From Gracilaria vermiculophylla (lineage: Eukaryota; Rhodophyta; Florideophyceae; Gracilariales; Gracilariaceae), in the NCBI GenBank assembly GCA_019155205.2, contig JAHNZQ020003146.1, positions 1,066,343-1,123,708 on the forward strand: a stretch of 57,366 bases of DNA. Direction: 5' to 3'. How positions within the stretch are numbered: the first letter of the stretch is position 1; each line of letters starts with the position of its first letter. Made by a program: the position numbers and the translations under genes. Positions 1 to 57,366 of the stretch are shown one piece after another. The notes under the pieces were generated by a model, which was not told where the DNA came from, did no database searches, and worked only from the letters and a program-made list of their open reading frames with translations.

Positions 1-1479
1 GGTCATTCCGGTGTTCTGCCTGTAAGAGGTGAGCTCAGCCTCAGCATCGGCTATCACCTCGTCTGTGGCGTACCTTTTAAGGAGGAAATTGACTACCTCC
101 GGGTACGTCGTCAAGATCTCTGTTCCAGGATCATCCAGAATGGTGCTCTCTTCCGTGAGGCGCGGCTGCACCAGCGAGTGCAATTACCCTGTGAGGTAAA
201 ACTGAAAGCACCATACGGTGGCACCTTCATGGACACCATTGGTGTTACACGCCGAACGGAAGCGCGTGAGAAAATTCAACACCGAGATGGGGTCTTCGCC
301 TGAGAAGGAGTGCTTCTTCATTTGAATGTCCATACGGCGCTGCATCTTCGTGAGTCGTTTAGCGACCGACGCGTCGTACTGTGTGGAGCGGTCATTCAAC
401 CTGTAGGTGTCATAATCCACCACTTTGGCGAAGAGGTCGTTAGTTGGGACGATCTTCCTAAACCTTCTGCTTTTCTCCTTGGGAGGTATACTGTCCTCCG
501 AGCTGGAGCTGTTTACGGACTCGGAGTCTGAGCTTTTCTCTGGATTATTGTCTCGCTTTCTTCTTTTCTCCCTCCGTTTCTTTCTTCTTTTTTCCGTAAG
601 GTGGTCTGGGTTGCTGACGATACCCCCGACATCGCGATCCACCCGAGGAGTATCCTGTCCTTCTCTCCTTAGGCGGACTTCTTCGCGACCGGTATCCTGT
701 CCTCCTCCGCGGGGCGTCAGGTCCAGACGGTGCATAGAAATATTCCTGAGGTGGTCCCGTTTCCCTACGGCAGTATCCTTTCCTCCTCTGGCGTAGGGGG
801 TGGCAGTATCTTTTCCTTTTCTGCCCGGGGTCACCCTAGGTGTTGATAGAGGGAACCTCTCCTGTACGGATGAATAACGTTGAAGCGCCGCTGCGGGGAG
901 CAGCTGCGCGGTTTGGGAGCGAACCTCCGCATGGATAACATCTGAGATCACCTCAAGGAAGGGGTCGGAAGCCAGCAACAAATCCACAGCACGGTGAGCG
1001 CTCTCTGTTGCGATTTCCTCCACAAGGGCGTGGCGGCGTGCTCCGTAATGGGCTTCAACACCTGCAGGTATTCTTTCGACCAGCTCCTGTGAGAGCCAAT
1101 CCGTAGGGCGCGGGGCCAGGGACTCCAAGAGGGAGTTAGCCTCCGGGTGTTCCCGTCCCTGCAATTCCTGAGGTGGCGGCTGCGTTGCCGTGTGCGGTTC
1201 TTCAACCTCCACGTCGGCGTTCTCCAGGGGTGCTGCGGGGAATTCCGATTGCCTCCAGTCATGCATTCTCCTAAGGCGATTCCTGAAACGCTCCACAGAG
1301 GAGCCAGGATTCCGAAGAAGACTTTCAGGGTCCTCCAGTGTGGCGGCCATCTCCAGAGGAGCGCTGCGGTTTCTTCCCCCCCCCGAAGGAGCCGCTTGCT
1401 TGAGGATCCTGTAGGGGGGTTTCCATGAGATGTTCTGAGGGGTCCATAGAGGAGTAGGTCGGGGGTGATTTGCTTCCAC
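1..1479 (-). CDS. gag: Gag of element A, partial at the window edge
   Basis: A 431-codon frame runs 1479-184, then the homology continues in another frame to base 1. The N-terminal half has no family I recognise. It contains a DPESLLRNPGSS motif, then repeated G-x-D-T motifs spaced along a Gly/Arg-rich stretch, then a very basic Lys/Arg block and a Ser/Glu-rich run. The C-terminal part holds the retrotransposon Gag core, with SFSGEDPISVLNFLTRF and a following ACNTNGVHEGA motif. The frame ends at a stop just after FQFYLTG, where elements B and D read on, so this is a frameshifted copy. A run of C at 1376-1384 also shifts the N-terminus: sister D starts in another frame at the equivalent ATG. 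It would build the particle shell. Confidence 0.8.
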
Positions 1480-1583
1480 TTCCGGATCACTTTAAGGAAG
1501 AATTCCACTGTTGGCGGTTGGTCGTTGCAAACTAGAAACACGGTTCTGCTGCGACTTGTGCGAGTTCTTTAGGAACTGTGACC

Positions 1584-1601
1584 TTCTAAGTCAAGAGACC
1601 A
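1584..1601 (-). other. Primer-binding site of element A
   Basis: Two bases inside the LTR the minus strand reads TGGTCTCTTGACTTAGAA, beginning with TGG as expected for pairing with a tRNA CCA end. The TGGTCTC start is shared by B, D, E and H. I cannot name the tRNA. Confidence 0.65.
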
Positions 1602-1603
1602 GT

Positions 1604-2156
1604 TCTGGTACTGTCAGTCCTCCTGTCGAGATAGTAAAGCACAACGTCCGTTAGGAGTTTTTGGTGACTCCAAAGGCGCGTATTCCTAAAGGTGGTCTCC
1701 GGTATCCGCTGTCGCGAGCCGGGGGAATTCTGAAAGGGATCCGTAGACACCAAGCGGAGAGGGAGGTTCACTGGGCGGACAATGCTCCTACAGGCGCTCC
1801 TATGATGCGACCTGGGGATCGGCGGCTTAGAAACCTGCGTGAATAGACAAGAGACTCCAACCGGAAAATGTAGAAAAAGACTCAATGGTGCTTGTCTTTA
1901 CTTCCCCAGAGGTGGAGCTCAACCGGCAGCTTAAATATCAGGCCAGAAGCCCGCCTCGGCAGGTCGCACTACTGTGCTAATTACGTGCATAAAATATCTA
2001 AAATAAATAATAATTCTACCGTACCTTAAGGATACTGTAGCGCACGCGGGCAAGATTATGCACCACGTGGCCCAGCTAATAAATTACGAACCCTCCCTAG
2101 GAATATTATACCTTACGGCCAAACCACCGTATTGCCGTAAGAGCCACTGTACTACA
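1604..2156 (-). repeat. 5' LTR of element A (family 1)
   Basis: On the minus strand the LTR opens TGTAGTACAGTGG and closes GTACCAGA, a decayed form of the GTACCACA seen in the B and E copies. The expected inverted tips are thus TGTAGTAC/GTACCACA. It is 553 bp long and matches the LTRs at 2647, 13712, 14335, 16225, 21332 and 22054. An AT-rich TATTTAAG motif in its middle is a possible TATA element. Confidence 0.88.
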
Positions 2157-2641
2157 CCCGTCTCCATCTCTTTGTAACAATAAAAGTACCAGGACGAACT
2201 GTGCCCAAGGTTGAAATAAAGTACTTTCTGTCTCGATCCATCCACAATAAGGCCATCATGTCCCTATTAGGGACGCTTCCTTTTGAAACCATAGTTATGA
2301 AGTCCCCTCTGTTCCTTAAAATGATTTCAGATAAGTGTTTCATAGGAAATTCCTGAGATGCATTTTTGATTACTCCAGTAAATCTAAACCCTTTTTTCCA
2401 TGAATGCTCTAGCGGTGTTGCGGGATGAATAAAAAGAATCAGCGAGTACCAAACCAACCGATCTAAACCACGGTTGTACTGATCGGAGTAGAATGGCCAT
2501 CTTATGAGCATTATCGGAATCAAAATCCTGTTCCGGATTATTAGCACCCATATTGAGTTCAATATTCAGCATTATACACCTTCGTCCATAACAAAAAGCT
2601 CTCATTTCAAGACAGTTCCCAGGATTCCTATCCAATACTGT
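2157..2641 (-). pseudogene. piggyBac-type transposase (DDE_Tnp_1_7 family), third fragment
   Basis: Minus-strand reading gives ADSFYSS (the second catalytic Asp in this family), then RFTGVIKNASQEFPMKHLSE, RNRGDF and WMDRDRKYFIST, a diagnostic run of DDE_Tnp_1_7 proteins. A one-base slip in the A-run (T-run on the plus strand) near 2391-2399 splits it into two frames. Across the element-B insertion the frame joins exactly with the fragment at 14272-14334. The C-terminal third, including the third catalytic Asp, would lie beyond element A, left of the window. Function when intact: cut-and-paste DNA transposition. It is dead here. Confidence 0.85.
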
Positions 2642-2646
2642 ATAAT
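2642..2646. other. Target-site duplication of element B, left copy
   Basis: ATAAT directly outside the LTR tip TGTGGTAC. The matching copy is at 14267-14271. Confidence 0.85.
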
Positions 2647-3200
2647 TGTGGTACTGTCAGTTCTCCTTTGGAGGTTGTAGAGCACAACGTCCGTTAGGAG
2701 TTTTTGTTGACTACAAAGGGGCGTGTTCCTAGGGGTGGTCTCCGGTATTCGCTGTCGCGAGCCGGGGGAATTCTTAAAGAGGATCCGCAAACACCAAGCG
2801 GAGGGGGAGGTTTACTGGGCAGACAATGCTCCTACAGGCGCTGCTACGAGGCGACCTGGGAATTGGCGGCTTAGAAATTATGGGATGATCGACGCGAGTC
2901 TCCAACCGGAAAAGTAGATGAAGACTCAAGGGAGCTTGGTTTACTTTCTTTATAGGTAGAGCTCGACCGGCAAATTAAGTGTCAAGCCGGGAACCGGCCT
3001 CGGCAGATCTCATTACTGTAGTAACTACCCGCGCAGAGTAACTAAAGTAATTATAATTTCTACCGTCCCTTAGGAATATTGTAGCAAACGCGGGCGGAAT
3101 TATGCACCACTTGGGTCAATTAATAAAATACCAACCCTCCTTAAGAATATCAGGCCATAACGCCCCACCACCATATTTTCTTAGGAGCCACTGTACTACA
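2647..3200 (-). repeat. 3' LTR of element B (family 1)
   Basis: 554 bp. On the minus strand it opens TGTAGTACAGTGG and closes GTACCACA, a near-perfect inverted pair. It lies directly beside the polypurine tract at 3201-3213. Confidence 0.92.
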
Positions 3201-3213
3201 TCCCCCCCTTTCT
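3201..3213 (-). other. Polypurine tract of element B
   Basis: The minus strand reads AGAAAGGGGGGGA immediately upstream of the 3' LTR, the expected place for plus-strand DNA priming. Confidence 0.75.
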
Positions 3214-3289
3214 AAATTGCACCACGTCCTCGAGGTGCATCTTTCAATTCCTTGATCCCCGGGGTGGCTCCTATCGATGTTGATGCAAG

Positions 3290-3825
3290 CTCGGCCTCAG
3301 GCGATGTGACACATTCTCTCCTTCAGGGGTTCGTTCATACTTCCATACTCCTGCGCGGCGTACCACCACGGGCTTGTGTTTTATCCCTTGCGGTATTTGC
3401 AGGCCCTGGCCTTTCCTGACCCGGCTGCATCTCCTTGTTCTTGTCATAACCCGTCGGTGCTGCCGCACCAGTCGGCGGCATGAGCTTTCGCGCACTCAAG
3501 CGTCTCGTGCGCGGCGCAGGCGTAGGATCTCCGTGGCCGAAGCGTGGGTCGGTCCGGATTGGACACTGACTCCCTCAAAGCGCTTGACGCCCAGATTCCT
3601 TCACAGGTTCTCCTCTGGGGAACACCCGATTTATCGGGTCCGTTCGTTCCTTCTCCATGAGGGTGCATCGTCTCATACTCTTCTCGTCTGCACCCCCGTC
3701 GGCCTCCACTGGATATGAACGTACGCCTTGCCACGGTGCCCCATACCTCGCCTACCTGCGGTCGTTTGTTTTCTCTCCGAATTCCACGATAGCCGCTGGA
3801 CGCGGCTCCCTCCCCGGTCAGGCGT
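3290..3825 (+). pseudogene. Upstream segment of the antisense reading frame in element B
   Basis: The plus strand (antisense to gag-pol) holds broken frames that match element D at the protein level. Examples are DSLKALDAQIP followed by GTPDLSGPFVPSP near 3560-3650 (D: DTLKALDAPIP, GTPDSSRPFIASP) and GAPYLAYLRS with RGSLPGQ near 3740-3820 (D: GAPYLACLRS, RGSLPGQ). Element E has a weaker version (RYELDPCYGP) at 35785-36072. Frame changes separate the pieces, so either indels have occurred or this is a separate small antisense ORF ahead of the core frame. The function is unknown. Confidence 0.5.
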
Positions 3826-5802
3826 ATGACCGCGGGCCGCTCACCAAGCTGTGTCAGATTGTTCTCCACAGGTGCTACAACGCGTGCGGTCGCCATTCAT
3901 TTAGCTCCCGACACCTTCGGCATTTCTTCTCCAACTCCCGCGCCTAGGTCTCCATCCAATTTTGAGGTGTATCACAACTCGACTGGTGCACCATTCCGCC
4001 CAGGGAAGCAGTTCGACCATCGTGCCACACGGATCTTCGTTCCATTCCACGACAGGCGCATAAGCCTTCCGTGCCCCGTGGAGGACCACATCCATCACTT
4101 CGGACTGTTCCTCCAAGCGATGCGATTCCGCGCCGTACCGGAGTTTGTGTTGAGCGACCAGAAGTGAAACCGTGTGCACGCCTATCGCGCTCACTGGCTC
4201 CACACTCCGGTGCATGGTGACAACGCTCCAACCTCGGTAGGACACTGCGATACTCCTCATTTGAGGTGCGCCGAGGAACGCGAGGTCCAGGCGTGACTCC
4301 AGGTACTCCTGCACTAGGAGACCTCGCACCAAAGAACGGGGCGACCCGGAACCATTGCTGATGGATGTTCGGCCCTCGCGGTGTTGCCCTTCGATCCCCC
4401 CCACGATCACCTCTACTGGCTCAACCAAAATCGTTGGGGGACGCACCTTGCGGATAAGACCAGAGTACATATCGCCTTCGGGTACTACTATGGTGGGCAT
4501 AACACTGTATTCCACGAGATGCCTCCCAGGCAACGTCTGAAGTACTACCTCAAGGTGAACGACTCTTGAAGGGACCATTGGGTCTCCCCGCACCTCTGCG
4601 TAGCAACACCCGTCATGTTTGCGTACCACACCACAGAGGTTCTAGATCCACATGACTCCCTAGCGCGGTTTGTCATGTTGGTCGCCTCGACGGAGTTCGC
4701 GGTTGGCACCCTTATGGCGTATCTCAAAGCAGCCGACGAAGACGTAACCTCCTATACCCGATGCCGTGACGGCCATCTCTCCCGATACTCTTCGTATCCG
4801 CCGAACGCCGGGTGTTTGCTCCCCTTGTCGGCGTCCATCATACGGGTCCTGCGCTCTTTTGGCATCCAAAACCCAGTTAAGGGCACCACATGGAGTGAGT
4901 CCAAAGCGAAGAGGCTGTTGGATTACAACCTCCAGGTGGCGTGGAATAACACGCGGGGTTTCCTCTGGTACGACTACGGCGAGGACAGGTTCCACCCCAT
5001 TATGAGGAGTCCGAACGGAGACGATGACGGGCGAGCATACCCTGCCTTTCCCCATCTGGCGCCATCTCGGGTTCCTCAGGTGCCACGGCTTCGAGTATCC
5101 AACTACGACCCTTTGATTGAGAGTCTGGCGTTCGATGCACCCCGTCGGTTACCGGTTCCGTCCAAGGATATGGGCGCACCTTCTGAGGTGATAACTCCGC
5201 GGCCTGCCGCAGTGTCGAGTGGTCCCGCAATGGTAGCCGCTATGTCTCCTATGGAAGAGAATGAGATTGCTCCCGTCCTGGTACTTTTGGCCCCAGTGGT
5301 GCAGTTCCGATTGCGGAGCGCCCCTGCGCCTGTTCTTCAGCCTCACCTGCGAAGCGTCCCAGTTCCCGCACCGCCGTCACCTCCGGTGTCATGGACTCCG
5401 TCCTTCGCTCTGCTGACCTTTACGGCGGAGCATCCGGAGTCCCGTCTGGAAGCCCTTGTCCCAGATGGTCCACCGTTCGTGTCTCCTTCCGTGGCTGTTG
5501 TTGCACCCTCAACGGAGGTGGTCGCTTCGGGTACACCGTTGGGCGGACTATCCTCTGGGGCTCTGGGTGCTATATTCCAGGATTTGGTGCAGGCGTGCCT
5601 GGTGACGGGCCGTTCTGCTCCGGCTTTTCCTGTAGAGGCCCTGCGCGAGACGCGTGCCTGAGTCATAGAACTTCGTAAGGCCCGGGCGGATCGAGCCTCG
5701 ATGGCGTCCATCAAGGAAAGCCTGTTGGAGTTCTTCGAGAGCCAAGCGCTCACGGCAAAAGCTCGCCTCGAAGCGGAGTATACGACGCGATTCGTTTACC
5801 TG
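3826..5802 (+). pseudogene. Antisense ORF (aORF) core of element B, unknown protein
   Basis: One reading frame stays in phase over about 1.98 kb opposite to gag-pol. Only in-frame stops break it, at 4165, 4294, 4315, 4567 and 5659. The longest clean stretch is 4615-5661 (348 codons). At 4567 and 5659 sister copies read Trp (TGG to TGA), and at 4294 the sister reads Arg. Conserved blocks in order are: STGAP with VPFHDRR (about 3970-4060), RAHWLH with VHGD (4185-4215), WLNQNRWGTHLAD and YYYGGHNTVFHE (4420-4520), RLKYYLKVNDS, LDPHDSLARF with STEFAVGTLMAYL (4640-4730), a long Pro/Ala/Val-rich tract (5130-5560) and a charged, helical C-terminus with SQALTAKARLEAEY. I see no known domain, signal peptide or membrane segment. 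Transcription would have to start in or near the 3' LTR. Confidence 0.7.
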
Positions 5803-6153
5803 TAGGTGAGAGAACCCTGGTGATGGAATTTAGGTCCCGGAAGCGGCGGAATAAATAGACCCTTCGATTGGAGCGGCGGCTCAGCGAACTGTACGTGCAA
5901 TATGAATGGGCCGTGCCCGCGCGCTCAGCGACACGAAGAGCAGCCACAAGAACGTGCGAAAAGCGAGCAAAGGAGCCCTGGAGGCGAAGAAGAAAACTCC
6001 AGGTGGGAGATAAACAGCGGAGACGAAAAACAACTTCGGTTTAGGGCCGCCTCTCACTTTCCAAAAGGAAAGCGTTTATGTGGAGAGGCGTTTACGCACT
6101 AGATTGGCGTCATAATGCGTAAAAGAGTTCTCCAGGATGTGTTCCGGAGGTTC
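5803..6153 (+). other. Tail between antisense ORF and chromodomain
   Basis: After the in-frame TAG at 5800-5802 the plus strand still resembles element D in a shifted frame (EWAVPARSATRRAA at about 5905-5945, against AVPASSATRSAA in D), with many Arg and Lys codons. This may be the original C-terminus or simply shared DNA. No separate gene is visible. Confidence 0.35.
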
Positions 6154-6632
6154 TTACGTTTCTTCCTTTGAGACGTACCTATTCCAGCGTACACGGTACA
6201 GTATTCTTTTGGGGGTTTGTCGGTGGCAGAAGATATGGGCCACCGCGTAGAGGATATCACCTTCAGGGATCATGATAATGTCTGGAGCCTCCAACAATGG
6301 TTCATCGAGAGGGATGATGAGATTTCCAGTATCCAGCTTTATTGCCATTCCTGAGGTGGTCGGATGAAGAATTTCCGCTTGTAGTCTCTGAGGTGGTGTG
6401 CCGGGAATTCCTGAAGGGCTGGGCATCGGGACTTTCGTCACCCTATAACTTGAGACGACGTCTCCGAGCCCGTTTATCTCACTGGCGACAGTGTCCCTAT
6501 AGGTGCCCAGGACTTTCTAAGGCTCTGAGGAGGTCGGCGCTAGCTCGCGCGTGACGTCCGGTGGTTCGTCGGATGTTTCCCCAGGTTTGACGATAAAAAC
6601 TTTGTCGCCTTCCTTCAGGTGAGGGCCTTTCT
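6130..6632 (-). pseudogene. pol: Integrase C-terminal region and chromodomain of element B
   Basis: An open stretch (6441-6154) reads GDILYAVAHIFCHRQ, then ILYRVRWNRYVSKEET and, past a stop, EPPEHI. This matches the chromodomain pattern of a hydrophobic strand, then V-R-W-x-x-Y, then W/T-E-P-x-x-x-I. It sits at the end of integrase as in chromoviruses, where it is thought to direct insertion to marked chromatin. The segment from 6632 to 6442 holds the decayed GPY/F-type part of integrase (HLKEGDKVF-like) in broken frames. Elements D, E and perhaps H have the equivalent. Confidence 0.75.
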
Positions 6633-7594
6633 TCACCTTCCGATCGAGGTCCTGTTTATATCTCCTCTGCGAGGCGTTGAGTCTCTCTGCTTTGCAAGGG
6701 AGAGTGCGTTCTCATACCGCCCTAGGATGCGGCGTTTTGCTTGCGCCGCCGTGGGTGCCTGTGGCCCATCTGCCGTGTGCACCGTGGCGCGTGCCGCGAT
6801 GACGGCACTTGGCGGAATGCGCGAGAGCACCAGCTTGAAAGAAGCGGTCCCTGTGGAGCGATGCACCTGCAGGTTGTATGTATACGTGAGGCAGCCCACA
6901 TATGCGTCCCAATCCTTCTGGTGGTCCGCCACGTACTGCTTCAGCCTCGAGACGATGGTCTCATTGAATCTCTCCGCTTGTCAGCTGGTCTGGAGTGATA
7001 GGCAATTGTAAACAACGGATTTATCCCCAGAATTCCGGAGACGGCACTGAAGAGCTTTGCCGCAAACTAGGGGCCATTTTCCGTGAAGAGGTACTACGAT
7101 ATCTTACATCGGTAAACCCAGTGCTCCGGAAAGGCATCGGAAATCACTGCTGCAGTGTTGCTCCGGAGGGGGATGGCACGCGTGATCTTCAAGAAACGAT
7201 CAGTGATCACGAGGATAAATCCGTGGCCTCGCCCAGTATTGGGAAGAGGGCCCAAGATATCCATGGCTACGAACTTCAAAGGTCCTAAAAACGGGAACAG
7301 AGTGAGCGGCGTCCGGTGTTTCCGTATAATTCCCCTAGCGGTGGGGCAGGAATAGCAATTCGCTACCGTTTGGATGGAGTTATTGGCCATGTTCGGCCAG
7401 TAGAACTCCCTCCGCATGGTGAAATACATCCGCGATAAACCGGGGTGCCCGGTGAGGCGAAGATATTGCCGGAGATACAGCACCCTCGCCCGTAGTTTCG
7501 TCGGGACAACCTTTTGGAGCGCTTCATCCACGGGGGCGTGGCATACAAGTACGCCGTCCCGGTCAACATCGAATGACGATGTTATACTCCCCAC
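6633..7594 (-). pseudogene. pol: Integrase of element B, zinc-binding and catalytic core
   Basis: 7594-7094 is one 166-codon frame. It holds LRARVLYLRQYLRLTGHPG, REFYWPNMANN and CYSC (the Cys pair of the HHCC finger, with one His poorly kept), then FVAMDILGPLP with the first catalytic Asp and VITDRFLKITRAIPLRS. The second catalytic motif, LTDNGPQF in sister D, reads FTENGP followed by a stop, so Asp is changed to Glu. The Glu of the triad survives in an ERFNETI motif past a frameshift. 6932-6633 is the C-terminal part of the core. This copy cannot make active integrase. Confidence 0.82.
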
Positions 7595-7967
7595 AGTGGG
7601 GAGGCACTCTTTGCAGTACGCATCCGTAATCTGCTCCTTCAGTCACTCCGCTACGGTGATAGGGAGAACTTCTTTCTCCTTTTCAACAAGAGCCATCATC
7701 TCAGGGAGTCCACTGTATTTTCCTCCCGGTTCACAGCATTCCAAACATTCTCCATCGGATCCTTCTTTCCCGTTGGCGTTCTGGATGACCAGAAACGGGA
7801 TGTTGTCCTCCAAGGGTGTTTTATCTTTGCCCTAGGTGGAGATTAGCGAGAACGCATCCGCTTCTTGGTGTTTCATGCCAGGGTGGTGGACGATGTCCAA
7901 CTCGAACTCCAGCAGGTGTAACCTCCACCTCTCCAGGCGACCGGAAGCATCTGTCAAGGACAGTATC
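7595..7967 (-). pseudogene. pol: RNase H end and pol linker of element B
   Basis: The minus strand from 7967 continues RNase H after the insert. It reads LTDASGRLERWRL, then a HHPGMKHQEADAFS motif, the usual end of the Ty3/gypsy RNase H (H-x-x-G-x-x-N-x-x-A-D-x-x-S type, with N replaced). The rest is the linker to integrase. Confidence 0.7.
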
Positions 7968-9029
7968 GGTGGGCGCCATCAAGAGACGGTGACGCAGGGG
8001 GCTAGAAACGTGTAATAATGAAAGCCAAAAGGGTGCTCTTCGTAGCTAGAAGCCCCAAAACAAGTTGAAAACAGTGGGATCAAAGAATTAAACCCACTCG
8101 ATGAAACAAAATATCACTGGGGAGAGCAAGAGGCTCGATTCTCATATAAAACATCTAAACTTCTTGTTGAAACGGCGCGCAACCCAAGAATTATGTCAAG
8201 GATCACTAAGGGTCAGAACCTCGGCTTCCGGTCAGACACTCCGGATGTGAAGTGGATTCTGCAGCCTATCTACCTCTGCACTAACTAGAAGCAGGCGCAT
8301 ACAATCCTTACAGGGCTTCCCGATGAGAGCTACTAACAGCGAGATATGCTTTCACTCTTTATCCAAGTTGGCTCTTTGCAGGAAAGGTTGCACGGCACGT
8401 CGCCTGCGGATAGCTTCCCGTCCAGTACTTCCGTCCGGAAATCACCAGGTCTTTCGACCGACACCGTTATCCGAGCAAAGCTCCGGTGGGGCTCACAGAC
8501 GACAAAAACACCTTAGGTACAAACTATCTGTCTCCCGTCCACGCCTGAGGCGCTTCAACCGGTCTTGGCGACGGTATTTACCCACCGTATTGGACAACTA
8601 GCGGCAAACGCCTCACTAGAAGCCCTTTATCCAGCGGCGAACGCCTCACTGGTTGTTGATGATAGGTGAAGTGGCTGAAGGTTGATAGCGGGTGGGGCTT
8701 AGATGTTAGTCGATTGTTGAGGTGAGTTCAGGGCGAGTTATGAAGCTCAAACCCTCTTTTTATAGTGTCTAGAGGCACTACAAACGGGCCAAATACGCAT
8801 TTCTGCTTGCTAGTTACTCCCGTGTGATTCTAGGTTACTCCATTGGCTTCTAGAGACCTCCAGAGCTGCACACTAACCAATAATAAAGCGAAAATTTGCG
8901 CCAGCATCACGTAAATACTGTAGTCTTTGCTGGGCCAACAAAGCTTGCAGTGTGCTAGACAACACTGGAACATTCTACACGTGTGTTCCAGCAATGTCTG
9001 GCACATTTTGCAACATTCGCGACCGACGA
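7968..9029. mobile_element. Unclassified 1.06-kb insertion in RNase H of element B
   Basis: Comparison with element E shows that RNase H is continuous there (TGGATACTGTC) but is split here, with TATC on both sides (7964-7967 and 9030-9033; 5 bp with one mismatch if GTATC/ATATC). The insert has no convincing protein frame. It contains two copies of a GCGGCRAACGCCTCACT motif (about 8602 and 8634), a TTTTTATAGTG stretch and an 8-bp-stem hairpin (8965-8991). It could be a solo LTR of an unrelated family or a non-autonomous DNA element. The ends show no clear TG...CA. Confidence 0.5.
8965..8991. repeat. Perfect short hairpin in the unclassified insertion
   Basis: CTGGAACA and TGTTCCAG are exact inverted copies with an 11-base loop near the right end of the insertion. 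Confidence 0.6.
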
Positions 9030-10553
9030 TATCCACTTCAGTGGTACGTGGTCCTTCCTCAAGGTGAAGCGCGCGTCTTCCAGGTATGGGCGTGAAAGCA
9101 AAACCGCCCACACGATGGCGAGACACTCGCGCTCCGAAGTGGAATAATTCCGTTCCGTAGGGGTGAGGCTGCGACTCCAATACCCGATGGGTTGAAGTCC
9201 ACCTTCAGGTTGATACTGTAGAAGGGCACATCCGACCTGGTATTTACAGGCGTCAGTGTCCAGCACCATTCCGCCGTGCCACTTCGGAAGTACCAAGATC
9301 GGAGGTTCTATTTGTCTCCTCTTCAGGGTGTCGAAGGCTTCAAACTCTTCATCCGTCAGGAGAGCCAATGGCGTCGGTTTTTCCTTCTCCAGGAGGCGAT
9401 TTAATGGCACCACGATACTGGAGAAATTCGGTACAAACCTCCGGAAGACATTACACAAACCCAGGGAGGAGTGGAGCTCCATCTGATTCGTGGGTGGGTG
9501 ATCTTCCCTGATGGCGTCATGAGTTTTTTTGAAAACCTGTAGGCGGCCCGGGAGCACAACGCGCCTCAGGTAATGCACTAAAGACTTGAAAAAGAAATAT
9601 TTCTCCAGCTTCAAGGTGAGTCCATCATCCTTTAGGAGTCGTAGTACGTCCATCACATGCATGAAGTGCTCATCCAAGCTGCGGGAGTATATGATGACAT
9701 CATCAATATACACCAAGGCGTACTGCCACTTCAACTGTGACAGGATTATTTCCACCGCTCGTTAGAACGTAGCAGGTGCATTCTTCGATCCAAATGGCAT
9801 CCCTGGGAATGTGAAAATGCCACAGTGCGAGGTGAAAGTTGTCTTATCCTTATCAGAGCCGTCCATCTCATTCTGCCAGTAGCCGTTGTTGGCTTCCAGC
9901 GTGGAGAAAACCGATGAAGTACTTAAGGAGTCGATATATGCCTCCATAATGGGTATCGCGTACGAATCGCCTACCGTCACCTCGTTGAGGCGCCTGTTGT
10001 CAATACAGAACCTCAAGGAGCCATCTTTCTTCTTCATAAACGCACTTCGGGAGGCCCATTCGGAATTCGAAGGCTCGATGACGCCCTTCTCCAGCATTCG
10101 GTGGACTTCATCACGTTTGAAATCGCGCGCATTGGGTCCGGCCCTATTGGGAAGTTGATGTACCCGTTTCGCATTAGGTGTGAGGTGGATCCTGTGAATG
10201 GCCAGGCTGACCTGATCCAGGCCACTAGACCACATGTCTTCAAACGTGGAGAGCATATCTACTATTCTATGGCGGTACCATTCGAAATCCTCGCCAACTT
10301 GGAGCATCTCCTGCCAGGTGACATGATTCTCTTTCTCTGGAGCCGTTGAAGTCGCTTCACTCTCCATGGTGGCGAATGAATTGCAGTCCATGAGATCTTC
10401 CACTCGAGGAAAATGAGCCTGTCGTACAGAGGTGGGTAGTGCCAATCCAACGACAGTTTCTTTCTGGAGCCGTAACGGTGACTCCTTCAGGTTGGCGAGC
10501 ACAACCCTGAAGGTAATGTTTGGTACTATTTCCACCACACCATTCGCCATCAT
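9030..10553 (-). pseudogene. pol: Reverse transcriptase and RNase H (first part) of element B
   Basis: Two long frames, 10553-9762 (263 codons) and 9755 downwards, are split by one TAA (9764-9762). At that place sister E reads CAA, giving ATFQRAV. RT motifs in order are EVHRMLEKGVIEPSNSEWAS, KKDGSLRFCIDNRRLNEVT, GIFTFPGMPFGSKNAPATF and the catalytic YIDDVIIYSRS (about 9690-9720), then LGLCNVFRRFVPNFS. RNase H follows (LDTDACKYQVGCALLQ, IGYWSRSLTPTERNYSTSERECLAI) until the foreign insert at 9029. Apart from single lesions the protein is well preserved. It makes the DNA copy from element RNA. Confidence 0.88.
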
Positions 10554-10559
10554 AGAGTG

Positions 10560-11168
10560 CTACGTCGTCGTCAGGTGTAGAATCCCGTATAGGAATGAAA
10601 GGCCAGATGCAGAGGTCTGCACCCAAACTTCAGCCTGACTCTTCGCGGGTATTTCGCTGCTCTCCACAACCCGTATCGTATTCGATTGCAGCTTCTTTGG
10701 AAGATTACCCACGTGAAGCGCGTTCGCGTCCAGTCCTAGAGATGCAGACACGATACCTACAGGAGTTGCGTCGTGAAAATTCACCTTCCGCAGGCGTGGG
10801 TAGATTGCACGTACATACTGATCCACAAAGAAAGTGCCCTATATGCATTGTGCTGCCAAGTTGGTTGTCACAAGGAACCAACCCTTCACCTTTAAGGCGC
10901 CAAACCGGAGATACATGGCTATCGCTCCAAGGATGTTCGCTGCTCGACGCAACGCATCGCGCAGGGTAGGGAGTTTGCCAGTCCTCAAGGAGCCGAGAGC
11001 AAACCGCGAGAGCACGTCGGCCTGCACCAGATTGGGGCTAGCTCCAGTATCGAGGACAGCACGCACCCTAATGGAGGCGAGTGGGGAACATACGATAGAG
11101 GCGAATACCTTGTAATTATCACGGCGGAGCGTGCAAATAGAGTCCTCAAAGGTGTCGAACGGGTCCAA
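10560..11168 (-). pseudogene. pro: Aspartic protease region of element B
   Basis: The minus strand (11168-10839) reads VRAVLDTGASPNLVQADVL, the retropepsin active-site motif D-T-G-A at about 11037-11054. A frame change leads into DQYVRAIYPRLRKV (10826-10560), the usual end of Ty3/gypsy protease with the I-x-x-R-x-x-x-x-x motif. This enzyme cuts Gag-Pol. It overlaps the end of the long gag frame in a different phase, which may be a natural gag/pro frameshift or an indel. Confidence 0.75.
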
Positions 11169-13556
11169 CGGGATTGGAGGGCCCGCCGATTCAGCGGCGA
11201 TGGAGCAGATGGCTTCTCCCCCTCTCCTAAAGGCGACCTTCGTGAAGCTGAGGCTCGATGGTAACGAGCCACACGGAGCCTCGAAGCGTGGCCCTGAGGA
11301 TTTTCCTGGTTGGGAAGGAGCTGAGCTCCAGTCGGGGAAGGCTGCTGCGGTTGTGCATTGAGATGTGACGTGTTCCTCTCAGGTGCACCCTGTTTCGGTA
11401 CAGGCACCTGTGCTGCTGATACAAGGGAAAGTGGAACAGTCTGCACTCCTGTTGGAGCGCGGTAACCATAGCTTCCTTGAGGGGAGCGGATATCGCGATG
11501 CGCGGTTCGATAACTTCCGCTCTCCGTTGGAGCGTCCTTCAGGTTCTGGAATTTCTTTTCCCGTTCTTGTAGGATGGCCGCCCTCATCGCCGGGGTGAGA
11601 GTCGTATAGTGTACTGGCTTTTGAGAAAAGCTAATCCTGCAAGGCGGTCGGTAGCTGCTAGGGTTCGAAAATCGGAAATTTCTGTACGATCCTTCACAGG
11701 CGTTCGAAGTGGGAGACGAGGGTGTCCTTATCCGAGGCAGTGCTCTTTGAAATGAGGCGTATGTGAGGGCAAGGGCCTCTTGCTCTCCCACGAGCGTCAG
11801 CTCGTCGTCCTCCTCCGAGGTGCTGGAGTCCATCGTCAGGGAGGGTACCCGACGGGTCCATGAGGCCGTAGGTTTGTCTAGAAGTGGAGCGTGGCTGCGA
11901 CGAGCTGCACGATGGGTATCCCCATAGGACTTCGCGAAACGCACTAGCTCCGTATAGGTGGTCTTTGGGTGCGCTGTCAGGTGATTGCGCACCCTGGCGC
12001 TGATCGAGGGAAGAAATACCTTGACAAACAACGACTTCAACCGTCGTTCGGAATTCACGTCCCCACACCGCAGGGTCTTCGTCCACGGCTTCTGTGAGAA
12101 CTCCGTCTCGGTCATTCCCGTGTTTTGGCTATAAGAAGTGACTTCAGCGTCCGCATCGGCTATCACCTCGTCTGTGGCGTATCTTTTGAGGAGGAAAATC
12201 ACCACCTCCAGGTATGTCGTCAAGATTTCCGTTCCAGGGTCATCCACAATGGTGATCTCCACCCTGAGACGCGGCTGCACCAGCGAGTGCCCTTGGCCTG
12301 TGTGATATAACTAAAAGCACCATGCGGCGGCACCTTTATGGACACCATTGGTATTACACGATGAATGGAAGTGTGTGAGAAACTTCAACATTGAGGTGGG
12401 GTCTTCACCTGAGAAGAAGTGCTTCTTCATTTTAACATCAATGCGGCGCTGGATCTTCGTGAGTCATTTAGCGACCAACGCGCCGTAACACGTGGAGCGA
12501 TCATTCAACATATAGGTGTCACAATCCACCACTTTTAGCGAAGAGGTCGTTAGTTGGGACGATCTTCCTAAACCTTCTGCTTTTCTCCTTGGGAGGTATA
12601 CTGTCCTCCGAGCTGGAGCTGTTTACGGACTCGGAGTCTGAGCTTTTCTCCGAATTATTGTCTCGCTTTCTTCTTTTCTCCCTCCGTTTCTTTCTTCTTT
12701 TTTCCGTAAGGTGGTCTGGGTTGCTGACGATACCCCCGATATCGCGATCCACCCGAGGACTATCCTGTCCTTCTCTCCTTAGGTGGACTTTGTCGCGACC
12801 GGTATCCTGTCCTCCTCCGCTGAGCGTCAGGTCTACACGGTTCATAGCAAGATTCCTGAGGTGGTCCCGTTTCCCAACGGCAGTATCCTTCCCTCCTCTG
12901 GCGTAGGGGGCGGCAGTATCCTGTCCTTCTCTGCCCGGGGTCACCTTAGGTGTTGATACAGTGAACCTCTTCTGTACGGAAAAATAACTTTGGAACGCCG
13001 CTGCGGGGAGCAGCTGCGCGCTTTGGGAGCGAACTTCCGCACGGATAACATATGAGATCACCTCAAGGAAGGGGTTGGAATCCAGCAACGCATGCACAGC
13101 ACGAGGAGCGCTCTCCGTTGCGATTTCCTCCACAAGGGCGTGGCGGCGTGCTCCGAAATGGGCTTCAACACCTGCAGGTAATCTTTCGACCAGCTTTTGT
13201 GAGGGCCATTGCGTAAGGCGCGGGGCCAAGGACTCCAGGAGGGAGTTAGCCTCCGGGTGTTCCCGTCCCTGCAGCTCCTGAGGTGGCGGCTGCGATGCCG
13301 TGTGCGGTTCTTCAAGCTCCACGTCAGCGTCCTTCAGAGGTATCACGGAGGCTTTCGCTTGCCTCCGATCGTGCATACTCTTAAGGTAATTCCTGAAACG
13401 ATTTGCAGACGAGCCAGGATTCCGAAGAAGACTTTCAGGGTCCTCCAGTCTGACGGTCATCTCCCGGGGAGCCCTGCGCGTGCTGCGACCACCAACGGAG
13501 TCTGTTGCTTGTGGATCCTGTAGGGGGGTTTTCATTGGGATTTCTGAGGTATCCAT
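10985..13556 (-). pseudogene. gag: Gag of element B, in two frames
   Basis: 13556-12519 (345 codons) holds the unusual N-terminal part with DPESLLRNPGSS, repeated G-x-D-T motifs, a Lys/Arg cluster and a Ser/Glu stretch. 12280-10985 (431 codons) starts inside the Gag core (YATDEVIADADAEVTSY, TLRCGDVNSERRLKSLFV, RVRNHLTAHPKTTYTELV) and continues into a Pro/Ser/Gln-rich tail. The core start lies between the two in broken frames. I find no CCHC zinc knuckle, so RNA packaging probably relies on basic stretches. The start at 13556 was chosen because D has an ATG at the homologous place. Confidence 0.8.
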
Positions 13557-13691
13557 AGGGGAGTAAGTCGGGGGTGATTTTCTTCCACTTTCGAATCACC
13601 TTAAGGAAGAGTTCCTCTGTTGGGGGTTGGTCGTTGCAAAGGGGAAACTCTGCTCTGCTGCGACTTTTACGAACCCTTCAAGAAACGGAAC

Positions 13692-13709
13692 TTTTAAGGC
13701 GGGAGACCA
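13692..13709 (-). other. Primer-binding site of element B
   Basis: The minus strand reads TGGTCTCCCGCCTTAAAA two bases inside the LTR end GTACCACA. Confidence 0.65.
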
Positions 13710-13711
13710 TT

Positions 13712-14266
13712 TGTGGTACTGTCAGTTCTGCTTTCGAGGTAGTAGAGCACAACGTCCGTTAGGAGTTTTGTTGACTTCAAAGGCGCGTTTTTTTAAAGGT
13801 GGCCTCCGGTATTCGTCGTCGCAAGCCCGGGGAATTCTTAAAGGAGATCTGCAAACACTAAGCGGAGGGGGATGCTCACTAGGCGCACAATGCTCCTATA
13901 GGCGCTGTTACGAGGCGACCTGGGGATCTTCGGCTTAAAAATCTTAGGATGATCGACGAGAGTCTCCAACCGGAAAAGTAGATGAAGACTCAAGGGTGCT
14001 TTGTTTGCTTCTCCCAGAGATGGAGCTCGACCGGCAGATTAAGTATCAAGCCAGGAGCCGGCCTCGGCAGATCTCATTACTGTAGTACTTACGTGCACAA
14101 ATTAACTAAAATAAATATAAATTCTACCGTCTCTCTTAATGATACTGTAGCACACGCGGGTCGAATTATGCACAACGTGGCTAAGTTAATAAAATACGAG
14201 ACCCCCTTAAGAATATCACGCCATAAAACCATACCACCATATTTCCTTAGGAGCCACTGTACTACA
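13712..14266 (-). repeat. 5' LTR of element B (family 1)
   Basis: 555 bp with tips TGTAGTAC/GTACCACA. It is flanked outside by ATAAT (14267-14271), identical to the left target copy. It is the partner of 2647-3200. Confidence 0.92.
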
Positions 14267-14271
14267 ATAAT
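14267..14271. other. Target-site duplication of element B, right copy
   Basis: ATAAT, identical to 2642-2646. Confidence 0.85.
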
Positions 14272-14334
14272 GTGGAAGCCCCACATCAATCTACCGACCT
14301 CCTAATCTGTACTAACGTGACATTCATTCGTCAT
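14272..14334 (-). pseudogene. piggyBac-type transposase, second fragment (63 bp between two LTR insertions)
   Basis: The minus-strand reading, in phase with the fragments on both sides, gives E-stop-MSR-stop-YRLGGR-stop-IDVGLPH. This matches the DE-S-MSRWYG-GG-W block of DDE_Tnp_1_7 proteins with stops (TGA, TAG, TAG) at the Ser and Trp positions. The preceding Asp, the first catalytic residue, ends the neighbouring fragment. It is a tiny exon-like scrap kept only because two retroelements landed 63 bp apart. Confidence 0.8.
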
Positions 14335-14891
14335 TGTGGTACTGTCAGTTCGCGTTTCGAGGCAGTAGAGCACAACGTCCGTTAGGTGTTCTTGTTGACT
14401 TCAAAGGTGCGAGTTGCTAAAGGTGGTCTCCGGTATTCGCCGTCGCGAGCCGGGTAAGTTCTTAATGGAGATCCGCAAACACAAAGCGGAGAGTGAGGTT
14501 CACTGGGCGGACAATGCTCCTACAAGCGCTGCTATGATGTGACCTGGAGATCGACGGCTTAGAAACCTAAAGATGCTCGACGAGGGTCTCCAACCGGAAA
14601 AGTAGATGAATACTCACCGGTGCTTGTCTTTACTTCTCCCAGAGGTGGAGCTCAACCGGCAGATTAAGTATCAAGCCGGGGGCCGGCCTCGGCAGATCTC
14701 ATTACTGTCGTAATTAATCGCACAGAGTAACTAAAATAAATATAAAGTCTACCATCTCTCTTAAGGATACTGTAGCACACGCGGGCCGAATTATGCACCA
14801 CGTGGGTCAGTTAATAAAATACAAGCCTTCCTTATGAATATCACGTTCTAAAGCCACACCACCATATTTCCTTAGAAGCCACTGTACTACA
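14335..14891 (-). mobile_element. Solo LTR C (family 1) in the piggyBac-type gene
   Basis: 557 bp, with tips TGTAGTAC...GTACCACA on the minus strand. The flanks are GTCAT (14330-14334) and GTCAG (14892-14896), a 5-bp duplication with one mismatch. There is no internal region. It is the usual product of recombination between two LTRs. Confidence 0.85.
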
Positions 14892-15480
14892 GTCAGCACA
14901 AAAAGCATGAGATGGCGTGACAAAAGAACGGCGATGATTATCGACCGCGTTCACAAAATCGGCTATAAACGACCATCTTACGATTTCTGCTGTTCAGTCA
15001 CACCATTCCCACTAAAACATATGCAACTTCGTAGCGAATCAAATCTATTGAGTGACATACCAAGCCCAATTTTAGGTTGTGGAACGAACTTAGAAAAAGG
15101 CTCAATGCTCCAAAGATCGCATCTGTTCGAAAATTCAATACGAGTAATTAAAATAAGAACTCCGAAAAGTTGGAGCAACTCCCCTCCTGATGTCCTTCGA
15201 GCGCCTTTGCTTTCTAGTCGGATATTTTTTCTACTTACGATAAATTCCAATTGAGGAATGGGAAGCAACCAGACGAAGAAATCCAATGCAGTCATTCCTG
15301 AAGGAACATGACGTGGTGTGATATAATCTCCTGTAGGACCAATAACTTTCTACTTATGCATTTGCATACATCCATTCAGAAGACTCAAAATCGTACAGGT
15401 TTTCCATTTCCGACCATGAGCAAAAGTTGATTGGCAGATTGTATGCAGATTTTGATCATCTGGCTGCCCTTAAAAATTTT
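14892..15480 (-). pseudogene. piggyBac-type transposase, N-terminal fragment
   Basis: 15295-14978 reads GELLQLFGVLILITRIEF, RCDLWSIEP and GLGMSLNRFDSLRSCI, the conserved N-terminal block of DDE_Tnp_1_7 proteins. A one-base shift near 14985 leads to DFVNAVDNHRRSFVTPSHAF, ending with the Asp-Glu of the first catalytic block at the solo-LTR junction. Upstream of 15295 the same frame reads GPTGDYITPRHVPSG, back to a TAG near 15350, and then acidic codons in another frame. The true start is not clear. The long frame 15739-15470 may hold the extreme N-terminus. Confidence 0.82.
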
Positions 15481-16224
15481 GCATATCCGGTGGTGTAACA
15501 ATAGCTTCTTTATCAGCTGTTCTGATGTACCTCAGGTCAATCGAGTGATTTTGTTCTTCTGCAGCGTGCGGGGTATTTTTAACACCGGTATCGAGTTTGA
15601 CACTGGACAGAGACAGAGTAACTTCTTTCTCACGATTTGGTAATCTAAAGTTTACTATCAAGAACGTCAGATTTCGATTGTAGATTCCGCGAACATCAGC
15701 ATTTTGAACAATTCCTCTGACCGTTGTGGACTTCCACAAAAATCAATAATAGCGTTTACATTCCGCGTTTCTGGTAATCAGGCGAACGCGGCTGCTGAAA
15801 GATATTCCAGCACTTCTGCGAGGATCTGTAGCCGATGCCGTAGTTTACAAATGCTGTTGACGGCTCTGATTGATGTAACAGTCACAATTTACCCTTTACT
15901 GTTGTGGACACAGTTCAGCGCTGCCAGCGTCGACAACATGATAAGAGTATTAGAACAAAAAAGAATTGGGAGGAGTTTTCATGTTTTAATCTAATTACAA
16001 AGTAATTAAAATTGACCTCATATGAGATCATTTGACCTCAAATGAGGTCGCTGGTCCGATAAAAATTAGAAAAATGCAATTCAAAAGCGTTGAATTATTA
16101 TTATTATTAAGTACCCAAAAGCGAAAATCAACCACTAAAGAAGGCGAAATGAAGTTTGAAAGTGAAATGTCCTATGATTTTGAAACGGTTTTTTAACTTG
16201 AATGTATTTGAAAACAGATTTTGG
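15481..16224. other. Spacer between the piggyBac-type gene and element D
   Basis: AT-rich. One 90-codon minus-strand frame (15739-15470) has no family I recognise and may be the start of the transposase or its 5' flank. A TTATTATTATTA microsatellite lies near 16096-16109. The near-palindromes at 16014-16049 are listed separately. No other gene is visible. Confidence 0.4.
16014..16049. repeat. Two adjacent near-palindromes
   Basis: GACCTCATATGAGATC and GACCTCAAATGAGGTC stand 4 bases apart. Each is almost self-complementary and they are near-copies of each other, so the block can fold in more than one way. This could be a relic of a DNA-transposon end or a repressor-type site. Confidence 0.4.
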
Positions 16225-16778
16225 TGTAGTACAGTGGCTCCTACGGCAATACGGTGGTTTGGCCTTAATTTATAATATCCCTAAGGAGGGTTCGTAATTT
16301 ATTAGCTGGGCCACGTGGTGCATAATCTTGCCCGCGTGCGCTACAGTATCCTTAAGGTACGGTAGAATTTATTATTTATTTTAGATATTTTATGCACGTA
16401 ACTAGCACAGTAGTGCCACCTGCCGAGGCAGGCTCTCGGCCTGATACTTAAGCTGCCGGTTGAGCTCCACCTCTGGGGAAGTAAAGACAAGCACCCTTGA
16501 GTCTTTTTCTACATTTTCCGGTTGGAGTCTCTTGTCTATTCACGCAGGTTTCTAAGCCGCCCATCCCCAGGTCGCATCATAGCAGCGCGTGTAGGAGCAT
16601 TGTCCGCCCAGTGAACCTCCCTCTCCGCTTGGTGTCTACGGATCCCTTTCAGAATTCCCCCGGCTCGCGGCAGCGGATACCGGAGACCACCTTTAGGAAT
16701 ACGCGCCTTTGGAGTCACCAAAAACTCCTAACGGACGTTGTGCTTTACTATCTCGACAGGAGGGCTGACAGTACCAGA
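16225..16778 (+). repeat. 5' LTR of element D (family 1)
   Basis: 554 bp, TGTAGTACAGTGG to GTACCAGA. The odd last four bases CAGA are shared with element A rather than with its own partner LTR. Confidence 0.9.
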
Positions 16779-16780
16779 AC

Positions 16781-16798
16781 TGGTCTCTTGACTTAGAA
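16781..16798 (+). other. Primer-binding site of element D
   Basis: TGGTCTCTTGACTTAGAA, identical to element A, two bases after the LTR. Confidence 0.65.
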
Positions 16799-16934
16799 GG
16801 TCACAGTTCCTAAAGAACTCGCACAAGTCGCAGCAGAACCGTGTTTCTAGTTTGCAACGACCAACCGCCAACAGTGGAATTCTTCCTTAAAGTGATCCGG
16901 AAGTGGAAGCAAATCACCCCCGACCTACTCCTCT

Positions 16935-18590
16935 ATGCACCCATCAGGACATCCTATGGAAACCCCCCTACAGGATCCTCAAGCAACCAGCTCCGTTGGT
17001 GGGCGCAGCACGTGCAGCGCTCCCCAGGAGATGTCCGCCACAATGGAGGACCCTGAAAGTCTCCTTCGCAATCCTGGCTCCTCTGTGGAGCGTTTCAGGA
17101 ATCGCCTTAGGAGAATGCATGATTGGAGACAAGCGGAATCCTCCGCGACAGCTCTGGAGAACGCCGATGTGGAGCTTGAAGAACCGCACACACCATCGCA
17201 GCCGCCACCTCAGGAGCTGCAGGGACGAAAACACCCGGAGAATAACTCCCTATTGGAATCCCTGGCCCCGCGTCTTACAGATTGGCTCTCACAGGAGCTC
17301 GTCGAAAGAATTCCTGCAGGTGTTGAAGCCCATTTGGGAGCATGCCGCCACGCCCATGTGGAGGACATCGCAACGGAGAGCGCTTACCGTGCTGTGGATG
17401 CTTTGATGGGTTCCGACCCCTTCCTTGAGGTGATCTCAGATGTTATCCGTGCGGAGGTTCGCTCCCAAACCGCACAGCTGCTCCCCGCAGCGGCGCTTCA
17501 AAGTTATTCATCCGTACAGGAGAGGTTCCCTCTATCAACACCTAAGGTGAACCCGGGCAGAGAAGGAACGGATACTGCCACCCTCTACGACAAAGGAGGA
17601 AAGAATACTGCCGTAGGGAAACGTGAGCACCTCAGGAATATTGCTATGCACCGTCTGGACCTGACGCTCCGCGGAGGAGGACAGGATACCGGTCGCGACG
17701 AAGTCCATTTAAGGAGAGAAGGACAGGATACTCCTCCTCGGGTGGATCGCGATATCGGGGGTATCGTCAGCAACCCAGACCGCCTTGAGGAAAGAAGAAC
17801 AAAGAAACGGAGGTAGAAAAGACGCAAGCGAGACACCGATTCGAAGGGAAGCTCAGACTCCGAGTCCGTAAACAGCTCCAGCTCGGAGGACAAAACACCT
17901 CCCAAGGAGAAGAGCAGAAGGGTCAGGAAGTTCGTCCCGCTTAACGACCTCTTCGCCAAAGTGGTGGATTATGACACCTACAGGTTGAATGATCGCTCCA
18001 CACTTTACGACGCGTCTGTCGTTAAATGACTGACGATGATCCAGTGCCACATGAATATTCCAGTGAGAAAGCACTCCTTCTCAGGCGAAGACCCCATCTC
18101 GGTGTTGAATTTTTTTACGCGCTTCCGTTCGGCGTGTAACACCAATGGTGTCCATGAAGGTGCCGCCGTATGGTGCTTTCAGTTTTACCTCACAGGGAAA
18201 GCGCACTCGCTGGTGCAGCCGCGCCTCACAGAAGAGATCACCATTGTGGATGATCCTGGAACAGAGATCTTGACGACGTACCCAGAGCTAGTCAATTTCC
18301 TCCTTGAAAGGTACGCCACGGATGAGTTGATAGCCGATGCTGAGGCTGAGGTCCCTTCTTACAGGCAGAACACCGGAATAACCGAGACGGAGTTCTCACA
18401 GAAGCTCTGGACGAAGGCTCTGCGGTGTGGGAATGTGTACTCCGAACGGCGATTGAAGTCGTTGTTTGTCGAGAAACTCCTTCCCTCGATACACGCGAGG
18501 GTGCGTAATCACCTGACAACGCATCCAAAGACCACCTATACGGAGTTAGCACGTTTAGCGGAATCCTACGGAAATACCCACCGTGCCTAA
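16935..18590 (+). pseudogene. gag: Gag of element D, truncated and with two stops
   Basis: One frame from the ATG at 16935 to the stop at 18588-18590 is broken only by TAG at 17814-17816 and TGA at 18027-18029. It has the N-terminal DPESLLRNPGSS block, the G-x-D-T repeats (about 17560-17730), a basic block, a Ser/Asp-rich run, and the Gag core from SFSGEDPISVLNF (about 18070) through YATDELIADAEAEV, LRCGNVYSERRLKSLFVEKL and RVRNHLTTHPKTTYTEL. It ends shortly after SYGNTHRA at the deletion junction, so the Pro/Ser-rich tail seen in B is missing. It is the best-preserved Gag core in the window. Confidence 0.82.
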
Positions 18591-18596
18591 CCCCTA

Positions 18597-19335
18597 AACC
18601 CCTTCGGAGCACTACGGCAGCAGTGATTGCCGACCCCTTTTGGAGCAATGGGTTTATCCCTACGGGATACCGTTGTACTTCCTTACGGACAATAGACCCC
18701 AGTTCGCGGCGAAAGTCTTCAGCGCCGTTTCCGAAATTTTGGGAATGAAACAGTTGTTTACAACTGCTTATCACCCCCAGACAAACGGCCAGGAGGAACG
18801 CTTCAACAAAACCATCGCTTCGAGGTTGAAGCACTACATCGCGGACCACCAGAAGGATTGGGACGCATATGTGGGACCCCTCACGTATGCATAGAACCTA
18901 CAGGTGCACCGCTCCGCGGGGACTGCTCCTTTCAATATGTTGCTATGGCGAATTCCGCCAAGTGCTGTTATCGCGGTACGCGCCACGGCGCATCCGGCGG
19001 CTGGGCCACAGACGCCAACAGCGGCACAAGCCAAACCCTCCATCCTAAGGCGATATGAGAACGCACTCTCCCTCGCGAAGAAGAGACTCAACGCCACGCA
19101 GAGGAGATAAAAACAGGACTTCGACCAAAATTTTATGGAAGGCACGCACCTGAAGGAAGGCGACGAGGTGTTCCTCGATAAACCCGAGGAGAACTCCGAT
19201 GAACCGCCGGACGTCACGCGGAAGGTAGCGCCGACCACCTCAGGGCCCATCAAAGTCCTGGCCACCTACAGGGATACTGTCGCCATTGAGATGAAAGGGC
19301 TTCGGGATGTCGTCTCCCGTGATAGGCTGACGTAA
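18597..19335 (+). pseudogene. pol: Integrase core (second half) and C-terminal region of element D
   Basis: Begins at the RSTTAAVIAD equivalent just past the deletion. It reads YGIPLYFLTDNRPQFAAKVF (second catalytic Asp intact), ILGMKQLFTTAYHPQTNGQE and ERFNKTI (catalytic Glu intact), then KHYIADHQKDWDAYVG. A TAG at about 18892 and a frame change follow. 19135-19335 carries the C-terminal region (GTHLKEGDEVFLD, then SGPIKVLATYRDTVAIEMK), a GPY/F-like module. The first catalytic Asp and the zinc finger are deleted. Confidence 0.8.
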
Positions 19336-19359
19336 GTCCCAACGCCCAGCCTTCCAGGA

Positions 19360-19692
19360 ATGCCCGCCACCCCACCTAAAGGACACCGCGCGGAGATTTC
19401 TCATTCAAACACCTCAGGCGGGAGGACACCACGGGATACTGTGAACCGCATCACCGCTCTCCGTGAACCAATCCTGGAGGCTTCCGGTGCCATCCTGTCC
19501 CCCGAAGGCGACATCCTTTACGCGGTGGACCATATCGTTTCGCATCGACAAACCCTTGCAGGAGTATTGTACCGCGTCCGCTGGTATGGGTACACCTCGA
19601 AAGACGACACGGAAGATCCTCCAGAACATATCTCGGAGAACTTCCTTAGGCGGTACCACGCCAATCTGGTGCGGAAACGCCTCTCCATATAG
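19360..19692 (+). CDS. Chromodomain segment of element D
   Basis: A clean 110-codon frame holding GDILYAVDHIVSHRQT, GVLYRVRWYGYTSKDDT and EDPPEHISENFLRRYHANLV. This is a full chromodomain of about 55 residues with the aromatic V-R-W-x-G-Y core. It follows integrase with a Pro-rich linker. It is better preserved than in B and E. The frame differs from the integrase part upstream, so it is not joined in this copy. Confidence 0.78.
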   Translation: MPATPPKGHRAEISHSNTSGGRTPRDTVNRITALREPILEASGAILSPEGDILYAVDHIVSHRQTLAGVLYRVRWYGYTSKDDTEDPPEHISENFLRRYHANLVRKRLSI

Positions 19693-19759
19693 GCGCTTCC
19701 GTTTTGGAAAGGGGCAGGGGGCCCCCAAATGGAAATGTATTTCGTCTTCCCCGTCTATC

Positions 19760-21260
19760 CTCCACCTGGAGTTATGTTTTTCGCCTCCAGGATGCTGTGC
19801 TCGCTTTTTCGCATGCTCCTACAGCGGCACTTCGTGTCGCTGAGCTCGCAGGCACGGCCTATGCATGTTTGAACTACCGTTCGTGGAGCTCCTGCTCCAT
19901 CCGAAGGATCTTTTATTGGTCAGGATCCTATCACCTACAGATCACCGAACGGCGTTGAATACTCCGATTCGAGGCGCGCCTTCGCTGTGAGCGCTTGGCT
20001 ATCGAAGAACTCCGACAGGTCTTTTCTTGAGTGCCGCCATCGAGGCTCGGGCTGTCCGGGCCTTATGGAGCTCTACGACCCAAGCACGCGCTGCCCGCAG
20101 AGCCTCCCCAGGAGAAGCCAGAGCAGGACGGCCGGTCATCAGACGAGCCTGCAGCACCTCCTGGAAGGCAGCCTCCAGAGCCTCAGACGAGACTCCTTCC
20201 GACGGTGCACCCGACGCGGCTACCTCTGTTGACGGCGCAACAACCGCCACGGAAGGAGGCGCGGACGGCGGACCAGGTGGGACAGCGGCTCTTCGACGGG
20301 ATGCCACGGGGTCCGCAGTGGAGGTTGGCAATGCCAAAGACGAAGTCGGTGACACCTGAGGTGACGGCGGTGAGGGAACTGGAACGCTCCGTAGGCGAGG
20401 CTGAGGAATAGGCGCAGGGACGCTCCGCAGTCCGGGTTGCACCCCTTGGGCCGAAGACACTGGAATGGGAGCAATCTCGTCCTTTTCCATAGGAGATACG
20501 GCGGCTACCACTGCGGGAGCACTCGGCACTGCGGCGGGCCGCGGAGGTATTACTTCAGGAGGTGCGATCATATCCTGGTACAGAGCTGGAGACCGACAGG
20601 GCGCGCTTATCGCCAGGCTCTCCACCAAGGATTCATAGTCGAGGACTTGTAACAGCCGCATCTGAGATTAGGGATCTGGCGCCACATTAGGAGCGGCCCG
20701 CGGGTATACACCTGTCCGGGGAGGGAGCCGCGTTTTGACGCCATCGTGGAATGCGCGGAGAGGATGGACGACCGAAGACAAGCGAGGTATGGAGCACCAT
20801 GGCGGGGCGCAAGTTCATATCTATAGAAGGCCAAAAGAGGCGCGGACGAGAGGTTTAGGAGACAATTCACCTTTCCGGAGACGCGATGAACGGACGCGAT
20901 GAATCGGGTGTTCCCCGAAGGAGAATCCTCGGAGGAATTGGAGCGTCAAGTGCCTTGAGGGTGTCGTTGTCCGCTCTGGACTGGCCCATGCTCCAGTCAT
21001 GGAGGTCGCGCGTCTGCACCGCGCACGATACGCTGAAGTGTGCTAAAACCCACGCCAACGAAGGGAACGGCAGCACCAACACGTTACGCCAAAACGGAGG
21101 AGACGCAGCCGGGTTAAGGAGGGGCATGGCCAACAAACGCCGACAGGGATAAAACGCGAGCCTGCGGCAATACGCCGCTCAGGAGTATGGAGAAATGGAG
21201 GAACTGCCAAAAGAGAGATCAGGCAAACCGCCGGAGGTCGCACTTGCCTCAACACCCGTA
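19760..21260 (-). pseudogene. Antisense ORF of element D, core deleted
   Basis: 20661-19999 is a 220-codon clean frame opposite to gag-pol, matching the C-terminal half of the B antisense ORF: ESLVESLAISAP, SVAVVAPSTEVAASGAP, LEAAFQEVLQARLMTGRPA and ARAWVVELHKART. Pro, Ala, Ser and Val make up most of it. A one-base shift then gives SQALTAKARLESEY. 20870-20607 and 21136-20867 match the upstream segment of B in other frames. The middle, with the VPFHDRR and STEFAVGTL blocks, is absent, so the protein lacks its most conserved part. Confidence 0.65.
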
Positions 21261-21318
21261 GGAGCCACCCCGGGGATCAAGGAATAGGAAGATGCACCTC
21301 GACGATGTGATGAAATTT

Positions 21319-21331
21319 AGGAAAGCGGGTA
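21319..21331 (+). other. Polypurine tract of element D
   Basis: AGGAAAGCGGGTA directly before the 3' LTR. It is purine-rich with one C and two T. Confidence 0.6.
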
Positions 21332-21883
21332 TGTAGTACAGTGGCTCCTACAGAATTAGGGTGGTTCGGCCATAAGGTATAATATTCCTAAGGAGGGCTC
21401 TTATTTTATTAGCTGTGCTACGTGGTGCATAATCTTGCCCGCGTGCGCTACAGTATCCTTAAGGTACGGTAGAATTATTATTTATTTTAGATATTTTATG
21501 CACGTAATTAGCACAGTAGTGCGACCTGCCGAGGCGGGCTCCTGGCCTGATATTTAAGCTGCCGGTTGAGCTCCACCTCTGGGGAAGTAAAGACAAGCAC
21601 CCTTGAGTCTTCATCTACTTTTCCGGTTGGAGTCTCTTGTCGATCAACGCAGGTTTCTGAGCCGCTGATCCCCAGGTCGCATCTTAGCAGCGCCTGTAGG
21701 AGCATTGTCCGCCCAGTGAACCTCCCCCTCCGCTTGGTGTTTGCGGATCCCTTTCAGAATTACCTCGACTCGCGACAGCGGATACTGGAGACCACGTTTA
21801 GGAATGCGCGCCTTTGGAGTCAACCAAAACTCCAAACGGACGTTGTGCCTTACTACCATGACAGGAGGGCTGACAGTACCGCA
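21332..21883 (+). repeat. 3' LTR of element D (family 1)
   Basis: 552 bp, TGTAGTACAGTGG to GTACCGCA. By eye it is only about 91% identical to the 5' LTR of the same element, while that LTR is about 96% identical to the one in element A. Confidence 0.9.
21551..21558 (+). promoter_or_regulatory. TATA-like motif in family-1 LTR
   Basis: TATTTAAG occurs in the middle of the LTR at the same relative place in A, B, C, D and E with small changes. It is a candidate core promoter, by sequence only. Confidence 0.3.
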
Positions 21884-22053
21884 GTTAGCCATTGTCCAGT
21901 TCTCCCCTAAGGGTTCCCTTCCATTTAAATCTTCTCTTGCTTTCATTCCTTTTGCTAGAGGGTTTCGTTTCCGTTCTCGTGAGGGGTTTTTACGCAAAAT
22001 GTCCACGCTACGAGGCGACAACGATGTGAAAGTGATGACGGCTTCGCCAGAAA
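21884..22053. other. 170-bp spacer between elements D and E
   Basis: No gene or repeat recognised. It is possibly the only pre-insertion DNA between the two elements. Confidence 0.4.
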
Positions 22054-22606
22054 TTTAGTACAGTGGATCCTAATGTGATAATGTCTTGTGGTCGGTTAAT
22101 GCTCAGGAGTGGTATAATTTATGAACTGAGGCATGAGATGCATTATTCGGCCCACGAATGCTACAGTGTTCCTGAGGAATAGTAGAATTTAGAATTATTG
22201 TCCTTTACTGATGAAGGTATTTAGACCATTGTGCAGTAGTGAGACCTGCCACGGGGGGCTCCCGACACTGTATTTAAGGTGGCGGTTAAGTACCACCTCC
22301 GGGTAAATTAAAAAAAGCACCCTTGGTTCTTCTTCTCCTTTTTCCTGTTGGAGACTCTTGTCGAACGCCTTCAGGTTTCTAAACCACCGATACCCAGCTT
22401 GCCTCATAGCAGTGCCTATGGGTGCAGTGTCCCCCAAGTGAGCCCTCTTCTCTTCTTGGTCCTTGTGGACCCCCTTTCAGTATTCCGCCGGCTCGTGACC
22501 ATGATTTCCGGAGACCACATTCCGAATCTCGCGCCTTCGGAGTCACCAAAAACTCATAATGGACGTTGACCAATCTTACCTCGAAAGGAGATCTGACAAT
22601 ACCACA
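22054..22606 (+). repeat. 5' LTR of element E (family 1, divergent)
   Basis: 553 bp, TTTAGTACAGTGG (expected TGTAGTAC) to ATACCACA. The same modules as other family-1 LTRs are seen in order, for example TTAAGTACCACCTCCGG and GGAGTCACCAAAAACTC. Confidence 0.85.
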
Positions 22607-22608
22607 AC

Positions 22609-22626
22609 TGGTCTCCAAACGTAGAT
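22609..22626 (+). other. Primer-binding site of element E
   Basis: TGGTCTCCAAACGTAGAT, two bases after the LTR. Confidence 0.6.
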
Positions 22627-22782
22627 TGCCAGTCCCCTGAAGAAATCACAAGAGTGGGCACAGATAATTGTTGCTTATTTGCACCAATTGGTTCCCAACA
22701 GTGAAATGCTTCTTTAAGGTAATCCGGAAATTGTAGGAAAGCACCCCAGACCTACTCCTATATAGACCTCTGGCAACTTCCA

Positions 22783-25180
22783 ATGGAAACCTTCTTACAG
22801 GACCCTCAAAGAACGGACCCCGTTGGTGGGCGCAGCACGCGCAGCGCACAGCAGGAGATGACCGCCAGCCCGGACGACTCTGAAAGTCTCCGAAGGAATC
22901 CTGGCTCCTCTGTAAAGCGTTTTCGAAATATTCTTAGAAGAGTGCATGACCACAGAGAAGTGGAATTCCCCCCGTCAACTCTGGAGAGCGCCGACGTGGG
23001 GGTCGACAAATCGCACACTGCATCAAAGTCGCCACTTTGGAAGCTGCCGGGACGGTAACACCCGGAGGATAACCCCCTTTTGGAGTCCCTGGCCGCGTTA
23101 TGTACTGATTGGATCTCCCACGATGTAGTCGAACAATGTACTGGGGATTTTAAGAACCATTTTGGGGCGCGCCGATACGCTCATGAGAAATAAATCACAA
23201 CCGAGAGTGCTCACCTTGCCATGGATGCTTTGCTGGGTTCGGGGCGTTTCCCAGAGATGTCCTCAGATGTTATTTGTGCATATGTTTGTTCCCAAACCGC
23301 GCTACTGCTCTTCGCAGCGGCATTCCAAAGTCATTCTTCCGTATAAGAGACTTTAACTCCATTGACACTTAAGATGACCCCGATCAGCGAATTTTAGGAT
23401 ACTGCCACCCCCTGTGCCAGAAGAGAAAAATAAACTGCCGTGAAGATACAGGAACACCTCAGGATTGTCGCCATGACCCGTCTGGAACTGTCGCTCCACG
23501 GAGAGGGAAAGGATAACGGTCACGTACTTCTTTACCCAATGAGAGAAGGACAGGATACTTCTCAAGGGAATCGCGATAAAGGGGTTATTTTAAGAAATCT
23601 AGACAACTTAGAGAAAAGACAGCGAAAAAAATGGAGGGAGCAAAGCAGAAAGCAAAACACCGATTTGGAGAGAACCTCAAATTCTAAATTCATGAACACC
23701 TCCAGCTCGGAGGACAGTACATCTTTTAAGGAGAACATCAGAAGCGTCAACAAGGTGAGCCCATTAAACGACCTCTTCGCCAAAATGGTAAATTATGGCA
23801 CCTACAGTTTGAATGATCGCTCTACTCTTTACGACACTTCGGTCGCTAACTGACTTACGAAGATCCAGCGCCACATGCAAATTCAATTGAAGAACCACCG
23901 CTTCTTAGGTGAAGACTCCATCTCGGTGTTGAATTGCCTAACACGCATCCGTTAGGGTTTTAATACCAATAGTGTCCATTAAGATGCCGCCGTCTGGTGC
24001 TTTTGGTTCTACCTCACGGGTCATGTGTACTCGCAGGTGGAGCCGCACCTGACAAAATAGAGAATCATTATGGATGATCCTGGAACAGAGATCTTGAAGA
24101 CGTACCCAAAGATGGTGAATTTCCTGCTCAAAACATACGAAATGGTCGAGATGATAGCCGATGCTGACGCTGAAGTCACCTCCTATAGCTGGAGTACAGG
24201 AATGAACCAAATGGAGTTCGCACAGAAGCTGTGAAGGAAGGCCTTACGGTTTGGTAATGTATACTCCGAACGGCAGATGAGATCGTTTGTTATCGAGGGA
24301 CGTATCCCCTAGATCCGCGGCAGGGTGTGATAGAATTTGGCATCGCCCACGAAGGCCACCTTTGTGGAGTTAGCACGTTCCGAGGAGTCCTACGGGAATA
24401 CCCATTGGGCCACTCGCTGCAGCCACGTCCCACTTTCGGATAACGGTTCAGCCGTATGGAACTTTAGGGCATATGTCCTGAAATCGGACTCTAGCAACTG
24501 AGGGGAGGATGCCAAACTCACGCTCAGGGGAGGATTGAGAGGCCCTTACCCTCAAATATGCCTCATCCCAGGGAGCACAGTCTAGGACGCAGATATCCTC
24601 GTTCCCTACCTCATACGCTTCAAGTGGATCCTTCAGGAATGTTCGATTTGCAAACCCTCGAGACTACCCACCGCCCTGCAGGACTTCCTTGTATCAATAG
24701 CCATTACTCTGCTCTGCTTTCGCCCCGGCAATGAGGGCCGCCATCCTGCAGGAACGGAAGAAGAATTTACAGAACATCAAGTACAAATCAACCGAGCGTG
24801 AAAGGTTTCGGAACGCGTGTATCGATATCCGCTACCCTCAAGGACACTAAGATTACCGCGTTCCAGGTGGAGTGCAGTCTGTTCCATTCGAACGTGCGCC
24901 ACCGGTGCACTGGCCAGATCCCAAACCGTTGCCATCCAAGTGGAACACGGCGCATTTCGATGCGCAACCACAGCAGTTGTCGCCCACCGGACCTCAGATC
25001 CTTTCCAGCCGGAAAACCCGTCAGGGTCACGTGAGAAGGCTTGACGTAGCTCCGTCCCGTACAGCCTCTGCGTACTGGATTTTGCCTCTAAGAAGGGTTA
25101 AGAAGCCATCTACACGGTTAACACAGATTGGGAGGACCCTTCAATCCATTTTGGACACATTCTCCTCCTTTGAGAACTGT
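22783..25180 (+). pseudogene. gag: Gag of element E
   Basis: Starts at an ATG homologous to the D and B gag starts. Pieces are 22783-23058 (SPDDSESLRRNPGSSVKRFRN), 23440-23853 (a G-x-D-T-like piece, basic block and NDLFAKMVNYGTYSLNDRST), then the Gag core in broken frames (about 23880-24420) and the Pro/Ser/Gln-rich tail from about 24780. More than ten stops and indels. The order is the same as in B and D. Confidence 0.72.
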
Positions 25181-25740
25181 TTCCGCACGCTTCGCGGTTT
25201 GAATTATAAGGTGTTTGCCTTCATAAAATGTTCCTCACTCGCCTCCACAACGGTGCGCACTATCCTTGACACCGGAGCTGGCCACAACCTGGTGCTCACT
25301 TACGTGCACACTCGGTCTGCTTTCGGCTTCTATAGGACTGGCAAGCTCCCTACGGTGAGAAACGGATCACATGAGCATTAAACATCCTTAGAGAACTACC
25401 ATTTTATCTCAGTTTCAGCTCTTTCTTGGTTAAGATATGGTTCCTTATAGCGATCAACATGGCTGCGCAGTGAGTATTGGGCACTTGTTCCCTGGATCTG
25501 TATGTCCATGCAACATAGCCACGTCTGCGGAACGTGACGTTTCGCGACCTCGCTCTTGTAGATATCGTATCCAAATCCCTGGAATCGGACGAAAATGCGT
25601 GTCAAGTGGGTTATATTCTAAATGAGACGCAGTCGAATAAGCTCCGGGTGGTCAAGAGTACCGAAATATGCACAAGGAGTCAGGCCGACGTTTGGGTGCA
25701 GGCCTCTGCATCCAGCCTCTCATTCCTTCAGCGGAGTTTG
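25181..25740 (+). pseudogene. pro: Aspartic protease region of element E
   Basis: Reads STTVRTILDTGAGHNLVLTYV (active-site D-T-G-A near 25265), then a short foreign or diverged stretch (about 25380-25520). SQADVWVQASASSLSF at about 25680-25730 matches the protease-RT linker of B. The part between is frameshifted. Confidence 0.65.
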
Positions 25741-27440
25741 CATCTGGTGACTACGCTGCACTCCATGATGGCGAATGGCGTACTGAAAATAGTGATACCA
25801 TTCTCATCAGGGTTGTTCTTGCTTACCTACAGGAGTCGTCTCTGCGGCTTCAAAAACGATTTGTCCCCGGATAGGCACTACCCGTACCTGCAGGACTGAC
25901 TCATTTTCCTCTTTTAAAAGACTTTGAGTAACACGATGCTATCAGCACCATGGAAACCAAAGCAACATCGATGACGCAAGAGGAAGAGAAGCCTGCCACT
26001 TGGCAGGAGCAGCTCCAAATTGGCAAAGAGTTCTAAATATTTTGGCATAGGATAGTGGAAATGCTATCGGCCTTTGAGAACATGTGGTCTGATCGCGTTG
26101 GGCAGGTGAGCCTGGCGAAGAACCGGACCCAGCTCACATCTGATGAGTATCCGGTACACCAACTCTCGAGAAGGGCCGGACACCATGCATGCGATTTTGA
26201 ACGCGATGAGGTCCACAAGATGCTAGAAAAGGGCGTTATCAAGCCCTCAAATTCCGAACGGGCCTCCTAAGTGGTGTTTATGAAGCAGAAAGATGGCTTC
26301 TTGAGGTTCTGCATGGACAAAAGAAGCTTCAACGAGGTGACGGTACGCGATTCGTACCCGATACAATGTACGGACGAATATATTAATTGTTTAGCTGATT
26401 ATCCGTTTTCTCCACGACGGATACCAATAATGGCTTATAGCCAGCTGCAATGCATGACTATGATAAGGATAAAACATCTTTCACATCTCACAATGGAAAG
26501 TTCAGACTCCTTAGGATGCCCCTTGGATTGAAGAATGAACCCGCTACGTTCCAACGAGCGGTAGACACAGTTCTGTCGATGGTGAAGTGGCATTACGCCT
26601 TGTTTTATATTAACGATGTCATTTTATATTCGCGCAGCGTGGAGGAGGAGTTTATGCATGATACGTGTGTGCTACAACTTCTGAGGGATCCTAAACTCTC
26701 CATAAAACTGAAGAGGTGTTTCTTTATGGAGTCCTCGGTGGATTAATTGAGGCACGTTGTGCTCCCAGGCCCCCTGCAGGATTCTGCAAACACTCAGACG
26801 CCATCAAGGAAGCACACCCTCCTACAAACCAGATGGAGCTCCATGTCTCCCTGAGGTTGTATAATGTCTTTTGGAGGTATGTCCCGAAGTTCTCCCGTAT
26901 CGCAGCGCCGTTAAATCGCCTCTTGGAGAAAGATAAACCGACGGAACTGTCTACCTTGACGGACGAAGGGTTTGAAGCTTTGAAAAACTTCAGGAAGAGA
27001 CTACTAGAGCTACCGATCTTGGTTCTCACAAAGCGAAACGGTCGAAGGATGCCGGACATAGATGCCTGTAAATATCACGGTGAATGTGTCCTTCTACAGA
27101 TACAACCTCAAGGTGGAATTCTACGTAAAAGATACTAGAGTCGCAGACTTTCACCGCCGGAACGGAATCATTCCACCTCGAAGCGCGAATGTCTCTTTAT
27201 TGTACAGGCTGTGTTGCTTTAACGCCCATAATTGGAAAGCGCACGTTTCACCTTGAGGACAGAACATATACTACAAAAGTGGATACTGTCATTGACGGAT
27301 GCTTCTGGTTGTCCGGATAGGGGGAGACTACGCCTAGTGGAGTACGCGTTTGAAATCGTCCACCGCCCTGGTGTGAAACACCAGGTCGGGGACTTGCTGT
27401 CCAGCATCTCCAAAGATTGTAAAAATAAAACACATTTTGG
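25741..27440 (+). pseudogene. pol: Reverse transcriptase and RNase H of element E
   Basis: RT motifs in order are EVHKMLEKGVIKPSNSERAS (26210-26270), KKDGFLRFCMDKRSFNEV-like (KQKDGF here), MPLGLKNEPATFQRAV (about 26515-26560) and FYINDVILYSRS at 26603-26638. The catalytic YIDD has become YIND, with one Asp lost. PLNRLLEKDKP follows (26910-26945). RNase H is present to RPGVKHQVGDLLSS near 27400 and is continuous here, which shows where the insert in element B sits. Confidence 0.8.
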
Positions 27441-27868
27441 ATGATACTATTCCGTGTCTAGTCATCAATAGAGTGGACAGAAAATAAGTATCAGAAGGAG
27501 AATGCGTGGAATGCTATGAACATGGGGGCAAGTTTAGTGGACTCCCGAAGGTGATCACCCTGGTCGATGAGGAAAAGAAAGTTCTCTTTATCACCATAGC
27601 GGAGTTCTTGAAGTAGCAGAATACGAATAAGTATTGCAAGAAGGACCTCGCCAATATTGGAATACGGACATCGTCATTTAATGTGGACCGCGACCGCGTG
27701 CTTGTACGCTGCGCTCCTTTGGACGGTCCTCTCAGAAAGGAGACCACAACGAGCCTACGAGCGAGGGTTTTGTATCTTTTGCGCTATCTTCGCCTCGCAC
27801 GGCATCTTGGTGGATCGTGCATGTCTTTCACTATGAAGAGGGAGTTTTATTGGACGCACATGGCTAAA
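27441..27868 (+). pseudogene. pol: Integrase of element E, N-terminal part
   Basis: Reads SLRARVLYLLRYLRLARHLGG and MKREFYWTHMAK, the zinc-binding end of integrase, then is cut by the copia element. The finger His/Cys residues are mostly lost. Confidence 0.75.
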
Positions 27869-28137
27869 GGTATGTCAGGCCCTTTTTTTTGTCCAAAGCT
27901 TTGTCTCCTTTCTTCCAGGGAGTGTGTTCAGAGTTTACCAACAACGCTTTCCATGTAAAGTACCGGTGCGCGAAAGGTCAATCATACCAAAAGAAATTGC
28001 TAAACAAATGTTTCTAGAAACAAGCCGGATATCATTTAGAAATCAAAGTCAAATTGCAACGATTAACGTATTCCAACGCCACATATATCTCCGAATAGAA
28101 TTCCAGACGCCACGCTGGCGCTGTTATTCAATTTTGA
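27869..28137 (-). repeat. Copia LTR, left copy
   Basis: Begins GGTATGTCAGGCCC followed by a T-run and ends near ATTTTGA. It aligns along its whole length with 31363-31629. Confidence 0.65.
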
Positions 28138-28229
28138 GCACGCCTCATCTCTATCGGGGCGAACAAATTCAACAGTGGCAATAGCTTTCTTGATCTCTCA
28201 TGCTTGCAGCGGCTACGAAAGAAAATTGG

Positions 28230-29460
28230 CCATCACTTCTTTCGTATAAATATTCTATAAAGGGACAGCCTCTCCTTGCACGTTCTGGCGCATGTGGTAG
28301 TAGCGGAGGTCCACGTGCTTGGTGAGACGGAAATCTTCGGCAATATGCCCATTTGTCTATTTAATGGTACCAGCATCATTTTCATACACCACGATAGAGT
28401 TTTGATGACTTTCAAACTCTTCCAAACCTCGATTGAGCCACACGACTACTTTTGACGCTTCTGCAAGGGCAACGTAATCCGCCTCGGTACTGCTCAAGGT
28501 GGTGCACGTCTGCGATACAGTGGTAAAGAAGACAGCTGCTTCCCCATAAAATACCACTATACCAGTACATGACCGTCTTTCACTACCAGGGTCTTCAGCC
28601 TAGTTGGTATCCATGTATCCTATAAGCTGGTCACTATCTCAAGCAGCAAGCTTTAAGCCGAGTTTTGGAGTCGATTTCAGATACTTCACGACCATAATTT
28701 CTGCCTTCTGATGCATTATCTACGGATCTCCGCGTGAGGCGCAAGTATGCTCGTCGCAACAGCAATGTTTGGGGGTATTTGAGTAGCGGTGTATAGTTGG
28801 CTTCTTAGTATACTTCTGTAAGGAATCTTTTCATTAATCGACTCGTCGCCAGCTGTGCTCAAGTTGAGTGAAGGGTGGCATGGTAGGAGTGTATCGCGAC
28901 TTTCATCAAGTCCCTTTTTGTTTGCAAGAGCTTTAGAGTACTTGATTTGTATCAGAGTAGCGTGGCGTTCACCATAAACTATTTGCATGCATAAGAAGTC
29001 GGTTTCTGGGCCCATTTAAGTGGTAGGCAACTTCTCTACACTCTTTTTCTTCAAAGAATTTAACTTGGCCTCATCCTTGGCAATTAGTAGTAAGTCTTCC
29101 AGGCCTCCTTGTAAGAATGCGTTGCTTTAATCGACTTGATGTCTCAACAGCTTTTCCTTTGCCGCAATAGTGAGCATCAATGGAACGATGGTAAATTCAA
29201 CAACCGGAGCAAATGTGTGAGTAAAAGGAGCTTACCCAAGTTTACACATATCAGAAGACGAGCTTTATGGCGCCAAACGTCGCCACGGGCAGTACACTTC
29301 TTCTTCAGCACCCATCTGCAAAGCTTTCTATTTGCCTTTCTTGGCTTGTCTGCGATCTTCAAAGTTTCATTTTTCTCCAGTGAGCTCAGCTCTGACAGGA
29401 TAGTCTCTTTCCACTTGTCCGCATTGACTGACTCTATTGCCATACGCAGCGTTGGCATAT
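28230..29460 (-). pseudogene. pol: Copia reverse transcriptase and RNase H
   Basis: Minus-strand RT starts (29458) with WKETILSELSSLEKNETLKI and CRWVLKKK, followed by a damaged YVDD block (LEDLLLIAKDEAKLNSLKKK near 29050-29100). Then come FLCMQIVYGERHATLIQIKY and IPYRSILRSQLYTATQIPP (29015-28716). RNase H has LSSTEADYVALAEASKVVVW (28510-28450), YENDAGTIK and KHVDLRYYHMR, the typical end of copia pol. Confidence 0.82.
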
Positions 29461-29629
29461 CATCGTCACGAACTCCTCTTCTCGCTGTGTTGGAGACATA
29501 GCAGTCCGGAGCTGATCGTGCACGGCTTGGATAGCGACGTTCACCTGGCCTATGCTGATCTGCAGGCCAAGGTCCTCTTCTGTTTTGAGCTTCTCATCAT
29601 CAGACTATTCTTTGAGATGCAAAGAATTT

Positions 29630-30121
29630 GATTCGCTTAGAGAAATTGCTTCGCTGAGGTTAGTAAGCATATCTGCGTCTTCGATTTATTCAATGGAACA
29701 AGAAAGGCCTTCTTCCGGGAAAATCTTCTCGTCAACAACAACATGTTTGGAAACATTGAGATCGTTGTCTTCGAGGCTCCAGACTCTGTAAAGACCATTT
29801 TCATGACCAAGGAGGATACCGGGTTTCCCACACTGTGTCAGCTTCCAATGATGATTCTCTTTTGGCTCGTGTGCATAGCCTGCACAGCCAATTATCTGGA
29901 ACTTCTTGATGCTAGGCGTAATGTTTTACACAAGCTTGTTAGGCGTTTTTTCCGTGATTTGCTTTTCCAGCGAATACATTGGTTAGTGAAATAGCATGTT
30001 GCGCTACTTCGCTCCAGAACTTCATCTCCATCCTGTAATCGTGCAGCACAGATCGGACTCTCTCCAATATTGTACGATTGAAGCATTTCTGCGATTTCGT
30101 TTGACTGAGTTGTATAGGCCT
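29630..30121 (-). pseudogene. pol: Copia integrase core, 3' part
   Basis: The minus strand from 30121 reads QLSQTKSQKCFNRTILERV, RSVLHDYRMEMKFWSEVA and an A-x-S-L-T-N motif, the end of the copia integrase core with N-R-T and M-L-x-x-x-x-x-x-x-x-F-W-x-E. Downstream (29831-29637) is the decayed integrase C-terminal region. The zinc finger and first catalytic Asp are missing at the inversion point. Confidence 0.7.
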
Positions 30122-30131
30122 TAGAAAATGT

Positions 30132-31193
30132 ATGCACGAGAAGCTGCACGACAGGTACGATGCATCGATCACGGCCAAAAAGATCGATGTCCTGGCGAGC
30201 CTCATCCCTACTCGCTACGATAGCAGGAGGGATGTGGGAGAGTATCTCTCTGAGATGGAGAGTCTTTTAAACAGGCTGATGGCTATGGGATCTGAGCTCA
30301 GCTCAGACATGCAAGTCGCTATTCTGCTCTTTTCCATATCTTCTGGGTAGTCACTGTTCAGCACTATGTCAGCCATCAAAACGATGGATCCTGACAAAGA
30401 AATATGAGAGTACGTCTTGGAAAGACTCTGGGAAAAGGTACGGTCTCAAAAGTTCAATTGAAACGCCGGAGCAAAGGTGTCGAGCACAAAGGTTGCTACA
30501 GAAAGGTAGAGCAGAGACCACACCAGTATAAGTTGCTTCAAATGCAATTAGAAGGGCCATGTTGCTTGTTACTGTAAACTAAAGAAGGGGTCCATTGAAA
30601 ACAATAAGGACCTACAATCGAACGTAAGAGCTGCCCTATCGCGGAAGAGCAGGAATGGAGCAGCTTTCATTGTACATTCTGGGTGAACGCAGCACATAAC
30701 GAATGACTTTAACAGCTTCACAAATGTCTAAGATATTATTCTTATACCTATTAATGTCGCCGGTGATCGTGTTGTTGAAGCAAAGAAGGAAGGCTGCATC
30801 CGTATCGACATGTATCCGAAGAAAGAAGGCGGCCATGTGACGCAACTTATGTTTAACTGGGTACTTTACATCCCTGAGGCTGATGGGAACATGATTTCGT
30901 GCAATCATCTAGTTTGTGTCGATATATCTACTTTGATTGGGAAAGGGGAGTGCGTCTTCCTCAATAGCCAAAATAAGCAATACCATCTCGTGTATGCAAT
31001 ATGCCGCGCTTCCGATTACTTAATTATCATGAAGGGTGTCTTTAAGGCTTGTTTAGGTAATGGCCCGCGCCTTGCGCACCTTTTGTTCGTAGGTGGCTCG
31101 AGATTTCTCTACATCTGGGATTCTTTGACAATCGTAAACGACTCCGGCAAGTTCATTCCTTTCAAATATGGCATTAACACGGAGCGACTATAG
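30132..31193 (+). pseudogene. gag: Copia gag and protease, inverted relative to pol
   Basis: The plus-strand frame from 30132 reads YDSRRDVGEYLSEMESLLNR and MGSELSSDMQVAILLFSI (UBN2-type copia Gag). Then comes a zinc knuckle CFKCN-stop-KGHVACYC near 30530-30575 (C-x2-C-x4-H-x4-C with one stop), a protease block ending in an HSG-stop-TQHITND run (DSGAT replaced) and the GAG_pre-integrase region to about 31190. It continues the same polyprotein order that pol on the minus strand would follow, but points the other way. Confidence 0.75.
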
Positions 31194-31362
31194 CTCGTAG
31201 TCGTCACCTGCACCACCGCGAAACTTGGACAAAATCCTGCTCCTCGAGATCGTACTCCATATTGTATTTATATTTTTTGGTGGAGATTGGCCGGTAGACT
31301 TCAGCAAAATGAGCGCCTTAGCTTATTACACGATGCCTTAACCCACGCAATCCAACCAGAAA

Positions 31363-31629
31363 GGTATCTCCGGCCCTTTTTTTTGTCAGCCGCTTCGTCT
31401 CCTTTTTTTCAGGGAATGTGTTCAGAGTATATCTATAGCGCCTGGCATTAAAAGTATCGTTGCGCGCAGTAAAGCCTACCACAAGTAATCGCTAAACATA
31501 TGTTACTAGAAACATGTCTGATATCAGTTGGATATCAAAGTCGAATTGCTACAGTTGACAAGTGTCAACGCGGCGTATACTTTCGAATAGAATTTGAGAC
31601 GCGACGTTGGAGCTGTGATTCCATTTTCA
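31363..31629 (-). repeat. Copia LTR, right copy
   Basis: GGTATCTCCGGCCC plus T-run to ATTTTCA, partner of 27869-28137. On the minus strand TGGTTGGATTGCG follows four bases inside and could be the primer-binding site. Confidence 0.65.
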
Positions 31630-31639
31630 AGAATGACTA

Positions 31640-32570
31640 ATGAAGAACTTCGAAACGGTTGCAGATTTTTACTCGTACGCCGCTGCTCGGGAAAAAATCC
31701 TCAAATACCAGACGCTGCTTACCCTGTCTCCGCCTTCAGCAACATCGGAGTTCATGGCCCTGGATATTTTAAGCCCTTTCCCCAAGTTGGAGAAAGGACA
31801 CCGATCTATTCTTGTTATCTCCGATCGGCTCTCGAAGATCACGCGTGACATTCCCATCAGGAGCACCACGGCAACAGTAATTGTCGAAGCCTTTCTAGAG
31901 AATTGGATTTACCCATATGGGATCCTGTTTCATCTCCTTACGGCAACGGACCCCAATTTGCGGCGAAGCTATTTAGCGCCATCTCAAGAATTCTGGGGAT
32001 GAAACAGTTGCTTATCATTGCATACTACCCTAAGACCAACAGAAAGTCGGAGAGAATTAAAAAAACCATTGCCTCACGGCTAAAAGACTACGTTGCGGAT
32101 CACTAAAAGGACTAGGACGCATATGTGTGCTCGCTCACCTATGAAAACAACCTGCAGATGCACTGCTCCACGAGTACGGCTCCCTTCACATTCTGGAACT
32201 CGCGCGTCCTGCGTAGTGCCGTTATAGTGGCACTCTCCACTGCACATCGGGCGGATTGGCCACAGGCAGTGATCGTGGCTCAAGCAAGGCGCTCTATTTT
32301 GGGGCGCTATGAGGACGCACTCTCCCTCGGAGAGGAGAGAATCAACTCCTCACGGCAAAGATATGTTAACAGGAATATGACCTGAAAGTGAAAAAGGGCC
32401 CTCACATGAAGGAAGGGGACAAGTTTTCCCTCGAAAAACCTAAAGAGACGTCCAGTGATTCGCCAAACGTCACGTGCAAACTAGCGCCGAACATCATGGC
32501 CTTAGAATATCTCAGAACCCTTCAGAGAGACTGTCGCCATCGAGGTAAACAGGCTCCGAAACATCGTCTC
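31640..32570 (+). pseudogene. pol: Integrase of element E, core and C-terminal part
   Basis: Resumes after the copia insert with NFETVADFYSYAAAREKI (FYSYA for the CxxC pair), EFMALDILSPFPKLEKGHRS with the first catalytic Asp, and VISDRLSKITRDIPIRSTTA. The second catalytic motif (LTDNGPQF in D) is broken. LGMKQLLIIAYYPKTNRKSE follows, then the ENNLQMHCSTSTAPFTFW region and MKEGDKFSLEKPKE in later frames. It aligns with B and D along the length. Confidence 0.78.
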
Positions 32571-32639
32571 CCCTGATCAAGTGACGAAAATCTTGACGCC
32601 TTGCCTTTTAGGAACGCAAACCGCCCAACCTCAGGGGCT

Positions 32640-33000
32640 ACATGGTGAATTTTCTACTCCAATCACCTCAAAAGTGGTGACATAGGTGGATACTGGATAT
32701 CCCGTCACACCTCTCTGTGAACCATTGATGGTTGCTCCCAACGTCATCATGACCCCTCAAGGTGATATCCGTTTTGTGATGAATTATACCGTCTTTCACC
32801 GACAGACCCCTGCAAGACAACTCTATCGGGTACGATGGTACGAGTACACCTTAAAAGATAACACGAAAAGCCCTTGGGACAAATCCCAGAAACCTTTCTC
32901 AGAAGATACCACGCCAACCTGTAGCAGAAACGCATTTTCGCATAGACGTTTCCGATTAGGAAAGAAAGAGGGGCACCAAGCAGGAGGTATTTTTCGTTCT
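32640..33000 (+). pseudogene. Chromodomain of element E
   Basis: Reads MTPQGDIRFVMNYTVFHRQTP and QLYRVRWYEYTLKDNTK, then SPWDKSQKPFSEDT. The chromodomain V-R-W-x-x-Y centre is kept, but the following E-P motif is altered. Confidence 0.72.
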
Positions 33001-33059
33001 CCGCTATCTCTGTCTCATCTGCAGTTTTCTTTTTCGCCTCCAGGTCGCTGTTGCCCATT

Positions 33060-36000
33060 TGTCATAAGCTCCGGCGCCCGCTAGTTTTACCGCTGGGCGC
33101 TCGGACACGGCCAACTAGTAAAACAATCTCTGAGCGGGGAGCCACTGATCCACCTGAAGGGTATTTTTTTCTGTCGTCATGTAGAATAACTACCATCGCG
33201 GGGTTCTCAACGCCTTAAAGTTCCGAAATCGCGTCGCATACTGCACATGCAGGAGAGCCTTTGCTGCTAGAGCCTGGCTCTCAGTGAACGCCTTCAAGCT
33301 CTTCTTGATAAATCCATTGAGGCTTGGTCTAACCGTGCCCTATGAATTTCTACGACCCTTTTTTGAGCCTCGCGTAGGGCTTCTTAATAAGAAGCCGGCG
33401 CAGAGCAGACCTTAACCAGGAAATCCTGCGCCAAATCCTTAACGGCAGTACAAAGCACCCCTGAGAATGAAATCTCCCAGGACATGCCAGAAGCCACAAT
33501 TTCTGGCGACGGAATACAAGTCGCCATAGAAAACGTCGCGGTAGGCAGACTAGCTGGAACGGTTGCTTTCCGAGCGGATTCTGCAGACACTGCCGCAGAG
33601 TACGGCAGAGTTAAGACCGGAGCAGCCGGCACCAAAGATGACGGCGTCATAGCAGCCGGGACGCTTCTAAAGCGAGGAATGATAACCATAATTGGGACGT
33701 TCCTCAAAAAGGGTTACACCACCGGGGCCGAAACAGTCGGGACGAGAGTTATCTCGTACATTTGTATAAAAGTCACACTGACCACGGCCACGGGAGGATC
33801 CGCCATCGATGCTGGAGGGCAGGCTACTACCTCGGCGGGTGCAGCCTTGTCCTGCGACCGAACCGGTCACAGAAGTTGCATACGGATCGTCCGACTCCCA
33901 ACCACATGAACATAGTCAAAGATACGCGGCAGCCGCACTTGAGCAACCACAGAAACTATAAGGTGGGGAAAGGCTGCCAGACTCCCCCGTCATCGTCTCT
34001 TTATGAGCTTATTACAATAGAGTGAACCTTGTTTTCGGCGTACTCGTACCTAAAGAAACACGGCGTATCGTTTCATACTATCCAAAAAATGTAGTCCAGC
34101 AGTTTCTCCTACTCAAATTCACTCCATGCGGTGGCCTTACAGACGAACGGAATCCCTAAAGAGCGGAGGACCTTGATAAGTGTCACCGACGAGGGGAGCA
34201 AGAGTCCGGTGGTTGGCTGATACGAGAAACCACAACATAGGCGACCGTTGCGATACCGAGTATAGGAAGTGACGCCCTCGTCCGTCTCTTTGACACAAGC
34301 CACTAGAGTGCAAATGGCATATTCTGTCGACGAGATCAGCATGATAAACCGTCCTAAGGAGTTCTGTGGATCCAAAATCTCTGGGGCATGGTACGCGCAC
34401 GTGATTGGCGCCGCCATAAAGAGATGCATGGAGACCCAATTGGCCCTCCAGGAGTCGTTTATCTTGAGTTAATACTTCAGAGGCTGCCAGGAAGTTTTGT
34501 TCTGCAACTCTGTGTTGTGCCAGCCATAGCAGTATACGAAGGCCTTCCGCTTTCGGGTTTCATCCGCAAGGTGCGTCCGCCATCTGTTTCGATTCAGCCA
34601 TTAGAGTCGATTTTAAGGGAGATCGAACGGCAGTAACACAAGGACGGAGCGTACATTATGGATGGTGTCAAGACGCTTCACTTATTGGAGGTCAGAGGGG
34701 CAAGAGAAGGTTGGAGAGATATTCAGAATGTTCGCCAGCTCTAACTTGGATTTACTTGGAGGTGCCTCGACCACGACTTATATAGTGGTTCAGTCGCACC
34801 GACTAGGTTGCATCAGAAATTACACTACAAAGGCGAGACACTCAATACTACCAATCATATTGTAACGTAACATAAATGTACTAGCCACAATTCAATAATG
34901 CTTACAACAGCAAGGCACAACAAGGCATGACAGTTCCGTACACTCACGAGACCATGACAATGCACAAATTCACTCAACCACCTTACACTCTCTGTATTCC
35001 GCCACCACTCGTGTCCATACAGCAATGTGTGTGTATAGTTACCATGACGAGGCACATTACACTAAACCATATCCGGTGTACATTAAGCTGAGTTTGCAAT
35101 GTGTACACCTGGAAACGATATGGTAGTGAACAACGTGCCCAGTAGCACACCTGCACACGTGTAACAGACAGAGTCAACATTCAACGCAGCCCATGGTCCC
35201 CGGAACATTTAGTTGTCAGTGACAGCACAGGCACTTCATCCAACATCACTCGCTGGTGAGTGCTTTCCATGTGCAGGAAGAGCAAGAGTCGAGACTGAAT
35301 CTCGCACTCTTCGTTGCCCTTGAGGTAAGTCGTGTCGCAGAGTCTCACCAGGGTCGGAGCACTGTCACCATGCACTAGGATATGGAGCCAGTGAGCACGG
35401 AAGGCCTCCACTCGATTCCCGTTTTCGCCGTCCTAAGCGACCTCCGATACGGGGTGGAATCGCAACGCCTGAAAGTAGGATCCAAAATAATCAATATAAT
35501 CCTTTATCGCACAAGGGAGACTGACGCGTCTGTCATGGAAGGGCACACATACCCAAGTAGCACGAGGTTCGAAGTGATCCCCGGGGCAGAGCGGTGCACC
35601 GGTTGAGGTGTGATACATCTCAGGATCAGACGGAGGAGAAGGAGCCTGGGCCGAAGACATCATTTAAAAGGTGTATGAAGTGGGAAGAACGGAGACCGAG
35701 TGTGTAGTAGCACCAGAGGAGATGGACCGGACACCACTGGAAGAGAGACTCTACATCATGTACACGTCACAGGAGAGAACCATGTCACGACGTCATAAAG
35801 AAATACGCGAAGAGGGCGGACAAAGAAAGGAATTGTGGTAAATGAGGACCATAGCAGGGATCGAGTTCATAGCGAACGGGGAACAGTGACAGGACACGAA
35901 GAAAAAGTATGAGTGGAGATGTTTCCCATGAAGATTGACGATCGAACCTTACGACTCGGGCGATGACCGACAATGAAACTTGAAAAAATCGGATTATTTT

Positions 36001-36080
36001 GCGCTTTTGGAGAATCAGCGGAACTGCACCACTAAGAGAAGCGAGCAAGCAGGCCAGAACGGCCCGCGCCATGGCTACAA
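33060..36080 (-). pseudogene. Antisense ORF of element E
   Basis: Minus-strand blocks follow the order of the element-B antisense ORF. They are RYELDPCYGP (near 35870), STGAP with VPFHDRRVSLPC (35663-35433), RAHWLHILVHGDSAP (35400), YCYGWHNTE and LKINDSWRANWVS (34580-34450), LDPQNSLGRFIMLISSTEYA (34380-34310), and a Pro/Ala-rich stretch ending in EALREAQKRVVEIHRARLDQ (33707-33320). About 34830-35180 has no match in B and may be an insertion. Over the first core block B and E agree at about 34 of 61 residues on this strand, and at only about 24 of 68 when the same DNA is read on the gag-pol strand. It is decayed, with stops. Confidence 0.62.
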
Positions 36081-36396
36081 ACGGCTGGCTGCCTACGCCT
36101 TGTGGGCGTTACCCGGTTTTTACCGGAAAGGTCACCGCCGATTGGCGTTATAGCATCACCGGAGTACACCAAGAAGGAGCAGACGAAGTTAAATCGAGAC
36201 ACTTTCGGGACCCAAAACGGCCTCAAATTAGGTACGCGAGCCCGCGGTCAGTACGCCACGAGAAACTTTAGAAGTGCGAGGGAGCCCTTCAGAGAGAAGA
36301 TTTGTCACATTTTGGGAGGCAGCTATGACGGCGCCGCCATTAGGAGCCGTTTAAAGACCGACATTTGGGAAGATGCACCTTTTAAACCTGGTGCAA

Positions 36397-36410
36397 TTCA
36401 GGAAAGGGGG
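36397..36410 (+). other. Polypurine tract of element E
   Basis: A TTCAGGAAAGGGGG run just before the 3' LTR remnant, similar to B and D. Confidence 0.55.
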
Positions 36411-36411
36411 T

Positions 36412-36512
36412 CGGTAGAACAGTTGATACAAAGGTGAAATTATCTTTTTGTTGGCCACTCCAAAGGGCTGTTTGTATTTTATTAGCTGAGTCACGAGATG
36501 CACTATTCGGCT
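36412..36512 (+). repeat. 3' LTR remnant of element E
   Basis: About 100 bp matching the start of the E 5' LTR. It opens with a degraded GTAGAACAGTTGAT. The clearest stretch is TTAGCTGAGTCACGAGATGC (5' LTR: ACTGAGGCATGAGATGC). The remaining 450 bp are missing. The match stops at a (TA)n run. Confidence 0.7.
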
Positions 36513-36538
36513 CATATATATATATGTTTATATATATG
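36513..36538. repeat. (TA)n microsatellite at the E/F junction
   Basis: TATATATATATATG followed by TTTATATATATG. It separates two LTRs that are both cut off here. Confidence 0.75.
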
Positions 36539-36622
36539 TGGGGCCTACCTGGAATCCGGTGAATCCGCTACGTGCCAAAAAAACCCTCTCTAGAGGGCGT
36601 TGCACTTCATATTACTCCCTTA
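36539..36622 (-). repeat. 3' LTR remnant of element F (family 2)
   Basis: The plus strand GGCCTACCTGGAATCCGGTG matches GGCCTAACTGGAATCCCATG at 46097 in the 5' LTR. CCCTCTCTAGAGGGCGTTGC matches the inverted copy at the start of LTR G (about 38630-38660). Only the U3 tip is left. Confidence 0.6.
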
Positions 36623-38590
36623 AGACAACGGGCGCACTTCGAAGAGGAAGAGGCATGTCGGATAGGGGCTGTAAGAGAACGTCCGACTCGTCAGCTTCAG
36701 GGTTTCTGTCTCCACGGCCAACATGTGCTGCTTGCGATTCTCCTTCGACTTCTGCTGCCACCGTTTCCAACAACCTCGCGATGTCCAGTGGTAATTCGAG
36801 TCACCCTGCAAGGGGTTCGAACGGCTGCCACTTGGTTCCCATGCCGCGGCGTAGCCGCGATCCCCTTGAACAGGAAGCACCTGACGTGGCCTTTGAAAGT
36901 CCTGCAGCAGCTCATGCAGATACTCCGACCGTTGACTCGCCCGACACGGGAAACCCGGCCATGCCGTACCGGCCAATTGGTGTCATGTTCCGCGGGCAGG
37001 TGCCAGTACAACCAAGGCCAACCTGTGTCGCCATTATGGCGGCCGACAGGAGAACGCAGCGACAAACCTTGACACTCAAACACGCTCCATGGCTCTATCC
37101 GTTCAGGGTCCGCAACAAGCCGCTGGTAAATGCGTGCACAGAAAACTCGGGCAGCCTCCTCGGAGGAATACTAGGAGTGATTACTATGTCCTGAGACTGG
37201 CGCAACCGTCTCGCGGTACCTTCTTACGCCCTCACCTCCTGTCCTGCAGAATCCTTGGAAGAGACCCAAGGCTCGTTGATTCGAATTGCCCTCCTCCCAC
37301 GGTTCTGAGTACCATTTGAGACACCGAGGTAGAGTCGTGTGTCCTTTGACGTCCTGTTCTACTGTATTCCCGGCGATGTGGGGTACTGCGGTATGCTTCA
37401 CCAATTGGAAGCCGTCGAGTGCCGCGGCCGCGTCCCGGTATGCCAGGAGGCTTTGTGCTGGACGGGGCCTATCATCCGAGCTGAATTTCGGTACCTCTCC
37501 AGGCAGAGCTGGTCACGCATCTTGCAGAATTCATGCACGGAGAGTGGCGCTGGAGAGCCCAAAACCGCTTTTTCGTACTGTATAAGAACATGAGGATCGA
37601 AGGCATCGCGCCGCGTGGCCGCAGGTTGCGGTATGTCTCTATTTCAGGTTGGTAGGTTCCTTTCGAGGTATACTGGTGGTGTTTCGTTGAGCTTCCCTTG
37701 CCCTGAGGTGCATGGTCTCCTCCATATTGGACGATCTTTGTTCTGGATACTTTTCCGTCGTCATCACGGAATGGGCAGTCCATACTAAGGCTTACCTCCT
37801 TGCCGACGGGTACGACTAATACAGTCTTTTGTACGTCACACTGCGCTTGCGGTTGTCCATCCGTAGCTTATACATAGAAATACTCCTCGGGGGTGAAACC
37901 AACCAGGGATAGATGATGTAGATACTCGATAACATCTACCAAATCCGTTGGAAAACAGTACTCTGACAGAAATTCTAGCGGGGCCAGCTGCTTCGTGGAT
38001 CCGGTTTCGGTCTCGGGCGTACCACCACGGACGCAGGCGATTTTGTGTATTTTGATCGATTGTAATACACGAAAATGAGCCGCGCCAAGGCGGAAAACTA
38101 TCGCAATGCGCCACTTAGGACCCCGGCCGACCACCCTTGTGGATATGTTGACGCCGATGAATACCACCATGTCTATGTGGAGAGCGATTCCATGGAGGAT
38201 CACCACCCAGCTGCGGCGATTGTCGATGTTGTTCTCGAGTCAGAAGAATCCATCGATGCGGTGGATGTGGCGCCTGCAATGTAGAGATACACCTCTATGG
38301 AGGAAGAATCCTCGCACGGCAGAAGTGCGGCCGCTCTAGCGGGTGATCCTGAGGCCATTGCTCCGGTTGCTTTCTCGCACGAGGCGCCCCGGGCAACTCC
38401 GCGCTCCACGGTGTGGGTTACCAGTTCTTCCGAGTACTCTGCGTGCTTCGTGCCTCGAGGCGATGTCATCACGCAGTTCCTCCAAGAGGTCAGGCTTCGC
38501 CCTAACGAGATCTTGAGGGATGTGTCCGCGATGCGAACGGCCCTTGCAAGCCCCCTTGGTCAGAGTACCCGGTCTTCGGAGAGGTAGGCG
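36572..38590 (+). pseudogene. Antisense ORF of element F, first part
   Basis: The plus-strand frame 36538-37194 (218 codons) has a Ser/Pro/Ala-rich start and then GVMFR...RPT...ADRR (about 36985-37050). This matches the GAPFR...RAT...HDRR block of family 1 at the same spacing without gaps (8 identities in 25). Later blocks in other frames also match: APRGRRLRY (about 37600-37630, B: PPRQRLKYY) and a TEWAVHTKAYLLADGY block (about 37765-37815, B: TEFAVGTLMAYLKAAD). 38297-38587 is Ala/Pro-rich and ends VITQFLQEVRLRP, like the B C-terminal half. Single matches are weak, but their order is the same as in B. Confidence 0.5.
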
Positions 38591-38624
38591 AAACCGCTGA
38601 GCGTCATGAGGACTTCCATGGATA

Positions 38625-39547
38625 TGGTAGTAAACTGCACCACTCTCCAGGGAGGGCTTTCCTCGAAACTTTGCCAGTTCACAAAATTCCCGTCAGGCAG
38701 CACGTTTGAGAATGGTTAATGTCCCTAGTGCGATTTGAGTCCGTTTACCCTACGGGTTTTGAAGAAAACCACATGACGCGTGTCGCGCGAGGTGGCGCGT
38801 GCGCGGAAGCTGCGCGCGGCTGGATGGCTAGAATATGAGCGCCGGTTGGCGCCCGCCTTGCACGGTTAATTTAGTATTTTTCAATCCCATATTTCTTTAA
38901 TTATATTGGCCATTTCGGCCCTAGAGCTACAGTACTTAGCGCGACGGCCCTTCGGCCGTTGTGCCCAATTTACCGCACCGATCAGGATCTTTGTTTTGAA
39001 TTGCTGCCCACGCTGGTATCTCTCTACACTATGGAGACGTTTGCCGAGCACTATGGACCCCACCTGCCCATGGTGACAAGAACCTTGTTCTGGAATATTC
39101 TTTCTTTCGTTCAGGTTTACCCTCGTACGAGGTTATCATCACCAGGTCTCCGGTTCATCCCATTTGAAATACGTCCGCCACTCGCTCAACGCGGCTTGCC
39201 CGATAGTTGCGCGGCTTAATATATATGCGGGCCTCGCCGAGATAGTCCAACATATTACAGGGAAATCTCACCGTAAATACGGAAACGATCTCAAGCACAG
39301 GAAGTCCCGGATCCCCGTTTCCTCCATTCGTCCTCCCTCTGCACCCCGTGCAACGGCTCAGCCCCAGAGTTACGTGCGCTCGTGTGCCTCGCCCAAGGAA
39401 GGCTCTGCCCTTGAACCACCACGCAAGAGGGAGATTCGAGCATCCTTCATGGTAACTTTTCATCTGGGGTGTTTCACTACAGGAAGCAACGAAAATGCTG
39501 GCGACTTGTTTCTTCCAGTTAAAATCGTTCATGCTTTCTTTGCTTCA
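38625..39547 (+). mobile_element. Solo LTR G (family 2), inverted inside element F
   Basis: About 923 bp. Its reverse complement aligns with the 5' LTR of F (45208-46162) along the length. Examples are a shared GGCCGAAATGGCCA block (38898-38930 against 45850-45864) and AGAGCCTTCCTTGGGCGAGGC against AGAGCTTTCCTCGGGCGAGGC at 45364. It opens TGGTAGTAAACTGC and ends near TGCTTCA. No clear target duplication. It reads plus, so its orientation is opposite to F. Confidence 0.65.
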
Positions 39548-40800
39548 ATTTGGTTTTTGCTGTGCGAAGCGCGCTTCGAGCGATACTCAACGACACATGT
39601 CGAAAAGTATGCCACTATCGATGGAATAACCGTGCTCACAGAGGCTCGAATTGCGCCGAAGAACAAGCGATCTGGGTGAAAATTCCAATGATAATAAGTG
39701 GGGCGAAAAAAAGATAGAGGAGTTAGAGCTGGAGTTCATGATCCACTGTTGCGTCCGCATTTTGCGGTTGGTTCGAGCTCATTCCATCATTGCGGTTTCG
39801 TATCCCGCATGGGCCTGGTCCAGTGTCTCCAGAAGAAGGATTCTAGCCCTATGGTGATACTGAAAAACCACCGAGAGGAGTAGATGCTCGATCAGCTATT
39901 GAGTATACCAATTTGGGCCCTATCCGTACTAGCGGACTCGGTAACAGACGCTTCCCTAGGCCTTTCATTTTGTGTCCAACATTTCGGTCAAACCCGTACT
40001 CTTGAATTTACAATTTCAGGTCCTGCTGTATCAGTATCATTCGTTGGGCATTTTGATTCTCTTCGAGGGGCCACACATCCCTCAACAAGATATACAAGGA
40101 AAGAGTTCGCTCAGTTTCCTGGTCATTCTGGTCTTCTGCATGAATGTCTTGGGGTTCTGTAGAGGTTCCAGGCTCACGTTCGGCTGGTCTTCCGGACGAG
40201 TAGTTCCGCGTTGCGGTTCGCGACTGCTCACTGTGTGGTGGAATGGCGTCGTCAAGGGCTCCGGTTGGCTGAATATGAACCGGATTCGTTATAAGGGCTC
40301 GTTTTCAATCTGCCTCCGGGGTGTGCAAACGCATCTGCGAGAGTGTGGCATTGCACTCCACGGATTCGTTTTTAGGATGGCCCGCGACGACGGCCCATGG
40401 CGTTTCGTCTTACGTGCATTCGGCGGTGTTCGCGTGAGCGAAAGTTGGCGGAACAACAGCGTTCTGTCTTGGTGGCAAGGATTTGGATCCACGATTGGGC
40501 GGCTGGCTTCCTCTCCTCCTCAGACGGAGCGGGAATCTGTAGGCGTGCCGCATTTATTAGGCCGTCCTATACGCCATGGAGAGGTGGAAAGAGCACCGTG
40601 AGCTAGCGAGACGGCGTCGCCGGGACGCTCGCCAGTGTCGGAAGTTCAAAAAGTCCCCGCGTGGGGTTTGAAAGTACCAGAAGATAAGAGACCGTGGTGT
40701 TTGAAAGGCCAGATTTCAGGATAGAAGAATCGTCCGCCGCTGAGACTTCATGTGAGGGAGTAGGGGCTTGCACTACGGGGTCGAATGACTGACACTCATA
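39548..40800 (+). pseudogene. Antisense tail of element F, second part
   Basis: A 209-codon plus-strand frame (39972-40601) and neighbouring frames have no certain match. Arg/Glu-rich helical pieces such as CVVEWRRQGLRLAEYEP and LARRRRRDARQCRKFKK resemble in character the C-terminus of the family-1 antisense ORF and sit at the matching place. Directly to the right begins RNase H of F on the other strand. Confidence 0.35.
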
Positions 40801-42120
40801 TGCACCAGCCACCTCAAAGAGTAATGATCCGTGAATATCTTGAATTATACCTCAATTACATAGGAGCGTAGTGTACAGAGCGCGCACATCACGGCGAGGC
40901 ACTCCTTTTCAGAAACGGAATAGCTCGTCTCGTGAACGTTGAGAGTTCTGGACCAATATCCAATTGGTGTGCCCTCTCCTTCGGAGTTTGTCTCAAACAG
41001 TGCACAACCCACTTGGTGGTCGCTGGAATCCACATCCACGGAGTACGGGAGGCTCTACTTGGGAAGTGAAAATACTGCAGCTGTTTTCTCGTTCCTAATT
41101 AAGGACTGGAACGCATCCGACGGATTGGTGGGGAGTGGTGAGAGCTTCGGCGGCTGCCCTTTCCGCAGTAACACCTTAAGCGAAATGGCGGTATCCGAGA
41201 AAATCGGTATGAACCGTTGATAGACGTTGACTAGTCCAAGGAATGATCTCAATTCCGTTTGGGTCCGGGCTTCTCGCGCCTCAGTGAAGGAATTGATTTG
41301 CACTTTTTTCATCAAAAGCTGTCCGGAATGGATGATGTGACCCAGATACTTCACTGTATCCGTCAAGAACTTACAAATCCTGTGTTTCAGGGTAATATCT
41401 GCGTCACGCAGTACCTGCATCACGTCCTACACGTGGTTGAGGTGAGCGTCCATGTTTTGGGAAACAATGCTTCTGTCTTCCAAGCACACAAGGCATGTCT
41501 GCAGTTTGAGATGGTCCATGAGCATGTCCATAGCCCTCTAAAACGTTACAGATGCATTTGTCAAACCATAAGGCATCCGCTTGAACCGAAAGAACCCAGA
41601 GCTGCACACAAATGTTGTTTTGTTACCGTCTCACTCCCTGACGGGGACCTTCCAGTAGCCTCAATTGGCGTCGAGAGCCGTGAGCACCGTAGCATCACTA
41701 AGTAAGTCTATGCACTCGTTCACCCTAAAAATCTTGTAGGAATCACGGATATTCGTATAATTGAGCCTGTGGCGATCCACGCAGAACCCCCATGATCAAT
41801 CAGCTTTTAGCGAGAGGACCATGGAGGACGCCCACGGAGCTTGTGCTGGCTCTATGACTCCGGCACGGAGCATGCGCTCCACTTGGAATTCTTCCTCCTC
41901 CCGAGCCTTTTGCCCAGCTCTAAAAGGGTATCGCACGAGTGGCATAAGGTTTGGTAAGAAATCTATCCGAGATTCGGTGCAGTTAGTCTCGCTTAGCGAG
42001 CCATCTCACATCGGTGTAAATACCCACAGCATTTCGCGGAGAGGCCTACGATGCAAACTGGGCACTTGTGAAAAATCCAGTCATTCGAGAGCTCTAACGG
42101 GGTCAATCCGGTCGTAACTC
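40800..42120 (-). pseudogene. pol: Reverse transcriptase and RNase H of element F
   Basis: Minus strand: RT C-terminal part LRDADITLKHRICKFLTDTV, KYLGHIIHSG and LRSFLGLVNVYQRFIPIFSD (41423-41200), with a degraded active site near 41500-41480 (LVCLED in place of a YLDD motif). RNase H follows with DVDSSDHQVGCALFETNSEG, IGYWSRTLNVHETSYSVSEK and ECLAV (41039-40870), then a FTDHYSLRWL end near 40800. RT 5' motifs lie in broken frames to about 42100. Confidence 0.78.
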
Positions 42121-42333
42121 TTCGGAAGTCGAGTCGGCGAGGCTGGACGTACTGGAGTCAGGCTTTTCCGTTTCCATGGGACCTCCCGGTAGTTCGGTAA
42201 TTCTGCTGCGAGCGGTGTTCACCGCTGCATCGGGTGGCCTCCCAAGTTCTCACGTCGCAAGCCTAAGAAGCTGAGTTGTTGTAACCCGTGTGGGGATCAT
42301 CGCTTACGGATGTTAGGTGACGAAACCAAGCAT

Positions 42334-43071
42334 CTAGTTTTCCGTCTGACACTTGAATGTGTCGCCCAGATATGCGATAAAGATCACAAATGGGCAGTTT
42401 GGCATGACGTGCACAAATCCGTTTGTGACGGCGAGGCGGCTCCGTTCATATACTGAGGTAGGCAGTTGAACAACCTTTAAACCCTGTTGACGGAAGTTGA
42501 ACTGAACAAGGACCTGCGTGAAAGGAGGTATCGTCACTGATAGCGCAACGCAGAGCTTGGACGACTCTTGGGTTCCGTTCGGCGATTGCTGTGCATCAGG
42601 CGGGGCACTTTCTTTATCGCATCCCGCCAAAGCGGTTGTCAGATGATGAGGATTGGAGACTTTCTTCCAAATCCACCTGTTTCTGGTAAGGGCAGGAACC
42701 CTCCACGAATTGGTAGCAGTAGTCGCACCCGAGGATGACTGGCGCGGCCAGAGAATGGCACTCAATAAAAGTTGCTTGACCCCCGATCTTCCTTATCGGA
42801 CATCCAAGTCAATGGTTCCCACCGTTTGTAATGATATGTTGTTCGCGTCCGCAACATTGGGTATGGCTTCTGCTCGAAAGCAAGACCGCAGAGAAGGAGG
42901 TAATACCGACTCGACAACGAAATTTGGCCGTGCTCCAATGTTGATATCTGTGCGAAATCGCACCATATTCTGCGTGCAGTACGAGTTCAGCGTAAAGTAT
43001 TTAGTTACCTGCACCATCTCTTTGAACGAAGGAAGGCCCTGCGGGAAGGTGTGCCTCCGAGTGTACCACAA
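42334..43071 (-). pseudogene. pro: Protease region of element F
   Basis: 43071-42793 reads MVRFRTDINIGARPNFVVES. The retropepsin D-T-G-A motif (family form LLDTGAGPNFV) has decayed to TDINIGARPNFV. 42765-42334 carries the linker toward RT (FTQVLVQFNFRQQGLKVVQL, RSRLAVTNGFVHVMPNCPF), similar in plan to the B region that ends in VANGVVEIVPNITF. Confidence 0.65.
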
Positions 43072-43281
43072 GTGGCAGACACCTCCAGACGGAGCAACCC
43101 GAGGAACAGCATTCGGGTTTTTGGCTGAACTCCCGAGATTTCATTTATCAACCCAATCAGGTCGCTGAACCCTCGTTCTCCCATTTTCATACGGCAGGAA
43201 AGTAGACTTGGCTCGGGGACAACCCAATTAAAGGGCCTGTGCCTCCTACGAAGCTCCTATAGCCGTAGCATACGAGCCATT

Positions 43282-43360
43282 TGTTGATGGTTCAAATGGT
43301 GAACTGTGCGCCCTGTGTTACAAGAGAGTAGAGCGCAAATAGCTCATCTGTTTTCCAACA
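43282..43360 (+). repeat. 79-bp terminal repeat of the TRIM-like element, left
   Basis: TGTTGAT...CCAACA. Contains TGGTTCAAATGG (43288-43299), which fits a Pol III box A. Confidence 0.7.
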
Positions 43361-43391
43361 GAGTATGGGACCAGCTAAACGCTAGGACCCT

Positions 43392-43402
43392 GGGTTCAAT
43401 TC
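43392..43402 (+). promoter_or_regulatory. Pol III box-B-like motif
   Basis: GGGTTCAATTC within CTGGG...CCCAG, as in a tRNA T-arm. It lies about 105 bases after the box-A-like motif in the left repeat and about 50 after a second TAGCTCATCTG box-A-like site (43340). No acceptor stem closes around it, so it is not a tRNA gene. Confidence 0.5.
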
Positions 43403-43511
43403 CCAGAAGTGACCGGAGCCTGAGAAATTGTACATGTGTACAGCAGTGGTCAAAAGTGGTTACTGTAAGCTCGAGGTCTCGTTCTGTAAGGAAGTACAGG
43501 GCGAGGGGGCG

Positions 43512-43590
43512 TGTTGATAGTTCAAATGGTGAAATGTGCGCCCTGTGTCACAAGAGAGTATAGCGCAAATAGCTCATCTGTTTACCAACA
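43512..43590 (+). repeat. 79-bp terminal repeat of the TRIM-like element, right
   Basis: Same as 43282-43360 with about five changes. Preceded by the purine tract. Confidence 0.7.
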
Positions 43591-43599
43591 CCTTTCGTC

Positions 43600-45122
43600 G
43601 TAAACGGGGAATCCGATCTCGGGACTGACCAACCCTCATCATGGAGAAAATGCGCTCCTCCGTGATTCGGGTCGAAAGTATCGCCGGCATCCAGTGACAA
43701 GAAGAAGGTATATGAACCAGTCATCAGTGCCTTTGCCCCCTTTTGCCGGTAATTGTAGTTTCTCGCACAGAGTCCGTCTTTCTCTGGGCGGGCGAATCAC
43801 ACCCGCTTCAGGTATCCCACCTAGGGTAACTTCACAGGTGGAGTCGCACGATTCTTTTAATCGCCCGATCCAACCCATCAATAAACATCGTGCATCATTT
43901 CCTTGCGGGGTAAATATTTTCACAGCGGTGGAATGCCTTATCCCCGCATACCGAATATTCTGTCTTAACCTCTCCAGCGCGATAGGAAATATCGCGCAGT
44001 GCAAGAATAGCCGACTGGATGGCGGTGTTAGTCGCACAAGAACGCTAGAGGTACTGCAAAGCCTCGGGACAGCAGGCTACTTCTCTCTCAGAGGCCCGAG
44101 ATGAACTTCGAACTGAGAGAAACAAAGAGAAACTGGTCTTCAACAACCCCCCGTAGAAAGTACGGTAATTTCCGACATGCCTGAGACTCACTCATATTGA
44201 AGATATCAGCTTCCGCTACAAAGCGGGCTAAGAAGTTCAAAAAATAATATGGATCATGTCCAGTAAACGTCTGGTTCCTTATTGAGAACTGCACTCTCTT
44301 GATTCATTCCCTCATATTACCTATGTCACGGGGTGTCATGCCTAAAAAGGGATCTTCCAAGCGATAATTTCAGTATGAAACCAACGCTTTAAACAAGGAA
44401 TTAGTGGGCTTCAACTCCTGACGTCCGGGGAGTTTCCTACCCTTTGACTTGGATCGAATTGCCACGTAGGTGGGCAATGACCGTGTGGAACGGGAAATGC
44501 GCTCCTGGCGGTCATGTTCAGAGTCACTATGTCAGAGTTCAGAATCCGTGGAAGTCAATTCCGAGTCCGAGGAAACATTCCTGTGTTGATCGCGGTTCTT
44601 TTGAATGTTCCACTTTTTGCGGCCATTTTGAGCGTCCTGGCGTTCTTCACACTGGTAGACAGCGGGTTGTGCTGCAGACACGGAAGAGAACACAGCTTTT
44701 ACGATCGACTCCAGTGGGTCTCGTACTCGATTAAACCGGTTATCCACGACCACAATGTAGGACGCCGGCGGGACGAAACCTTCGAGGATCAGATTGACAT
44801 CAGACCGGAGAACGTGGAGCTCCTCGGCAACATTCATCGGAAGACTCTCCGAATGCTTAGTACAAAATTCCAGTTCTTCAGCCATGGCTGCCTGACTTAG
44901 CCTCAGGGTGCAGATATGATCTTTAAAATGAACAACGTGGGTCTTGTCCACCAATTGCGACGGCGGGGACAACACTTTAATGGTTGTGGATGGCCCGGCT
45001 CCTGGTGGTATGGTACCCAGCTTAGCCGTCAGCGTTCCACGGTCCACCTGGTCTGGACCATTTGTCTCGAGAGTCATCATGCGGAGTTCCTCGTCTCCTT
45101 GGGGGGACGGGCTCCGATTCAT
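43600..45122 (-). pseudogene. gag: Gag of element F
   Basis: 45122-44532 is a clean 196-codon N-terminal frame of unknown fold. It has a helical middle (HFKDHICTLRLSQAAMAEEL, ESLPMNVAEELHVLRSDVNL) and a Ser/Asp/Glu-rich end. After frame breaks the Gag core begins at 44294: SIRNQTFTGHDPYYFLNFLA, RFVAEADIFNMSESQACRKL and PYFLRGVVEDQF. This G-x-D-P-x-x-x-L-x-F-L-x-R-F pattern is shared with family 1. The rest to 43600 is in broken frames (44037-43639). Confidence 0.72.
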
Positions 45123-45207
45123 TTCTGGCTAGGCCTCTGTGGGTTCCCGGCCCAGCGGAGGTATCCGTCACGACGGTGAAAATCCGTCAATGGGTGAATT
45201 CCAAAAG

Positions 45208-46162
45208 TGGACAACAAAGGAAAAGAAAAACGGACCTCAAAGAGGATCTGCTAGTGATTTTCGTTTTCGAAGTCGAGAGACCACTTTGTAGTGCAATACC
45301 CCAAAAGAGAAAGTACCACGAAGTATATTCGGAACCTTCCTCTCGCGAGATATTTCAGAAGCAGAGCTTTCCTCGGGCGAGGCCCACGAGCCGAACGTGA
45401 CTCAGGTGCCAAGCCATCGCAACACGTGCTGGAGGAAGACGAAAGGAGAAACCGGAGACCCGGCGAGGCCTGTGATTGATGTCGTTTCTGTTAGTGCGAT
45501 GAGATTGCCCTGTGATTTATCAGGCTCTCATGGCGCAACCGGGATATATATTGGGCTACGCGAGTATAGAGAAAGCCGCATTGAGCAGGCGGTGGTCATA
45601 CTCCGAAAACGGGTAAACCGGAGATCCGGTGGGGCTAACCTTCTATGTGGGCTAATCTGAAAGAAAGAAATAGTAGTGCGGACCATGTTTTTCAGCTTCA
45701 CGGGCTATTGAATTCTATGATCCTCGGTATACATTCCCACGATGGAGATAATTACCCGCATGCGCAACAAGTTCAAACCGAGTATCCCACTTGTTGCGGT
45801 TCACTCGGCGCGTCGACCAGAGTGCCGTCGTACTTTATACTGTACCGCTAAGGCCGAAATGGCCAAAATAGTTAAATTAATAAATCGCGAAAATACTAAA
45901 ATAAACCGTGCAAGGCAGGTGCCATCTGGCACCCATACTGTAGCCAGCGGCCCGCACGCGTGTGCCACGCGCGTGACAGGCGGCCATCTAGCGCGCGTGC
46001 CATGTCGCACGACACGCGCCACTTTGGCTACTTCAGAGTGTACCGTGAAAACGGACGTGCATCGCGCCTGCGATGTTACCGTGGTAATACATTCGGCCTA
46101 ACTGGAATCCCATGAATCGGCAAAAACCGAAGGAGAACCTTTCAGGATGGCCTTTTACTTGA
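45208..46162 (-). repeat. 5' LTR of element F (family 2)
   Basis: About 955 bp, recognised through its inverted partner G. The left end reads TGGACAAC (LTR end GTTGTCCA on the minus strand). The right end is approximate. The U3 part (about 45950-46030) is dense in ACGCG/GCGCGTG repeats, as is the matching part of G (38775-38820). Confidence 0.65.
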
Positions 46163-46872
46163 CGTTTGTCCTTATTCGGATCACTCTGTGAGAGAAATCG
46201 ATAAAGGTAGCACAGATAGGGTCGCGACGGCGACATTTCGTGAGACCTAACGAGCCCTCTGCTGACAATTTACTAAATGCATCCGAACTATTGTTCGAGT
46301 CGGCATCCTATGAACAAGAACCATAATGAGCTTCTTTATTTGAACGGGGAGACAGTTCAGAACAATGATTTGTAGGAATTACATTTATCTTCTTATCCCG
46401 AAGAGGGCGCTGATCGTTTCCAAAGAGAGTCTCGATATTTTGCATCTTACTCGTAACCCAAATCGGAAGGATATCCAAATTTTGGACAGCTTCTTGAAAC
46501 TCCAAAGCAATTGCACTAGGAGCAACTTAGTTTTTTCGAGTGCAGTTCACACCTTCCCTTAGAAGACAAATTTCTTCTGAAAAATCCCGGGGAACAGAAT
46601 GAGCAAATATTTGTCCAAGTTAAGTTACCTACTCTGAGAAGGAGATGTGTGCAGCGTGCACCATGTCCAAATCTGACTCTAGAAGGCGGTAACCAGCTGG
46701 ACTGGATGGTTGTGCGGTGCTCCTGCCGGATATACCCACCGGGTGTGCTTCTCCCGTGACAAACGCATGAAAGGCCGGTGCGATAAAAGAATATCTCTGC
46801 CCGTTCGGGTTAATTTTGGAGACTTCCAAGTTTTCCGGGATGGATCTCGGCAAGCGCCGCTATACCTAGGGA
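46163..46872. other. Spacer between element F and LTR I
   Basis: 710 bp with only short frames. I see no recognisable gene or repeat. Confidence 0.4.
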
Positions 46873-47401
46873 TTTCGCCACAGCGAGCGGCGCACGTGAA
46901 ACCAATTCGTAGGCAAAAAGAAAAAGACTGTTCTAGGGACCGCAGAAAGGGATCAAACAAGATGGAAATACCAAATGGTAAAAATAATGACAACGGCAGC
47001 ATCGGAACGGCCATAGTCAGAGAACTGCCCCCATGCCTACGACAACCGATTGCTTCTAGCAGATGCAAACGTTACACATCATTAAAGCTTTTTTGTATAG
47101 CTTGCTAACCTTCTAGTCAAAATTAAAACTAACGAGGCTCAAAACATAGCCAGAAGATGCTTAGGTTCACTGAGTAGTAGGCGAGGATCACACGAACAAC
47201 TGCTAGTATGGTACGCAGCTCCGAATCGCGATAGTGCCCTTAATGGTGGTTTCCTGCACGACGCGTACTGTAGCATTGCTGCATCAATTAAAATCTACCA
47301 GTTCTACTTACTCGCCACTCATTAGTTATTGCTTATGTCGCAACGGCAACGGCGCATGCCGAACCATAAGGGGGCTTGTTCGTTGTATTTTACTGTACTG
47401 A
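46873..47401 (-). mobile_element. Solo LTR I (family 3)
   Basis: The reverse complement (529 bp) aligns with 48153-48699 throughout. Shared stretches include AAGTAGAACTG, TTTTAATTGATGC, GCTACAGTA, a TAGAAGGTTAGC block and TACCATTTGGT. On the minus strand it begins TCAGTACAGTAAAA, close to the family-1 tip TGTAGTACAGTGG. No PBS follows it, so I call it solo. No clear target copy. Confidence 0.6.
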
Positions 47402-48152
47402 TTGGAGTGTAGAGTAGTAATAGATCGCACTGCAGAGGAGTTCCAGAACTACCGTGACATCTTTTAATTGATGCGTCTTCTACATGGAAGTCTATGGAGT
47501 TTTAAAATGAATTTTTTGCCATGCCAAATGTTATACTCTTTGCGAACATATGCCTGAAGAAATTGATTTATTACCTGTATTGATTCATCAAAGAATCACA
47601 TCCATCCATTAGTTTGGATATGATTTTTTCACAGCCATCTGTTAAATTATTGTCTCTGTACTTTGCCCCATCTCGGTTTGTTCTTCGCTTTTGCGCCTCT
47701 TTATACTGTTGTTCATCACGTTGCGATATCTTCTATTTTGCCATATGTTTCCGTTTCTTTTCCTCTTCTCTTAAAATCACCTCTATCCGAACCACTACAT
47801 CTCCGCTTGGTTTTGCCCTTAAACTCCCAGGTATATTGAGCCCCACTCCTTAGAGTAGCGCATGCGTCAACAGTGCTTGGAGTGAATATCCCTAACAATA
47901 TCTCTCTAGGTTAGCAAATCATCGAACGTTTTGCGATATACAATGTCCATGGTTTTGCTCTATACGTGGTTTTCTCATTTAGAAACAAAATTCCCTATGT
48001 TTAATGTTAGTCATATTTTATTTCCCTTCCTGGTTAGAAGATTTTTTATTTCTCTTTTCACTTCCGATGACTACTCGATGATCAGGATGGAAAAAACCGT
48101 GTCCGGCTATTTGCAAAATGCCACACACTAAAGCTGGATCCCTAAGAAAGAA
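47402..48152. other. Spacer between LTR I and element H
   Basis: 751 bp, AT-rich. Frames such as 47614-47853 are hydrophobic and without a family. Nothing supported. Confidence 0.4.
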
Positions 48153-48699
48153 ATCGTTGCCTAAAAAACAACCAGTAAACTACCTTATGCTTTGATATGC
48201 ACTGCAGTCGTTGGAATGTAAGCCTAAACTAATTCGTAGCGACTAAGTAGAACTGATGAACTTTAATTGATGCTGGCGGGCTACAGTAGACAGCGTGCCG
48301 GGAGCCACCATTCATGGCACTATCACTACGTGAATAGTTGTCAGGGAGTCGGAGCTCTACACCATACTTATAGAAGTACGTGAGCTTCTCCCCCACAATT
48401 CAAAAAATTCAAGCCCCTTCCGACTATGTTTCGACCCCACGGGTTTCTACAGTCGACCAGCAGGTTAGCCAGCTTTTTCAATAGGCTCTACTAAACCGCT
48501 AGAACTGCATCTGTTCTTATTAATTGGCTGCTATAAGCCTGCGAGCCATACTGTGCCTTCAGCGGTTCTGGTGCTGGCGCTGCCAATATACGTACCATTT
48601 GGTTTCTTCTTTTAGGTTGACCTGCTTTTGCGCTTCCTGGACCAGGCGAACCCTTTTTGCAAACCAACCGGTCCCGTTTGCGCCACTCTTTGTACCAAA
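48153..48699 (+). repeat. 5' LTR of element H (family 3)
   Basis: 547 bp, ending GTACCAAA before the primer site. Inverted partner of 46873-47401. Distant relation to family 1 is seen in the end (GTACCACA), the GCTACAGTA block and the primer site. Confidence 0.65.
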
Positions 48700-48702
48700 T
48701 AT

Positions 48703-48720
48703 TGGTCTCGTGACTAAGAA
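48703..48720 (+). other. Primer-binding site of element H
   Basis: TGGTCTCGTGACTAAGAA. This differs from the A/D site TGGTCTCTTGACTTAGAA at two positions, so family 3 and family 1 use the same tRNA. Confidence 0.65.
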
Positions 48721-48989
48721 AGTGAAAGTACATACTAAGTTCTTGAACACAGAAGATCCGAAAGGAAGGAAAACTTTGAGTACCGTTTGATTGAAACAAT
48801 TACTTTATAGTATGTAGCACGAATCCCGAACTTAATTCAACTAAACTTTTGCCAACCAACAAATGTGTAACAACTTATTCATAGAAAGGATGGTGAGCCC
48901 CTCCCCCTGAAAAACCGATTTTGGACAACCCAAATGAGGTGCTTAGTAAGCAAATCGATAGACTCTCTCCTAGTAACCAGTAGGATGTT

Positions 48990-50776
48990 GTAGAAGCCGT
49001 GCCGATACCGAGAAGGGAAGACTATGTCGGACTGTGCCATAGAGCTAATCCAACAAAGCAATTAGAAACCGACGAGGAAGTAGAGAATTTTCGGGTGGCG
49101 GTTCCCCGCTTGGACATCAACGCGATCATTGCCATACTAGTTGATAGTTTCCAGAAGACTTTGACCGAAAAGATTCCCGCAGTGGTGAACCACTTATTGG
49201 AACCGGACACCTGGATGTGTTTTGACTAAACGGTGGGGAAATCTGCTCAGAAGAACCGATTGGCAACGCTTCTTCATCAGCGACCGTCAACTTCTTTTAT
49301 AGGACCGGGAGGATCACCATACTGCCTTGCAGCGGAAGACTGGTTTACCTAGGTGGCTAACAAAACCTTCCTTCGAATAACATCAGGTAGTAGGCAGAAA
49401 CAAGGCCCTTATGGAAAAAGGGCAAAACCTCAGAAAGAAGAGGGCTCCGGAATTTTTTGTAAAACTCAACTTGTAATTTTGCATAGGAATCCAAAGGGAG
49501 TGATCCTGTGATAGTGATTTGTCGGAAATCGAGAACCAGTACTGACAGAGGCCGAAAAGAAAAAGGAAGAAAACCAATCCGTAGAAGAAACGAGCTACAT
49601 GTTCGGGCTCAGGGATTTCTAATCCCAAATCTAATACAGAAATCCGGACAGACTGAGAAAAGTACCGCAGATAGAGAAACTGGGAGGAATTCCGCCGCAA
49701 GTAAATAAGTCTTCCTAAGGGAAAGAGGATCGGCTCGCATCCTCAAATCCAGATTCTGAGGATAAAATCGTAGAGGTATTCAGCCATTGAATGATCTTTT
49801 CATGACGGCTGTTCATTACCGCACCTACAGCCTGACCCATCGAGACGCCTCTTATACCGAAAGGGTAGCATAGAAAATAACTAACCAACATCGTCACCAA
49901 GGTTCCTAAAGGTGAGATACCAATTTCACTGCTGATGAATCCATGGCAATAATATATTTACTCCAACAGTTTACACCTGCATGTGACCAAAATGGCTTTT
50001 TGAAAGGGGCTTCCATGTGATTGTTTCAATGCTACATGAAGTAACCGCCTGAATTCTTGCTTTACACTAAGATGCAAGGTAACACCATTGTGGTGGACGA
50101 ATATGATACGAAGATGCTACGCACCTTCAGTTAAGGGCTGAAGTATCTCTATCAGAATTACGCTGCCGATGTGATCATCCAAGCAGCCTAAGCGGAGGTT
50201 TTAGATGGCCACCAACGGGCTAAACAGATCTAATTGGACTTCACAAAGGCACTGTTTGCTACTTATTATGTGTATAGAAATGTCCTTACTACCGCTCCGT
50301 TGGAGTCCCTGTACGCCGCCAATATGAAAAACGCCAACAGAGCAATGGTGCAAATACAATTGGGAGATCTTGGCCATCTGGATTTGAAAGGGCTTGTTCT
50401 GTATGTCAAAGAGAGTAACAACTACTATGAAGCTCGGCGACGCATTCAAATACCATTCGATGTCATTTCTAAGGAGGAGCCAAAAACCAAATGGTTGCTA
50501 GCCTTGAATTACTTCTCTGTCTCGACAGAAGCAGCACCAACCGTTTTAGAGTCAACACTACAAGTCGTCCACTGGCTAGACGCCAATGAGTTCCATATGG
50601 CAGGCGCATCACCGAACTGGTCGTTTTCGGTACCCTCTTTTCTAGAAGTGATGACGCCACCTCTTCCGCCGACTGGCTTTCATGAAACGGTGTTCCCCAT
50701 GTTCCATGGGATGAAAAAGCAAGGACGCCAGCCGACATCGTACCCAACGGCAATGTTGCAGACAATACTGGAGTAA
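48990..50776 (+). pseudogene. gag: Gag of element H
   Basis: 48999-49229 is an N-terminal piece (EEVENFRVAVPRLDINAIIA). The Gag core starts near 49920 (DESMAIIYLLQQFTPACDQNG, with KGASM-stop-LFQCYMK after it), parallel to DPISVLNFLTRFRSACNTNG in family 1. 50234-50776 is a clean 180-codon frame for the core end and tail (KALFATYYVYRNVLTTAPLE, SLYAANMKNANRAMV, LGDLGHLDLKGLVLYVKES). The tail has no zinc knuckle. Confidence 0.7.
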
Positions 50777-51229
50777 AAAGCCCCGAAAAATATATTTGAG
50801 GCAACAGTCTTTAGGGATCGCTGGACGGTATCCTCTTTTGTTGATTCTGCATATCACCTCACTACATGGCTACAGCGTGTCCCAGGCTGAGATGACATCA
50901 ACGTGTAACTCTCCCGCAGGTTCGACAAGAACACCAGCAAGAGATGACGAGCACAACAACCGAAAGCAGGCGGAAACCATCTTGGACAGAACCTACTAAC
51001 GAGGACCGTTGCAACACCAGCCGTGGAACGTCCAACAGGTCATCGCCCTACATTCCGGGACGCCATAGCCCCAAGATAACCGAAGAGAAGAAAAAGAATA
51101 ACGGTTGGATATAAGGCGGCCCTCGATTAAGCACAGAATGGCCGATACACAGACCCCCAAGAACCTGAAATTGGTAGGAACCAAATGGTTGTCGACTCAG
51201 CACGGGACACCAACCAGGTCGACCCGATT

Positions 51230-51624
51230 TGTTTCGTGCAAAATGACAACTATAGAGTCTCTATTACCCTTGGTGTCTTCATTGCACGGATAATACCCTT
51301 AAAAGCCGTCCTGGACTCTGGTGTCGGACCGTAGCTGGTCGTCAAAAGCTCTTACCAACTGGAATTCTTTAGCAGTTTCAACAGGTTCTCTAGCTAATTC
51401 GCTTAGTAGATGCCTGCAAATCGGGACTCTCCGACATGGGTGTAATTCACCTCCGGGTGTCCACGGGGATTCTAGCCGTGAGGACAGAACATATTGTCGT
51501 CACCGAACTGAGAACAGACCTTATCCTGGGTAGGTCGTTCATTGACGGCCCCGTCAAAGCGATTTACCCTTGTACCGGTACGAGTGCTCTCCACAAGGGC
51601 ACCCTTATTGCCATCATAGGCTGA
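51230..51624 (+). pseudogene. pro: Protease of element H
   Basis: LKAVLDSGVGP near 51300 is the active-site motif (D-S-G). 51436-51624 continues with VVTELRTDLILGRSFIDGPV and KAIYPCTGT, the end of a retropepsin-like domain (ILG-x-x-F). Confidence 0.7.
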
Positions 51625-52099
51625 CCTTTCTGGCACAAACAACCCGGAGGTATTGGAAAATGGAAGCCTGCAGGGATAACGTCCTATAACGTACGATTCG
51701 CCTACGATGTGATGATTCTACTATCACATCAAATTGTGGTCATGAGTACCTGTGCCTAAACCGTATTCTCGTCGCCTCAAAACAACTCCGGTCTTTCGAT
51801 ACTTCACCTCACCTTGATGGCCATTAGGATCGTGAATAACTTCACAAACGAATTGTTCGAGGTCTTTCTCACAAACTTCGATGACTATGTGGTAAAACTT
51901 TCCAAACAAATCATTATTGGCTAGAAGATCTCTGGTACAGGCGCAATATTTACCATTTCTCTTCAAACAGTCAACGGCACGACGATTCTAAGGAGGGGGA
52001 AATAGACATCAATTTTGTGTAGCAGAAAAACCAGACTACCGATTGGAAGGAATAAAGGAAAAATGGAGTCGAGAGAGACGTCCTGAGACGGAAAATCTT

Positions 52100-53000
52100 C
52101 GACCTATTGGAACTATTCAGCTTTGTGTGGTCCGCCCAGTTAGGTTCAATCAAGGCTACAAAGCACCGGATCGAACTCATCCTGGGAGCAAACTCAGACC
52201 AGCAGGCTCTGTACCGTGCGGAACCATACGCCTGGCATGCATATCTCCCAGAGGTTGAGAGCATTCTTAAGCAAGGCGTGATAGAATCGGCCGCGTCCGA
52301 GTGGGTCAGCTCATTGGATTTAGTTTAGAATAAAAGAGATACACGAATGAGGACTTGCGTTGCCTAGCGAAAGTTAAAAGAAAGGATTGTAAAGCCCAAT
52401 ACCCCTAATTGCGGAGCGTTCTGATTTGCTTGGACACGAAAGAGTACCTGAAACCTTGAATACCAGTTTTGGCTATTAGCAAACAATTGTCACCACGGAG
52501 AACGGGGACAAAACGGTCTGTATTTCCCACACGGGTCTCTGCCGGTTGAGGCAGCTGCCATTTGGTTTTTGCAACGCACCCGCCACTTTCCAAAGCGCTT
52601 TTAAAATCATGCACTCAAGTGTTAAATAACAACGGAAGCTGTTATACATCGACGATGTCGTAATTTACTTTCGCACCATCGGTGATCAGGTTACCCATGC
52701 GAAAACTGTACTTGCCTTGCTCTAACACGCGGGAGAGACTCTGAAGCTGAAGAAAATTATATTATTTAACCAGAAAGGGAAGTAATTGGGACATGTTATA
52801 AGTTACAGCCGATCAGACGTCGCCGAGAGGAACCCCCAAGCGATCTCACGGATCTCATGAAACCAGACGGATATTCTTTCCTTTATTGGCTTATGTAATG
52901 TAGAGCGTCCGGTAATGAAAAGATACTCCCAGAATGCAGCTCTGCATTACAGAAGGACATAGAATGGCCAACAAAAACGTTTTGACTACGTAGAGGACGA
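52100..53000 (+). pseudogene. pol: Reverse transcriptase of element H
   Basis: 52130-52320 reads HRIELILGANSDQQALYRAE, YLPEVESILKQGVIESAASE and WVSSLDLV, the RT entry motif. Then LPFGFCNAPATFQSAF (about 52558-52605) and LLYIDDVVIYF with the intact catalytic pair of Asp (about 52636-52668), followed by HAKTVLALL and a broken LGHV region. Many stops. Confidence 0.8.
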
Positions 53001-53399
53001 CGAGATACAATCTTGGCTTTCCCTTAAAGGGTGCGCTTCCCACCCCACCGATGTTAGCCCTGCCAAGGTTAGGACGCTCGTACACGTAGGATATTGATGC
53101 ATCAGCCACTCAGATAAGATGTTGCCTCAGGCAGGAGCAAAAAGATGGAAATAAATTGCCAATTTAAATTTGGAGCATAGCTCTGAGCACAGCGAAGCAG
53201 AATCATAACGTAGCGAGAATAGAACGACTCGCAGTAATATAAAGTATGCTGATGCTTACGCCCTATTTGTATGAAGTTGTCTTCTCCCTTTCAACGGAAC
53301 GTGACGCCTTAGGGAGGACTCACGGCTTTGAGGATGTATCCGGACTACCGGCCAGGTGAAGGTAGTGATTATTCATTTTTGAATACGTAGTAAAAAAAG

Positions 53400-54480
53400 A
53401 CCCGGAAGTAAAGGACAATGTGGCGGACGCGCTTACTCACCTAAAAACCAATGGGTCGGAAGAGGAACAAATCGAGAACGATATCCCTAGTTTCAAGGTG
53501 GTACCAACTGGAAAAGATGAGTACCACACGGATATAGAACTCAAAGGCTCCTTTCGGAATAATGAAGAAGATGTTCAAGAAACGATGGTACGTATATTGT
53601 ATGCTATGGAAAACGTACTGGAGCTGATAAATACAGAAGAAATTTTGTGGAAGCAAGTGACTGACAGGCATTGCAAGAATTTTCTTCGATTGATATGTCG
53701 AAATAGGACTCCATTTGCCTATGACAATATAGCATACTTGAGGCGGAGATCTACTATCAATAAACGGCTCCTAAAGATGGTCCTCGAGACAATATGCCAA
53801 CAGGTATAGCAAGTAGCAACATTTTTCTATGATCTCGGGCACTCCACGTAGGTTTTTGATGCATTCAACCGTTAAGCCAGAGTTCTACCAGCTTTTTTTG
53901 GAGAATGACTTTTACAAATTTGTGGTTAACTGCTCGTATTTTATCAAGACCCGAAGTATGGTACACAAGCACAGGAAATAATTAAACATGATTCCTGTTT
54001 GCAGTCTATTCGATTTCATCAAATGACCAACAAGGACCTTTTCTGATATTCCAAAGCGTCATAAACACGTGTTTGTGATCACCAACAGGTTTTCCAAGCT
54101 CCACAGAGCAGCGTCTTGCAAGAGCACCACCTCGACCGCCATAACGGAAGCATTCCTAACTGGATGGGTGTTTCCATATGGTGCACCTCTATACTTCCTT
54201 ACGGACAACGGGTCCAACTTGTATTCGACGTTTCTCGAATCTGTTTGCTTTCTGTCGGCTTTGAAGCATCACTTCATGACCGCGAAACATCCTCACGTCT
54301 ATGCCCAAGTGAATCGGCTCACAAACACCTTAGTGGCGAAGCTCTGATAATATGTAGTGAAACACCAAACCGATTTGGTGGATTTACTTCAGTCATTGAC
54401 GTATGCGTACATCAGGTACACATATCCACACAGGCGATACCGTTCGAGAGGGGTCTCAGTTGTAACGCATTTTGAATAAT
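53400..54480 (+). pseudogene. pol: Pol linker and integrase of element H
   Basis: 53420-53809 starts with ADALTHL (end of RNase H, N-x-x-A-D-x-L-S-R type). It contains the integrase entry region with CKNFLRLICRNRTPFAYDNI and AYLRRRSTINKRLLKMVLET. 54069-54347 has FVITNRFSKLHRAASCKSTT, WVFPYGAPLYFLTDNGSNLY (second catalytic Asp intact) and FLSALKHHFMTAKHPHVYAQ. The zinc-finger part between is shredded. Confidence 0.78.
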
Positions 54481-54679
54481 GGTAACCACCGGCCTGACAA
54501 CCCAACAGGCAGTAGGGACTCAACCTTCTGCACTGAGGAGAACGTTTGTTCTCCAAGGCTCCTCCAGAACCCTTGCTGGTGCTACCAGACGGATGCTGAA
54601 TTCGCCACAACAGTAAAATGTTAATCATGACCAACAGGTGAGGTGTTTAGCTCAATGAGAACCCGGAGACTTCATATAG

Positions 54680-55000
54680 ATGGATGTACCAGCCGGTAAA
54701 TCCAGATCAGAACCTGCCAAAGATCGGCATCACCAATGGGAAGACGAACGGGTTAAGTCAAAGTTACTAATAATGTCAACTTGCTGGTTTCAGGTGTTGC
54801 GCTATGACGGAGCCTCTATAACAATTGAGGAACAAGGGCTTGCCAATACCGTATTATTTGAAAGTGTATCAAATGCTTCTCGTCCTTTGATGATGCCTAT
54901 TCCATCTTATAACTTATTAGAAGCATACGAACATACGGGAGACTCTTCAACACAACCAGACCTATTGATGAATGACAACAGTCTCCAACTGGAGCTGTAA
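54680..55000 (+). CDS. pol: Integrase C-terminal module of element H
   Basis: A clean 106-codon frame. KSKLLIMSTCWFQVLRYDGA and SITIEEQGLANTVLFESVSN match the GPY/F-like end of integrase (K-L-x-x-x-x-x-G-P-F-x-V-L pattern, with CWF for GPF). A chromodomain is not convincing after it. Confidence 0.5.
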   Translation: MDVPAGKSRSEPAKDRHHQWEDERVKSKLLIMSTCWFQVLRYDGASITIEEQGLANTVLFESVSNASRPLMMPIPSYNLLEAYEHTGDSSTQPDLLMNDNSLQLEL

Positions 55001-55437
55001 AAAGTATCGGTTGTTGTGAAGCCCTTTATGGCCCAGGAGCAAAATATAAATAGGACCCACTACCGTGTATAGTGCTGCACATATGATGCCATAAAGATAC
55101 GTTAGAGTCCCCGCTATATATCCCACACAACGTTTTCGTCAGGTATTGGAACCCTTGCAAACACAACCGACCACTCGGATCATTTTGGCATCCCTGTAGA
55201 ACAGTCACGGCAGGGAAGGGGGAAAGGATATCGTTCGCCAGCAGGACAGCAGAGACCCCTGGAGGAAAGAAGATTACTGAAGACACAGAAAAGAAACAGA
55301 TGATTGATAAGAATTAAGCATGGAAGACAGAACAAAGAAAAAGAATACAAGAACGCTTTACCGATCGAAACCCACAATGCGGAAAAGATAACTTATTTGC
55401 GATCATAGTAGCCTCGAAGTGGAGTGCTATGTAATGG

Positions 55438-56220
55438 TCACGAAGACAAAAGCCCATCTGTGCGTAGCTTATTCGTACCACGAGTTTGATAAGGAAACCC
55501 ACTGCAGTGTAGGAGCGGAGGCCACGCGAGTCCTACACGTCCATGGAAAGCAAACATGCTCGCTTGCTCTTCGAAGGGACCAAAAAGTAGAAGACCAGCA
55601 AAGTAACGCTCAGGAGCAGCACCACGTGGTGTGGTTACATACCCCAAATAGGCACCAGTGGAAGCAGAAGCACCGAACGGAGTTGCAGGAGTCGGAAGGT
55701 ACGGGTTGTGAGTGGTGCGCAAACACTTTGACTGGTGGCTTTCCTCCAAACGCGTGAGGAAAATCATGGGCTCGGTGACCATGTGGTGTCCCTGGCACGA
55801 AAAAGAGTCCCGAGCATCCCGAATGATTGTGTTCATACCAGCCACACGGATCAATCCGATAAGACGATCAGCTCGTGCGTGGTTGGTGGAAATAGCATTT
55901 ACAGCACCAGGACGGATGAAATACCGAAGAAAACCCTGATGGAGACCTTGTGGTGTTTTGTGGATATCCAATCCGTCAGGTACTTTTCTCAAGGCAGGGG
56001 ACGGGGTCAATAATTCGGATGAAACCATAGACGCACTGAAATGTCCCACAGAGGTGACTGGAAGGCCGCGGCTTTGGGATAACGACCAATGGGTGTGAAA
56101 ACCCGAATTAATTAGTGGAAGCAGGCTCAAACGTAGCGTCAGAGGTACAGGAACCTGAGCCACTGCCACCAGGAACTTGTGAACTCTGAAAAACCGAGGC
56201 ACCATTGGAACTTTAACCAC
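55438..56220 (-). CDS. Minus-strand ORF in the tail of element H, possible antisense ORF
   Basis: 260 codons without a stop, opposite to gag-pol and at the same place as the antisense ORFs of B, D, E and F. Likeness is limited. HKTPQGLHQGFLRYF then RADRLIGLIRVAG follow each other as HEMPPRQRLKYYL and LARFVMLVAST do in B, and a Pro/Ala/Thr-rich stretch comes after. Further minus-strand frames upstream (56573-56316, 56956-56615) could be its N-terminal parts. No known domain. It could also be chance, since long frames appear on both strands here. Confidence 0.4.
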   Translation of the reverse strand: MVKVPMVPRFFRVHKFLVAVAQVPVPLTLRLSLLPLINSGFHTHWSLSQSRGLPVTSVGHFSASMVSSELLTPSPALRKVPDGLDIHKTPQGLHQGFLRYFIRPGAVNAISTNHARADRLIGLIRVAGMNTIIRDARDSFSCQGHHMVTEPMIFLTRLEESHQSKCLRTTHNPYLPTPATPFGASASTGAYLGYVTTPRGAAPERYFAGLLLFGPFEEQASMFAFHGRVGLAWPPLLHCSGFPYQTRGTNKLRTDGLLSS

Positions 56221-57366
56221 GGGTCGTCATCGTCATCGCCTGGCACGAAATGGTCGCTAATCTGATGGTCCATTTCAGAAGCAGACGAATGGGCATTGTG
56301 ATTCGACTCGCCACACTACTGGCTAGGTTTAAACTCATGACAGAGCACCACGTCTAGTATGGTTTGGAACTCTGCGGCCGTAAACGGAGTATTGGCAACC
56401 AAGTTGGATACCGTGACTTCTTCACGACTCACAGTGACCAAATGGTTATGCAAGCGGACGTTATGACAGATTACGGACAAAGAAAAACAGAAAAGACAGC
56501 TGGGCGGCGTCGACGGTGTCTTCGCTCCAGCGCTCTGGATCGACAACCCAGTTGGTGTGCAACAGATAGCCAAATCAGACCATTTTGGGCATAGCGTGGT
56601 AGATACTGTTAGATTTATCTACGTGTTGCGAAATCGGAACCATTCTCTGGGAATACTACAGTCCGCCAGGACCTCAGTTGTACGCCAAGTTGGAATGTGC
56701 TATTGGGGGAGTCACCGTAATAAAAGGTGTGTGGCGCCATTTTTGCATGAATCGCAGCAGGTCGAGTAAGGACCGGCCAACCGACTGGTATCACGTATGG
56801 AGTCCGGTGGTTGGAAATGTGAGCGAGGCGCTCACTGTCACACCGCAGGAAAGTTATGGAGACCAGGATGATAGTACAATGAAACACCTGCGGGAATTGA
56901 AATAGGTTTTTCGGCATGGGCCAGTCAACCTCCGAGACCAACAACACTGGATGCACGTTAGAAAGGTCATATACACATTAGCCATGAGACTGAAATAGCT
57001 CGCAAAAAAAGATCACTGGATGCGGCACGGAAGCCGAATCAAGGGTTAAGGGAGTTGAGGCGTTGTGCTAAACAGTGTGGATTGGAGTTTTGGAGGACGT
57101 CGTCGTCACTAAGAACGTCTTGACCAGTGTAGTGCAATGGCCCGTCGAGGGTATGCCGCAACAGCGGTCTTCATAAGGATTTGATCCGCTCCCGGCTGCC
57201 ACAACCGTGGTTATGAATAGTATTAGCTTCACTAGCCCGATTTGGGGGTGTCCCTAGGAAGGGTAGTAATTGTGGCCTCGTGTGCCGATATTGGCCCGAT
57301 GACGGGTGCGCCGTGACAAGCCTGCCACGGTTGCACATCTGTACTACAGTAGCCGGCCTTGCCGGG
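56221..57366. other. Right end of the window, tail of element H
   Basis: Minus-strand frames 56573-56316 and 56956-56615 have no family. Nothing else is recognised up to the edge. TGTACTACAG near 57341 is a weak hint of a 3' LTR start. Confidence 0.35.

What the first reader, a model, noticed from the sequence alone, without database searches (positions are those of the whole stretch)
3290..5802. Long antisense protein frame in the 3' tail of a chromovirus, kept in phase for 2 kb
Opposite to gag-pol, between chromodomain and 3' LTR, element B holds a frame (3826-5802) without a single frameshift, while its gag and pol have several. The five stops look like late point changes: at 4567 and 5659 sister copies have TGG, at 4294 Arg. 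Such a frame should have drifted if it never coded. Antisense ORFs are known in some plant Ty3/gypsy elements, but I do not recognise this protein (STGAP..VPFHDRR, YYYGGHNTVFHE, STEFAVGTLMAYL, Pro/Ala tract, helical end).
Basis: partly seen in the sequence, partly recalled or inferred. Interest (0 to 1): 0.85.

Follow-up and report, generated by a model that had tools for sequence, protein, structure and literature searches.

The report
Conserved antisense gene in algal retrotransposon
A high-copy jumping element, probably in a red alga, carries on its back strand an extra gene for an unknown protein, and the way the copies vary shows that evolution has kept that protein intact about as strictly as one of the element's own enzymes.

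Summary
Confirmed. The frame at 3826-5802 (+) lies opposite gag-pol, between the chromodomain and the 3' LTR of a chromovirus (LTRs 13712-14266 and 2647-3200, 5-bp target duplication). Across 40 copies the antisense frame holds 152 stops, against about 777 expected and 472-849 in the other five frames. Single-copy changes look neutral (pN/pS 1.15). Alleles shared by at least 5 copies fall mostly at third codon positions (46/26/185) with pN/pS 0.12. The integrase of the same copies gives 0.13, and the first 376 codons give 0.05. Flanks show no codon phase. So it is a real gene of about 627 codons (start equivalent 3922, stop 5803), selected while elements moved and decaying after insertion.

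The protein matched no Pfam or PDB entry. A profile search of 5.8 billion proteins (7,997 candidates scored) found one relative, 47% identical over 24% of the query. Structure prediction failed (mean pLDDT 47 and 36).

It resembles the antisense accessory ORFs of plant Retand/Grande and fungal Boty. It lacks the TRP28 domain of Retand and sits in a chromodomain element of a probable red alga. Most likely it encodes an accessory protein made from an antisense transcript started near the 3' LTR. Transcript, protein and function are untested.

The parts
2647..3200 (-). 3' LTR of element B (554 bp, TG...CA)
   Evidence: BLAST and motif scan: 85% identical to 13712-14266
2642..2646 (.). target-site duplication ATAAT, repeated at 14267-14271
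   Evidence: flanks printed
3201..3213 (-). purine-rich tract beside the 3' LTR (TCCCCCCCTTTCT on the + strand), probable polypurine tract
   Evidence: read directly; role inferred
3201..3921 (+). non-coding leader between 3' LTR and antisense gene; candidate antisense promoter / 5' UTR
   Evidence: no codon phase: 3205-3714 alleles in >=5 copies 57/47/45, p 0.44; 3715-3921 11/13/19, p 0.3; in-frame stops at 3658 (33 of 37) and 3676 (29 of 38); promoter role inferred
3922..5805 (+). antisense gene, 627 codons plus stop; 5 internal stops in this copy, start codon ATT here (ATG in 35 of 39)
3922..5050 (+). N-terminal region of 376 codons, the most constrained part (shared-allele pN/pS 0.05)
5051..5560 (+). 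Pro/Ala-rich linker, weakly constrained
   Evidence: phase 22/15/29, p 0.11; composition of the natural copy L039
5561..5802 (+). C-terminal helical segment
   Evidence: phase 7/2/21, p 6e-5, shared-allele pN/pS 0.17; predicted helices, 10-residue means of pLDDT 52-83
5806..6150 (.). non-coding spacer between the antisense stop and the end of pol
   Evidence: no phase 15/16/22, p 0.44
6157..6516 (-). end of pol with (damaged) chromodomain
   Evidence: Pfam Chromo E 0.06 here, below cut-off; sister element 19336-19689 E 1.7e-6
7097..7642 (-). integrase zinc-binding region (PF17921)
   Evidence: E 8e-11; sense-strand codon phase 7000-7955
8958..10559 (-). reverse transcriptase and RNase H pieces
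   Evidence: PF00078, PF17919, PF17917
13712..14266 (-). 5' LTR of element B

Best explanation
The 3' part of this chromovirus family holds a third gene, read opposite to gag-pol, that encodes a protein of about 627 residues: a constrained region of about 376 residues, a loose Pro/Ala linker and a helical C-terminal segment. SHOWN: the antisense frame was under purifying selection in the lineages that kept transposing, at a strength like the integrase's; changes private to one copy look neutral. INFERRED: the gene is expressed from an antisense RNA that starts in or beside the 3' LTR (the 0.7-kb non-coding leader 3201-3921) and ends before the chromodomain. Its product is an accessory protein that helps the element's own replication or regulation (nuclear entry or targeting, regulation of sense transcription, or countering host silencing), as proposed for Retand and Grande antisense proteins. 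It is probably neither a host gene nor an envelope.
For: Stops 152 of 25,973 codons against 777 expected; dN/dS 0.40 against 0.96-1.24 in four other frames and 0.49 in the sense frame that shares its wobble position, which has the most stops (849). Alleles in >=5 copies fall 46/26/185 on codon positions 1/2/3 (p 1e-38), while singletons fall 513/485/435 (p 0.038, slightly fewer at position 3). pN/pS is 1.15 for singletons, 0.68 for 2-4 carriers and 0.12 for >=5; the integrase control gives 1.10, 0.51 and 0.13. The signal starts near 3880 and ends near 5800, with flanks that show no phase; a sense-phase signal follows in pol. Five random sets of 20 of the 40 copies give third-position shares of 0.72-0.78. 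Open natural frames exist: 708 aa in L039, and 723 aa in L022, whose last part leaves the family frame; 4 of the 63 scored places show no stop inside the match, two of them over nearly the whole query. The gene goes with the element: of 40 places found by integrase DNA, 20 have an antisense match at the expected distance in the capped lists (compared by eye); of the other 20 I fetched 4, and all 4 hold parts of it. One relative outside this genome's copies (P0002, E 5e-34, 47% identity; no scored place here, 150 of 354 candidates, exceeds 65% identity to it).
Against: No transcript, promoter or protein evidence could be obtained. No database family, fold or solved relative was found, so the accessory role rests on analogy. 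Both structure models are poor (mean pLDDT 47.4 and 35.6). The Pro/Ala linker shows no significant phase by itself (p 0.11). The 40 copies in the selection tests were the best matches to the window's own antisense region (40 scored of 556 candidates), so they over-represent copies that keep it; they are also related to each other. All four elements fetched later keep only parts of the gene within the 2.3 kb examined.
Confidence: 0.8

Rival explanations
1. Chance or compositional open frame: a GC-rich antisense strand with few stops, never coding.
For: Region is 58% GC, which lowers stop frequency; five stops in the window copy.
Against: The other two frames of the same strand have 712 and 710 stops against 152; shared alleles show pN/pS 0.12 against 1.63 and 2.32 in those frames.
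Confidence: 0.01
2. The selected frame is on the sense strand (an env-like or pol extension ORF) and the antisense signal is its shadow.
For: The sense frame that shares the wobble position also shows low shared-allele pN/pS (0.22).
Against: That sense frame has the highest stop count of all six (849) and a weaker ratio than the antisense frame (0.12).
Confidence: 0.01
3. What matters is the antisense RNA, for example double-stranded RNA or a long non-coding regulator, not a protein.
For: Such roles are discussed for antisense aORFs (PMC7264820, parts 1-2 of 3 read).
Against: A pure RNA role does not explain freedom at synonymous sites with amino-acid constraint; third positions vary at 185/627 per site, as much as the non-coding leader (149/510; my division).
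Confidence: 0.05
4. The gene belongs to another mobile element or a host gene inserted in the chromovirus ancestor and is still selected for that other element's sake.
For: The protein has no relation to gag or pol by Pfam; the origin of such ORFs is unknown in print too (PMC11963269 discussion).
Against: No terminal repeats flank it (one search finds one poor 20-nt inverted pair inside 3201-6160). On average about 34-37 of 40 copies align on each flank, though only about 30 just past the stop. No free-standing copy was seen, but I did not search for one apart from the element, and the search lists are capped and crowded by element copies.
Confidence: 0.1
5. Silencing suppressor or anti-host-defence protein, rather than a replication or targeting factor.
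For: Selection in transmitted copies with neutral decay after insertion fits any helper protein; no contrary evidence.
Against: No motif or fold points to it.
Confidence: 0.2

Closest known systems
Retand lineage (plant Tat-type Ty3/gypsy) antisense ORFs with TRP28 (PF04195) domain
   Same: Antisense gene between pol and 3' LTR, reported in 97% of clusters of recently active elements; role unknown, DNA binding suggested (PMC11963269: abstract, discussion and passages read).
   Different: Retand is a non-chromovirus lineage of flowering plants with a 2.9-6.6 kb pol-3'LTR region; here a chromodomain element of a probable red alga, no PF04195 match in any of 72 protein segments at E <= 1.
Grande gene23 / RIRE2 antisense ORFs (maize, rice)
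   Same: Antisense between pol and 3' LTR; Grande's is reported as transcribed from its own upstream promoter and nuclear (PMC7264820, parts 1-2 of 3 read).
   Different: Sequences not compared here; host and element lineage differ.
brtn of Boty (Botrytis cinerea, Ty3/gypsy)
   Same: Additional antisense gene outside flowering plants (cited in PMC7264820 and PMC8365987; passages read; Zhao et al. 2011 itself not seen).
   Different: Fungal; protein sequence not on hand to compare; whether Boty has a chromodomain was not settled.
HTLV-1 HBZ and other retroviral antisense genes
   Same: Protein from an antisense RNA started at the 3' LTR (PMC7264820, PMC11963269 as read).
   Different: HBZ is a bZIP protein (recalled); no bZIP match here; no homology claimed.

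Membership tests
Chromovirus (Ty3/gypsy LTR retrotransposon) | paired LTRs with TG..CA ends and target-site duplication | tested here: met
   2647-3200 and 13712-14266, 85% identical, ATAAT on both sides
Chromovirus (Ty3/gypsy LTR retrotransposon) | reverse transcriptase, RNase H and integrase signatures in Ty3/gypsy order | tested here: met
   PF00078, PF17919, PF17917, PF17921 in order along the minus strand; no integrase catalytic-core match in the pieces scanned, and not all of that region was scanned
Chromovirus (Ty3/gypsy LTR retrotransposon) | chromodomain at the end of pol | tested here: met
   E 1.7e-6, 28.3 bits over cut-off 25.1, in the sister element 19336-19689; below cut-off in element B (E 0.06)
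Antisense additional ORF between pol and 3' LTR (aORF-3R) | open frame opposite gag-pol between pol and 3' LTR, conserved in most copies | tested here: met
   20 of 40 integrase-chosen places match in capped lists, and 4 of 4 further ones hold parts; 16 not examined
Antisense additional ORF between pol and 3' LTR (aORF-3R) | antisense transcript | not testable with these tools
   no expression data held
Retand TRP28 protein family | PF04195 domain | tested here: not met
   0 of 72 segments match at E <= 1; own genome gives no match, though none of the 14 control genomes rings either
Retand lineage | non-chromovirus element of flowering plants | tested here: not met
   chromodomain present; light-harvesting gene closest to 7y5e and one RT relative named as a red alga; host inferred
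Envelope-like ORF | sense orientation, signal peptide and transmembrane anchor | tested here: not met
   antisense orientation; best 19-residue hydropathy 1.92 in one copy, borderline; signal peptide not scanned
brtn of Boty | sequence similarity to brtn | not tested
   brtn sequence not on hand

The most novel reading that the evidence does not exclude
Chromoviruses of red algae carry a protein family of their own, encoded antisense behind pol and as indispensable to transposition as integrase. With Retand, Boty and HTLV this makes antisense accessory genes a repeatedly invented way for LTR elements to express a helper on a separately timed transcript.
Probability: 0.4. Interest if true: 0.75.

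Novelty: new variant of a known kind. Interest (0 to 1): 0.58.

Why it matters
Antisense ORFs in LTR retrotransposons are known, and the papers read here argue for their importance from presence and conservation. Here 40 decayed copies let neutral change after insertion be separated from selection during transmission, and the antisense gene comes out as constrained as integrase. That makes the question 'what are these genes for' testable. It also places such a gene in a chromodomain element outside flowering plants and fungi (host inferred), with a protein of unknown family. I found no report of an antisense gene in a chromovirus or in a red-algal element in the searches (listings and first abstract lines; open-licence papers only), so priority is not proven. 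Chromoviruses as such are already reported from red algae (PMC3605345, abstract start seen in the listing).

Tried and rejected
Led nowhere: Pfam on the protein and its segments (none at E <= 1; nine families at chance level, best E 0.016); PDB by sequence (none; one hit, E 2.1); single-sequence search of 5.8 billion proteins (7,992 candidates scored, none at E <= 0.01); two AlphaFold2 runs; Foldseek against the PDB with the better model (best E 3.8); viral contigs with P0001, P0002 and an RT relative (no relative confirmed by tblastn); terminal repeats around the gene. Passages of PMC5408684 and PMC9289625 mention no antisense gene in a chromovirus.

Rejected: chance frame, sense-strand shadow, RNA-only function. 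The Zn_clus and TRP28 genome searches rang in no control genome, so they say nothing about absence.

Against my reading: the Pro/Ala part has no significant phase alone; alleles in 2-4 copies show only weak constraint (pN/pS 0.68); of the four integrase-chosen elements fetched later, all four keep only parts of the antisense gene in the 2.3 kb examined, so internally deleted copies may be common; the copies used for selection tests were chosen by similarity to the antisense region itself.

Full report
What is there. The window is C8:1066343-1123708 of a 44.8-Mb genome in 27 contigs. Element B runs on the minus strand from its 5' LTR (13712-14266) to its 3' LTR (2647-3200); the LTRs are 85% identical and the insertion is flanked by ATAAT on both sides. 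RT, RNase H and the integrase zinc-binding region are found in order. The chromodomain is only marginal in element B (E 0.06) but passes Pfam's cut-off in the sister element at 19336-19689 (E 1.7e-6). Between the chromodomain and the 3' LTR lies the antisense frame on the + strand, with stops at 4165, 4294, 4315, 4567 and 5659.

Is it more than chance. I used the 40 places scored out of 556 candidates (loci; the window copy is one of the 40). In the antisense frame they hold 152 stops in 25,973 codons; composition alone predicts 777, and the other five frames hold 472 to 849. Of the 75 codon sites with any stop, 42 carry it in one copy only, and no site carries it in more than 7 of 40. Pooled pairwise dN/dS is 0.40, against 0.96 to 1.24 in four other frames and 0.49 in the sense frame that shares the wobble position.

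Decay and selection separated. Pooled ratios mix dead copies with living lineages. Alleles seen in a single copy arose mostly after insertion; alleles in many copies were transmitted. In 3922-5802 singletons fall 513/485/435 on codon positions 1/2/3 (p 0.038), with pN/pS 1.15. Alleles in two to four copies fall 367/311/400, pN/pS 0.68. Alleles in five or more copies fall 46/26/185 (p 1e-38), with pN/pS 0.12. In the first 376 codons the shared ratio is 0.05 (137 synonymous, 24 nonsynonymous). Integrase in the same copies, on the sense strand, gives 1.10 for singletons, 0.51 for two to four and 0.13 for five or more. The other frames of the antisense region give 1.48 to 2.81 for alleles in five or more copies, and 0.22 for the wobble-sharing sense frame, which is full of stops. 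Five random sets of 20 copies give third-position shares of 0.72 to 0.78. A sliding profile shows the antisense phase from about 3880 to 5800, no consistent phase at 3040-3880 and 5800-6160, and the sense phase again in pol from about 6400, where its phase changes twice, as frameshifts in the window's pol would make it. The leader (149 shared alleles in 510 bp) and third positions (185 in 627) vary at the same rate (my division).

Gene limits. In-frame stops lie upstream at 3658 (33 of 37 copies) and 3676 (29 of 38). ATGs follow at 3715 and 3733 (32 of 38 each) and 3922 (35 of 39). The stop at 5803 is in 34 of 39. Because 3715-3921 shows no codon phase (11/13/19, p 0.3), 3922 is the likely start, giving 627 codons; a longer N-terminus is not excluded. 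Open natural frames of 708 codons (L039) and 723 codons (L022, whose end leaves the family frame) exist, and 4 of 63 scored places (of 1,124 candidates) have no stop inside the match.

Does it go with the element. Of 40 places found by integrase DNA (40 scored of 482 candidates), 20 have an antisense-gene match at the expected distance in the capped lists (compared by eye). Of the other 20 I fetched four 2.3-kb stretches, and all four hold parts of it (L051 the last 50 residues, L052 and L054 both ends, L053 the last 107; two of the four contain masked N). So 24 of 24 examined carry at least part, and 16 were not examined.

What the protein is. No Pfam family is found in it (0 at E <= 1; nine chance-level families over 72 segments, best E 0.016). 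No PDB sequence matches (one hit, E 2.1). A single-sequence protein search gave nothing (992 candidates scored); a profile search gave one relative, P0002 (241 aa, E 5e-34, 47% identity over 24% of the query, 7,997 candidates scored). P0002 resembles this genome's scored copies (150 of 354 candidates) at only 35-65%, so it most likely comes from another genome, and the gene family is wider than this one. AlphaFold2 gave mean pLDDT 47.4 for the whole protein; only the N-terminal strands (about residues 11-50), a helix near 246-272 and the C-terminal helices reach 70 or more over longer stretches. The N-terminal part alone gave 35.6. Foldseek found nothing (best E 3.8).

Host. The genome has light-harvesting genes (10 matches, some of them parts of one gene). 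The best PDB match of the one I examined is 7y5e, titled a PBS-PSII-PSI-LHC megacomplex; that it is from a red alga is recalled. One of 51 RT relatives is named Agarophyton chilense, at 52% identity over 68% of the query; that this is a red alga is recalled. I infer a red alga; the species is not known.

How it most likely works. An antisense RNA would start in or next to the 3' LTR, run through the 0.7-kb leader, and end before pol. The protein would help the element. For Grande a promoter upstream of the antisense gene and a nuclear protein are reported, and for Retand DNA binding is suggested (PMC7264820, parts 1-2 of 3 read; PMC11963269, abstract, discussion and passages read). None of these steps is shown here. 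Copies with deletions in the gene (L051, L054) would fit a product that acts in trans, but could also be decay after insertion.

Comparison. It is placed like the antisense additional ORFs of Retand, Grande, RIRE2 and Boty. It is not a member of the TRP28 family by Pfam (0 of 72 segments), nor of the Retand lineage. Similarity to brtn could not be tested. New here are the element type (chromodomain), the probable host group, the protein, and codon-level evidence that the gene was selected as strongly as integrase.

Limits. Copies were chosen by similarity to the antisense region. Shared alleles are not independent events, although codon positions inside the same copies serve as their own control. 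Indel counts from BLAST are inflated by compensating gap pairs. No expression data were available.

Noticed in passing
window 16225-21880: A second element of the same family on the + strand (LTR matches at 16225-16776 and 21332-21880), with a clear chromodomain at 19336-19689 and a piece of the antisense gene at 19999-20667 on the minus strand (66% identical to L039 where aligned).
   Followed up: partly
window 33384-34559 (-): Old, diverged antisense-gene pieces (119 aa and 109 aa without stops, 53% and 43% identical to L039), a sign of an older or separate subfamily; the 119-aa piece's best other match in the genome is 62% identical (150 of 373 candidates scored).
   Followed up: partly
window about 7960-8950: About 1 kb inside element B's pol where alignment to the 40 copies falls to none: probably a nested insertion.
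   Followed up: no
window 14335-14891: A further LTR of the same family right beside the 5' LTR of element B, with similar but not identical flanks (..GTCAT / GTCAG..): probably a solo LTR.
   Followed up: no
codon sites 4294, 4315, 4342, 4435, 4495, 4567, 4726, 4783, 4891, 4966, 5659, 5692: Stops recur in 4-7 of 40 copies at these 12 sites; 10 of the 12 are otherwise mostly CGA or TGG codons. Recurrent C>T / G>A mutation, or small subfamilies of copies that were still mobilised with the stop.
   Followed up: no
P0002 (protein database, source lgn): A 241-residue relative (47% identity) whose longest contig is 2,356 bases, the only one found outside this genome's copies; its host is unknown.
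   Followed up: partly
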